Shown here in pieces: positions 1 through 64,000 of a stretch of 64,000 nucleotides of DNA (position 1 is the stretch's first letter; every line of letters begins with the position of its first letter). The notes beneath the pieces were generated by a model. The model was not told the DNA's origin. It ran no database searches and saw only the letters and a program-made list of their open reading frames with translations. Source of the stretch: Arbacia lixula (taxonomy: Eukaryota > Echinodermata > Echinoidea > Arbacioida > Arbaciidae); assembly GCA_963669155.1 (NCBI GenBank), contig CAVLGW020000017.1, positions 62,001-126,000 of the forward strand, in the 5' to 3' direction. The translations under genes were made by a program, and so were the position numbers.

Positions 1-39
1 CAACTCCCCCCCCCCCCAAACTGCGTAGCGATATGTTAA

Positions 40-205
40 TACACTCACCTGTGTTTAGTGATTCAGTTTCAGTGAGTGAAATTCACATTGAATACATTAG
101 TTGTTGCTAGTCGGACAAGCCTCAGACAAGCTAAGGGGTTACCGCAGTAACGTTTTGTTTGAACTATGTGAATAAAATTTGCATTAATGGAGAAAATAGT
201 CTATA
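40..205 (+). repeat. dispersed repeat family J, copy 1
   Basis: This stretch resembles copies at about 19990-20110, both arms of the foldback at 26091-26911, and about 34222-34300. Shared blocks are an 'acattcacctg'-like start, a 'caagctttggggttacc'-like middle and a 'gtttgaac' followed by 'catacat' end. It has no coding potential. It is probably one arm of a foldback or MITE-type element cut by, or close to, the window edge. Confidence 0.5.
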
Positions 206-207
206 GA

Positions 208-411
208 GTCCCAAAGTGTGACGTAATTTGAGCATATTGTCAAGACAACTGGTTCTAATCTATGCCGGTAGAGCAAGCAGCGGTGATCACAAATCTAATT
301 GGGAGTGCCCGACGCTAGCCCGCTAGACAATATCGGACCGGTAAACCTCTTACTGGAGTGATTTTGTTTAGAAACAGCTGTCTTGACAATATGACGTCGC
401 ACTTCGGCTAC
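208..411. mobile_element. MITE-like palindromic element, family A, copy 1
   Basis: About 200 bp with imperfect terminal inverted repeats of roughly 45-50 bp. The left end reads 'aagtgtgacgtaatttgag' and then 'tgtcaagacaactg'. The right end is its reverse complement around 'cagctgtcttgacaatatga'. The interior carries 'gctagcccgctagacaat'. Copies lie at 10215-10445 and, in reverse orientation, 58215-58365. Short size, terminal inverted repeats, several copies and no ORF fit a non-autonomous DNA transposon. Confidence 0.65.
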
Positions 412-763
412 TCTATGCAAACCAGAAAAGGAAGCGTTAAGAAGACGTCATCATCCTGGCCTGGAGGAGAGAAAGTTGGTCACGGCCTATCACAAAGAGA
501 TACTGCAAATATGTCTGGATGTCGGAGACTGGGCAATCCATTGTTCTCGTAAGGTAGCGCTCAGTAGTCCTGTTAGGCTTCTGAAAAGGGAAATCAATAG
601 TGGCATAATGATGATAATAGAGAGGTTACCGCCTGTTTAACAGCTTCTTGCTGGGTTCCTCTTTCAAAGTGAATTGATCGATCAACGTCTCTTCACCAAG
701 GGATTATGCCCCGAGATAGCTGCCACATGTATTGGTGTTGTGTGTGTAGGTGCGTGTGTGTAT

Positions 764-1122
764 GTGTGTGTAAAAAGTTTAGAGGGGTAAAAATAAGTAA
801 AGCTAGGAATGATCGTGAGGGGGTAGACCAAGAAATATTAAAAAAATCTTATCATTACAATAATAAATATGTTACTGTAATTTAATTATTGTTAGAGACA
901 ACAAATACAATGAAATCCCCCCTTTAGTGTAATCTGATGTATCAAGGTATGTGTGTGTAAAAAGTTTAGAGGGGGTAAAAATAAGTATAGCTAGGAATGA
1001 TCGTGAGGGGGTAGACCAAGAAATATTTAAAAATCTTATCATTACAATAATAAATATGTTACTGTAATTTAATCATTGTTAGAGACAACGAATACAATGA
1101 AATTCCCCCTTTAATTTAATCT
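764..1122. repeat. direct tandem duplication, period 187 bp
   Basis: Two near-identical units start at 'taaaaagtttagaggggtaa' (771 and 958). Each carries 'aatgatcgtgagggggtaga' and an 'atttaat..ttgttagagacaac' block. Few differences separate them, which suggests a recent local duplication. No coding potential. Confidence 0.75.
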
Positions 1123-1179
1123 AATGTATAAAGGTTGTTAATGGAGTGTTAGAGGGATCTAAATATTTATTTCTGTTTT

Positions 1180-1340
1180 AATTTTTTATTTTCCTTATGG
1201 AAATTGTTTGTGTATTATGATTTGTGTATCAATTTATGTTTTGTTAAAGGATGCTTAATGGTACAACCATGTATGATTTATGTAACTATGTATTATATGG
1301 AATCACAATAAAACTTACTGAAAAACACACACAAAAAAAA
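1180..1340 (+). repeat. possible retroposon 3' end
   Basis: An AT-rich block runs from 'ccttatggaaattg' to an AATAAA (about 1307) followed by an A/C-rich tail. A similar arrangement of 'ccttatggaaattg', AATAAA and 'gaaaaacacacaaaaaacac' recurs at about 32470-32600. Two copies ending alike after a polyadenylation signal fit a processed retroposon tail. There is no coding segment, so the class is unknown. Confidence 0.35.
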
Positions 1341-1436
1341 CACGTGTGTGTCTGTGTATATGTGTGAGGGTGTATGTGAATAAGACGCTTCTTAAATGGC
1401 GTAATGTTTCACAACTGTCTCTCTGGCACATGGCCT

Positions 1437-1745
1437 GTGCGATCCGATACTTCTTTCTTACCAGAGGTAGGAAGAAGAGGAACTATCAGGAGAAAAAGGA
1501 CGAACAATGCATTTCCATTTCCATTTTCTCTTTCCTTGTCGTTCCATCCGTTTGTTCATATTATTCTCTTGTCTTCCGTCTTCTTTTCACTTTTGTGCGA
1601 TCCGATAGTTCTTTCTTACCAGAGGTAGGAAGAACATGAAGAAGAGGAACTATGGGGAGAAAAAGGACAACCAATGCATTTCCATTTCCATTTTCTCTTT
1701 CCTCATCGTTCCTTCCGTTTGTTCACATTCTCTTGTCTTCTTCCG
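1437..1745. repeat. direct tandem duplication, period 158 bp
   Basis: 'gtgcgatccgata' occurs at 1437 and 1595. Each is followed by 'tctttcttaccagaggtagg', a purine-rich part and 'caatgcatttccatttcc'. The second copy has a short insertion. From 1746 to about 3042 I see only AT-rich intergenic DNA with no supported gene. Confidence 0.7.
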
Positions 1746-3042
1746 TCTTTTTCACTTTTCCGCTCTTGTCCTTGCTCCCTGACATTCTCCTGACATTGAT
1801 TTTTAATCTATGCTAGCTCCTTATCTCTCATCCTCCTTTTCTACCAATTTTAACTTTATGTTTTTATCCTTTTGTAACATCTTCAACAGCTACGTAATTT
1901 GCTTAATTGGTATGAATTAAGGCGGCCAATCATCGAGGCCTTTAACCGAAATGATTTCACGTCTAACATAATTATTGACCATATTTTTCCTTTATTATCG
2001 ACATCAAAATATAGCAACAGAAGACATAACATATAACAAAGTAACATCACGAAGTAGAAAATATAATCAAAACTTTTACATGATACTATAAACTAACATT
2101 AAAACTATGCTTAATCCCTTCAAGAGAGCTTGAGTCATTTTTATGTTCACTTAGAAATGCCACATACTGACTGACTGAAGGTACGTTTTTTCTTCACCAG
2201 ATGGGGATACCTGGTCGTCTGAAAAGTATTCTGGTAATGTCAATGCATATCTCTTATACCTGATATACAATATTTCATGACAATAAATGTAACACTTCAA
2301 ACAGTCAAAGCCAATTAAGCAGTGTAGACCTCAGAAACTAACTCAATTTGATAGAATATTGCACACTATACATGCTAATACAAGAATCTCTCATCTTCGA
2401 TAATCGGATTAGAGATGTGGGGAAATGAATCAATCTGTTTTCATGCTCGAAACCACAAAACTCCACATGGGCTTGGGCGAATAACAGCCAATCACTGGGG
2501 AGAGAGACCACATAAGGAGATGGGTCATAATGACAGTGCTATCTGCTACTGCAGCTGAAATCTCTCAGTGCCAACGTCGCATGTTTACACTAGTATCGTC
2601 CACAAGTCACAAAGCTCAGCGCATGGTCTCGTACAGAAGGGGTTAAGCTGCGCATGCCCATAGTGACATGACGGCGCCCTCAATCTCTATCAATAATAAT
2701 AAAAAAAAAAATAGCCCTCGGTGCAAAATGCTCTCTATTCATCAAATATTGCCCCAAACTGTAAACATTCATAGTCTCCGTAGATGCGGATTTGGGGGTG
2801 TACGGGTGGGGGTGGAGGCGTATGTATCTGAACTTCGTACAAGAACCCGGGTTTGGTATAACCAGTCAGACTGGGGCACCGCAACCAGCTTGTGGCGCCT
2901 CAGCCAGGTGCGTTTCCAAGTGTCTTTCGATGATGATTCCATCGACGCTTGACGTGATTGTGCTTGCCGTCGAGTCATTAATTGAATACCAAATTAGTCC
3001 AAGCGATACGAGTCCGCAATAAAGTTATGACGGTATCATCCT

Positions 3043-4646
3043 TTAATACAGATAGCCGGTTCCCGTCATGAAAGTCTTGAGTTGCGCGTTGAGATTGTCG
3101 GGCATGTCGTGGTCACGTGCTGCGGTCATAGGGTCACGGTCGGCGCTGCTGCTGCTTCCGGCCTGCTTGGCGCCACGAGGTATTGCTTCCGGTGCGATGA
3201 AGGAGTTCCAGCGAACGTGGAAGACGGCGAGCGGGTCTTCGTGGAGCTTCGTCAGGCACTCGATCAGGAACCCAACGTGGTCCTCGGGCTTGTGAAATAA
3301 AATCGCCGCCATCAGGCTCTGAAATAAATAAACAAAAGGGTAAACCAAGAGGTTAGAGGTGAACAATCGATCTACCTGAGATCGTCATCATGTTTATCTA
3401 TTCGTTCGTCTTCTGTCTTTTCTCTGTCTCTCTCCCTCCCCATCTCTCCGATGTCTGTATTATCTTTCTCTGTTTGCATCCGTGTCTCCCTCTCTGTCTC
3501 TATGCACCTCTCTTTGTACGTATACAGTCGCTCTCTGTTTGTCTGTCTCTCTCTCCCTTTCTCCCCATTCTTTCTTTTTGAATGTCTACCTTTTAAATTT
3601 TCTTCCATTCTGCGTATGGCTCCTTGTTTCTTTCTTTTTGACTGTCTGTCCCTCTCTTTTGTGAAAGTAGCGTTTCGATATCGGCCTTCATAAAATTATA
3701 TTTTCGAGAAACTACATTCGAGATTTTTTTTTTATTGGGGATGAAGAGTGACCAACAGTGTTTCTATCGACAGAAGTTCTATCCAAACAGTCGAGACACT
3801 GTTTTAGTTGCATTTTAACGAATGTACAAAATACTATAAGATTTCAAAACATTAGTAGTTCACCGTCCTAACATTATAGCATTCTGTGAATAGTGTGCAG
3901 GATATTAGCCTTAGTTACCAATTATTTCTATAATTTTGTGAATGTTTCCCTTTGCGCTCACCACCTAAAAAACATTCATTTTACAATAATGTTCTGTACT
4001 AAAATGAGCTCAGAACTCCTATCAAAAGGTGCGACGTATTGACAGATTTCAGAGCACAACTTTTCTGTTGTCGTCGACATGAGCTAGGACATTGCCTTAT
4101 TAACAATGCAGTGTATCGTTCTTTACACCTGAATGTTCTTAATCTGTATGAGGCGGCGAATAAATCCATCCATGATTTAAAGATACGATATAAATGAATC
4201 AATAGTTTCGTTGCCTAACAGACTGCGCTGTGTGCTATCATGTTGTCACTTTCTACCATTGATTTTCGCTTTTCTTCACGAAGATTAGTTTTCGTGAGGG
4301 GTCTATTCATGTAAAGACAAGTGACCTCAAGTGGGAGTCAATCTATTATGATATTATTTGCGTTGGGTTATATACCCCGAGGCGTACCGACCGGTGAAGC
4401 TCCAACGAACAACAATAGGTGTGTGACCAAACAAGGGCTAACTAAGCCCAACACGCTGATCATGGATACCAAACCCATACCACAGGGACTCGTCGTAACA
4501 ACGTGAACAAAATGGCGGACTGATACTAAGAAATACATGTACAACAGTTAAATCATGATAGAATCAGGGGATGCAAAGGAAGTCAAGTATACATGTATCC
4601 ACCCCCCCCCCCTCTCTGTCACTCCCCCAGTTTTTTTCTCTCTCTT

Positions 4647-4679
<33 letters not shown>

Positions 4680-4710
4680 ATCTCGCTCTCTCCCTCGATA
4701 CGCAAACACA

Positions 4711-4779
<69 letters not shown>

Positions 4780-5421
4780 ACACATAACATTTTTATGCAT
4801 ATATTGGTTGGCATTAAACTCAAACTGCAATTTTACATTGCATACGTGTCGTGTATCACATTTGAAGGATCTACTACTCACACTGATATTATCAATGATT
4901 CTTGCCTTTGCTCCCGCTGTACACGTACTGAACATCACAATCAAAGTCAAGTATTGAGCGTCACGTGGACTCTAATGAAACGTGATATCATGTACACCTG
5001 CCATACCGTACTATTCGCTCGACAGACAATGGTCACCCCCACGGGGAGAGCAAAATACCAATCGATTGAAATGAAGCTAACAACAATATGACATGTATGA
5101 AGTGGATTGATAATATTTAGGAACATCCACAGAAAGCCCCCACCTCCACCCCACCCCACCCGTCTTCCTTTCAAAACGAGTACAATGAAATGCACATGGT
5201 TTCCATGTTAGCACAGCGCGGGTGTATTCATAACCATGATAACTAGATCGCGTCGAGCCATCTTTTCAATCGATCGCACGTTGATCATATCTCTCTCGTT
5301 TAGCATGTGCATGCATAACATAATATCCTCCTTAGTCTTATTGTATTATCTGTCTCTCTCCATTTTTCTTTTCTTCCCCCTCGATCTCTCCCTCTGTCTT
5401 CCCCCGGTAGTTTCTATCGCC

Positions 5422-5456
<35 letters not shown>

Positions 5457-5544
5457 GATCCTGTTTTTACGTGGGCGTCCAACACATTTACAGTATTTGT
5501 CATGCACCCCTTCTCTCGTTCTCTCACTCTACCCTGTTCCCCCT

Positions 5545-5589
<45 letters not shown>

Positions 5590-7515
5590 CTCTCTCTCTC
5601 TTTCTCTGTCTCTGTCCTTTTCTCTCCTCCCCTCTCCCCCTCCCTCTCATTTCCACCGTTTCTTCCCTACTTTACAGCGCAATCCAGTCTTACGTAAGTC
5701 TTTTGTTCCATGAAGTTGTCGCTAGCGGGTGTCGCAGTATTTATTCAGCGTTTACCCAATGGACAGGGCAGATTACCTGTCATGCTTCCAATGCTCATGG
5801 CTGTATCGGGCTGGACATGTACGTTATTGTTATGTACACAATCATTTGGTCCTTTCCATTCTATTTTAGCCCAACGAGCTGCAGCCTATAATGCGAAGCC
5901 ATACTTTTTCTATAGTGATAACCTAAGCCAATTCTGCGTACACGCAAGATTTAGGGAGAACTAGCTCCACAGCGCACATGGAGCTTAACTGTTTGCGTGT
6001 CACATGACTTTTGTCACAAGCAATACACACAATTCCCATAGAGCTGGAGAGCCCCCCCCCCCCCCCTCCCCCCCGAGGTAGACCCTCGTCTAAAAAAAAT
6101 GCTATTGAAGGAATGAATAAATAAATTGACATTTTAATCACATCTCTCGCTTCATCCCGTCCCTTTTAATTAAACTTAAAATCCTCCTTCCCCTCATTGA
6201 CCCCTTTATTTCATGTCCATATTCTTCGGAATTCTTCCTTAATTCCTCCTTTTTCTTCTGCTTCTTTTTTTTTTCCTCCTGTCTTTTCTTCTTCGTCTTC
6301 TTCTTTTTCTTCTTCTTCTTCTTCTTCTTCTTCTTCTTCTTCTTCTTCTTCTTCTTCTTCTACTACTTCTTCTTTTCTTTCTTCTTCTTATTCTTCTACT
6401 CCGTCTTCTTCTTCTTCTTCTTCTTCTTCTTCTTCTTCTTCTTCTTCTTCTCCTTCTTCTTCTTGACCTCCTTGTGTTCTTTTTCTTCTTCCTTTTGCAC
6501 AATTTTTGATCATGCATGGTTCCATGCACCCCTTTTCCTCTCCTCCTTCGTTCAACTCTTCTCTTTTCCCACCCCCTCCTCCTCCTCCCCTTCTTCGTCT
6601 TTATATCCATCTCTATTACATACTGTCCTATCATGAAATACTCGCTAATATATGTAAACAATCAATGTCCACATTTACTGCAGGTGATTTAGACATCATT
6701 AAGGACTCTTTGAACCGGCGTGAGTAAGAACAGGTGCAAAGTTCACCTGACAAATTTGTGTATAAACTACGTGCGTCGCATGTTGCTAAGTGACCAGCTA
6801 TATTCATTACGTTTCCAAATCAAATAATCATCAACATCAGCTCAGACAATCTGCATACAGACAACTGTATTTCGGTTATTTTGTTCTGTCATCATATAAC
6901 ATACACAGGTAGCATCCATGCCTTGAAGGACAACATTAATTGATTGGTGTTCAAGTGAAAAACAGGGATCTGTAGATATACGTCCTACCCAACAAGCATT
7001 TTGAACGGTAAAAGTCAATAAAAACTAATTAAAAGTTTCTTTTCATATTCTTTATACCGAAGGCAGTTCTCAAACTGTATACCATTGTGTTTAGACAACG
7101 CTTTTTATTTCGTTTCATTAACGTGCCAAAGGAAAACACAACCTTTGACCTATAAGTCCACGTGTAAAGATAATACAACTTTTCCGATATTCTTTACATC
7201 TACACGTCTCATTTTCTCATTTTTACTTCTTGATATTCTTCGTGCTTCTTCTTTAAAACGTTGTTCTTCTGTTTCGTCTTTTTCATCTTTGTCTCCATTC
7301 TTCTTCTTTTCTTCAAGTGTTTCCGGCTTCTTCGTTGTTTACCTTCTTCTTCTTCTTCTTCTTCTTCTTCTTCTTCTTCTTCTTCTTCTTCTTCTTCTTC
7401 TTCTTCTTCTTCTTCTTCTTCTTCTTCTTCTTCTTCTTCTTCTTCTTCTTCTTCTTCTTCTTCTTCTTCTTCTTCTTCTTCTTCTCCTTCTCCTTCTTCT
7501 TCTTCTTCTTCTTCT

Positions 7516-7547
<32 letters not shown>

Positions 7548-7995
7548 GTCTTCTTTTTCTTCTTCTTCTCCTTCTCCTTCTCCTTCTCCTTCTCATTTTC
7601 TTCCAGTGTTTCTTCTGTTATTTAGGAAACTGACTTCCCATGAATATAAAAAAGAGACTTTCCACTGTCATCATCTTTGTTAATTGCATAGGCCCCATGG
7701 ATTATGAGGAGTATGAATATAATGTATGTATTTTATAAACCTTTTTGAAAATTTCATTCAGAACACTTAATCATAGTGACATATAATATTACATAACGAC
7801 ACAGAAAAAGTTAGTTATTGGTTACAATATCAATATGTCAACAGTTCAGAAGAACACTTTCGACAGCGAGAAGATCATCGCGTATCATAATGTAGACCTA
7901 TGAATACACGAATCGAATCACTGCATTCTTACCTGAAATAACTCTCGTATCCTTCGCCTCTTCAAATACACCTCCGGATCTTCCTTTTCCCCCAT
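3043..7995 (-). CDS. AK5-type N-terminal (RIIa/Dpy-30-like dimerisation) protein, two exons
   Basis: Exon 1 is complement(7933-7995) and exon 2 is complement(3043-3318), joined in phase 0. Exon 1 encodes MGEKEDPEVYLKRRR then IRELFQ, ending at a GTAAGA donor. Exon 2 follows a TTTATTTCAG acceptor with SLMAAILFHKPEDHVGFLIE. From memory, human adenylate kinase 5 begins with a very similar block (..EYLARREIPQLFESLLNGL.CSKPEDPVEYL..), including a later tryptophan ('VKWDTF' against 'VRWNSF' here) and an MPEN/MPDN motif. The RIIa-like fold mediates dimerisation or docking in adenylate-kinase and ciliary proteins. The predicted product is 112 aa, ending at TAA 3043-3045, with no kinase domain. Either this is a short stand-alone protein or isoform, or an unseen donor in exon 2 leads to kinase exons beyond position 1. 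I found no strong donor and no kinase motif in 1-3042. The 4.6-kb intron is full of microsatellites. The start lies 293 bp from the PIGK start on the opposite strand. Confidence 0.68.
4631..4790. repeat. compound (CT)n/(CA)n microsatellite
   Basis: A pyrimidine (CT)n run at about 4632-4690 passes into a long (CA)n run at about 4703-4785. Open frames on either strand here are products of the repeat. It lies in the intron of the minus-strand AK5-type gene. Confidence 0.95.
5340..5665. repeat. (CT)n-rich pyrimidine tract
   Basis: Two pure CT runs (about 5433-5457 and 5548-5590) sit in a longer pyrimidine-only tract. Long Ser/Leu or Arg/Glu frames here are artefacts of the repeat. Confidence 0.92.
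6235..6480. repeat. (TTC)n/(GAA)n microsatellite, first block
   Basis: Interrupted TTC triplets, about 230 bp, on the plus strand. Because the AK5-type gene is on the minus strand, its intron RNA would contain GAA repeats here. Confidence 0.95.
7343..7600. repeat. (TTC)n/(GAA)n microsatellite, second block
   Basis: A nearly pure TTC run of about 140 bp (7347-7482), then TTC interrupted by CTT/CTCC variants to about 7598. Long uninterrupted GAA/TTC tracts can form triplex (H-DNA). The block lies about 330 bp inside the first intron of the AK5-type gene and about 690 bp from the PIGK start. Confidence 0.95.
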
Positions 7996-8288
7996 ACTGT
8001 ACTTCAATACACTGGGTTTGGCTTCTAAAATTGATATTTAAAGTTGTCTGCTCTTTCGTATGCCGTAGTAGGTCCTACCAGTTTTCTCGTACTACATGTA
8101 TACTATAATCCACGGGCATTTGTAAGGCGTGTAAAACCAGTGTTTTGTAGATCGGCTAGCGTTGGCGACATCGATTGATTTACTGAATACAAGCTATCTC
8201 GCGAGCTGTTTCAGTTCTACCCGATTTCTACACCTTGTTGTGACGTAGAACGGACCCGACCAATCAGTGCCGCCGCCCATTATCCAAT
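7996..8288. promoter_or_regulatory. bidirectional promoter between the AK5-type gene and PIGK
   Basis: Only 293 bp separate the two divergent start codons, so both 5'UTRs and any promoter must lie here. The part next to PIGK is less AT-rich and holds 'gaccaatcagtg' (a CCAAT box). The PIGK start is embedded in 'caatatggcgact', which resembles the YY1-type AANATGGCG motif common around start sites of housekeeping genes. No TATA box stands out. Promoter function is inferred from position and motifs. Confidence 0.6.
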
Positions 8289-11200
8289 ATGGCGACTTCC
8301 ATGGTGCTTTTTCTGGTGGTCACTGGCGCAGTTTTCCTGCAGAATTTCTATCAAGTAGATGGAAACAGCGTAGAGGTGAGAAGTGTATAGTGTTGCTTTG
8401 AAAAGCAGCCACGGAAAATGTACATTCTTGATATTTGTGTAGGTTGCAAGGGATGAACGAACTGTTATGTTAGTAGTAAAATTAAGACCGCGGTCGGTCG
8501 GTTAGCTCAGTGCGATCAGACGCCGGTGCTAGCCGCCCAGGGATAGGCGCGGGTTGGGGTAACACTCTCAATAGGCGCGTGTCCCATATAAATAAGTAAA
8601 TAAATTCGCCAAAAGGCCAAGGCATCATTTGTCCTGATTGAGGCATCTGAAACAGATTCAGCATGTCAAAATAGAGTCAGACACAGAATATAAGACACTT
8701 ATGGGCACTTTTCTAGTTAATATTTAATGAACATGATTTCTCGATACATGTAGATCCCCTCGGATTTACCTTTCCTTAACTGTTTGGCTTGCAATTCTGC
8801 TTTAGTGTGATTAATATATTGATTATTTGTTTCATTTAACCCTGTGCGTGCCACGTGTGTCTTGTTTTCACATATGATACACACAAATCCCATAGAGAAG
8901 TGGTTTATCTGGCCCGGCCCGCAATTAGGGTTAACTTAATTTAATGTCCTATCCCAATTTCTTCCCACAACAGAATGAGGCTCAGCAATTCTTCAGCAAG
9001 GGCCACACCAATAACTGGGCTGTCCTGGTGAGTGACTTGCCTGGTTTTTATTTCCAGGCTGTTCAGCTGTTGTGCATTTTCAATGTAAACTCCAATATTC
9101 AATAAATGGGTTTTGGATGCTATAATTCTCAATTCCTTCTCTGGCTCACCCAAACATTTACGAAGGACAAAAAGCAGAGAATGAAAAAGTGTTTCTGAGG
9201 TTTGTGAGTGCTACGCTCATTTTTTTTTTCAGTTTGAATTAGAAATATCCAGAAGTCGGAAAGCCAGGCTATGGGCTAGTAAGTGGCCTATTGGTGTACA
9301 CTTCACAGAAAAATGAAGGCAGATAGCATCAGCGACTATTTGTACTGGTAACAAAAAGTTATTTCCGGTATAATAGGTAATAGATCTTATTATAGTATAG
9401 AGTACAGATCTGGGTATAGATTTGTATATAGGATCTTCTTGCAGGTATAACAATATTGCTGATGTCATAATTGAATTATTAGTCTTTGGGAGATGGGAAT
9501 GGAGGAAGGGAAGAACTGATCCTTCTATGGTCTTATGAAAGATATTTGAGATCTGATTGTCGCCCTCTATCCCTGCAGGTATGTACATCGCGTTTCTGGT
9601 TCAACTACCGGCACATTGCCAATGCCCTGTCTGTATACCACAGTGTGAAGAGACTTGGCATTCCTGATAGCCAGATCATCCTCATGATTGCTGATGACAT
9701 GGCATGCAATGCCCGAAATCCCCGTCCTGGTGAGCCTTCAACTGTTCTCAGCTCTCAGTAAAGGAAAAGAACCAAAGTATAATCCTTTAAGAAAAGAAAG
9801 ATGTTTCTTGGATTCTTTGAAAGTTATCTGCTCTCATTAAAGGAAAAAAAAGTAAAATCCTTAAAGAAAAGAAAGATGCATGTATTTCATGGATTCTTTT
9901 ATTTAACTTTCTTTTTCTTAGACCAATTTTTGTCAAACCTTCACTAATATGTTTCTTTCATGTGTCTCCTTATATTGAAACCAAAATAATTTCAGGGTGA
10001 ACTGTCCCTTTAAGTCATTCTTTTTGTTGTTTGTTTTTTACAGCTGCTGTGTTCAACAATGCCAATCAGCACATCAATGTGTATGGTGATGACATTGAGG
10101 TGGACTACAGAGGATATGAGGTATAGTAGGCAGAAGGTGTTGAATATATATTACATCATTTTATGTACATTGTGTGGAAGAGGAATTTTCTATGAAGGAT
10201 AATAAACAATAAACTACACTCTAAATGTCAAAATGTGACATCATGAGCATGTGATCAAGACAACTGCTTATAAACTATGTGGGTTAGGGTAGAGCAAAAA
10301 GCAATGATCATAGCAGGGAACATATTTGTGGGTCATCAACTCTAGCGGGCTAGACAATGTCTAGTGGAAATCTCACTTGTGTGATGTTGTTTAGAACCAG
10401 AAACCTGTATAACAATGGATATTGCCAATGACACTACTTTGGTATTGTATTACAGAGGCAAATAAACTGGTTTACACCTATTGATTTAAATTGTATGCAC
10501 ACATCTGTCTGTCAACCCAGTAGCGAAGCATTACTTCACCTGCCTTTTACAGATTACTTTGTTTTGATCAGGAAGACAAATATGCAGCATGCTCTATTCC
10601 TCATTGATATGTTCCTGTTTAATGATTGGTTAGTAGTGCATCACGCAGCTACAAATATTTCTGAGGAAGAGAGGGAAAGAGAGATCAAAGGGAAATATAT
10701 GCTTACGTCGGGCATGTCTTCAGGTATTAAGGCCAAGGTGCAAGTTAAAGTTCAATTGTTTTGCTCAAGCTGAAAGAAATATAAAAAAAAACAAGATTAA
10801 TGGCTGCTCTGTATATTCATTCAACATTAGATCATGGTCCTTACTACAAGGTCCATAGAGGGATCCTTGGCAAATCCTTATCCACTATCATTAGGTCTTC
10901 ATGAAGGATATACAGCAAAATTAGCAAATATTGAACAATTTTATTTCAATCAATCAATCAAGTCGGGTAGTATTCTCGAGTTCCATGGAAAAATTCTTTC
11001 CAGCGGTTGCCATCCATCATCAAATTAACTATTTCCTGTGTTTCTTGGAGACCAGTGTCTGTTCGTAGAGAGTCGATATATGCTCTCCTGGGTCTTCCCC
11101 TTTTTATTTTTCTATAAAGGGGAATACCCTATGCCTTCCAATTCACATCTGGAGCCAATAAATTTTTATACCCTAATGGCCAGCCTGCGCGCATCATGAA

Positions 11201-14200
11201 ATAAAAATTATATGATGTGACTCTCCTTCCGGCTCAAATCAACAGGTGACGGTGGAGAACTTTATCCGTGTTCTAACGGGGCGGCTGCCCCCGAGCACGC
11301 CCCGCTCCAAGCGGCTGCTGACGGACGACCGCAGCAACGTGCTGGTCTACATGACGGGCCACGGAGGGGACGGCTTCCTCAAGTTCCAGGACGCGGAGGA
11401 GATCAGCAATGTGGAGCTGGCCGACGCCTTCCAGCAGATGTGGAAGAAGAGAAGGTGAGTCTGAGATCGGGGCCCTGTTGCACAAAACTACCCATAGATA
11501 GTAACTTTGCTATCAATGGCAACTTCTAGAGATACCTTGAATTTGATTGGCTGTCGATCAGTGTTACCATGGTAGCTGCCATTGATGACAGAGTTACTAG
11601 TAACGATACGTTTCATGCCACGGGCCCCAGATGTGATTTAGAGGTGTTTCAAATGTGGATTGTCTCTTTCCCATGGCCATCTATGATCTCTCTCACTGAT
11701 ACGCCATGCCACCTCCCATAGTCACCATTCCTTAACCATCATTGAATGTCATGTAAGAACCACTGTTACACTGTTGCCCAGACTTCTTTATTCTATACGG
11801 GAAAAAAATCTTGCTCTCTAGCACTCACACAAAGTAGTGGTATTCGTGCCTCTTGCTGTCTCTTCATTGATAAAAGTCACAAACTTTGTGGAGGTCTGTC
11901 CCTATTTCGCATCCACAGACTGAATGAAGAAACTGAATCACTAGTGTAGTGTATTGGATTACGTGATTGCTACTTCCAGTAGATATAATGCACATGCATA
12001 TTTCATATATCTTTATGTTATGCTCTTTTAAGTTTCAACCATGCTTTACATGTAACACTTACACTTTCACTTCTCTCTGTCTCAAACTCTCAGTTCTCCT
12101 CTTATTCCCGTATTCCAATCTATACTTGACCACAGCATCCTGCCACTGGTCACTCCCTCACTTCTCTCACCCCCAAATCTCCTTGAACCAGCCAGTACCA
12201 ATGATGACTAATGATGGAACTATTATACCCATGTATATAAAATCAAAAGTAGTCCAGAATAAAGATACTTGTAGTTTATACATCAAGCAGACAAGTCGCT
12301 CTTGTTCATGTCTTATGTATTATCCTTAGGCACCTCGCCTCAATACATGAAAACTAGATACATGTACAGGTGAATGACATCACTCATTACTATAAAGTTA
12401 TGGAGAAAGATGTGAAAACATTACGAAAATAGCTTATTTCTTTATGACTTAATACTGTAAGGTGTAAGCTCTTTGTCTCTGAAGTCATCATAATTTTGGG
12501 GTGTTGTTTCCCAGGTACCACGAGCTGTTATTCATCGTCGACACATGCCAAGCGGTCTCGCTCTATAAGCACTTCTACTCGCCCAACATCATTGGCATCG
12601 GAAGCAGCCAAGTAGGCGAGGATTCATTGTCTGTGAGTACACATGCTCGGTCTTTTGATGTTGATGGATTAATCAATTAACCCTTCCTTGGCCAGAAGTG
12701 AGCTTCTATGTGATTTATGTGCGATACTGGTGAGCAGATACACATATACTGTAGCACATAAGAGTTAAAGTGACCAGTGGGGGAATAAATCTTATGCTTT
12801 GAATATGTATGTGACGTGTTGAAATGTGCAAATCGTGTGAGCTTTTCCTTCATGGATTTCCAATGATATTGTATTCACATGATTGACATTAAGTCATATG
12901 TCATAGCCGTTTACGGGTAGGAAGTTTTCCAGGTACATTGTATTGGACAATGAACTTTTACTATTTTTGCAATACCGGTACTTGCTATCTGCACCGGAGG
13001 GCGGAGATATACCAGTCGACTGTTCACGCTTGAATTTCTCTGGTTTGTGTTTGTTTTGTTCCTTTCAGCATCACCACGATTCTGCGATAGGGGTGTACAT
13101 CATAGACAGATACACATACCATGTCCTGGAGTTTCTCGAGAGGATCACCCCATCCAGTCAGAAAACAATGAATGAATTTGTGAGCACTGTACTTAATACA
13201 CCGTTGATGCATATTTACACAAGTGATACACACATATATGCATAGTACTGTAATTCATTTGGCACTCATAGGGATAAAGCAGGACTCCACACTAATAGGT
13301 GCCCAAGTTAGAACTCCCTACACACAAAATTTGTTAAAAAGGCATCTGGTTGCCCCGTTTATCCACGAGTACGATTACAAGACCTGGGTTTTATAGAGTG
13401 GTGTATTGAATTTCAATCACAGTGATATTCAGTATTACCAATCTATCACACATCCATATTTCAATAACAATTTATATTAATAGTATATGTATGTCTAAAT
13501 GGACAAAAATATTTCCCTATTTAATCAATTGACTTGTAGTTAAAGATAGCCATCTTCAGAGGGAAATTGAGTTACATAGAATTGAGAAGAGTGCTGCATG
13601 AAATATGATTACAATATGATTGATTGAGGTACTGTGGACTTACTGTCTTATTATACCTCTCCTTGCCCCATAGTTCAAGGTGTGTCCACCACGAGTGTGT
13701 AAATCCACTCCCGGCGTCAGGGCGGACCTCTTCCAGAGAGACCCCAAAAAGACTTTGGTCACAGACTTCTTTGGCAGCGTGCGGAACGTGGAGGTCTCCA
13801 CACACTCCTTGAACCTGTCTCGACCTGCTGTAGCTACTAGCGACGGTGGCAGTTCGAGCCAAGACCCCAGCCCAGCGGGGCAGGGGGAGGAGAAGGGACC
13901 GGCAGACCCTGCCCCTGCCCCCGAGATGCTCAAAGCCGTTCCACAGTTTCCTGACCAGAGTGTCTTGAGCCCATCAGAAATAGTAAGGGAATGTGTTTTC
14001 ATTTTGTTTACTTTACCGGTATATGGGCAACAGAGTTTCCTACTGTGTTTCTAAACCTGAAAATGAGATGCAATGTTAATGATTTATTAATTGTCTAATT
14101 TTGCAGTATTGTTTCTTTTTCTTCAAAAATTGTTACTTTTAATTACACCATGTTAAGAATGACCAAATGGATAATGGAAAAGTGAAATGAATGTTGAATA

Positions 14201-16160
14201 CTGGTAATTGAATCCCGCAGGCCTTTTCACATATTCACACTCTCTTCTTCCTTTTTGTCTCGCCCACCGGAGGTGAAGGCGAGACTAAGGGATCCAAATG
14301 GCGTCCGTCCGTCGTCCGTCCGTCGTCCGTCCGTCGTCCGTCCGTCGTCCGTCCTCCGTCCGTCGTCCGTCGTCCGTCGTCCGTCGTCCGTCACAAATGT
14401 TAAAGTTTACCTGCAAGACTCTCTTTTGACAAATAACTTCACATAGGTTGCTTGGATTACAACCTAACTTGGGTCATAGATGCACTAGGGGTACCTTCAT
14501 GTTATGGTACGGTTGGAGGTCACAGGATAAGGTCAAAGGTCATTTGAGGTCATACGTTAAAGTTTACCTGCAAGACTCTCTTTTGACAAATAACTTCACA
14601 TGGATTGCTTGGATTACAACCTAACTTGGGTCATAGATGCACTGGGGGTACCTTCATGTTATGGTACCATTGGAGGTCACAGGATAAGGTCAAAGGTCAT
14701 TTGAGGTCATACGTTAAAGTTTACCTGCAAGACTCTCTTTTGACAAATAACTTCACATAGGTTGCTTGGATTACAACCTAACTTGGGTCATAGATGCACT
14801 GGGGGTACCTTCATGTTATGGTGCCGTTGGAGGTCACAGGATAAGGTCAAAGGTCATTTGAGGTCATACGTTAAAGTTTACCTGCAAGACTCTCTTTTGA
14901 CAAATAACTTCACATAGGTTGCTTGGATTACAACCTAACTTGGGTCATAGATGCACTGGGGGTACCTTCATGTTATGGTGCTGTTGGAGGTCACAGGATA
15001 AGGTCAAAGGTCATTTGAGGTCATACGTTAAAGTTTACCTGCAAGACTCTCTTTTGACAAATAACTTCACATAGGTTGCTTGGATTACAACCTAACTTGG
15101 GTCATAGATGCACTGGGGGTACCTCCTCTATTGTGCAACTGATTATCATCCTGTTTTGTCTTTGTCTAATCTAATAGAACTTGGTGGAGGCTTTTTATTC
15201 CATCTCAAAGAAGGGGGAAGGTGGGGGAGGGGGAGTAGAAAGAGGAAGTAGCATTGCGTGAAATAGCCCTTCTCATTTATGGAATGTTACATTCTATGGC
15301 AGATATTTCACAATCAGCCAGGGATACAATTCTTTTGCGTAGCAACGGAGATCGCGATATTTCTGGTTATTTTCGCAAGTGGGCGAGACACAATATTGCT
15401 AATGCCTTGTTCTCATTCACTCCTTTCTTATCTTCAGACTTTCCTTCTTACTTCTGCTCTTCTCCTTGTCATTCAACAACTGTTCCTCTTCTTCCTCCTC
15501 TTTCTTTACATCATTCTCCTCCTTTTCTCCCCTTCCTCTCCTCCTTTCTCCTCTTCCTCTCCTCCTGTATTACCTTACACCTCCTCTTTCTTTACTTATG
15601 GCATTGACACTGAGGTTTGTTTCAGGGTCATTCCATGGGGTTGGGGCAAAGTTTTCATGCAATGTCCATGTAATGGAGGTATCAACCTGTGCAGTTCACC
15701 ATGAAGATCAATTCACATGTGGTTAAGTTTTGAGCTGTCAATAAAAAAATGCTTTCTTTTCTCAGTAAAAGACATTAAAATTGGAAATCTTTTATGGATT
15801 TGAAGCAACAGGCATACCAAAATCTACCAGCGTTACATGGACATTATATTGTTTCTACATGGACAAGAAATGTTCATAAGTCAAATTGCAATATGCCTCT
15901 GAGAAATAATACTGGATGGGACCCCATTTTTTTTTTACTCATGCCATTATTGGAATATATTTGCGTGGTTTGAAAAAGATATGGACTTGGAGTAGTGGTA
16001 TGTCCTAAAAATTGCCTTTACCCCATGGAATCACTCTTCACTATGTTTTCTTTTCATTCAGGAAAAACGTGGTGTCAAGTTCTCTACACAGTTCATCATC
16101 TCAAGCAGCCTTTTCAGCGGCCTCGTGGTGATTACATTATTTACCAAGACCTTCTCATGA
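8289..16160 (+). CDS. PIGK: GPI-anchor transamidase catalytic subunit (PIGK/GPI8)
   Basis: Nine exons: 8289-8375, 8974-9027, 9579-9729, 10044-10120, 11246-11454, 12515-12632, 13069-13179, 13674-13982, 16062-16160. All have GT/AG ends and compatible phases, giving 404 aa (human PIGK is 395). The protein is the cysteine protease of the ER-membrane GPI transamidase, which cleaves the C-terminal signal of a proprotein and transfers it to GPI. Residues 1-25 form a hydrophobic signal peptide. The caspase-like (C13) core starts at about 43 ([18 protein letters not shown]). Catalytic His162 is in YMTGHGG and catalytic Cys204 in [22 protein letters not shown] and [10 protein letters not shown] are family blocks. 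The last exon supplies a hydrophobic C-terminal segment ([17 protein letters not shown]), the expected membrane anchor, followed by TKTFS and the TGA. Oddities: DTCQ is followed by Ala-Val where human has Gly-Ala, and residues about 315-372 are a Pro/Ser/Gly-rich extension. The C-terminal 'DWHPP' block of vertebrates is not recognisable. Confidence 0.95.
8493..8610 (+). mobile_element. tRNA-derived SINE
   Basis: 'ggttagctcagtgcgatc' matches the Pol III A-box region of a tRNA (TRGCNNAGYNGG-like). 'gggttggggtaacactc' about 45 bp later is a decayed B box (GGTTCGANTCC). The block ends in an 'ataagtaaataaattc' tail. The spacing and tail fit a tRNA-headed SINE in PIGK intron 1. It is not a functional tRNA gene because no cloverleaf closes. 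Confidence 0.6.
8836..8935 (+). repeat. short dispersed repeat, family I
   Basis: A 'taaccctgtgcgtgccacgtg' start and a 'cacaaatcccatagag' motif. Related copies are at about 5985-6060, 12682-12769, 25379-25445, 36957-37049 and 60863-60930. All are under 100 bp, and several close with 'gagttaa'. This is probably a small MITE family. Confidence 0.5.
9921..10013 (+). mobile_element. MITE family H, truncated right end
   Basis: 'tgtcaaaccttcactaatat' through 'accaaaataatttcagggtg' to 'ccctttaa'. This is the right terminus of the family seen full length at 43673-44133 and 46361-46790. It ends 30 bp before the PIGK exon 4 acceptor at 10044. The shared 'aataatttcag' is a ready-made acceptor-like sequence. 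Confidence 0.7.
10215..10445. mobile_element. MITE family A, copy 2 (diverged)
   Basis: 'aaaatgtgacatcatgagca', 'gatcaagacaactg' and 'agcgggctagacaatgtcta' align with the family A element at 208-411. The right inverted end is degraded. Located in PIGK intron 4. The rest of that intron (to 11245) shows no exon. Confidence 0.6.
11469..11628. mobile_element. MITE family D, copy 1
   Basis: A 160-bp imperfect palindrome bounded by 'ggggccctgttgca' and the reverse-complementary 'tgccacgggcccc', with 'ctatcaatggcaac' and 'attgatgacagagttac' inside. Other copies: 20187-20343 and 29778-29925. Starts 14 bp after the PIGK exon 5 donor. Confidence 0.75.
12682..12769 (+). repeat. short dispersed repeat, family I (copy in PIGK intron 6)
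   Basis: 'taacccttccttggccagaa' at the left and 'cacataagagttaa' at the right give a short palindromic end pair. Related to 8836-8935. Confidence 0.45.
14257..14392 (+). repeat. hairpin plus (CGTCCGT)n minisatellite
   Basis: 'gtctcgcc' (14257-14264) and 'ggcgagac' (14278-14285) make a tight 8-bp hairpin with a 13-nt loop. A run of CGTCCGTC/GTCGTCC units to 14392 follows directly. It immediately precedes the 157-bp satellite in PIGK intron 8 and looks like the start of the same composite element. Confidence 0.8.
14401..15122 (+). repeat. 157-bp satellite array, 4.6 copies, each full unit with a DR1 motif
   Basis: Units start with 'taaagtttacctgcaagact' at 14401, 14558, 14715, 14872 and 15029, a constant 157-bp period. 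The units are almost identical. Each full unit ends with 'aggtcaaaggtca' (first at 14530-14542), a perfect direct repeat of AGGTCA spaced by 1 nt, plus one more AGGTCA close by. The array lies in PIGK intron 8. The rest of the intron (15123-16061) holds a pyrimidine tract (about 15410-15600) and no exon. Confidence 0.9.
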
Positions 16161-19100
16161 CGCTGACCAATTTCTGTTCTTTTCTTAAAATTTAACTATG
16201 CCACATGCCTCTTGAATTCCACTTTGAATGGTAAATCATGTTCTTGATGTCAAAAGGAATATTAGCTGTTTGTTGTTAATGTAAGTGTTTTCTTGTAAGA
16301 GCCAAGCTTATTAAAAAAAAAATCACATTTGCCTTTCAAGGTTTGTTGCAAGAGTAATGTCCATTGACACAATGATATTTCTTAATGTGAAATTCTTTTG
16401 GTACATGTACGTTACTCTCATCAATTAGCTGTACGGGTACAAATCCTTTGACTGCACTGTAACGAGTAATTTGCCACGTAGCTGCTAACTTCAAACAGGT
16501 TTGGAGTTATTATGACCAACACAGTGCTAGAAAGATATGCAGTTGCATACATTTGCATACATATTTGAGATAAGATGTATCTTGTGATTACTTATAATGT
16601 TTCCAATGATTTATTATAAGGAAAAAGATCACATGAGGTATACATCTGGACACAAATGCACATATAATCAATCAGTTTCATAAACTTAGACTGATCTTAA
16701 ACCCAACAAAGTTATTTGTGGTTTCCGCCTGAGAGTGTTCCCTAAGCTTGCCATAACCCTCTTATTACCATGGGCTCATTCAATGCGTCATGAATCAATG
16801 GTCTCTCCACATATTGGTACTGAGGGGGCACTCCCCCCCCCCCCCCCCCCCAAGTGTTGTCTGTGTTCCATTGTCCAGATCTGTGGGGGAGGGGGGTGGG
16901 GGCCACACTGGCTACACATGTGCGCAGATGCAAACAAAAATTGCCGTCATTGGGTTTAATGCAGCCTGTGCTAACATTTACTTTACATATTTTTTTGTAG
17001 CGAGCAAAGGAAACAATGCTGTGTGATTCAATGTTCAATGATGTTTGTTGTGTAAACTGTGGAATTATTTTTCTGAAAAGGTAGTGTATCTCTGTTGCAC
17101 ACAGCCATCAATTGATGTAAAATATTGCATGAACCATAAAACTGACTTCAAGATCAATTTGGTGAAATATAAAACTTAACAGTGACATTGAATGCAAATA
17201 ATGCATGAAAAGCATACTGAAATTTGTAATTCCCTCTCAGGCAAAGCTCCTCTTTCAAATGTGAATTAGATTTGAAGTTGAACGAATGGGAGGGTAATGA
17301 TACCATGAAAAAGAATTGAATTGAATACAATAAAAACAAATCATGGACCTTCTTGGGCAACTACATTTGTTTGAAATGACATACTGTATAGAGTTGTCAT
17401 TGTCCTGATGTACACTGCATATTACAGACAATACCTCAAGGATCACTTCCCTGCAAATGAGATAAATGATATATTATTTTAATGATATGCTGTACATGTA
17501 AATTCATTTGCATAAAGACCATTGAGTTTGTTTCTTATAAATCACGCAATTTCATTCATACATGAATCTAATCTGTGCAATTTGTAATTCTTTGTATATA
17601 TGTACTTTTACAAATAAATCTGGACATTTTGTTCATGTATTTGAAAGTCTGAATTATTTTGGTAATTAAGGAATATAATGTGAATTGTACAGTTGTACAT
17701 GTTATGAAATCATGCATTTTATGATGAAAGGAGTGAAAAAATACTACATGTACCAATTTTGTGATTTGTGTTAATAGCATACACTTTGAAAAAAATCGGG
17801 GGGGGGGGGGCATATTTTTTCGGTAGATTGTATGTATGTATGCATGAGTGTACAGATGTATGTATGAGTGTATAGATGTTTGTGGGAGAGATATTTTTTG
17901 GCACAACTGAATCATTTGAAATTATGACCACCTTGCACCACCAAAATATTGAATATTGAGTGTTGAATTTCCTCCAAAATAACTTCAGCTAAAATCCTGC
18001 TCTGAATGTTCATTATTATACAGACAAGTGTATTTCAAACTCGTCTTTCTCCTTACCAATGTGCTGTGGCAAATTTGTACAGGGCAAATTCTCTTAAGCG
18101 TACAAAACCTTGTAAAGAACAAATCAATACATTTCTTTGATATTTTATTATCATTGGCAGGTTTATTTAACCCTATATAGCCCGGGCTATTTTGAAATTG
18201 CATAGCTGGGGGGTGGGGGGTGGCCAAAACAGTCCCCCCCCTAAGATCTCGCCCATTGATCACGCGATCGCGACAAAAATTGGCAAGTACATCACCCATG
18301 ACGCAATCTCCACAATTCAATTGTCAATTGCACCAAATTCATTCAAATTTATTTTTAATGAATTATGCATACAATTATAATTTGGCTGTAAATCTTTAAA
18401 TATAGCCCCCAAACTGCTATATTTCAGTCTAGACGCTCTTAGGATTATTATCAAGTTAGGATTTTAAAAAATGGCAATATCAACTTTTTTCTTATGTATT
18501 TCTTTGTTTTTCCGATGTAATGTTTTTCACTGTTTTTTCGATGGAAATCATTGACAACACTATATCAGTCATAAACAACATGAAATCTATTCTTTTTCAT
18601 CAATAAAAATGAAAATAATGATACATTTATGAATTTGGCTAGATACAGAATTTGCATTGGATTTCTACATGAAATCACATTTTTGAGCAATTTTTGGTCT
18701 GACACGCATGTACAAAATGTTACGTAACTTTGGAACCGCGTACCCTCGTGTCGCAAAGTTGGTCTCGTTGATCAATCACTCCTCTACATACAACACACTT
18801 CCAAATACAGCTTACTTCAACAAAGTACAACATAATCATACTGGACTATATAACACAGAATGGAATACATGTACTGAATTGGTGAATACTTTGATGAAAA
18901 AAGATGTGTTTAATCATTACATGTAGACCACAGATCAAATTCTCTTCACTGGAAGTGTCCTTCAATTAACACTAAATTTACATTACATTATAAATGTGAT
19001 GCAATGTGCAGCCACATCAAGGTTTTGCTAGCAGTCGATCATGTCCGCTTCACTAGTGTGTGAATCCAGAAGTGGACATGACATGACCCCCCAAAAAACT

Positions 19101-19749
19101 GCATGTGGTTGCACAGTGCATCATGGAACGATTTTCCCTTCATTGCAGTATGGAGGATTCAAACACACCCTTGACTGTAATAGCGTCTGTCTATAAAGAC
19201 CACCAGACCATGAAGGCTGCTCTTTCTGTTGCCCCGAGGTGGTCTTTATGCACAGGTTTGAGTTAAGTTTGTAGTAGATATTACTTTTATTAATATTACT
19301 TTTATTAGTACATCAACATACAGTATAGCCTAGTTACTAGGCTGAGGAGAGCGTGGTCACTACTGAGTCTGTTAACAACTATGTCTGGTAATACAGACTA
19401 GGCCCGCCCCCTAATCCCTCTGACTGCCATGGGTCCTCTTTTTCGCCCACTCCACAGGATCCATGGCAGTCAGAGGGATTAGGGCCTAGTTTGTATTACC
19501 AGACGTAGTTGTTAACAGACTCGGTTGTGACCATGCACACCTTAGCCTAGTAACGAGGCTACATACAGTATAATTGGATATTGCAGAGTTATTATCTGTA
19601 GTCCATGAGAGATTAACAAGTTATCCCTCTCTAGAAGGCCTTCTTGGAAACGGAACTCGGTAATCCAAAATGTCACCGGTGAAGTTGAACATGGTACAGA
19701 TGTCACCCTCAAATCAGAAGTGTCCCTTCAGGTTTTGATACTCCATGTA
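16161..19749. other. region without a recognised gene between PIGK and the C11orf98-like gene
   Basis: AT-rich DNA follows the PIGK stop and presumably starts with its 3'UTR. I see C/G homopolymer runs (about 16832-16852, 17800-17811 and 18233-18242), several short chance ORFs and the family B palindrome at 19326-19561. The last few hundred bases may be the 3'UTR of the minus-strand gene ending at 19750. No exon with family support was found. Confidence 0.6.
19326..19561. mobile_element. MITE family B, copy 1 (236-bp palindrome)
   Basis: Arms of about 110 bp: 'tagcctagttactaggct' pairs with 'agcctagtaacgaggcta'; 'aacaactatgtctggtaat' pairs with 'attaccagacgtagttgtt'; 'ccctctgactgccatgg' pairs with 'ccatggcagtcagaggg'. 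A small unpaired centre lies around 19433-19457. A diverged copy is at 42847-43049. Terminal palindrome, no ORF. Confidence 0.85.
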
Positions 19750-21308
19750 CTATGTGTCCATCATCTCGACATCTTGATCCGTTGAAGACGTCTTTGATTT
19801 CCTCTTCGCCTCTTTCTGGAGTGGTTTGGGTGGTTCGACCTCAACTGTAAATGAAAGTAGTAAGAAGGACAATAATGTATGTCAAGTCGAATTGGTAAGA
19901 AGTTAACACAAATTCATTTGAAGTAGTATAATGAACATTGATGAGAAATTGGAAACATGATATCCCCCCCCCCTAACAGCAGAGTATGACAGTATTACAT
20001 TCACTTGTATCCAGTGATTCATTGTCAGTGGATGGAATGCAATCTGAATCCATCAGTTACTGCTAATCAAACAAACCTCTGACAAGCTTTGGGGTTGTGA
20101 ATATATTCTGAAAGCGGCTCATTGACTTTGGGTAATTTGAACTGGCGTACATCTGCCCATGCGATGCGCGCATTGCATCTACGACCTGGGCCATGTTGCA
20201 TATAGGTTTTAAATTATTGTAACTTACCATCAATGGTAACTATGGCAACAGGTGCAATGCTGATAGCTTATTGGCTGTTGCTCTGGTAGTTACCATTGAT
20301 GCTAAGTTACAATAATTGGAAAACCTATATGCAACATGGCCCTGGCTTGTATATTCCTGCCATAGCATACTTGTTTGATTGTTCAATCATCCAAGGGTGT
20401 GTGCATACCTGCCATCTCATTTGCTTCTCTCTCTGCGATCATCCTCCCTTTCATCAGCTTCCGCTTCTTCTTCGAGGACAGCGCGACATTTGCCTTTGGG
20501 TTTTTCCTACAGGGTCAGAGAAATAAGAGGTTACAAACCTACTACATGTCCCTTTACTGATTGTTGTTCATGTTGCTCTTTCGTGGATATATGTGTTTGA
20601 GGGGTAATCTATAAAATCCACTCCAGGTCAATATACTCCCCCCCCCCCTCCCCCCGAACCCCAAAATCTCCCCCTACAAAAAATACCCCCCAAAATTACA
20701 AAAAAAAATACAATGAAGTCTGAACATACTGGCTAATACTACTTCTACTCATTTCTGTGCAATGTGTGGCTAGGCTTCATTGTGAGTGCTGTGGGAAATA
20801 ACATCAATTTTCCAAAGCAGTGATTTGGGCTATAGTAATAACTGCAAGGCTTTCTGAGAAAATTATACACATAAATACACATTAATACAAAAAATAGCAT
20901 GTACAGTTCAGTGAGAAAAAAACACAAATACAAACAAATAACATGTACAGTTCAGTGAGAAATAAGCACAAATACAAACAAATAACATGTACAGTTCAGT
21001 GAGAAAAAAACACACAAATACAAACAAATAACATGTACAGTTCAGTGAGAAATAAGCATAAATACAAACAAATAACACGTACAGTTCAGGGAGAAATAAA
21101 CATCATTATTTAATTTGCATTTTACATGTGGACAATAACAGATAACTGACCTTAAGATCTTGTTCATATGCTTGGTGACGATCTCCCCCGTTCGCCCCGA
21201 CTCCTGCTCATCCTTCCTGGCATCAAGTTTTCTGCGAAGGGGCGGCCTTGACCGTTCGCGCAGACGCTTCAACTTTCCCTTCGACTTGACGTGTTTGTAA
21301 GCTGGTTT
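19750..21308 (-). CDS. C11orf98-like small basic protein (5' exon missing)
   Basis: Three exons on the minus strand: complement(21151-21308), complement(20409-20506), complement(19750-19844), with phases matching at GT/AG borders. The product (partial, 116 aa) reads KPAYKHVKSKGKLKRLRE.., then ..NPKANVALSSKKKRKLMKGR.., then ..VEVEPPKPLQKEAKRKS..DQDVEMMDT and stop. From memory, human C11orf98 has the same order: a Lys/Arg-rich first half, 'ARANITLSGKKRRKLL', 'MEVEAPSKP' and a tail with 'QDVEMKD'. The function of that family is not established. The Lys/Arg clusters suggest a nuclear or nucleolar, nucleic-acid-associated protein (inference). The first visible exon starts in phase 0 without a Met, so an upstream exon must lie beyond 21308; I could not find it. 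That same exon start is copied four times upstream (see the array at 21283-22185). Confidence 0.72.
20187..20343. mobile_element. MITE family D, copy 2
   Basis: 'gggccatgttgcatataggt' mirrors 'acctatatgcaacatggccc', and 'cttaccatcaatggtaac' mirrors 'gttaccattgatgctaag'. A near-complete 157-bp palindrome in the last intron of the C11orf98-like gene, about 65 bp downstream of the exon 2 donor. Confidence 0.85.
20895..21110. repeat. 44-46 bp tandem repeat, five copies
   Basis: 'gtacagttcag' occurs at about 20900, 20944, 20988, 21034 and 21079, each followed by 'gagaaa' and 'aatacaaacaaataacatg'-like sequence. The array ends about 40 bp from exon complement(21151-21308), on its donor side. Confidence 0.85.
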
Positions 21309-22185
21309 CTGCGAAGGAGTTAACCATGAAAGTAAGAAACATAATGAGAGATCTGAGTTCTAAATGGAATCGCTGCGAGTGGATAGACAGATTGATAAGA
21401 GATTAACGACATCACCAACACTTAAGTGTCATAAAAGTGTCGAACAGTTAATCTGGAAAGACTTACATTACACAGTAATAATTACCTATAATACCATTTA
21501 CAAATTATATAAGCTGGATTATCAATTTTCAGTAATAAATTGATGTGTTAACTTCTTCCCCGGGATAACTTCCCTGCTCTTTACGAAAAGAGAAGCAGGT
21601 TCTTTTAACGTGCAAATGGTATGACTGTTCTTTACACTTGGACCGACGGCTTAAAGTCTCCTCCGAAAGACTTCGATGCGAGCGGAATATATTATCACGA
21701 TTATACAATATACAACAACAGTCAATCGTCTCTTTGACTCGACATATTTGTAAGCAGGATTTAGTGACGGAATTTACCATGAAAGCAGGAAACATAAGCA
21801 GAGATCTGAGCACTTAATGAATCGGTGTCGCTTCGACTTGACATGTTTGTAAGCTGGTTCATGTGAAGAAATATTCCATGAAAGGAAGAAAATTTGAATA
21901 CGACATGGAAACAGTGAGAATGGAATATATTATCACGACTCTTCGACTTGACATGTTTGTAAGCTGGTTCATGTGAAGAAATATTCCATGAAAGGAAGAA
22001 AATGTGAATACGACATGGAAACAGTGAGAGTGGAATATCATCACGATTTTATCATGATCATAGAGTATACAAAAAGAGTGAAAAGTCTACTAGACTTGAC
22101 ATGTTTGTAAGCTGGTTCATGTGAAGAAATTATCCACGGAAACAAGAAACATAATGAGAGATGTGAATAATACATGGAAACAGCG
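21283..22185 (-). repeat. degenerate tandem copies of an exon/acceptor junction
   Basis: The first codons of the exon at complement(21151-21308), its 3' splice site and about 100 bp of upstream intron recur. The plus-strand core 'gacttgacatgtttgtaagc' lies at 21283 (coding copy, with variants), 21736, 21835, 21945 and 22093. In the coding copy the minus strand reads 'cttcgcag' and then 'aaaccagc', a valid acceptor. In the copies at 21835, 21945 and 22093 the same place reads 'cttcacatgaaccagc', and at 21736 'gtcactaaatcctgc', so the AG is gone in all four. The copies also share flanking 'ccatgaaag..agaaa' sequence, so the unit includes intron. Confidence 0.75.
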
Positions 22186-22329
22186 CGATTGCATACATTA
22201 AAATTTACGCTCTTTTTTCACAAGAGTGAACAGAACTTGCAACTATACGATATATATCATATATGTTATATGTTATTATGCGGTTTATTCCCGTCAGCAA
22301 CACATATAATTGATTCAAAAAATTTTATA

Positions 22330-22548
22330 GGCCTATGTTATAAAATGTAATACATTGCTTCTGTGAATACTGGTAAATATTGCAAATACTATTACATGTA
22401 CATATTTCGAAACTGTTTTATTTTCTTTTTCTTAAAGAAAACATATGTGTATACTATAAATTGTATTGTACAAGTTATTGTGTATTTCTCATACCTCGAA
22501 AGGGGTCGTCAGAAATAATAAATAAACTTCAAACTTCAAACTTCAAAC
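22330..22548 (+). mobile_element. LINE/SINE 3' tail with short terminal repeat
   Basis: An AT-rich untranslated segment ends in 'aataataaataaacttcaaa' and then about three 'cttcaaa' units. Ending in AATAAA plus a short direct repeat is typical of non-LTR retrotransposon 3' ends. No reverse transcriptase coding remains. Confidence 0.5.
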
Positions 22549-22718
22549 CGACAAGAATGACCGCTTGTTCAATATGGACATACTGACAAGGCGTGAGGCA
22601 GATTAATGACATTCACATTTTCAATGCCAAACAAGGTGCTGATTTACATGACTTGTTTGTATTGATGGTGAAATAATAAACCAGTGGCAGAACATACATG
22701 GGCTAGAACACCACAGGA

Positions 22719-22896
22719 GGGTGTTTCACCAAGCTGTTCGTAAGTTACGAACGACTTTGCGAACGACTGGTTATCCCTTCTTTTGCTAAATGCGTGACCA
22801 CACTTTGTTAATTGAGAATCTGATTTAGCACAAGAAGGGATAACCAGTCGTTCGTAAAGTCGTTCGTAACTTACGAACAGCTTGGTGAAACACCCC
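22719..22896. mobile_element. MITE family C, copy 1
   Basis: 'gggtgtttcaccaagctgtt' and 'aacagcttggtgaaacaccc' are terminal inverted repeats. 'cgtaagttacgaacgacttt' and the 'gaacgactggttatccctt' block are also mirrored. Arms of about 70 bp flank a short centre. A longer, diverged copy is at 35115-35442. Confidence 0.85.
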
Positions 22897-23156
22897 CAGG
22901 TCATAATAACATGGAAAATTGGTGAGACTGGCTGAAGAGGCCTGAGATGAATTGATTAATAAATTAATAGATAGGTAGATGGGTAGATCGATAAAGTAAA
23001 GAAAGAAATGCGTAGTTTATTATAGTACATTATACTATTATTTCAAAAATAGCAATAAGAGAAATTATACAGAAAAGACTTAAAAAAGTAACAGTAGTAT
23101 ATTAAAGAACAGAAGACAATATTGTTGGATGTAGCAGTAATAGACGTAGAAATTAG

Positions 23157-23177
23157 TAGTAACACACGGAGTAGAAA

Positions 23178-23224
<47 letters not shown>

Positions 23225-23281
23225 TTAATAGTAGTAGCAGTAGTGGTAGTAGTAGTAGTAGTAGTAGTAGAAGTAGTAGTG

Positions 23282-23314
<33 letters not shown>

Positions 23315-23318
23315 GTAC

Positions 23319-23359
<41 letters not shown>

Positions 23360-23362
23360 ATA
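23157..23362. repeat. (AGT)n microsatellite
   Basis: Interrupted AGT triplets for about 200 bp. They directly abut the 5' side of the RTE fragment at 23379, so the LINE may be truncated by the repeat. Confidence 0.95.
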
Positions 23363-23378
23363 GCAGTATAGTTTTACA

Positions 23379-23687
23379 AAGAGGGACAAAGTTAGAAACC
23401 AGGATTTGAGAAAGAAAACTAAAGTACGGGACATAGTACAGGAAATTAAATCAAAGAAATGGAGGTGGGCTGGTCATCTGGCCAGGAGGAAAGATGACAG
23501 ATGGACATATAAATTAACCATCTGGACTCCCAGAGCTAACACCAGAAGAAGAGGCAGACAAAGTAGGAGGTGGATTGACGATATTAGAGAATATGGTAGT
23601 GTGACATGGAAACGAACGGCACAAGATAGATCAAGATGGAAAAATGATGAGGAGGCCTTCCTTCAGCAGTGGAGAGAAATAGGCTAA
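23379..23687 (+). pseudogene. RTE-type LINE ORF2, C-terminal fragment
   Basis: An open frame of about 100 codons ends at TAG/TAA about 23685. It contains 'LRKKTKVRDIVQEIKSKKWR', then WAGHLARRKDDRWT, GRQSRRWIDDIREY and 'W..EEAFLQQWREIG'. This is the conserved C-terminal end of RTE-clade non-LTR retrotransposon ORF2 proteins (KW.WAGH..R..D.RWT). The endonuclease and reverse transcriptase domains are absent, so it is a 5'-truncated dead copy. A second, minus-strand copy is at 59053-59458. Confidence 0.82.
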
Positions 23688-23697
23688 ACAGAACAGA

Positions 23698-23850
23698 ACA
23701 GTAGTAGTAGTACATGTAGTAGTAATAGGAACAGTAGTTACTACTAGTATTACTACTAGTAGTAGCAGTAATAGCAGAAGTAGTACAAGTAGTAGAAGTA
23801 GTAGTGGTAGCAGTAGTAGAAGTAGAAGTACATGAAGTATCAATAATATT
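23698..23850. repeat. (AGT)n microsatellite at the LINE 3' end
   Basis: Degenerate AGT/AGC triplets begin about 10 bp after the LINE stop codon. A simple repeat directly after the stop codon may be the element's own 3' tail. From 23850 to 27617 I found no gene, only repeats listed separately. Confidence 0.85.
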
Positions 23851-25479
23851 AGTAGTAGATTTAAAGATTGTCCGTCCCTTTTGCAAGCTTAAAATTTGAA
23901 ATCGTCTATCATGATCGTAAATTGAAGAAAGTGTGATTCAAGACCATTTCTAAGAATATAGTATGTTGAAGCTTTCTGTATATGTAAAAATTTCAGCCGT
24001 TAAATTTCAAACCGACTTTTTTCGTACTACGAAAAAAGTATTAGTCTTTGTTACAGCATCTATGTGGTTATTATGCATGTGTGAAATCCTAATTTTATGA
24101 GTAATTACCAAACTTTGGAGATGATTCCTTCTATGAACAATTTTTTTTTTCATAATGCGTTTTATAATTTAATAAACAGGTTAATCAATAAAGCAGATAT
24201 TTCAACACAAACTGCTAAGAGCCTGAGGTAAATACTATTAATCAGACGTTGTTTACGTGCATTATTTGAATTTTACACTACGTATCAGTTTCAAATAATG
24301 AATATGCACCTTGCTAACACTTCTCTATATATTTTGCCAATGTTTCGATGGTTTTGTGGTGATCTGAAAAAGGGACGGGCTGTCTTTAAGTCACATTTCA
24401 ATCATTTCGACATGCCATCACAAGAACGCAAAGGGAAGATTACTAAGTCTCCGTGTATTCAAAGCTAATGTTAGGATGTGCCATTTGTAGTATGAAACAA
24501 CAGCTGTGGCTTTATTGGATAACACCACACCGTATTTACTGAGCAAACAACATCTGTACCCCACTGCACGGTGCAGGTGGATATGTTATTTGCCATTCAA
24601 ACTCAGAATGCGAAGTACATGCACGTATATCGCACACATTGCGAATTACATTATCATACTTGATAAATAAAATTATTAGCAATTGCCAACACATTTCGTA
24701 GTAGGATTAACAGCAATGACTTGAGTGCACACGGTCCCGTATAACTAGGACACTTATCAGCTGAATCGCTAACGGAAATCGCAAACTGATAAATGTCAAG
24801 GACTTCTGATGTTATATCTATCCCACTCGACATAATCTTCAATATGCAGGCGGTATGACTGAACGCATCAAACCAGAGTTCCGTGTACAACGTTTGGCAA
24901 TACACAGCCAAATAAGATAGGCGTACAATGGGACTAATCAGATGTGTCGAAGAACACTTCGTACATTAACAGAAAGTTTTAGAATCCTCTACCGTCATGC
25001 TACGGCTGTGACATGGATTCTACGTCTCATATTTGTTAACATCTAGGTGGACGTGACGCGTATGCATCGCATTGTTAATAGCAGCCGCCATTCACAACCT
25101 ACAACTCTCCTTTTTATGCGGCACATTGTTTCACAAGCCCCGAAAATGCGAGGTGGGACTGAATGAATATAGGCCACTGATCTGCCACATGATCTCAAGA
25201 ACACACGTTGACATTCCTAATCATCGACAGGTCATGGTAAACGCGATAACGATCGAGCCACATCGCACCATAATTATGAATATCGATCGAACCTGCACGC
25301 AGTTGTTCTACCGACAGTCAAATTACTAACGACCTCTTGCATGTACGTTCATGTACATTTCATTCTGCAACCAGCACGGTTAACTCTTCGTGTGCCAGAT
25401 AAACTGCTGCTCTATGGGATTTACGTGTATTACTTGTTTAAAAAAAAAGGCACATGGCTCGCAGGGGGTAGGAAGGCGA

Positions 25480-25630
25480 CACGATTTTGCCGCGATTCGT
25501 AAGTATCTACGACTGTAAATGTCAGTTCACCTGCTCGTACAAATCCTATGACCGGGTCCTGCGATTCAGCCAGTCGCAGAGTCCTATCGCATCGTATCGC
25601 GTCGCTTGCGGTAGCCTTTACCTGTTCTGC
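25480..25630 (-). repeat. dispersed repeat family K, copy 1
   Basis: On the minus strand: 'cgactggctgaatcgcagga', 'cccggtcataggatttgt', then a 'gtgaactgaca' stretch. Plus-strand copies are at about 27185-27310 ('gactggctgattcgcaagac', 'gtgacgtcac') and 30130-30215. Chance ORFs across it are not genes. Confidence 0.5.
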
Positions 25631-26090
25631 CCTACTCTGACAAAAGGAAGCAACTAACAAAAGAGATTTTTCTTGTAAATGAGCAAAATGTGTCTTTCAC
25701 TTGCATTGGCATCAGTGAAAATGTTAAGATTGAATATCTCACAGCAAGATGAATATATCTTGTCCGTATGGAGGCCTGGGTACAATCTAAGAATACCAAT
25801 AACCCAGATTTGAGTGATTTGTCATTTGCTTCCTTTTGTCAGAGTAGGGTAGTGTTCACATCGCGATCATCTGGTTCATTTGTAAATAGATCATTAACGT
25901 GATTCAGTGAGGAGCCCGCACATCTAAATGTTTTATGAAACTAGTTCGGGAACTCCATATGTGCCGGATGAGAAGCTGTTGTGTGGGATTTGTGTGTACG
26001 TGTGTTAAAAAAAAATATGACCGTGGCACATTTAACGCTTAGAATCCGATTTCGTAATGTATTCTCAACTTTCCCCCCTATCTGCCTGGT

Positions 26091-26911
26091 GACGCGTTAT
26101 TACATTCACCTGTTTTCACCCGTTTCAACGGATGTAACGCACTCTGAATCTATCAGTTGTTCCTCCTCGCACAAACCTCGGGACAAGCTTTGGGGTTACC
26201 ATTGATTAACATATTGTTTGAACGACGTCAATACAAACTGCATACATATCGGAAATGGTCTATTCATCTCGACAGGAGCATATATAATTATGTTGACCCT
26301 TTGTGTGTAAAATTGACTCCTGCTCTACGGGATTTGTGTGTGTTATTGGCGCAAAATGACAACACAGGTGCACGCACGGAGAACCAATAGCTGCTGTACT
26401 CATGCCTTCCTATTTGATACACTGTTGAGCATGTATTCATTGAGGCAACGCGATTTTCACCACCCCCTCGATTTGCCTAAATTTTCATCATTAACGCGAC
26501 TATCACCATGCGGGTGGCATATTCTGCTATTTCAAAACACCGTATAGGATTTTACGACACAATCCTATATAATAATTTGGATCCCTAATACTACGCATTA
26601 TTTGACCTAGTTGCAGTCAACTACGTTCGTTCATCATGATCGTGCATAAGTTTTGTGTACATCGTAAACATGGCATTGCGTGTTTCTAGGCAACGGGTAG
26701 GCAATGCTTGGATGGCATTGGCAACATTGTGGCTAATGTCTGATTTCTACCAATACACCATTTTCGTTATGTATTCATATCGCATGTACGTTATTCAAAC
26801 AACACGTTACTAATGGTATCCCCAAAGCTTGTTCGATGTAAGCTCAGTAGCAACAACTTATATATTCAGAGTGCGTTCCACAAAATACAGGTGAATGTAA
26901 TAACGCGTAAG
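26091..26911. mobile_element. foldback element of family J, about 820 bp
   Basis: The left end 'acgcgttattacattcacct' is the exact reverse complement of sequence near 26905 ('aggtgaatgtaataacgcgt'). The arms continue with 'caagctttggggttaccat', mirrored by 'atggtatccccaaagcttg' at about 26814. Arms are about 130-150 bp. The interior has no supported coding sequence. Single arms of this family occur at 40-205, 19990-20110 and 34222-34300. Confidence 0.7.
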
Positions 26912-27184
26912 TACGTTAAGGAAAAGTTGTGACTTCATGGCAAAATGGCTTATTGGAAAACGCTTTCTACATCTTTCTCCGATGAAAAGGCTATATGCAC
27001 GGAAGTAAAAGATATTATAATAAAACTCTCTAACTGCCATCAATGCGTGTTTGCACAAGTGTTTGCACAGATTAAGTCTACAGAATGGCAGTAGCCTGTC
27101 TGGTTCTCAGAGGGTAAACATTGCCTACATCAGTGAAGACTTATGACATCGCCTTCTTCGTTTCAATAATACATGAAAAGCACT

Positions 27185-27310
27185 TGGGCCAACGGGAGAC
27201 GACACGATCCGATCAGTCGTATGATTCTGCCATGATTCTGCGACTGGCTGATTCGCAAGACCCGGTCATTGGATTTGTGCAAGGTGACGTCACATTTCCG
27301 TACAACTGCA
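27185..27310 (+). repeat. dispersed repeat family K, copy 2
   Basis: 'gcgactggctgattcgcaag' and 'ggatttgtgcaaggtgacgt' match the inverted copy at 25480-25630. It lies about 300 bp upstream of the first AGPAT start codon, so the 5' flank of that gene is repeat-derived. Confidence 0.5.
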
Positions 27311-27617
27311 GAATCGTGGCGACATCATTCCCGTCTGCGGTGGCCTCATACTACTGTAATAGGGGGACCCCGCATACTAATCGTTATAATTTGGTTCTTA
27401 CTTCCCCAGGTCAATGATCGCTCTACGGGAAGGTGATCGTGCGCAATCCGATCGGACGGGGTCAAGTCCACTCACAAAGCGAGCAGGGGGGAGTAGTAAC
27501 TCTTAACGACCTGTTACATGATTTTCACCAAGTGCAAGCAGCCTGCTCTTGCTTCATGTACGTAACTACACAGCGGCAATCGACTCTCTCAAGAAACGCG
27601 CTCTAATTTTTGCAAAT

Positions 27618-28620
27618 ATGGAAACGGAATCCACGACGTCATGGCAATCCTGGATGCGAACTCTTCTCATCTATGCGCTGGTGATTTCAGCCTGTATGTT
27701 TGTAGCCTCAAGACGCAAAGCCTGCTCATTTTACGCCAGATATTACCTCCTATTTTTCTCCTACGTCGTCTTCGGAGTATTGTGTATTCCGTTCATGCTA
27801 TTCAACCCGGGAAGCCCCAAGAATGCGTGGTAAGCTTCAAAACGACCGCTAGCTCTTTTAGCGTATTTAGAGTTAGTCTACCTTCAAGACTGTTCGGCAT
27901 GTCTAAACCAAACTGTTCAATAAAGCCGGTCTGGCTGCAGTAGACTATTCATTCTCAATTTCTTCTCCAGATCCTGAGAAAAGAGGAGAGTGATACAATG
28001 ACTAGTCTTATAGTACTAGACTCTTTTGGTCAGTTGAGGTCATAAATGTCCAACGGCTTAATTGGAAGCCAAGCTTATTTATAGTATGCTGAGTGGAAAA
28101 TCAACGAGCGTACATGAATACTTGTTGTATACTGTTGTTATATGTGTGACACCCGGGAACAAAACATTATTGTTCGTTTCCAAGAATGGAAATAAGGAAC
28201 AATCATAATAGGTAGTTCTCGTCACAGTAATAACAGAAAGGGGAAATCGTTGTCATCGCAGCAAAATGTATCATAACGTGCTAGTAGAATAAGTACTGTT
28301 AGTCGTGGTAGAAGCAGCAGCAGTCGTAGTCATGTGATTTAGTTGCACTGTTTAGTTTAAATAGCAGTAGCAGTAGGGGTATAAATAGTTTGCCGTAATA
28401 CAAAATTGTAGTAAGTAAATTTTGTATCACACCTGACGAAGTGTTGCAGCGGCGCACGAAACGTCGTGATCTTTTCGATTCCGTTTACCTTACATTGCGA
28501 GACAAATGATTATCAGTAGCCAATTATTCGCAATGAGTAACATATTTACCATTAATAGAAACATAAGTTGTAGCTTAAGTAGAAGTAAGGTTGATTGAAG
28601 TAGTATATAGAAGTAGCAGC

Positions 28621-28655
<35 letters not shown>

Positions 28656-28777
28656 CATGCAGCAGCAGCAGTAATGGTAAACTACTAAGAAGCAATAATA
28701 ATATTTAGTTGTCCTTGTATTATTAGTCCATGCTCTAGTATTAGTAGTTGTAGTCATATTATTATCATTATTATTAT

Positions 28778-28824
<47 letters not shown>

Positions 28825-31800
28825 ACAATAGAAGTAGTAGTGGATGAGTATAGCGAACGGGCAAATAAAAATAATGAGTCGGCTTAGGAATAGAATGGCT
28901 CATCGTACGTTTGCAACTCTGTCTTATTAAAGCATGTGTATGAAGCGTTCCATCCATCCTTGATCTTACTCACAGGAGAGCCTTCAGAGGGTGTCCCCCC
29001 ATGTTTATGATTCAAATTCCGCCCCCTCCCTCACCCCCCCCCCCACCTCTTCCGTCATAACAAATCATAGGCTCGTTGCATTCACACGAGTTTCTACTCT
29101 CTCGTCGCCATTGGCATGAAGATGTGCAGTAAGCCAACTTGGTTTTCACAGTCTAGTGTGTGTTAGGAATGAGGGGAAACACTCTTGAGTTCTGACATTC
29201 AGATATAAAGCTTCTCTTTATAATTAATAAATAAGTGCAGGGATTTACAGGTGAATAACGGCTGGGTGATCAATGCACATGTAGCAGAGCGACGTGTTTG
29301 AAACAAGCACTGCCGAGGTACGGCTGGCATAGCATCACCTTTATTCCCTTTCGACTCCACTGGGTCAATGAATATTATGGATATCTGAGAAGCAGGGTGA
29401 TCATTGTTACAGTAATGTGCCTATAGCGAGCAGGAAATGGGATAATAATTCAAGACAAGAAAGTCTTGTTTTCAAAGAAAACAAAAAAATAAAGGGTAAT
29501 CAAAAAGAGGGGAAAAAAGAATATAGGATGCATCATATCACCACAGCACCTAGGGTTCGCGCTTTAACCTATGGAATCCTCTAATATCCTAACTATCGTT
29601 TCCTTTCTCCCGTGACTATTTGTTTCTGCAGGTGGTTGATAAAGTACGGCAAGTTCCTGCAGCTTCCTCTGTGCAGAGTGAGGATAACGCGGAAGGGCTG
29701 CCCCTATCCCGAGGGACCCTGCGTGATTGTCTGTAACCACCAAAGCTCGCTGGACAGCCCCAGTATGTTCAATACCAGGCCCCGTTGCATAAAACTTACT
29801 ATTAATGGTAACTCTGTCATCAATGGTAACTACCGTGGTAACATCGCATCAAATTCAAGGTTTTCATAGAAGTAGCCATTGATAGCAAAGCTATCATCAA
29901 CGGTAAGTTATATGCAATAGGGGCCAAAATCGTCACATTTTTGACACCAATATTTCGTTGGCGGGCTGGATCTACGTGTTTATAGGGTCAGTTATAAGGG
30001 TCATTATCATGGCCACGGCAAGTGGCAGAGGTAAAATTCTCCAGTGTGAACACACCCTAAAGCTGCGTTCACACGGCGTTAGGTTTTTAATTAAACCGCT
30101 CACATTTAAACGTAGTTCAGCGCGCACATTTTGATTATCGCCGATCAGTCAGATCAGGTCACTGGATCTATGCAAAAGGTGACGTCACGCTTCCACTCGT
30201 ATAGGTCCACACGACTTCTGAAATTCCTTGAAACCATCTTATGACTATTATCCAGTGATCGCGCATGAACTCGTGCTTTCACGCAACCTGATAATTTACG
30301 GTGCATTATCTTTGTTTACACTATGTGAAAATTGTAATACTTCTACTGGGGATCGGTCAATTTAAAAGCAAACGCAAAAAACAACAACACACACACATGA
30401 AAGATTACTCCAGTACCCTTGATCAATTAGTGTTGACACACTACATGCACTATCTGATCATACCGATAGGACTACTAGGTTAATGCCTCTTGAACCATTT
30501 GAAGTAGTGTCCATGCTTGAACGCAGAACCGCGTGACTATCGAAATATCGCGTCGAAATAAGTTTTACACAAACTGAGATGATTGCCTGTTTCTACGGAT
30601 GAGCAAATTTTAAGGAGCAATTTCAAGGAACAAGACGGGAAAAAACACACTGTTGCTTTAAGACTACTTCGATGCCAATTATCACTTATAAGTCGGAAAA
30701 AATATTATTGTAAGCGACGTTTCGTCGGCGAACTCCAGGCTTTTTCTGGCTACTGTCCAGACTCTTCTTACATAAGACCACTGGAGTTTCTGGACAGTAG
30801 CCAGAAGTAAGTTTCTAGGTTTTCCGTATTATAACTTCTCTATTTTCTTTAAGACTGTTTGAATGCTTAGAGTAGCGTAATTTTGCTACCATATCAGTTC
30901 GCCTGTGGGTGACTGTGAATGTAAATGTGTACGTGTGTATGTATATACTGTATGTCTTCTCTCTCTTTCTCTCTCCCTTTCTCCGTCCCTTCCTCTTTGT
31001 CTCTCTCATGAGCATCGTTCTCGATTTGTTTATACTGTAATTGCGCTGTAAATTGTTCTTAGTTATAATCTGTGCTTTCCGTTTACGTCACCAGTCAGAT
31101 TCGGATTTTGTTTGCAGTCATGTCCGCTCAAGTGCACTAGTGTCTGAGACCGGAAACGGACATGACAAATATCCGAAGGTCGCTGCGCGGCGTATTCATG
31201 GGGGATTTTTACAGTACCATCTATCTCTATGCGGTGTGGAGAATTGCACTGTATTTTTCCTTACAGTCTACCAGCTATTTATCATGTTTGTACCACCAGT
31301 TATGATGCACGAGGAGATCTGGCCAGGAAACTGCGTGGTCATCATGAAGAGGGTGATGAAGTACACGGGACCATTCGGCCTCTGTCTCATCCTCTCGGGG
31401 ACCATCTTCGTCGACCGGAAGAACACGAACAGCGCCAAGGACATGCTCCGCAGCACCGTGGATGCGATCCATCGGCATCAGGTCAGGAAAATATGGATTT
31501 CAATTCTATTATTTATTTAACAAACAAAATAAGCAATTTTCATGAACAAATAGGTATCACCAGAAAGCCGATGGCTTGTGAGGTGTGATGACCTTTAACA
31601 TGCGGTTCAATATACATTAAATATATCATGTATATAGTCTATTATTTAAATGACAGGCAGTAGCATGAACCAAAGTACACAAATTACATAAGAATACGTA
31701 CTTTAAAAAAATACATCAAAGTCTGATGCGGAGACTACTCTAGTAGCCTGGCTTCCAGGCTGTTGGTCATTTCTGATCCAAACTTTAAAACTAAAGTCTA

Positions 31801-34065
31801 AAATTTTAAGACTATATTATTCTCCTGTTTTCTTCTGCTTTCTATTGAGGGAAACTTATTTTGTGATTGGAATAAACCTTGAACTGTATTCATATTAACC
31901 CACAAGGCCTTGTTTCTACTGCTTCACGAATATCATTATAGTGATTGAATATTCCAATTTTCCAACATATCATAGCTGTAAATTGTTTTATTGATTAATT
32001 ATAATCGTGCCTATCAAAATAATTCGTTTGTTTTGTTTTCATGGTTACTATAGTATCGGGTGTGGTTTTTCCCCGAGGGCACCCGACGACTCATGCTGAA
32101 GAAAAGATCCGAGGAACCCTTGCTTCAATTCAAGAAGGGTGCTTTTAATTTGGCCGTACTCGCTCAGGTAAAATGCACTACATGTACCATACTTCTTGTT
32201 CAGTCAAGAGCGATTTTCAGCTACTGCTTCGCATAATGACCCTTCTATCGGGCCATTCACTTCCCAAAACCACGTTAAAGTTTCTGGTTCTTAGATTTGT
32301 CCATCTCTCTCAAGATCAACTTATCTTTGGACTGTAACCTCTGTTCGAAATTGTACAACTACAGCCATAGATAGCTAGGGGGGAGGGGGGTTGTCATACT
32401 CGGTACATTGTTTGTTGATCAACCGTCTTTTTATTCAAGAAAAGTTACACATGGCTAGGTCCTAATATTCCTTATGGAAATTGGTATGTGAAATATGAAC
32501 ATAATTACATAAATACATTACAGTACATGACTTTGTATCCAGTTGTAGAACTACACCCCAATAAAATCATTCGAGAAAAACACACAAAAAACACAGCTTG
32601 CATGAAACAAAAAGGTCGAATGTCGAGGAGACATCTCGTATTTCATGAAACCCGACGGTTGGCCTGAAATCCCTTGACAAAGTCCAAGCTTTGTTCACAT
32701 TGGCCTAGTGTGACTAGTATGTTCCTCTGCATGACAAGAATGTTCCTCGAAAGGTATACATACGATCACATTCACTCGGGTATACGCTGCGTGTTCGCAT
32801 ATTTCTCGTGATACAAACATCCAACGATATTGTGTTTGCTGGCGATACAATTTCCCTTTGCAGTGATGTGATGGCATTTGAGTTTTATCATGATTATTGT
32901 CGCTGATCCAATATCGAGGACGATGAAATGTGGTATTCGTCATGATCTGTCTCAACAAAGTACCGCCTGTTTAAACGGCTGCCTATCCTTCACATACAAC
33001 TACACCGTTATTCCTTATAAGATCACGTTTATCCCGCGGACTTTTTTCCCCTTTTCTCTTCGGTCCGTTCTACAATGACTGTTAATTATATAGAAATTGT
33101 AATCATTTGTGACTATGAAACAAAACATATGATCAAACAAAACAAGCATTATGGTATTTACATGTGTACGGAAGGTAGTTCTTCTGGTCTATATACTCTT
33201 TTGGAAATACCACAGTAAATCTTTGTGTTCATGCAATGTTTTACCAGTTGTGGTCACTTACTCTCATTAGTCCAGTCATAAATCTTCCTTTTCATTTCTT
33301 GCAGGTTCCGATTGTACCTATCGTCATTTCGTCGCAAGAGAAGTTTTTCAACTTTAGAGATCACAGATTTGAACCAGGTCCGTGTGAATACACCATTTGA
33401 TAATTTCATAAGAAAAATACCCCCATATGTCCACAAAATTTGACAATTTAAACGATTCCGATCAGATAAAAACAGTAAGTTTCAAATGTACAAAGCAACT
33501 GGTAACAAGTCTAAATGAAAAAAGTGATAATAAAGTTGCTCCGAAATGAAAGCAGAACTTAACAACTGCAGCAGTGTCAACATTCATGTGCACTCGCGTT
33601 CCGTAAATATAAACATGAACTGGTTGGGTTACATTTCGACCTCAGTTCTTTGGTAATCTTCCCCAACTGGATACTGGCAATTTATAATGCTGAGTTATTT
33701 CAAAATCAGCTGTATTTTCGTCTGTTGATCATGAAAATATAACTACATACAATGCTTTGATTTTGTGATGACTTAAGCGAGCGGGACATAATTCTTAGTG
33801 CACCACTTACGCAAGTAAACTAGAGTAAGATATTTTAAAACATGCATGGAATGATGGGACTATCAGAAGTGAACAAGCTCTTTCTCCATTCTTTCATGCC
33901 ATGTTGCTAGGTGAGGTGACAGCCACGGTTCTTCCACCCATACCCACGACTGGCTTAACGATGGACGACGTTCAGGGGTTAGCTGATGAAGCGCGATCGC
34001 AAATGATGCGGGTTTTCCTCAATGGCAAGGAGAATTGCAAGACAGCGATACAAGATGGTCAATAA
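27618..34065 (+). CDS. 1-acyl-sn-glycerol-3-phosphate acyltransferase (AGPAT/LPAAT), paralog 1
   Basis: Six exons: 27618-27829, 29632-29762, 31300-31481, 32054-32167, 33305-33377, 33911-34065. Phases are 2,1,0,0,1 and the product is 288 aa. The enzyme acylates lysophosphatidic acid to phosphatidic acid at the ER membrane. N-terminal hydrophobic segments span about 14-30 and 43-63. Acyltransferase motif I is NHQSSLD (106-112, NHX4D). Motif II includes GTIFVDRK (148-155), motif III FFPEGTR (180-186) and motif IV VPIVPIV (214-220). 'NHQSSLD' and 'FPEGTR' match AGPAT1/2 rather than the longer AGPAT3-5. The start is the first in-frame ATG; no upstream Met is open. Oddity: Ser-Pro follows the catalytic Asp where the paralog has Cys-Leu. 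Introns carry a hammerhead-like motif, AGT microsatellites and MITEs. AATAAA overlaps the stop codon region (34061). Confidence 0.92.
27918..28022. repeat. short dispersed repeat family M, copy 1
   Basis: 'ggctgcagtagactattcat' starts it and 'gactagtcttatagtactag' ends it, with a purine-rich centre. Copies: 37661-37776 and 43501-43622. One lies in paralog 1 intron 1, one just upstream of paralog 2, and one downstream of paralog 2. Confidence 0.6.
28422..28475 (+). other. hammerhead-ribozyme-like retroelement motif
   Basis: The plus strand has 'cacacctgacgaagtg' (28430-28445), a short stem-loop, then 'cacgaaacgtcgtgatc'. CTGACGA and GAAA fit the two halves of the hammerhead core (CUGANGA..GAAA). 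'cac' before the core can pair with 'gtg' after 'gtc'. GTG..CAC closes stem II, with one extra unpaired A. Such motifs occur in the terminal repeats of Penelope-like retroelements. This copy is imperfect and activity is not implied. Confidence 0.35.
28608..28845. repeat. (AGT)n microsatellites in AGPAT paralog 1 intron 1
   Basis: Two AGT runs (about 28613-28660 and 28772-28840) are separated by degenerate AT-rich sequence. Long frames through them are artefacts. Confidence 0.9.
29778..29925. mobile_element. MITE family D, copy 3
   Basis: 'ggccccgttgcataaaactt' at the left and 'atatgcaataggggcc' at the right, with mirrored 'aatggtaac' blocks inside. It begins 15 bp after the GTATGT donor of AGPAT paralog 1 exon 2. 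Together with 11469 this makes two family D insertions lying within 20 bp downstream of a 5' splice site. Confidence 0.75.
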
Positions 34066-34313
34066 ACACGGACTACCTCACTTTTCTACACATTCGTGTT
34101 GGTGCATGTACATAATACAATTTCCTGCAAAATGGTTGCACGCACGAAACACTTTGTAAATTCCAAAGCGGTCCGCGATCTAACCGGAGAACCCATGTAA
34201 AGGATGAAATAAGTTTGCAAAACGCTTCTAAGGGGTAACCATTAGCAACGTATTGTTTGAACGACGGGAATAGAAGTTGCATACATAACGAAAATTGAAC
34301 TATTGGCTTGGAC

Positions 34314-34355
34314 CATGGAGGTAGAAAAGAGACTTCTTTCTTCTACCTCCATGGT
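34314..34355. repeat. short perfect hairpin
   Basis: 'ccatggaggtagaa' and 'ttctacctccatgg' form a 14-bp perfect inverted repeat with a loop of about 14 nt. A 'ggagacgtcg'-rich repeat (about 34375-34520) follows. No gene is seen between the AGPAT paralog 1 stop and 35637. Confidence 0.8.
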
Positions 34356-35114
34356 TGGACTCTCCGCATCTCCAGGAGACAAGCAGGGTCTCTGGGGAGT
34401 CGCGGAAATTTCAAACATGTTCGCTTTTGGGGGAAGACTTTATCCAGTGCCCAGCAGGTTTCGGAGACGTCGCCGCGACTGAGAATTCGTCTCGGAGACG
34501 TCGCGGCTACCCCACTTCTCGCTCTATGTACTTCTGGGCAATTTAGTTGTCATTTTGTTCTGAAAGGTCGCGTTGACCCCTTTTGGTGCGAGCGTTAGCC
34601 ATTGTCCGGTGTCCAGAAGACAATCTCCGACAGTGAAATATGACCTTGTAGGAACAGACTTTTGGAGAACCGTTTTAAAGTTTTTCACCCATAATATTTA
34701 CATGCAATTCCGATCATGTGTTGGCATTTAGTTTTTGTGACCAAGTATCTGCGTGAGTTTGAGGGCGAGGTATTCCTTTCCAGGGTTTGTACTGAAATCA
34801 GTTTACTGCAAATTCGCCCTTCAAAATATGACTGCCAAACACCCAAACTCAATTTTGCAAATTCTTTGTTGAATAAGGAGTGAATAGCAGAGGTAATTTT
34901 ACACCAAAGACTTTATATTGGTTCAGTGAAGGTACAGTGTATGTATGACAAATAAATTCGTAACATTGCTATACATGGCACGTGTTGTATTCACTCGTCA
35001 TTTTATTGTCTGAACGATTGAGAAGGTGTGAATACGAATGAGTAGCAAGGAAACCAACATACTATATGTTGACAAAACATAAACCCAAACATACTAAAGA
35101 GAGTGTATACTCCT

Positions 35115-35442
35115 GGGGGTGTTTCACCAAGCTGTTCTTAAGCTAAGAACGATTTTACGCACGACTGGTTACCCTTTCTTGTGCTAAATCAGATTCTCAT
35201 TGATTTTGATTGGAATCAGGTAAAGTTCAAATCTGATGATTATAAATTAAAATTCTTGTTGTTAACAAGTGTCTGAATTCAACGTTTATGATTTGTTATT
35301 TGTCAAATCTGATTAGGATTGTTGGAAATAAACTCCCACCATGTTAAAACAGGAACAACGTGGGGTATTAGCACAAGAAATGATAACCAAACGTGCGTAA
35401 AGTCGCTCTTCGCTTTAGAACAGCTTAATGAAACACCCTCCT
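35115..35442. mobile_element. MITE family C, copy 2
   Basis: 'gggtgtttcaccaagctgtt' and 'aacagcttaatgaaacaccc' are the termini, about 328 bp in total. It is longer than the copy at 22719 because of about 180 bp of AT-rich interior. Confidence 0.8.
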
Positions 35443-35637
35443 GGTACTTATGATGAGATAGGACCCATCATCACCGTACAACCGTGTTCTATCGTAATCA
35501 AGGGCCCCGTTGTCGTTCACCTTAGGGATCACGTAAAAGAATACTAAGTAGGTTCAATGTGATCATAGTTTGTATTTAAATACAGGGTAGCCCATTTGCA
35601 AAGGTCTTGAACCTTTAACGTGTATGAAATTTCACAG

Positions 35638-35748
35638 TCTCCCACCTCCCTGGTCATAGCATCGGACAGCGGCGCCGTGCTGACACTGAACACACTGCTC
35701 GAATTCCTGCGAACAGTGTACAATGGTGCGGAAACAGAGAACCGCTAG
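35638..35748 (+). CDS. isolated exon-like ORF, unrecognised
   Basis: After 'gaaatttcacag' (an acceptor ending at 35637) 36 codons stay open to TAG 35746-35748: SPTSLVIASDSGAVLTLNTL, then LEFLRTVYNGAETENR. It is GC-richer than the surroundings, with mixed, protein-like composition. It could be a terminal exon of a plus-strand gene or an exapted/retroposed fragment. I found no partner exon with a matching donor in the neighbourhood, and the family is not recognised. Confidence 0.3.
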   Translation, partial: SPTSLVIASDSGAVLTLNTLLEFLRTVYNGAETENR

Positions 35749-35794
35749 AATGGTAGATGTGAGCTGAATGCGGTGTGCCGATCTCTTATAAGAA

Positions 35795-35986
35795 GTCTAG
35801 GTTCCAAACGTATTTTATCGGCCCGAATTCGTGTACACAGCGCGCTACGGAACTCAGTGCAAACGATTCTAGTGATCGCCGAGAATTTTTTTCTCCGATC
35901 ACTATAATCGTTTGCGCCGAGTTCCGTAGCGCGCTGGGTACACGAATTCGGGCTGATAAAATACATGTACGTCTGGAACCTAGACT
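35795..35986. mobile_element. palindromic MITE-like element, family L
   Basis: 'gtctaggttccaaacgt' mirrors 'acgtctggaacctagac'. 'cccgaattcgtgtacacagc' mirrors 'gctgggtacacgaattcggg'. 'gcgctacggaactc' mirrors 'gagttccgtagcgc'. Arms are about 90 bp and the palindrome is near-complete. Single copy in this window. Confidence 0.85.
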
Positions 35987-37107
35987 AGTCTCTAAGCTTC
36001 AGGAACCGCTGACTGTTTTGGACGACCCGTCCAAAACCTATTCGAAATCTTACGGTCAATATCATTCCGCTCTATGTCAGTTTCTAGTTCTATCACTGGA
36101 AGGAAAATTCTTTCTTCCATTTTGTTGTTGTTGCTGTTTTTTTTAAACAAAGCGGTTTTTTTTTAATGCAAATGAGTTACCATGTCTTTCAATCCTTAAA
36201 ACGCGACTCCTGATCACAGCCAGAACTTTTACACAATTACGGGACCAATCATCAAACTACTACTTCATACTTCACTACCGGGATCTCCAGAGCATGCGCG
36301 AAGTTTGTCCGACAAGAAACAAATCAAAGATTCAGAGTCTGACTGTATTACACAAATTTCCACCCATAGACACTCAATCATTAGGTGACTGCAATCATGG
36401 TAATAACCAAGCAGCCGGGAGGAAAATCTTCATTTTGTGAGTACTGATTCCGCAACAAAAATAAACCCAAACAAATTGTACACGATTCAGCTATTCCCTG
36501 TGAACTGATCAGCATCTTTTCTTTTTTTTTTCATGAAATTTAACAAAACCGTTTTGTTCAACACCCAATACACAAATATCCAACCCGAATACTTCATTCA
36601 TAAGCAAAATAGTACATGTTAGTGCCATGTAATCAAACAATAATGAAGAAATGTATCATATTAAGTGATGCTGCTTCACTACACTTCTATTAATTCGCTA
36701 TGAAAACTGTGCACTGCTGAAAGAAAATGCGGGTAAGGCGTCAAATCCATTCGGCGTGTTTTCACACAGTCACACTTTATCACACACATACTCCACAATT
36801 ACTTTTGATTCCATATACTTAGCACATGCTCCGTTGTGCAACTCCAAATGTAGTGTGAATATGAACAGGTGCGTGTTAAACCACAGCTAATGAAAGGGCA
36901 TGGCGCAGTTCAGTGACGGAGATTTTCATTTCGAGAGACCGTGAATGATCACCAGTTTTAACCCGTTGTGTGTCAGACCACACACTTGTTCTATGTGATG
37001 TATGTGTATTACTTGTGCACAAATACGTACGGTGCACATAAAGAGTTAAGGGATTTAAATTAAAAAAATCAATCAAAATCGATCGCCAATCAGGTAGTAC
37101 ACCTCTC

Positions 37108-37480
37108 TTAAAGGGCATATACTGTACTGGGAAGGCAAAAAAGCCTTCAAAGGGTGATCGTGAGCAATCTTCTTGCCAATGGTCTTAAATTCATGTATTG
37201 TCCATTTCAGAAGCTTGCTGAAAGTTATTTGCCCTCAAATGATCCAGATATGGAGTAATTAATGATTAATGATTAAATCCCTAAAATGTTCGGGCCGAAC
37301 ATTTTGAGAATTTGAGATTTAATCACTCATTACTCCGAATGTACATCATTTGAGGGCAAATAACTTTCAGCAAGCTTCTAAAATAGACAATACATGAATT
37401 TAAGACCATTGGCAAGAAGATTGCTCACGATCACCCTTTGAAGGCTTTTTTGCCTTCCCAGTACAGTATATGCCCTTTAA
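37108..37480. mobile_element. MITE family F, copy 1 (373-bp near-perfect palindrome)
   Basis: Arms of about 180 bp begin 'ttaaagggcatatactgtac' and end with its exact reverse complement. 'gggtgatcgtgagcaatctt' is mirrored exactly by 'aagattgctcacgatcaccc'. The arms are very similar to each other, so the element is young. A second copy, cut by the window edge, is at 63716-64000. Confidence 0.92.
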
Positions 37481-37515
37481 TGCCAGCTGCCACCAAACAA
37501 GTAGCCTACATTCCA

Positions 37516-37620
37516 GGGGCCATATTCATGAAAGCTTACTAGCCTAGTTTGTTACTACGATGCATGCATTTCGATGCACTTTAGTAACTAGGCTTAGTAA
37601 GGTTTCATGAATATGGCCCC
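37516..37620. mobile_element. 105-bp palindrome, family E
   Basis: 'ggggccatattcatgaaagc' is mirrored by 'ggtttcatgaatatggcccc', and 'gcctagtttgttact' by 'agtaactaggc'. Minimal foldback element about 290 bp upstream of AGPAT paralog 2. Confidence 0.85.
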
Positions 37621-37660
37621 AGGTTGTTAGGGCATTGTAAAACTAAAATAATATCCACTG

Positions 37661-37776
37661 AACGGGTCTGGCTGCAGTAGACTAATCATTCTCGATATCC
37701 TCTTCCGCTCTGAACTGGCTTAAGAGGTAAATGAGAAAAATGACTATCGGTAGTATTAAGAGTACTAGACTGTATT
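37661..37776. repeat. short dispersed repeat family M, copy 2
   Basis: 'gtctggctgcagtagactaa' to 'gtactagactgtattttta'. It ends about 130 bp before the start codon of AGPAT paralog 2 and may form part of its 5' flank or 5'UTR. Confidence 0.6.
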
Positions 37777-37909
37777 TTTAAGCGTGGATTAGAAATACAC
37801 AAGAGCTTAGAAAAAAGGCTATGCACATCAGCACGTGTACAAATGGGTCGGTTTCATACTAATCATATCTAAACCGGAACTGGACCTGTTGAATGCAGAG
37901 TTTGCAGAC

Positions 37910-40900
37910 ATGGAGGTCCCCCATCACTCCTCAAGCTGGAGTTTAACTTCCAGTCTTCATGTACCCGCTGGAGCCTTCGCTGTATTGCTGAGTATTTTCA
38001 TATTGTGTCATCTGAATCAAACAGCTTCATTCTACGTGAAATACTCTGTCTATCTGATTAGCTTCTTTGTGTGCGCCGTTGTTTCCATTCCGTTTATGCT
38101 GCTGAATCCGGGAAGCCCCCAAAATATCAGGTAAAATCGACATCGACACTTTAGAGAAGTAATCATATTAAAAATGTAACAATTGGAATCAAGCTGAAAT
38201 GTACACATCCTACCATCAAATGGATATCAAATTTTTAAAAGCAGGTTTCGTGACATTTCATCAGTTAGTATTCTTGAAATAATCTTTGAATATTTAATGA
38301 GACTTTCATTTCTGGACAAAGTAGGACATGAAGTGTGTATATCAGATAATTACTAACTCGGAGCACCTTCAAACCTTCACTTATATGTTCCCTTCATGTG
38401 TCTCATTTTATTGAAACCAAAATAATTTCAGGGTGAAATATCCCTTTCAGTTATCTTCTTTCTCCTGTAGAATTCCACGCTTTTTCTCAACAAGAGTGCA
38501 AGCACACTTCTGTGGCGTTCAGACAAAGGTGAAAGGAATTGAAAACTACCCCAATGGACCGTTTGTCATCGTGTGCAATCACCAAAGCATTCTAGACTGT
38601 TTGGGTAAGAGGATGGGCGTCAGAACTACATATTTACTGAATTGTGTTCGAATCGTCGATTCGTAACTGTGTTGTTGTTTTTGTCAAATGAAGATCAGCG
38701 TGATTTTATTCTTAATAATTTCACAACAAAATTGTATAGGCATGCATGCACAAGTTATGCAAATATGCACATTAAAGCCACGCGCAGGAGAAAGTCAATA
38801 CAATTAACAGTCGCTCTTATTTGGCATGTGCATTCTGGTATTCAGTTTGATGCAATATCAAGTCATGAATGGTTGTCTCAGAAATATTAATAAAATATTA
38901 ATATCGCCCAAGGTTATCTTGCCAAACATTCCCCTTTACTTTTCAATTGGTCATTTTCTTGACCACCTAATTCATCAGGTACTACAATTTACGATGTTAA
39001 CGGGGAAAAGTCCATACATATGAAACATTTTAGAGCCTTATAAATTATCTATCTCTCTTTATCCCTTCCCTCCTCAACAATAACCACGTTCTCTTTGCTT
39101 TCATATACTTTAGCAATGATGGAAGTGTTTCCTGAGAACTGCGTGGTCATAATGAAGAAGTCGCTGCTGTACTCTGGTCCTTTCGGTTTGTCTGCACTCT
39201 TGAACGGGGCGATATTTGTGGACAGAAACAAAAATAACAGCATGAACAAAATGCAAAAGGTAGCTGCTGACATCCACAGAAACAAGGTTAGAAATACAAC
39301 CTACGCAGGCTTTGCTTGTAATAATCAATACCCTAGGTAATTGACATATGAGCTACAAAATAGTTTTATAGTTGTTCAAAATGTTAATCGTTCACACTTC
39401 ATTCAAAAAGCCAGAGTTAAAGGCAATGATTGGATCCAAAATTCAAATGGGGAAAAAGCATGATGTTCATAAAATCATGAGCTTCAAACCATAAACTATC
39501 TTGGCAAACTTATGTGGAAACTGACAAAGAGATATCAAACTTTTCAACCCCCAAAAATCCATTTCAATAAATGTCTTTCCTTTTCATTTCAACCATTCCA
39601 TTTTGCTTATCAAATTTAATTCAGGAAGTGTATTTTCATATCTAAATGAATCAATTAACACATTTTATTGAAGTCAAATGCCTATACATGCTCACTTCGT
39701 AACATGATTTACTAAGGTACGTGTATCACAATACAAAATGTTTTACAAGTGTATAATACGCTTTTTGTCTTTTCTTACATTTGTGCACGTAGCGTCGTGT
39801 ATGGTTCTTTCCAGAGGGAACAAGGAAACTATCAGATAATCCAGAGGATCCTCACATGACCAGTCTTCTTCCATTCAAAAAGGGAGCTTTTAACCTCGCT
39901 GTAATGGCTCAGGTACTTCCAACATTCAACACAAAATATAACGGGTCCTACTAAAACCATAGAGCTATATTTAAACACAGCTCTATGACTAAAACCCACT
40001 AAGCGCAGCCAAGAGTACAGTACATGATCTTTAGAGCCATCGTTAGGTATCCGTGCGCAGAGGCCGCCAAGAGATGTTATGGTTTTACCTTACGTTACAC
40101 TTGGCTGTTATTCAAAATTATCGCTCTCGGCTGCTCTTGTGGATTTCAGTAGGACTGACATAGGGGTAAAGAAAGTTGAATAGTTTGTCATCTGGGTTTG
40201 TTACAATGGCAAGTTGAAATCACAGAATTTCATGCACATGATTTCACTGACAATGTGAGTGATGAACAGCAGCCTGGTTGTTTGTGCCTACAGATAGGTA
40301 GCCCAGTAGGCAACAACCTTTTCCCTTCATCAATTTATTCATTTCAAGGAACACAAAGCAATTGATTAAGAAAAAACACAGAGAACAGACAGTACCTGAA
40401 GGTTTCCTAAAAGAAATTAGATTAACCTCACTGGTAGTTGTTGTTATGGTTCACACCAACGACATTAGTCTTGCATCCAGCCTGTTGACATTTATAATCC
40501 AAATTGAAAAAAGTCTAGTAATCATTATCAATACTTCCAAGCAGACTACTGTGTAGTGTATACCATGATTATACCAGGGATGTGTTATGGAAGGATATGA
40601 AGCAACTTTCTTTCTTTGAACCCATGCGAGGCACCATCGAAAAATTATGCGGTCTCAGCATGTGCTTTTCAGATGTTTTAACAATAAGGAGCATGATTGC
40701 GTAGCAACGGTTTCTCAGAGAGAAAAAAAGGAAATGTAGAGTCTTATTTTGCTTGTCCAGTTCTGTTGGATTATATGAATACTTTTGTGAGGAAAAGAGA
40801 TATCAGCAAACAAAAAGAAACAGTTTTTCCTGTAAAATATCTCAGCTGCACGCAAATGCACGCAAACTCTGTTAATGATAATAGCATCAGCAAGTGAAGA

Positions 40901-42569
40901 AATGTGTATGAATCTCCATTTGTGCATCATCCAACAATCATTTAGAAGAAAACCGAGTACAGGATCTTTAGTGGTGTTGCCCTTAACTTTCTTGAAAATT
41001 GCAAAAAAAAAATGTGATAACAAACACAGCTTCGAGAGACAAAACAGGGAATTAAAGATATTGCTTTCCAAGTTGACAGCAGCTAAATGTCGGTGCCGCG
41101 CATGGAACATCAAAGCATTGTAGTGATTGTGGAATGCTTTGGAAATTCATTAGCACCCTTTAGTATCCATACAGATGGATTATGCTCGAGTTGTTTCTCC
41201 TTCCTAACACATCACTGATTATACTCAATGAACCACATTCCTCCTCATAATTTTGACCAAGACTACTCGACTTCTTGAAGAAGAATTGATTGATTGCACC
41301 AGGGAGGTATTAGGAAGGAGAAAAAAATGGAGCATAATATATTCAAACATCTGTATGGGTTCTAAAGCGTGCTCATGAATGTCAAAAGCATTCCATAATC
41401 AGGACAATGCTTTGATGTTCCATGTGCCGGGCCGACATTTAGCTGTTGTCAACTTGGAAAGAAATTTCTTGAATTGCCCATTTGTCTCTAGAAGCTTTGT
41501 TTTCGACAAATTTGTTTGCAAACTATAGGGAAGGTAAGGGCAGATTATGACAGATCGTTTACTCTGCTTTTGTTTTGAAAAGTAATGAGAAATCATTGAA
41601 AAAAATCAGACATTTATATTATTTTGTATTATAAAATTTACAAATTTCTTTGTGGGATTCAACCATTCTCAAAATGATATATTAAGCTGTGTATTATCAT
41701 TAATGGTGTTTGTGTGCGTTTGCGTGCAGCAGAGAAATTTTACTTAAAAAACTGGTTTATTTGTGTTCGCTGATGCCTGTGATGCTCGTGGACTTATTAA
41801 TGCCATTAACAGAACGGGACAAGCGAAATGAGACTGTACATTTCTTTTCTTCTCTCTGAGAAGCCGGTGCCATGCAATCATGTTCATAATTGTTCAAACA
41901 CCTGAACAGCACCTGTTGAGAACACCATAACTTTTCAGCGGCATGGCACATGGGTTCAAAGAAAGAAAATTGCTTCATATCCTTCCATAACACATCCTTG
42001 ATTGCACTTTCACTTTCTCTCTATACAGATTCCCATCATTCCAGTGGTGTTCTCCTCCCAGGACAAGTTCTTTAATTTTAGAGAGAAAGTTTTCACACCT
42101 GGTAAGGAGATACACTAGCACTATAGTGCCTAAAAATAATATTCTGTTCAATAAATATTACGTACAACAGTACAAAGACTACAGAATAATACTGGTAATT
42201 CAAAGAGGTACTCAAATTGCCAAAGGGTGTAAACTTATATATGCAGCCATGTACATGTAGCTCAACTTGTACACGATGTTTTCCCTCTTTCTTTGCAATA
42301 ATACAAATTATTGCCAAACTGTTTTTTAACCTTCTCAGTACGAAGCATGGACAGCTCCACCGATAATCACACCTCAGTTTCTTTCCTATAGGACTGAGCT
42401 GGTTAAATGCACTTGTTTGTATCTGGTTTGTTTGACAGGGGAGATCACAGCCAGCATTCTTCCACCTGTCCCGTCTACCAACCTGACTCTGGATGACGTT
42501 CCCTGCTTAACAGAGGAGGTCAGAGCAGTCATGATCAAGGAATTCAACAAGATTTCTACTCAGACTTAG
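37910..42569 (+). CDS. 1-acyl-sn-glycerol-3-phosphate acyltransferase (AGPAT/LPAAT), paralog 2
   Basis: Six exons: 37910-38130, 38471-38604, 39114-39286, 39793-39912, 42029-42101, 42439-42569. Phases are 2,1,0,0,1, exactly as in paralog 1, and the product is 283 aa. N-terminal hydrophobic segments span about 19-33 and 45-66. Motif I is NHQSILD (110-116), motif II GAIFVDRN (150-157), motif III FFPEGTR (181-187) and motif IV IPIIPVV (217-223). Both proteins share 'IPFML.NPGSP', 'CVVIMK', 'GPFGL' and 'KKGAFNLAV.AQ'. Same predicted reaction: lysophosphatidate plus acyl-CoA to phosphatidate in the ER membrane. Tandem, same-strand placement with conserved intron positions shows local duplication. 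The divergence between the two proteins (roughly half identical by eye) means it is old. Intron 4 carries a 1.4-kb foldback ending about 30 bp before exon 5. Confidence 0.93.
38366..38450 (+). mobile_element. MITE family H, truncated right end
   Basis: 'caaaccttcacttatatgtt' then 'accaaaataatttcagggtg' and 'atatccctttcag'. It stops 20 bp before the exon 2 acceptor of AGPAT paralog 2, the same relation as the copy before PIGK exon 4. Confidence 0.7.
40576..41998. mobile_element. 1.42-kb foldback element in AGPAT paralog 2 intron 4
   Basis: The left arm starts 'gatgtgttatggaaggatat' (about 40579) and the right arm ends with its exact reverse complement (about 41995). The arms stay alignable over about 600-690 bp: 'tttctttctttgaacccatg', 'ttctcagagagaa', 'ctgctgcacgcaaa'-type blocks and 'catggaacatcaaagcattg' are all mirrored. 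They meet near 41275. Arm similarity is about 80% by eye. No transposase was recognised. Both arms, read towards the centre, keep a short open stretch (LWKDMKQ.SFFEPM), which could be a coding relic. Confidence 0.82.
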
Positions 42570-42846
42570 AATTAAACGAGAGCTGGAACTGTCAAAACAG
42601 ATTCCTTCAAGTTTTAACTGAACATGTATCACACTTTTGAATACATTTCACATTGATCAGTTCATGTATCATGCAAGTCTGTAATGGCACATGTGCAACA
42701 TTGAGATCACAAGCACATCAACAAAATGCATTTTGTGACAAGATGACAGGGTCAGAAATCTGTCATTGTACATGTATGCCAAGTGAGGGCGACAGAGGAA
42801 GGAGAAAGGAGTTACCAAGATGGAGTCGGTTCAATCATAAAGCTAG

Positions 42847-43049
42847 TTAGCCTCATTACTACCATTTAGAATGCATAACAACTATGTCTGGTAACACAGA
42901 CTATTCCCAAATCCCACTCGTTGGCCTGTCCTCCTTTGGCCCTCACCCCCACAGGCCAAAGAGTGGGAATAGGGTGTAGTCTGTCTTACCAGCCACAGTT
43001 GTTACCAGACTCAGTTGTGTACGCACTCCACAGCCTAGTAACTAGGCTA
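42847..43049. mobile_element. MITE family B, copy 2
   Basis: 'acaactatgtctggtaacac' and 'cttaccagccacagttgtta' are inverted; 'gcctagtaactaggcta' closes the right end. Same architecture as 19326-19561 with a different GC-rich centre ('ggccaaagagtggga'). Confidence 0.75.
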
Positions 43050-43500
43050 TATTGGAGCAGATTTGTTACAGTCTTGTCACTTGTATGTCAAGTTCAAACT
43101 GCGGTTATGATTGTGTTATTTGGCTTCCCAATGTGACAATTTGTGTGAATGCACTCGGCACCAAGTCAGCATGTAGTGTATGTATACATCAAATGTAATT
43201 TATAAACAACAAATCCAAGGCCAAGGCATGTATCAACTGTATAGTTAACAAACAAATACAATCAATAATTGTAAGAAGCTTACTGTAAGTACCGGTATGT
43301 GCATCGAATCACAGGTGAATCATGATCCATCACAATGATACTGCAAAGTTGTGCATGCATGATTAAATGGTGTGATATCCAGACATGCTGCTTTCAGTAC
43401 ATAACCCTCCACCTCCCTATCCCAACCAAAAGTAAACTGTGCAAGAAATTGCCTAGCTTCCAGGCTTTTGGGTATTTTGAATCTTGCACACAACATTCAA

Positions 43501-43622
43501 TAAACGGGTCTAGCTGCAGTAGACTAATCATTCAAAACTCGTTCTCTCCACGCCCGGGCAGAATGAAAAAAGAGGAGAATGAAAAGGTGACTAGTCTTGT
43601 AAGTACTAGACTCTATTTTTAA
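43501..43622. repeat. short dispersed repeat family M, copy 3
   Basis: 'gtctagctgcagtagactaa' to 'gtactagactctattttta'. Downstream of AGPAT paralog 2. See 27918. Confidence 0.6.
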
Positions 43623-43672
43623 AGTGTTTATTTGAAATGTTGAAAATTCTGGAAGTCAGGCTATACAAGAAC

Positions 43673-44133
43673 TTAAAGGGAAAGTCTACCATGAAGTTAA
43701 ATTGTTTTAAATCATAGCAGAGAAATGAAAGCAGCATATTAGTGAATGTTTGACGTAAATCCATAAATGCCTATGAAAGTTATTACTTGTCAAATGTTTA
43801 AATTTTGTGACGTCACTTGCGAGGCACTCTCCAATGTTGTATGCTCTTTTTCCTGGTTTTTGATGAAGAAATAAATCTTATTCGTAAAGGTGTGGATGTA
43901 TCTCATAAAATATAAGATGCGCAGGTAAAATTGTATGAGTCATTCTCTTATGAAAATATGAAATTTCCAAAAAAATAAGGTAGAGAAGCTCACAAATTTG
44001 AATTTGAAAGTTAGTAACTCTGTTAGCATTATACTGTGATGGATTTTTTTGTCAAACCTTCACTAATAAGTTGCTTTCATGTTCCTGCATTTATTAAAAC
44101 CAACTCAAGTTCAGTGTGGACTTTCCCTTTAAA
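43673..44133. mobile_element. MITE family H, full copy
   Basis: The left end 'ttaaagggaaagtctacc' and right end 'gtggactttccctttaa' are inverted repeats. 'aaagcagcatattagtgaat' and 'tgtcaaaccttcactaataa' belong to the mirrored sub-terminal part. About 460 bp, abutting family G at 44129. Confidence 0.75.
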
Positions 44134-44770
44134 GGGCCCCTGTCATCAAAATATATGTTGACTTCTGTTGATGCAACTTAATATGTATATAGCAAAATCA
44201 CTAACTGTTGAATGGAAGTATGTGTCCTATATTTTAAAATATTTTTTCATTATTTTTTCTCAGCACTGATAAGCCCCGCCTCCAAAATATCCTCAAACTC
44301 AAGATTCCCCCTGTGACATCATCAAAGGTAGACATTGGCAGGATAATAGACATAATTTATGGACAAACTAAAGATTGCAATGACTACCTGCAAGTGCTTG
44401 TAATAACATCACATAGCTAGCACATTTCTGACATAAGGAAACGATTATTCCCACATGAAAGGTTGTTAGATGGTATTGTGTGAAGACGTGATGATTTTGT
44501 GGGCAGGTGGAGGTAGTCATTGCAATGTTTAGTTTGTGCATAAATTCTGCTTATTATCCTGCTAATTTCTACATTTAATGTCACAGGGGGAATCATGAGT
44601 TGGAGGATATTTTGGAGGTGGGGATTATCAGTGCTGAGAAAAAATAAAGAAAAATTATTTTAAAATATAGGACACATATTTCCATTGAACAGTTAGTGAT
44701 TTTGTTATGTACATATTGTGTTGCATCAACATATGTCGACATACATTTTGATGACAGGAGACCTTTAAAG
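44129..44770. mobile_element. 640-bp foldback element, family G
   Basis: 'cctgtcatcaaaatatatgt' is mirrored near 44735-44760. 'tcactaactgttgaatggaa' is mirrored by 'ttccattgaacagttagtga'. 'caaactaaagattgcaatga' is mirrored by 'tcattgcaatgtttagtttg'. Arms are about 290 bp. It shares the 'tttaaagg' terminal sequence with the adjoining family H element. Confidence 0.85.
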
Positions 44771-44803
44771 CCGGGAATGGTGTCAAAATATATTTGAACT
44801 TAC

Positions 44804-45840
44804 TGTGAGAGGCTTGTTGAGCCTGCCTGGAGGAGGCATGATGCTCTTCTGGCTTGAGCTTGATCCTCACCAATGAGACCTGGATTCACACTGCTGTCAA
44901 CTTGAACTGCCACAAAACAGATCAAATTATTTTAGTGAAAGGGCTTTCTGGGATAATTTCAATTTCGAAGAAAAAAAATTAGGCATACTATAAAAAAAAA
45001 AAGTACACATAAGGATGGTGTGCCCCATCTCTTCATATTTTCATTCATCTACACGATGGAGCAAACTACCTTCCTATGATTATGACAGTGTATGTCTAAA
45101 ATTTTTCAAAATCAAATGAAGATGATATGTTGGGAACATTACCAATGCCAATGGATCATGTACCAATTATGCATGTTTTGTATTTAATGTTTTTAATTAG
45201 AGGTGTCACTTTCTCTTGATACCTTGGTGATATGTATACAGTACCTTGAATTCACTGTTCCTAAAAAAATGTGTATTTTGTTTTTAAATTACTGTAAATA
45301 AAGTACTGTATGAATGGACTTGAACTTAAATTTGAAGTTACTAATAAATATGGAAGAGGAGAAGTAAACTGTGTAATTGTGTGCTCTTTCTAATTTTCTG
45401 AAAATCGTTCTTTTTTCTTTTTTGTTCAAAGTGATATTAGTAACATACCCTGCAATTTTGACCCTTATGCTCATCCTTCTCCTAACATTTGTGAAGTTAA
45501 ATTCATCAAGGAGCGTGATTTCTGGGTCACCATTCTCATGTTCTGCCGCAGAAAGAAACAAAAAGGCATCTGCAGCTTGAGGCAGACAGCAGCAGCTGCT
45601 CGTGCTTGATCTACCCCATAGCCTCCGCGCGGTCCGCCAGAGCGTCGGCCGCTTTATCCCGCACGAAACTGCTACACGGCAAGGGGACTTGATAGCGTGT
45701 GTATTTCTTGGATTACTCAATTAAAATTTCTTACCTGTTTCAGTTGGCCTCTCCTGATCAGTAATATCCAAATCAAAACAATAACGATGTCTAGTTCCTG
45801 GCGGTAATTCTCCAATTTTCAAGTTTGAAGAGGGCAGTCT
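44804..45840 (-). CDS. unrecognised minus-strand gene, three internal exons
   Basis: Exons: complement(45735-45840), complement(45449-45542), complement(44804-44893). The first reads RLPSSNLKIGELPPGTRHRY then CFDLDITDQERPTETG. Only this frame is open and it ends at a GTAAGA donor. The second follows a strong 'tttctttctgcggcag' acceptor: EHENGDPEITLLDEFNFTNV then RRRMSIRVKIAG, with a GTATGT donor. The third reads SVNPGLIGEDQAQARRAS.., with a GTAAGT donor; an alternative acceptor 13 nt earlier (44906) would break the frame. Phases agree (0,1,2). Start and terminal exons were not found. The product is hydrophilic with no recognised domain or membrane segment. It lies tail-to-tail with AGPAT paralog 2 and head-to-head with the large gene at 48279. 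Confidence 0.5.
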
Positions 45841-46360
45841 CTACAGATGAAAAGAACCACTGTTTGTGTACTGACATTCATTTTAATACATGGGAACGTG
45901 CGTAGCGTATACGCATGGGGCAGCTTATTGTTGTATGGAAAGCCAAATCACATATTAACTCAATGATTCAACATTATTTAAAAATGATTAAATGGTTTAA
46001 TATGATAGCGTTCTTTCATTCAATTCTATGCTCATGAAGTTCTCATCTTTCTATTTCATGACTGAAATCATCTGGCTTAAATTCCATAATCGGTGACGTC
46101 AACTTCAGATATTTGATGGTCAATCCATAGAGCTATAAAGAAAAACTATGGGTGACTCTAACTTGCTGGAGCTGAGGCAGAATTTGTGTCATCAAAATTT
46201 CCAGACAGAGAAGTTTATTATTGTATCGGCACTTGTGATACTAGCATACATGTGTATATTTTTATAAACAAGTAATAGCATGAAGCTATCACACATAGAT
46301 CTATGCTAATGTAGTACTTCGAATGATTGGCCTAGTTTGTTCTTGTAATAAATGAAGATA

Positions 46361-46790
46361 TTAAAGGGATAATTTTCATTTTGGTTTCAATAAGATTAGT
46401 AGACACATGAAAGAAACATATCAGTGAAGGTTTGACAAAAATCGGTCAAAGGAAAAGAAAGATATCTGATTTTAAGTTTAAATTGTGTGACGTCACGTGC
46501 GAGGTGCCCTCCCATATCTTTCTCAAATGGATATTTACCAATTCACCTGTGCGTTTGATATATCAATTAGACACATGTTCTTACACATGTATCGCTATGA
46601 AAAAAAATGTATTACTTCATCAAAGAACATAAATAAGGCAATTTACGGAAAAGGCAGTATACAACTTATAGGAGAGCACCTTCATTCTCCTTTGACTGTT
46701 TTTGTCAAACCTTCACTGACGATGATGTTTCATCAGTGTGTCTCCTTTTATTGAAACCAAAATAATTTCAGGGTGAACTACCCTTTTTTA
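46361..46790. mobile_element. MITE family H, full copy
   Basis: 'ttaaagggataattttcat' at the left and 'tttcagggtgaactaccctt' at the right, with 'gaaggtttgacaaaaatcgg' and 'tgtcaaaccttcactga' as inverted sub-terminal blocks. Contains 'gtgacgtcacgtgcgag', shared with the copy at 43673. Confidence 0.8.
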
Positions 46791-48278
46791 ACAAGATATA
46801 CGTTTGATCTCGTGGAGATCAGCTGATGACATAATTATAATGCACTAAATTACTACATTACTTAGTAATGTAGGGCTGATTAGTATGAATTTGCTGATCA
46901 TTACTTACTCCCTCTCATCCCCTTCTCCTATACATACTGTTTGTACTTGTCATTTGTTGAGTGGCCGTTCCATGTTTATAGCCGGGAGCCATTAAAATAA
47001 CGCCACATAAGCTGCCGGATAATCAAATAACTGAAGTGTGATAAGAAAGGTAATAAAAATATTATAGTTGTTTCTTTCTTGCAATGGCAGCACCAATCAT
47101 ATCAGAACTTGAACATGTGATTATAAAATACAGGAATAAATATATCATTTGATTCCTGCATAGTGAAATCCGTGTCATGTGCCCGGTCATGTGACACTGG
47201 TCTGTATAATTAAAGAATACCCTAGTATGAGACGTTTATAAATCCCTGTCAAACTCCGTCCCTGGGACTTTAAATGGTTCAAGTCCCGGTTATAGAGGAA
47301 GCACACTCAATACGCCACTTCACTTCTCTTCATTTCACTTCTCGACTAAGAGCAGGTTGACGACCCAGTGGAGTGGACAGCTACTTGAAAGCTATACAAT
47401 TACCTGCACACGGGTGAGAGATACCAACCCCCGTGGTTGATCACCCCAGAATGGTAGCCTACAAACGGTATCAAAAGCTCAATGAACGGCAAATTGCATA
47501 CAAATGAATGGAAGTAAGAATGACCAATCAGCTCAAATCACATCAAAATACATGTACGTTTCTACAAACATAAAACGGACACACGAAACTAACATTAACA
47601 AATAGGCCTACAAATTGACAGCTATAATACTAATAGGCAACTGACAATAGAAAGAACCGAAAGAATCTTCTCCCATCCTCTCCACTTAATCGACTTTCTT
47701 TCTTCTTTCACTTGCTCTCTGAACAGCTCTTTTCAGAGTTATTCCGAAAGAATTAGAACAGCCCAACAGTCCTTTCGAGGACTATCATAGCCATGCCACC
47801 GTGAAACTCATCGTGCAAAAAATAAAAACAGGTTGAGATATCAACAAATGGGTCTGAAGCTTGTGTGCATAGACTAACTGTACGCCAGAGTGGCCGTAGC
47901 GTCTCGTCGCATAGCTCACTTCGCAACGGTGCCGCCTATGCTACTCCTTTATTCACTGTAAAAGTTTTAGGATAATCCCGTGGAATGGCGTTTGTAACGT
48001 ATAGGCCGTTCCGAGTGACACTGTCGATCAATTATATTTCACCAGCTTAGGCGCGCGCACTATGCTCTTAACGCGTTAACGGCAATTCAACAAGTTTATA
48101 TTTTACTTGCGAGTAAAATGGCTCGAGCAGCAGGAGGAACTGTGAGACCCTGATTAAACCGGCGGCGCTACGGCTACGCCTACGGCCGAATGGAACTCTG
48201 CTTCTGGTATCCAGCACATTCTGGACATTAGTTTTAGGTTTTTTACTTCTTCATCGTCATCTTACAGCTGTCAACAAA
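46791..48278. promoter_or_regulatory. intergenic region and putative promoter of the large gene
   Basis: No exon recognised. The part from about 47880 to 48210 is clearly CpG-richer than its surroundings and holds a short upstream ORF (ATG 48117, 11 codons, MARAAGGTVRP). This fits a 5'UTR/promoter for the start at 48279. If the unrecognised minus-strand gene begins here, the promoter would be shared. That is inference. Confidence 0.4.
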
Positions 48279-51200
48279 ATGGAGAAAAGATCTGCAAAGT
48301 TCAACGAGGAGCCAAAGCAGCAGGTATGATTGATATTCTACCGCCAGCAACCTGTTGTTAGCTAAGCCGGCGCAACGGGGCGGGTGTACCTCCTAATTCC
48401 GCACAGTTGGCTTTAACCTGCGCGTCCGCACTTGTCTTGTCCGAAAAATCTGATGGTTTCAACTTTGAATACAGTCTTGCTCTTCACAGTTCATTAAATT
48501 CTGTACAGTGATAGGAAATAGAACAAATAACGAAACAGTTAAACAAACCATCTCTTCAGTAGACAGTACATCACGTAAATGTAAACATTAGGTACAGCAC
48601 TTCAGCACAGACACTTCAGCACAGACACATTCAAGTTAGGAAGACACATATACTAGATAGACCTGGAAACTCGACTGCAGAAACAACTGTATTTTTCCAG
48701 TAGATCCGGTAATAAAGGTAATAAAGGTAATTAAGAAGAGTCTACAACATCAAGTAGTATTAGAACATCTAGACTCAATTTTTTTTTTAGTTTTTTATTT
48801 TTACTATTTTTAGTTTGCTACATATGACAGGATTCGCTCAGTTGTATGACACTTCAACTGGTTGATGTTGTTGGACATCCTGTACATCTTGACATTTCAT
48901 AAAACTAACAAAAGCTCTCAAATATTCAATTGACGTAATTTTTGAGAGTCCAATTTTATCAAACTTTAAATTGTTAGAAAAAAAAAAGCATTAGCATTAC
49001 AGCAGTTCTAAACATCTAGACTAGTAGATCTACAACAGTTGCGGTAGAACATCAAATTTATGTTGTTTATGTTTTACTTATTTCTGTTTCTGTCACACTC
49101 TCACTTCTTTTCTTCCTCACCCCCCCCCCTTCCCCACCTCCACTCTTTCTCTTCATCTCTTCTGTGCACACTCCCCCAAGTTGGCGCTAGTTTATAAGTG
49201 TCCATATACTTTGGCACTTATTTTATGAATTTGAACCCTAAACCTAACCCTGACCCTAAAGCTAACCCTAAACTTAATTCTAAACCTAACCCTGACTCCA
49301 ACCGTAACCCTAGACAACTTCTTTGCTGTTGAATTCGTCCAAAAAAGTGATTTCTAGGTCTGCATAAGCCTGTTCACTGTAGCTAGGCCCTAACCTAGCC
49401 GACCTAGCCCCGGGACTGCTACGCGGCTAGCTACCTGTGACTAGTAGGCTGCCGTGGAACAACTTATGAACTAGCGCCCACAAGTTCTGTGTCTGGCTTG
49501 CTATCAAAATTTGTTTATTATAAAACAAATAATAACACATAATGTGTTATTATTTGTTTCCAAATTCCATTTTATTCATGCGTAAAATGAATGACTCATG
49601 ATTCCTGTTTATTTCCAGTACTGGCTGAAGCCAACTGCAGATGCCCTAGCGAAATTAGATGCTATCCAATCGTCTGTCAACAACATGAAACCAGCCAGTA
49701 CTTTCAACGTCCAGTCAGTATGGCGTCCTTCAAGCTCGACACCAAATGAACTTGTGGAAGACACAGCAATGCAAGAGCTTCGAAATTTTGTCAGCGCCAG
49801 GGCGTCTTCTTACACTGAGCTGGAAACCAAACCACCGCTGTCTACGGTGAACATTCAGAAAACAGCGTGGTAAGTTTCTACAGTGAGCTTGAGAAAAACA
49901 ATTGTGTACATGTAGATAGATTTTTAAAGTAAGTTAATGCTTTAGCTTCCCGGTGTAACTATTTAATTTTTGGTTTCATTCTTTTCACATGGGTGTACCC
50001 AATTTGTCAAGCCACTGACAGGTAATCCTTTTTCTTCATTGTTTATAATACTTACACATGAATTCTCTACAGGACTCATGTTGAGTCGATTTTCATTAAT
50101 CGTCATTATTACACATATTATATTTCCTATGTTATTTTATATGTTGATATGATACATATTTCAATGTTGCATATTTTTTATTGTTCAAATCAAATTTATG
50201 AAATGAAGAATTGAATTGAATTGAATTGAATTGTATTGTACAGGGGTGGTATTCTAAAAGAAATTAAGATTGGACATGAGTTTTGACTAAGGTCCCCTAC
50301 AATCCATGACTGATTATCCTATCGGCACAGTTTTGGATTTTAGTCAGTTTTCAGAATACCAACTGTAGCTAACATAGTTCTTTCAGGATAACACCTCAGG
50401 TCTGCGCAAGCATTTATTTTGTAGGAACGTTTTCCATGTTTATGCCGTTTTAACAGGACATTTTGGCATTTCTTGTGCGATTTTTAAAGTGTTTTCACTC
50501 AACCATGACACGAAAATGACTTCTTATGTTTACATAACAGGTCAAGTTACATCTTTGTCAAAATATCCAGAGTTTTATTTTTTCACAAAAATACTGGGTT
50601 TTTAAAAGTTTCAAACTCAAGAGGAATGCGTATTTGTTAAACGGTCTCCACCCAACCAGAACAACCTGATTAAAGTCAAAGGCTGCTTTCAAAAAGGAAC
50701 AAAACAAAGTGGATGGTTGGAAGATTAAGGAAGCTATGGGTGTTTGTTCAGAAGTGCCTGGCAGATTTTCTTTCAGTATCCCTTGGTCTTGCTCCTCCAG
50801 GATAAAATCTGTAGGAGACTGAGCAATGAGAGTTTCCTTCAGTCAATTTCAACACATCACTGTCATATTATAAATCATATATTCGGAGTATTGATTTTAT
50901 CTTCTGATTGCATTATCATGCATTCCTGACACACAGCATCACATTTTATGTTACGACACAGGTGTCAAACAGTATAATCACTGAACTTAACACACTGGCA
51001 ACTCAAACTGTACAAGTTACGTTTATTATCCTTCATTGCACAGGGGAAGTAATACATCCATTCCAGACCTCATCAAGGCTCAGGGTGAGCGACAGCGGCA
51101 GAGGACCAGTAGCAACCCTCGTCGCCCCTGGAGTGGCCGCAAGGTGCCCCCCAGCCCCACTTCTCAGCGAAGAAGCAGCAGCAGTAACAGCAATGTAAGC

Positions 51201-54200
51201 CAAGGAGCCAGTGGGGTCGAACCTGCCAAGGATACCAGAGAGACTTTTATTACAGGTACATAAAAAGTATGAAGCTGGTCTAACTCTCGATATACATATT
51301 TATAAGTGCTGGAGCTGCCAAGGAGATAGGAGAGGTTTTTATTTCACGTATACGTGCTATTCTAACAGTGAATTGAAATAAGTACTCGGGGCGGCCATGG
51401 AATTTAGACTTTTATTGCAGGTAAAGTATAGAGCTGGTTTAACTTTATATAAAAGTCTTATCAGTGATCTAGCTGCCAAGGAAAGAAAGAGAGACTTTTA
51501 TCGTAGGTATACAAAGTTTGGAGCTGGTCTAACTCTAGATGTACATTTTCATAAGTGCTCTAGCTGCCAAGGAAATAAGAGAGATTTTAATTTTATTCAT
51601 ACAAAATATGGAGCTGGTCTAACTTTGGATATATGCAGTAAGTGTTATAAGTTCTCGAGCTGCCATGGAAACAAGAAATATTTGTATTATTTTTATGCAA
51701 AGTATCTCATTTAACTTTGGATATCAGTTTTATAAGTACTTCAGCTGCAAATGAAACAAGAGAGACTTTTAAAACAGGTATGCAAAGTATCTGGTTTAAC
51801 TTTGGACATAATTTATAAGCACTTTGGCTGCCGAGTAAACAAGAGAGACTTTAAAAACAGTTATGCAAAGTATCTGGTCTAACTTTGGATATAAGTTTTA
51901 TAAGCACTTCGGCTGTCAAGGAAACAAGAATGACTTATAAAACATGTATGCAAGGTATCTGGTCTAACCTTGAATATAACTTTCATGAGTACAGGTATTA
52001 CACATATTACAGATTTGCAAACTATTCTTCATCCAGTGTTTCTTCTAATTATGTGATTGTTGATATTCAAATGTTAGTGAAAGGCTCAAGGTCCGTCATG
52101 TACGAGGCCAGCTCCAGGCCTCCCAGTGGCCGCTCCCAGCCACCGTCTTCAAGCACAGTCCCACCTACTCCCTCAGGTGATGTGTTTGAGTTAATGGAAG
52201 CAGCGAACAGGCAAGCAGTTGAAGGAGATTTTCAGGAGGACAACAAGCTGGAAGAGTTCTTGAAGAGTCAGCCTAATTCCCACAGACATGAGCTATGTAA
52301 GTGATATATAATTTATATGCATTTGCTTGTTTTTTATACGATGTCACCATATGGGTAAGCCTCTAATTCTTTTATGCTTCTGGTGGCATTAGCCTTTCCA
52401 GATATCGTTATCTCAATATCTAAAAATGTTTGACCCAATTTAATCAGACTTGGTAAAATGATGACAGGACCACTAACTGGGTATATATTAGGTCAAAAAG
52501 GTCAAAGGTCAAGTGTCAAAATATAATATTTTACAGAATAACTCTATAAAGATTAAGATAATGATAATGATTTTGGATCACACCTTGTTGTTCAACGTTC
52601 AAGGTATTTCTATAAAAACGTGAATGTTTACTGAATTATGAGGTCACAGGTCAATGAACTTTGCCAAAACTTGATATTTTTCACAACAAATACAAATCCG
52701 ATATTTCAATACCCACTTAAATCCGTACAAAGATTGATGGTGATATGGAGGAAAAAAAGGAAACATTTTTTAAAAAATCAATGAAAGGTCACAGGTCATT
52801 GAACATAGTCAAGCATTTCCCAAATTGACGAAAGTTACGTCATTCTCCCAATATAGAATTTAAATTTCCCAATGTTATCCAAACTTGATACTGTGTAAAG
52901 GTGTATTTAATACCACATGGACTTATCCTTGTGACGTACAAGAGGTAAAAGGTCAATGAACTTTGTCACTCAGAACTAGCTCAAAACAACCTAAAAGTAA
53001 TGCTTTTTGCAAGAACTAGAAATCCAATATGGTCCAATCTCAACCCAATGTAATATAACGATGGACTACTATATGGAAATGGGATTTGAGATCAAATTAT
53101 TCAGAGGTCAAAGAACTTTCCTAAAATTGTACGGAAGATGTTGATCCTAAAATTGTCAAAAATGTCAAAATGTTATATTCAATTTCTACCAGACATGGCA
53201 CAGATGGATCACTATGTGAAGACATTGTCACGGTCAAAGGTGAATGAAATATGGCAATAATCAGGCATTCAATTGCCCAATTTCAATTAAATGTTTTATT
53301 TTTCTGAGCATGGAAGATTGGCAATTCAAACTACACGTAGATAAAGGTGGCCAGGAGGTATAGTTATCAGATGCCTGGCAGTTGGATTGCCCTTGTTCCT
53401 ACAATGTACTGGCGTAGAAATCAGAATTACTTTTTTTGTATATGTAGTTGAAATAAACTATTAGAATAGTTTTTATGTCTTGAGATGGCGCTATGTTATA
53501 ACTCAACCAAATATCTCAATTAACTGATAAGACTTTCAGTCAGATATGTACATGTAGGCAATTGTCAGAGATCTCGGTAAAAATTTTAAAAAGATACTTT
53601 ATGCAGTTACTCAACAAACATCTCACCAAACTTCACCAAACTTTGGACAATTAAAATTTATGACAGACCAATTTATTGATTAGACTTTGTGTCATATAGG
53701 TCAATGGTCACGTGTCAAGGTCAAGTCCTGGGGGATGGTCATAGATTAATTGTTGTTTATTGATAAAAACATACTTAATATGAAACTCCAGAGACTTATT
53801 CAGCTTACAGTGAACAGATATACAGCTATTTCAAATAAACAAATCACATACATTTAAGAGGTATTAATTAAATGGAAACAAACAACTGTGAGAGTTATAT
53901 CGCAATTCTTGATTTTGATCTCTAATATTTCATGCAGTGTTTCATAGATCAAGGGCACATCCCCAAATTTCATGGGATATATGATGTATTTCAAGATGCT
54001 ATTTGGTGGTCTGTGACTTGTCACTTGACCCAAATCTTAATATCTGTAAATGAAATGTACATTAGAATAAAATTTAGTACATTTACATGAAGTTAACAAA
54101 CCTCTTGTCAATTAAACACTCAAGTAACCTGTTTTTACAGCTTTCATTTGAAACTCTTTTGACTTTTTTTTTTGTTCATGCACTGAAAGTTCTTGGCATG

Positions 54201-57200
54201 CCAAAAGTTCAAGCATGGTTGAGTTTATGGATGGCACGATTTGATAATGAGCATCAAAAGAAGCGCCGATCAAATAACATTTGTTATCTCAAGATTCAAC
54301 ACTGTATATGCTTGGTCATGTGTCTGGACTACTGGGTATCAAACACTGATTCTATTGATCTGCTGTTAAGGAAACCATGCCAAAAATTTAGTCAGTCCGT
54401 CCATGACGATCTTCCATTATTGATCAGGCCCTACAGTAGAGGAAATAACCGACACCAATCACCTGCCAGACAGCTGCTTTATGCTGTAACCATGGTAATG
54501 AGCCAATGAGCATGGCGACTTGATAGAGGTGGGGGGGGGGGGGCGTTGGTTTGGTAGAGTTCATACACAACAGGCATATATATTTCATTCTCTTGTCTGC
54601 GAGTGTGATCCATCCACATTGCTGTGATGACGATAGTCAGCGATGATATGATAGTGGTTGAAGATTGCAAAGCAATTACAGCACACATAGCGATCACCTG
54701 AAAAGGTCGAGAGTGACCATTCTTGATGGAGTCAGTGGAAGGAGAGCATAATGAACGATGTTGTGGCTGATAATACTGTTTGCATTTGACCATCCAGCAT
54801 AGTGCTAAACACAGAATGTTTTATATTCTCAGGTAATTATTACTTGTTTACATCAGTGTCATGTCTCTATGTATGTGTTTGCGTAATGCTGAATAGATCT
54901 TACGCGTACACATAGATGTTGCTAGAGGTTTTTTTTTTTTATTCATTTAGTGTTTACTATTTACTGCATGCTCAAATTTTGAAAAGAGTATTTAATCCCG
55001 TGAGTACCAAAGCATAAATGAATCATTGACCTTAAGCACATTACATGTTCCCATGGTAATAAGGGGGTTAAGAGTTGTATGTGACAGGGGGTTGGGGAGA
55101 AATGATTTGTGTTTTATGTGTTCTGTTTCTATGGCTGTTGTGTATTATACACAGTATATATACATTTCTCACATCTCTCTCTCATTCCCTCTCCCTTTAT
55201 CTTTCTCCTACACCCTTCTCTCCTTTTTTCTCTCTCTATCAATGTCACTTTTTCTCCCTCCCACTCCCCCTCTCACTATCTCTACCTTTATTTCCTTTTC
55301 TGTTTCCCCACCTCTTGCTCTCCTTCCTCTCTTATAATCTACTCGTATACCCCTTACTCTTCTTCTCCATCACACTGTATCTTGATCTTCCTTTTGTCCC
55401 CCACCACTCTCTCTCTCTCTCTCTCTCTCTCCCTCTACCTCCCTCTACCTATCTCTATATGTCACTCTTTCTCCCTCCCCTCTCCCTTCTTTGTCTTTTT
55501 CTCTCTTTTCTGTCTTTTTCTCTTTCGTCGTCTTTTGCTACCCTTGTTTTAAATTATCTCCCTCCTTCTGCTTTTCTCTCTCTCTTTTTATCTTGCTCTA
55601 CCTTTTGTTTTGTTCTATCTTTTGTTTTCTCGTCCCCCCCCTCTCTCTCTATTTCTTTCTCTCTTACTCTTCCCCTGTCTCTCCCTCCCTTCATTCTTTC
55701 TCTTTCCCTTACTCTAATGCTCACATCTCTCCCTTCCCCTCCCTTTTTCTCTTTCTTTTTCTCTTTCTTTCTGTCCTTTTTTTTTTTCTCTCTCTCTCTC
55801 TCTCACTCACTCACACACCCACGCCTTCTCTCTCTTTGCCCGTCGTTTACTCTACCCCAACCCGTCTTTCCCTTCCTCTCCTACCCCTCCCCCTTTTTTG
55901 CTTTTCCCATTCTACTCGGCAGCCAAGCTATCGGCTGCTTATGCCAGTGAGCACAGCATCTCCCCCCCACCTCCCCCTCCCTGTGCCTCCCCTGACCTTG
56001 AGAAGCTCATCAACGGAGGGCTTGACCCGGAGGAACCACACTTCTTCAAGGAGAAGAGTCAGCAAATCTCAACAAATCATCATGAGGAGGAGGAGGAGAA
56101 GGATGGAGAACGATTTAGAGCAATAAGCATTCAACAGGTTAGTTAGCATTCACCTCGTGGTGTGAATTACAAGAGTGGGTGATTTCAATCACTCACTATA
56201 AGTAGTATGTGGAAAAAACAATTGTGATATTGATTCCAAGGACAACCATCATTGATATGACAGAATCCTAATATTCCATGTTTTTAATGTTGTGCTCTAT
56301 AACGTTAAAAGTCCAGTTTTAGTACGTGTACTACAGTTAAACCACTGTTTAGTATCTGGGCCTGTGAGTTTGCAGTACTGTGATTTACATGAGTGAACAC
56401 TGCATTTATGTGTATTGCTATGATATATTTTTCTTTTTATCAGTCCTCTGCCCCTCCGCATCCGCTGCTACGCAGACCTACCCCTGAGCCATTGAGATTG
56501 TCCATGACCCTGCCTGATGCTGAAGGGGATGCAGATTATTCCACTGATGAAGATAGGTAGGTTTTTATCCTGAGCTCTCAAGAGATACATCAGGTTTTGT
56601 ATGCATTGAAACCTGCTATATGACTAAGTTTTGGAAAAGATTACGTTTTTGACTATATTTTAGGAATTATTTTGAATTGTGTGGGTGGGATTAGTGTGCC
56701 TTTTTTAGTATTACACAAATATGACAATATATGATTTAAGGATTAGTGAAGGGAGCTTTAATGAAATTGGAGATGAGCTTGTCAAGCACAAAATGATAAA
56801 TAAAATATATCTTTGATTGTGAGTTATGCTTTTTTGTTGCACTTGATTTGCACATTTTTTAAAGATAAAATGCTCAGCTAGAGAAGACAGAGAAAATAAA
56901 CACATAATTATGTGACATACATCAGCTAATGTGATTGAATACATAGTGGCAGTTTCAATTTGTCAGGATGTTACTTTGTACTCACAGAAATTATTGATAA
57001 ATCATGTCTTGTGATTTCCCCCCAGGTCATCTAATACTTCATCTCCTCAGCTATCGCCTGACATCGATGTGCAGAGTGTGACGAGTGAAGTGTCTTTACA
57101 ACCTGCCCCTCATCTTGCTGAGCCATTCAGAAATAGCCCTCTGGAGAGTGGTTCAACCCACAGTGGTGTAAGGAGTATATATATCACACCACGGGGAGAG

Positions 57201-60200
57201 GACACTACCATTGTCCGCAATAGGGGTGATGAAGACCGGGAAGGAGGTGATGTGAGTGTGCGGACTAGAGGGAAACGAGGCAGGCAGAGCGTCCACTTTG
57301 TGGACGAAAGGAACGTGACCTTTGACATAACTCCCAGGAATGCAATCTCGACCCACAAGCCTACCCCTCCTGTGAGTAGCACAAGACAGCAGCACCGACC
57401 GGCCAGTGCTCTGAGGAGCCCAAACAAACTCAAGGCAGATCTACAGAAGCAGAGGCCAGTATCTGCCCAGGGTAGCATCCAGAGGCTGGGCGGCTCTACC
57501 AGCTCAAAGGGACAGCAGGGGAAAGGGGTCTGCTTGCATCAGGCCGATGCTGGTATTGATGAGGATGACAGCTGTGAGGAAGGGGATGCCATGATGGAGT
57601 TGTACAGCAGGAGGAGCCGCGTTTCGACAAACGCATCGAGACGGAAGAAGCGAAACGAAGTCGAGACTATGATGGCACGGTTGGATGTGTCGGAGGAAAA
57701 CAACAAGGAGGAGGAAGAGGAGGGGGAGGGCGGTGGGGAGGAGGAGGGGGGAAAAGACAGCAAGCGTAAATCGGGTGTGGTGAGGACTGTGCATGTGTCG
57801 TCGTCATCAAGCGACAAACAGAACTACTACGAGAAGGCCATTCAGGCGAAGAAGCAGAGCCTCTACCGCCGGCAGAACACCGCCCCCTCCCTAACGACCA
57901 AGGTCATCGAGTTCAGGGAAGGGGGGCCTGCCATGGCAACCACGGGCGTGTCTTACTTCCAGGTTGTGACCCCACCCACCCAGGCCAAGCCCGTGCGCCC
58001 CTCCTCGGCCTCGAGGGGGCCAAAGAGGGGATGGGAGGATGGGAGCGGGGCAACGCACTCACCCGTCACCAGGGCAACAGTGGACAAGAGATCGGTGAGG
58101 CTCAGACTGATCAGTTGGTATACCCAATGTCCTGGAGCACACCGAGTACTGAGTGGTGTCGTCATATCTATTGTTACACAGGTTTCTTGTACTAAACAAC
58201 AGTCAATTATATGTTTCACTGGTCAGACATAGTCTAGCGGGCTAGTATTGGGCACTCCCAAAAAGAGTCCCCACTCTGATCATGATGTTTGCTCTATCCA
58301 CATAGTTTAGAGCCAGTTGTCTTGACAACATGGTCATGTGATGTCACACTTCGGTACACCGTGAGAAAAGTCTAATATCACTTTGTCACCGTGGTCACAT
58401 AAATGTAAGTGAATTTCAACCCACAAAATATAATGGATTGTGCCCTAACTCACAAAATATTGGACCTTACGGTATTTGTTTCAAACTCGGTTGGACAACC
58501 TCTAGACTCTAGAGACAGGTCAAATTGTTAGATTTCACTGTTTATCTCTAATCCAGCAAATGAGGTGATGATTTGTGCAGGAGGGCAGAGGCAATTCCTT
58601 TTTGCGCGGACAAAGCACTGTCAAATTTCTCTCATTTCTGATTGTTTTTCTGAACAGTTTGTGGAACAATCAATGCCTCGACCGACTTCTAGAATGGGGA
58701 GCTATCAGGAGACAGAAGATCATGAGAAAACAGCCCCTGGGGAATCTCAAATCATGTCACCTTCTAAAGCCCTTCAGGTAAGCACTTTGATGCTGGACTC
58801 ATGTCTGATGAAAATGGAGTTGTGTTGCCAAATCACTTTCTTGAATCTTTATGACATTGTTCTCCATTTCCCGTTTTCCATTCAATATGGAATTCTTTCA
58901 TTACTTTCTCCTATTCTTCTTTTGATCATTTCATTCTTCTATTCTTGCATAGTCAGCTTAAAGTTGAGCCCAGACATTTTGTTTAAATCATTTCTTTATT
59001 CAAGTTAAGGTAGCGCTCACACCAGGTCCGCTGTCATGCAAGACTCTCTTCTTCAGCCACTGTCGATCCACTGCTGGATGAAGGCCTCGATCAGCATGGT
59101 CTCTCCACTTCTCTCTCTTTCCATCGCATATTTATTCCAGTTGGCATCATGCCAGAATTGCCCTATCTCGATCATCCCTCCATCTCTTTCATTGTCTGCC
59201 TCTGTTTCTTTTTCCATCAAGAGGTGTCCATTCAGTAATTTGTGTACTCCATCTTCCATCTCTCCTTCTGGAGACATGGCCAGCCCATTCCCATTTACGT
59301 TGTTTGATTACTTTCATTATGTCCCTGACCTTGGTCTGCTCCCTTATCCATTTATTGGTTTTGCGATCTTTGTAAGTGATATTGAGCATATTTTGCTCCA
59401 TGTTATGTTGTGCGGCGGCTAACTTTCTCTCCATGCAAGACAGTGGCACATAATACAAAGATTATATACTTGGTCTTGTATTGTGAATGACTGAGAAATG
59501 AGTCACGACAATTCCTGGAACTAGTGGGATTTGGAATCGCCATCCATTCCTTTATGATTTGTCCTTTTTATTCATGTTACAGAGAGCAAGACCGAAGTCG
59601 GCTGCGCTGAAGTCCAAGCATGGAGTGATACAGCACAAATGCGGCAGGAAGAGTCCAAGTGGACTAAAACAGCGCCCTCACTCATCCTTTGTCAACTCTA
59701 ATACAGCAAAGGTAAAATTTGATATCCTGTATGTTTACATCAAATGCGAAATAGCCATATTTCCTGTGTTAGCAGTCATGTAATGTATTCCAAGTCTTTG
59801 TATATTATATGACAAGTAGTGCCTAATTTAGATCTGATAAATCAGGAACCAAATTAAACTCCTAATTAACGTGAATATAACTTGATGAGAGATTTTGCCT
59901 TGTACTTTAATTGTTTGTGGATCAAAAATGTTTAAATCAAATGCGAATAGCCGTAATTTCCGATGCTAGCAATCATGTAATGTGAATATAACTTAATGTG
60001 AATATAACTTGATGAGAGATTTTGCCTTGTACAGTACTTTAATTGTTTGTGGATTTTCGCATGGAATATTACTCAATTGTTTCAATTTTCTGTTTAGATT
60101 ATTTACACAGGATAAACATAGGATGGCTATGGGTTATGTAACACCCAAATTGTGAAAGAAAAAGGGGAGAGGTCCTATACATGATGGTGACAAAAGGATT

Positions 60201-62152
60201 GGCCACATTCAGTGTTTTTACCAATCAAAGAGCAGGATTTTTTCATTGGGGACATAATGCTTGAGAGCAAGTCTTTTACTTATAATTGACTTATTGCGTC
60301 TAGCAATTGCTTCACTAAGAAATATCATTGAACACTTGTAGTGTCTTTACCAATCAGAGAGCAGGATTTTTTCATTGGGGACATAATGCTTGAGAGCAAG
60401 TCTTTTACTTATAATTGACTTATTGCGTCTAGCAATTGCTTCACTGAGAAATATCATTGGACACTTGTAGTGTCTTTACCAATCAGAGAGCAGGATTTTT
60501 TCATTGGGGACGTAATGCTTTAGAGCAAGTCTTTTACTTATAATTGACTTATTGCGTCTAGCAATTGCTTCACTGAGAAATATGATTGAACACTTGTAGT
60601 GTCTTTACCAATCAGAGAGCAGGATTTTTTTTTTCATGAGGGATATAATATTTGAGAGCAAGTCTTCAATTTGTAAATTATTTATTGTATTTAGTGAACA
60701 AATGGCTTTACCAAGAGATGAATTTCCTTGATTCGAACCCATTGCAGAAGCCCTCACGAAGGAGTTCATCACCCTCAGCCCAAGTACACAGCAACTCTAG
60801 CAGAGCCTTGACCCCAACACTATTAAAGAGGTATACAGGTCAATGACCTTTTTGTCTCTTTCTGTAACTCTTTGTGTGCCACGTGTGACTTTTTCACAAA
60901 TAAAACTTGCAATTCCCATAGAGCAGCATTTTTTATTATTTATTTATTAAGTCTTTTTTTTTGTAAAACAGGGCAGCCCCATCAGTGAGCTTAGCACTGC
61001 TCTCCCTGGAGGCACTGTGTACAAATATAACACGATAATACAGAGTAACCTGAACATAGACTTTAAGATTTTACCTTGGCGATTTTGGTAAAAATAGCTT
61101 TTGTTGAAAGAGAATGTTTGAATGATTTCATGGATGTCATAATTCTATTTCTCCAGCTGGCCACAGAATTCATTGTACCATACATGTCGTTTTAAAATAA
61201 AGAGACATTCAAGTGTATCTCGATACCTTATATGAGAGGGTTGATATTTCAGTTTCTGTGATCGAGACATCATGGCGCTGTCCATTAGACATTCACCAAT
61301 CACAGTGCATCGAACAGCCGCAACTTTCACCTATCCAATTTTATTCTGAATTTTACTGATGTGTTTCTTAGATTTTTCTGCATATTCCAAATGTATATCT
61401 GGGATACAAATGATTGTGGGCATGGACTGCTCCTTCGATAGTAGCAAACACAAAATGGGACAATTTTAGCAAAATGACAGATGTCAGTTGACACAATGTT
61501 TCTCATAATTGTCCCTTTTCCCTCCACATTGCTCACATCTTGTTGGTAGCAATGGATCACGTACATGCTTGGTTGTACATATAGTGATTTAATGTATTCA
61601 GCCCCTTAGTCCCCTGGGCAATAAACAGCGTCTGAATTGATGTGGGACTATGATTGATAGGCACCAAGAGGGTTAATTTCCTTATCTATCTATTTGCCAA
61701 CAGTAAAGCAGAAATTCAGAGGAATAAGTCTGCCGTGCAGGCATTGAGAGATGGCTCCTTGAAGAAGACAAAGACGTTTGATAAGCAAGGTGAGACAACC
61801 GCATGTATACCGTGGAATGACTGCCCCTTAGCGACTGCCATGATTTTTTAATGATCCCTTGAAATCGAACAAGTACAAAGACTTACAAGCATACAATGAC
61901 ATGGGTATTTCAGCTTCACAATCATTGTGAAATGTGTAGATAATCAGCTGTCTTCCAATTCCATGTGTACCTGATTGTGTTGCTACGGGGTATAGAAAAA
62001 GGTTAATTAAATAATTGTGATCCTTAGACGTTCTGCCCCAAACCAAGGCTGATAAGACAAGTATGACACTGATACAAATCCTAATGATAATAATCATTAC
62101 AAGAGCGGAAGGGAGAGGAGAGATTAGGCAGACTATGAGAATCAGAGAAAGG

Positions 62153-62192
<40 letters not shown>

Positions 62193-63502
62193 GAGAGAGA
62201 GAGAGGGAGAGAGAGAGAGGGAGAGAGAGAGAGAGGGGGAGAGAGAGAGAGAGAGGGAGAGGGAGGGAGAGAGAGAGAGAGAGAGAGAGAGGGAGATAGT
62301 GAGGAGTTAATAGAGAGAAGGAATGAAGGAATAGAGAAGAGATAATTCAATCCTTAAAGACAGGGTAACCCATTGACAGAAGTCATGAAGCCTGTTTCTG
62401 TGCTCATGTCTCATGATCATGGTGTTTTCCCCTTCAGTGGTTCCTGCAAACGAGACACCAACCACACGTCCATATCAGATCAAGAAGAAGCAGGACAAAG
62501 ATCCAGACTCGGACAGCGACAGCATCGATGAGGTCAGTGAGGCGACTAGCGCTCCATGCGATTTAGTGTGCATTGTGAATGCAAGAATGTCTCAAAGACT
62601 TACAGGGATAGTCTACCCTGAATTTAAGCTGATTTTGATAAAAGTAGAAACCTGAAAGAAACATAAGTGAATGTGTGATGAAAATCCGTTAAAGGATAAG
62701 AAAGTTACGATTGTTTGAAGGTTTGAATTTGTGACACTCCGTGTGAGATGCTCTCCCATATATGTACTTTTTTTTTCCAAATGACGATTTTCTCAAAAGT
62801 AAATGCATAATTTTACTGTGCATCACTGTGCATCAATGTTCATGATTTTGCAATCAATTATATGGTTATGATTCATCCACACAAGCTACAGCACGATCAG
62901 TAACAATTGCAAGTTACGCATCGGTAACGTATTGTTACATATCGGTAATAATAGTAGGTTCTTTGTGGTATGGATTTGTGACCAATATAAATCCTACGAT
63001 CAAAAGATAAGTCGTTCGATTGATCTATCGATCACACAAGCAATCGTAGCTTTTTGTGATTTGGGCTCCTGCTTACAAGGAGTACAGTTCCCATAATTCT
63101 TGGGAACTATCCACACAAGCTACAATGAATAAAAATTTTAAGTTACGATGGATATGGATAGTAGGTTCTGTGTGATAGGGATTTATGACCAGTATCACTC
63201 GTACGATCAAAAGATCAGTCATTCGATTGATCTATCGATCGCACGAGCAATCATTGCTTTTTGTGTGATGTTGGCCCCTGCTATGAGTTCAGTTCCCATA
63301 GTCTTTTCCACTTCTATCGCTTACTCTTAAGAATACTTGTGTTTACTGGTGTAATCGTTGCTATTGCTGCACGTTTCAACCAAATCGATGAATTTTGTTT
63401 TTCCCAACAGTATCCCAAGAGTGTGAAGGAAGAGGAGATCTTTAACCTGCACCGACAACTGACGCGAAGTGGTGTCAAGGTCTCGTATAAGACTCTCAAG
63501 AA
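48279..63502 (+). CDS. large disordered Ser/Pro-rich protein, 3' end outside window
   Basis: Thirteen exons in phase: 48279-48323, 49619-49869, 51044-51255, 52078-52296, 55923-56137, 56444-56556, 57026-58094, 58658-58777, 59583-59711, 60748-60830, 61704-61789, 62438-62532, 63411-63502. They encode 909 complete codons, then AA before a GTGAGT donor, so the gene continues past 64000. It starts MEKRSAKFNEEPKQQ, then YWLKPTADALAKLDAIQSSV. Most of it is low-complexity and charged, rich in Ser, Pro and Arg/Lys: 'RPSSASRGPKRG', 'SRRSSSPSAQ', an acidic EEEEEGEGGGEEEGG stretch in exon 7, and six prolines in exon 5. More ordered pieces are the N-terminus, 'NTSIPDLIKAQGERQRQR' (exon 3) and the last visible exon, YPKSVKEEEIFNLHRQLTRS then GVKVSYKTLKK, a likely short helical domain. 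I do not recognise the family. A cytoskeletal, centrosomal or ciliary role would fit the composition but is a guess. Exon 7 (1069 bp) is the largest. Introns contain splice-site arrays and LINE/MITE insertions. Confidence 0.72.
49180..49482. mobile_element. TIR element with telomere-like interior
   Basis: 'ttggcgctagtttataagt' at 49181 is mirrored by 'acttatgaactagcgccca' at about 49480. Between them, 49233-49315 holds (CCTAAC/CCCTAAA/CCCTGAC)n, degenerate telomere-type repeats. A minimal DNA-transposon-like unit of about 300 bp in intron 1 of the large gene. Confidence 0.65.
50040..50245 (+). mobile_element. non-LTR retrotransposon 3' tail, (TTGAA)n
   Basis: An AT-rich segment ends in 'gaagaattgaattgaattga', about five TTGAA units, then 'ttgtattgtacag'. 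Simple-repeat-terminated AT-rich ends of this kind mark LINE or SINE insertions. No coding remains. Located in intron 2 of the large gene. Confidence 0.5.
51221..51996 (+). repeat. degenerate tandem array of an exon/donor junction, about nine copies
   Basis: Unit starts ('agctgcca'-like) lie at 51221, 51313, 51390, 51471, 51562, 51658, 51743, 51826 and 51911, with a period of 77-96 bp. The first unit is the end of exon 3 of the large gene (codons for PAKDTRETFITG), its GTACAT donor at 51256 and the following intron. The copies repeat 'gagagacttttat', the donor area and 'gctggtctaacttt'. Copies 1, 3, 4 and 7 keep an intact AG/GTA junction ('ttgcaggtaaag', 'tcgtaggtatac', 'aaacaggtatgc'). The others have lost it by point change. 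The array stops about 80 bp before exon 4. Confidence 0.85.
52430..53760 (+). repeat. intron region rich in AGGTCA half-sites
   Basis: The sequence contains many 'aggtcaaaggtca' or single 'ggtcaatgaactttg' motifs (for example around 52491-52513, 52650 and 52948). They are irregularly spaced, unlike the clean satellite at 14401. It resembles an eroded version of a similar AGGTCA-containing repeat family. No exon was seen between 52297 and 55922. Confidence 0.5.
55170..55815. repeat. pyrimidine-rich (CT)n tract
   Basis: About 650 bp of almost pure C/T on the plus strand, with CT runs at about 55408-55430 and 55788-55806. It lies in intron 4 of the large gene, just upstream of exon 5. The long Ser/Leu/Phe frames across it are artefacts, but the tract may act as an extended polypyrimidine tract. 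Confidence 0.92.
58215..58365. mobile_element. MITE family A, copy 3 (inverted)
   Basis: 'agtctagcgggctagtattg', 'gggcactccca' and 'ccagttgtcttgacaacatg' are the reverse complement of the family A element at 208-411. It lies about 120 bp inside intron 7 of the large gene. Confidence 0.7.
59053..59458 (-). pseudogene. RTE-type LINE ORF2, C-terminal fragment (broken)
   Basis: On the minus strand: 'RKLAAAQHNMEQNMLNITYK', then DRKTNKWIREQTKVRDIM, KWEWAGHVSRRRDGRW and an 'EAFIQQWIDSG' end. This is the same conserved C-terminal ORF2 region as at 23379-23687, extended further upstream. The reading frame shifts between the 'GKRNRGRQ' part and the terminal part, so it is dead. Inserted antisense in intron 8 of the large gene. 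Confidence 0.8.
59725..60055 (+). repeat. duplicated intron segment after exon 9 of the large gene
   Basis: 'atcaaatgcgaaatagcc' (about 59737) recurs as 'atcaaatgcgaatagcc' (about 59936). 'gaatataacttgatgagaga' recurs at about 59875 and 60000, and 'agcaatcatgtaatgtgaat' relates to 'agcagtcatgtaatgtattc'. The first copy begins about 25 bp after the exon 9 donor. Confidence 0.7.
60205..60740 (+). repeat. 129-bp tandem array abutting the exon 10 acceptor
   Basis: 'ccaatca.agagcaggattt' starts at 60221, 60350, 60479 and 60608, a constant 129-bp period. Each unit contains 'tgagagcaagtcttttactt' and 'attgcgtctagcaattgctt'. The last unit is the most diverged and runs to within about 10 bp of the acceptor at 60747. 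The most diverged unit beside the exon may be the ancestral intron segment. Confidence 0.85.
62136..62300. repeat. (GA)n microsatellite
   Basis: About 160 bp of GA/GGGA units in intron 11 of the large gene. The Arg/Glu and Ser/Leu frames here are artefacts. Confidence 0.95.
62603..62775 (+). mobile_element. MITE family H, truncated left end
   Basis: 'acagggatagtctaccctga', 'gaaacataagtgaatgtgtg', 'aaaatccgttaaaggataag' and 'gatgctctcccatatatg' match the left halves of 43673-44133 and 46361-46790. Starts about 70 bp after the exon 12 donor of the large gene. Confidence 0.7.
62876..63305 (+). repeat. tandem duplication, period about 234 bp
   Basis: 'tccacacaagctaca' occurs at 62876 and 63110. 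Each is followed by 'gtaggttct', 'cgatcaaaagat', 'gattgatctatcgatc' and 'cagttcccata'. It ends about 100 bp before the exon 13 acceptor. Confidence 0.75.
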
Positions 63503-63715
63503 GTGAGTACAGGCTCATTCAGTTTTGACTGAATTATGATTGACATGCAAACCTGTCTATAAAGACAGCCTACCAGGAAAACAAATTGACTGATTCTTGT
63601 ATTTGTGGGCTGGATTTTCTCATTCAGGTTTTAAGCAGCATGACTCCTGCGTAATCTGCTGTACGGACAAGAGTCCGCAGGCTATGAATAAACTTCAAAT
63701 TCCTTATAAGGCGCA

Positions 63716-64000
63716 TTAAAGGGAGTATACTGTACTGGGAAGACAAAAAGGCCTTCAAAAGGTGACCGGGAGCAATCTTTTTGCCAATGGTCTTAAATGC
63801 ATGTATTGTCCATTTTAGAAACTTGCTGAATATTATTTACCCTCATATGATCCACATTTTGAGTAATTAGTGATTAACTCACAAATCCTTCAAATGTTCG
63901 GCCTGAACAATTTGATGATTTGTGATTTAATCACTAATTACTGCAAATGTGGATAGTTTTAGGGCAAATGATAGGGCAATGCATTTAAGACTATTGGCAA
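63716..64000. mobile_element. MITE family F, copy 2, cut by the window edge
   Basis: 'gtatactgtactgggaagac' then 'gccaatggtcttaaatgcat' match the left arm of 37108-37480. The inverted arm is reached at about 63905 and is truncated at 64000 in 'agactattggcaa'. Confidence 0.85.

Follow-up and report, generated by a model that had tools for sequence, protein, structure and literature searches.

A decaying minisatellite that probably derives from a duplicated exon end fills most of a modelled intron in Arbacia lixula

The DNA analyzed here (the window) is a 64-kb stretch of the Arbacia lixula genome (assembly GCA_963669155.1, contig CAVLGW020000017.1, positions 62,001 to 126,000), with a GC content of 39.4%. 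Its plus strand carries an animal-type gene with GT-AG introns. The modelled exons of this gene that surround the feature described below join in phase:

49619-49869, plus strand, modelled exon
51044-51255, plus strand, modelled exon 3, entered in phase 2 and left in phase 1, acceptor ..TTGCACAG/GGG
52078-52296, plus strand, modelled exon 4, entered and left in phase 1, acceptor AAATGTTAG/TG
55923-56137, plus strand, modelled exon
56444-56556, plus strand, modelled exon
from 57026, plus strand, modelled exon

A search with the gene product found no Pfam family at the cut-off. The first 493 of its 694 residues had no convincing relative in the PDB, the best match having an E-value of 0.17 over a stretch of 21 residues. 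Scans of the 64-kb window for Rfam families and tRNAs found nothing.

Exon 3 has an open reading frame whose entry phase suits exon 2 and whose exit phase suits exon 4. An open frame across 57 codons has a chance probability of about 0.15 and is by itself no proof of an exon. Coding scores were calculated with the other modelled exons of the same gene as the training set. Positions 51085-51222, which lie upstream of the repeat described below, had an exon-frame score of 1.10 log2 units per codon; among 384 overlapping intron windows of the same size, the highest value was 0.02 per codon. The remaining two frames score lower than the exon frame but still high (0.80 and 0.52), and much of the coding score is carried by GC composition. 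GC content is 63% in this segment versus 34-37% in the two adjoining introns, and it falls from 63% to 42% at the edge of the repeat. The short 5' part of exon 3 (51045-51084) scored just 0.12 per codon. The repeat unit thus appears to straddle a real-looking exon end, exon 3 itself being a putative, modelled exon.

Splice sites were scored with a simple weight matrix that uses metazoan frequencies and with the 5' end of U1, not with MaxEntScan. The start of exon 4 is the least certain point of the gene model because its acceptor (52056-52080) scores weakly, at -4.9 versus 3.5-6.6 for the other modelled acceptors.

The intron between exons 3 and 4 is largely occupied by an array of nine head-to-tail copies of 77-96 bp, spanning 51223-51992 with an approximate 3' end. 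The array accounts for 737 of the 822 bp (90%) of the modelled intron. The copies are as follows:

51223-51314, plus strand, copy 1, the final 33 nt of exon 3 and the first 59 nt of the intron, matched by a profile of copies 2-9
51315-51391, plus strand, copy 2, junction AC/GT
51392-51472, plus strand, copy 3, intact junction CAG/GTAAAG with GT at 51421
51473-51563, plus strand, copy 4, intact junction TAG/GTATAC with GT at 51507, nearest to copy 1 (80%)
51564-51659, plus strand, copy 5, junction lost
51660-51744, plus strand, copy 6, junction lost
51745-51827, plus strand, copy 7, intact junction CAG/GTATGC with GT at 51778, no stop in the exon-3 frame across its exon-like 33 nt, which follow a CAG
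51828-51912, plus strand, copy 8, junction AG/TT, identity to copy 7 87%, exon-like half interrupted by an in-frame stop
51913-51992, plus strand, copy 9, truncated, junction AT/GT

The copies match the unit consensus at 66-84% identity, and their pairwise likeness ranges from 47 to 87%. The most alike pair, copies 7 and 8, lies in the interior of the array, and the most diverged copy is copy 2, not one at the edge. An nhmmer profile built from all nine copies detected each of them with an E-value of at most 1.1e-12, and BLAST self-alignment gave E-values as low as 7.6e-101 within the array. Tandem Repeats Finder called the better-preserved 3' part alone (51694-51983, period 85, 84% matches). 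No further match in the 64-kb window passed the inclusion threshold of the nine-copy profile, and no BLAST match to the array was found elsewhere in the window at E-values up to 0.01. A dispersed repeat is ruled out inside the window, since no copy beyond 51223-51992 passes nhmmer inclusion.

A profile built from copies 2-9 alone recovered copy 1 at 51223-51312 with an E-value of 3.8e-15, and the first unit therefore reaches into modelled exon 3. The exonic share of copy 1 (51223-51255) is 33 nt, or ten whole codons and parts of two. These 33 nt match the unit consensus, to which copy 1 itself contributes, at 31 of 33 positions and are the top site in the window; the next seven sites are other copies. 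Judged by eye, the 35 nt preceding 51223 do not resemble the sequence with which the other units end, which places the start of the array inside the exon. A preliminary description of this DNA, made from the sequence alone, had proposed that the first unit contains the last 12 codons of exon 3 together with its donor and is followed by eight degenerate copies. Alignment of the units agrees with it on both points. It had also counted three intact AG/GT junctions among the eight intronic copies. The count is correct, as are the positions given as about 51420 and 51779 (51420/51421 and 51777/51778); the remaining one had been placed at about 51515 and is really at 51506/51507.

Six other arrays of the window were checked roughly by coding score, and two of them were viewed by eye; neither of the two covers an exon edge. 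A 44-bp × 5 minisatellite at 20873-21102 starts about 50 nt into the intron that follows a coding-like minus-strand exon, and the donor near 21150 is left out of the repeat. At 60211-60666 a 129-bp × 3.5 array (94%) lies in the intron just before a coding-like exon at about 60748-60830 and stops short of its acceptor. The 157-bp × 4.6 array at 14399-15124 (98% matches) adjoins a (CGTCCGT)n tract and is recent-looking.

The intronic copies of the exon 3 array are degenerate throughout. AG/GT is intact in three of the eight versus 4.1 expected at the mean per-site conservation, and 24 of 70 four-column blocks of the unit are intact in equally few or fewer copies. The junction columns have a mean conservation of 0.70 versus 0.85 in the rest of the unit, with 8 of 81 five-column windows equal or lower. 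In copies 2-9 the exon-like halves (47 mismatches to the consensus in 260 positions) and the intron-like halves (71 in 393) have decayed equally, at 18.1% each. The exonic half of copy 1 has two mismatches in 33 positions, the fewest of the nine, and its intronic half has 10 in 52. The one-sided Fisher P value for this exonic half is 0.058 against the other copies and 0.08 against its own intronic half, and coding constraint on copy 1 would accordingly be borderline. Such a pattern would be expected if the intronic copies decayed neutrally and the exonic one was under coding constraint; the sites are few, and weak selection would be compatible with them too.

The last ten codons of exon 3 within copy 1 (51225-51254) scored 0.29 per codon in the exon-3 frame. 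Among 572 overlapping exon windows of the gene this is an ordinary value, at the 29th percentile; of 4,428 overlapping intron windows, 2.1% score at least this high. The intron-like halves of all nine copies scored from -0.38 to -1.7 per codon. In the exon frame, the exon-like halves of copies 2-9 range from -0.87 to 0.10 per codon and are mostly no longer coding-like. Seven of the nine exon-like segments are 33 nt long, and six of these seven are open in the exon-3 frame; this openness is uninformative because none of the three frames of the unit consensus contains a stop.

Taken as a whole, the array is probably a decaying minisatellite of the 'mirage' type discussed below, derived from a tandemly duplicated exon end, with passive junction copies and with splicing most likely still running from exon 3 to exon 4. 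Specifically, a segment of about 90 bp, with 33 nt from the end of the coding exon and 50-60 nt from the start of the intron, would have been tandemly duplicated. Expansion by unequal exchange or slippage would then have continued until the array occupied the greater part of the intron. Coding and splicing constraint would have been maintained on the exonic copy, and the eight intronic copies would have been left to decay, their duplicated AG/GT junctions persisting as passive remnants. We infer the direction of duplication from copy 1: the exon-intron boundary would predate the array because this copy is coding-like to the left of AG/GT and intron-like, with an in-frame stop, to the right of it. 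Splicing from exon 3 to exon 4 most likely continues from one of two donors, the first of which scores higher and is also in frame:

51085-51086, plus strand, predicted alternative donor inside exon 3, AGG/GTGAGC, phase 1, score 9.88
51256-51257, plus strand, modelled donor of exon 3, CAG/GTACAT with no G at +5, score 5.44, U1 duplex -7.6 kcal/mol

The array copies would see at most low-level cryptic use.

The same boundary could in principle have arisen in the reverse direction. The array would then once have been purely intronic, with the end of exon 3 upstream of it, and a later shift of the donor into the first unit would have lengthened the exon by about 11 codons. We regard this as unlikely, yet it keeps some weight because the other copies are no longer coding-like in their left halves. 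Phase-compatible donors are present upstream, namely the strong 51085 and a further site at 51211 (score 4.91), and the modelled donor at 51256 is weak next to the four other modelled donors of the gene (6.3-9.6). The drop in GC content at the repeat edge also fits an exon that has grown into a repeat. Nevertheless, the exonic copy is coding-like in the exon-3 frame and has, at borderline significance, the fewest changes among the nine exon-like halves. The exon-3 frame scores best in eight of these nine halves, an observation of little weight since the copies are related. The end of exon 3 inside the repeat encodes a PAKDTRETFIT-like sequence.

A more radical possibility is that the entire intron was born from tandem duplication of an exonic segment containing AGGT, a model that has been published for such arrays (PMC3087553, PMC4974935). 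The share of the modelled intron taken up by the array is what this model would give, and two of the four AGs that would give an exon 4 open in phase (51870 and 51954) sit within the array. Yet the right half of copy 1 has an intron-like composition and a TAA (51261-51263) in the exon frame, and is unlikely ever to have been coding. The two AGs in the array are in poor context, with A at -3, and lie away from the repeated AG/GT junction. The best placed acceptor, at 52077, is 85 bp past the array; its own score is poor, so its position is not decisive, and all four phase-compatible AGs are in weak contexts. Birth of the intron from the array is, on this balance, quite improbable.

The preliminary description had read the array as a ladder of decoy donors, in which the copies would be retained because competition among donors buffers or regulates how exon 3 is spliced, truncation being the result. 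The donors themselves lend this some substance. In copy 3 the donor at 51421 scored 7.58 (U1 pairing -9.6), in copy 4 that at 51507 scored 2.47 (-7.7) and in copy 7 that at 51778 scored 9.07 (-7.7), the top score of the array. Two in-register donors (51421 and 51778) thus outscore 51256, and U1 pairing of all three intact copies is at least equal to that of the modelled donor. The word AGGTA occurs four times in 51257-51992 where the window as a whole predicts 0.83 (Poisson P = 0.01). Three of the four are the intact junctions and one (51953) is out of register; the excess is what repeating one junction would give. Cryptic use of the array donors would be possible because the copy 3 and copy 7 donors outscore 51256, U1 pairing is at least as good and AGGTA is over-represented.

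Such use would be costly, because any of the three intact array donors taken as the end of exon 3 adds two codons and then a stop. The earlier reading of GGT ACA TAA past the normal exon end, with the stop at 51261-51263, is right, and so is its corollary that a later donor would truncate the product. The buffering or regulatory role fares less well. The junctions are kept no better than the rest of the unit, and the two halves of the unit decay evenly. Donors scoring at least 5.44 are no denser in the array than in the window at large (three seen, one of them the out-of-register site at 51638 with a score of 6.01, versus 2.27 expected; P = 0.39). In published arrays of this kind, splicing appears to be undisturbed (PMC3087553). 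Retention of the copies as competing donors is accordingly given very little credence. A look for sites resembling recursive splice sites, with a pyrimidine run followed by AG/GT, was negative for the four intact junctions, upstream of which pyrimidines make up just 31-63%.

The donor at 51085 was absent from the preliminary description and would be a more obvious alternative site than the array copies. In place of 51256 this predicted donor drops 171 nt (57 codons) in frame and leaves the joined translation open. The locus might then act as a reservoir of isoforms, with exon 3 running to 51256 or, 57 codons shorter, to 51085, and with copy 7 sometimes serving as an in-frame micro-exon of 33 nt. 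The odds of this are slight, judging from predicted sites; if it were true, turnover of the array would generate coding cassettes and donors within a short span of evolution. The least credible suggestion is the micro-exon taken by itself, that is, copy 7 as an optional cassette at 51745-51777: its 33 nt are open in phase 1 with an open joined translation, its donor outscores all others in the array, a CAG borders it on the left and TTTAAC lies upstream, but its acceptor is poor (-1.2, against 3.5-6.6 for the modelled acceptors and -4.9 for exon 4) and the exon-like halves show no extra conservation.

Arrays of this kind have been described before. In amphioxus globin genes, Ebner and colleagues reported exon-intron boundaries that are duplicated in tandem in a minisatellite-like manner, and they cited Adh3, the gene to which the name 'mirages' goes back, for the same phenomenon (PMC3087553). 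PGBD5 has been added as a mirage gene with imperfect repeats, and TnC has been cited (PMC3902484). The units of Adh3, BflGb6, BflGb9, TnC and PGBD5 are arranged head to tail and include an exon edge with its splice signal (PMC3087553, PMC3902484), as in Arbacia. Amphioxus units range from tens of bp to about 160 bp (PMC3087553, PMC3902484), a range that includes the units found here. Many, not all, of the mirage units carry AG/GT (PMC3087553), just as only some of the copies do here, and BflGb9 likewise has a duplicated exon 3' boundary (PMC3087553). There are also differences. The BflGb6 units are 81-100% identical in pairwise comparison (PMC3087553), and those in Arbacia are more diverged. 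The extent to which nine copies fill the modelled intron is a further difference from the amphioxus mirages. The amphioxus authors consider that their data suggest undisturbed regular splicing (PMC3087553). The Arbacia array is best read as a further example of the amphioxus-type mirage already described, not as a new phenomenon.

Two other published cases are related in part. Human segmental-duplication genes contain internal tandem repeats at exon-intron boundaries (PMC2812944), and the Arbacia repeats resemble them in lying at an exon edge. The human repeats differ among recent paralogues, and transcripts support the new introns that some of them form, whereas the Arbacia array gives no sign of a new intron. 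The Rogers model, as cited in PMC3087553, invokes duplication of a segment spanning an intron-exon boundary. A boundary-spanning segment is duplicated here too; unlike in the model, the array leaves out the modelled acceptor, and the unit is not coding-like in its intron-like half.

As it stands, the array would appear to show decay rather than function. A human minisatellite of the IFI6 type, with a 12-bp unit, reportedly contains multiple splice donors that are used, to go by the title of the study. The Arbacia array is likewise a minisatellite that repeats a splice donor; unlike the human one, its donors are only predicted and carry no sign of selection.

The array is a clear, diverged case of an intron filled by a minisatellite that carries copies of an exon edge. 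Cases of this kind are relevant to the origin of introns and of alternative donors. The two copies that score above the modelled donor would offer a simple natural test of donor choice among near-copies.
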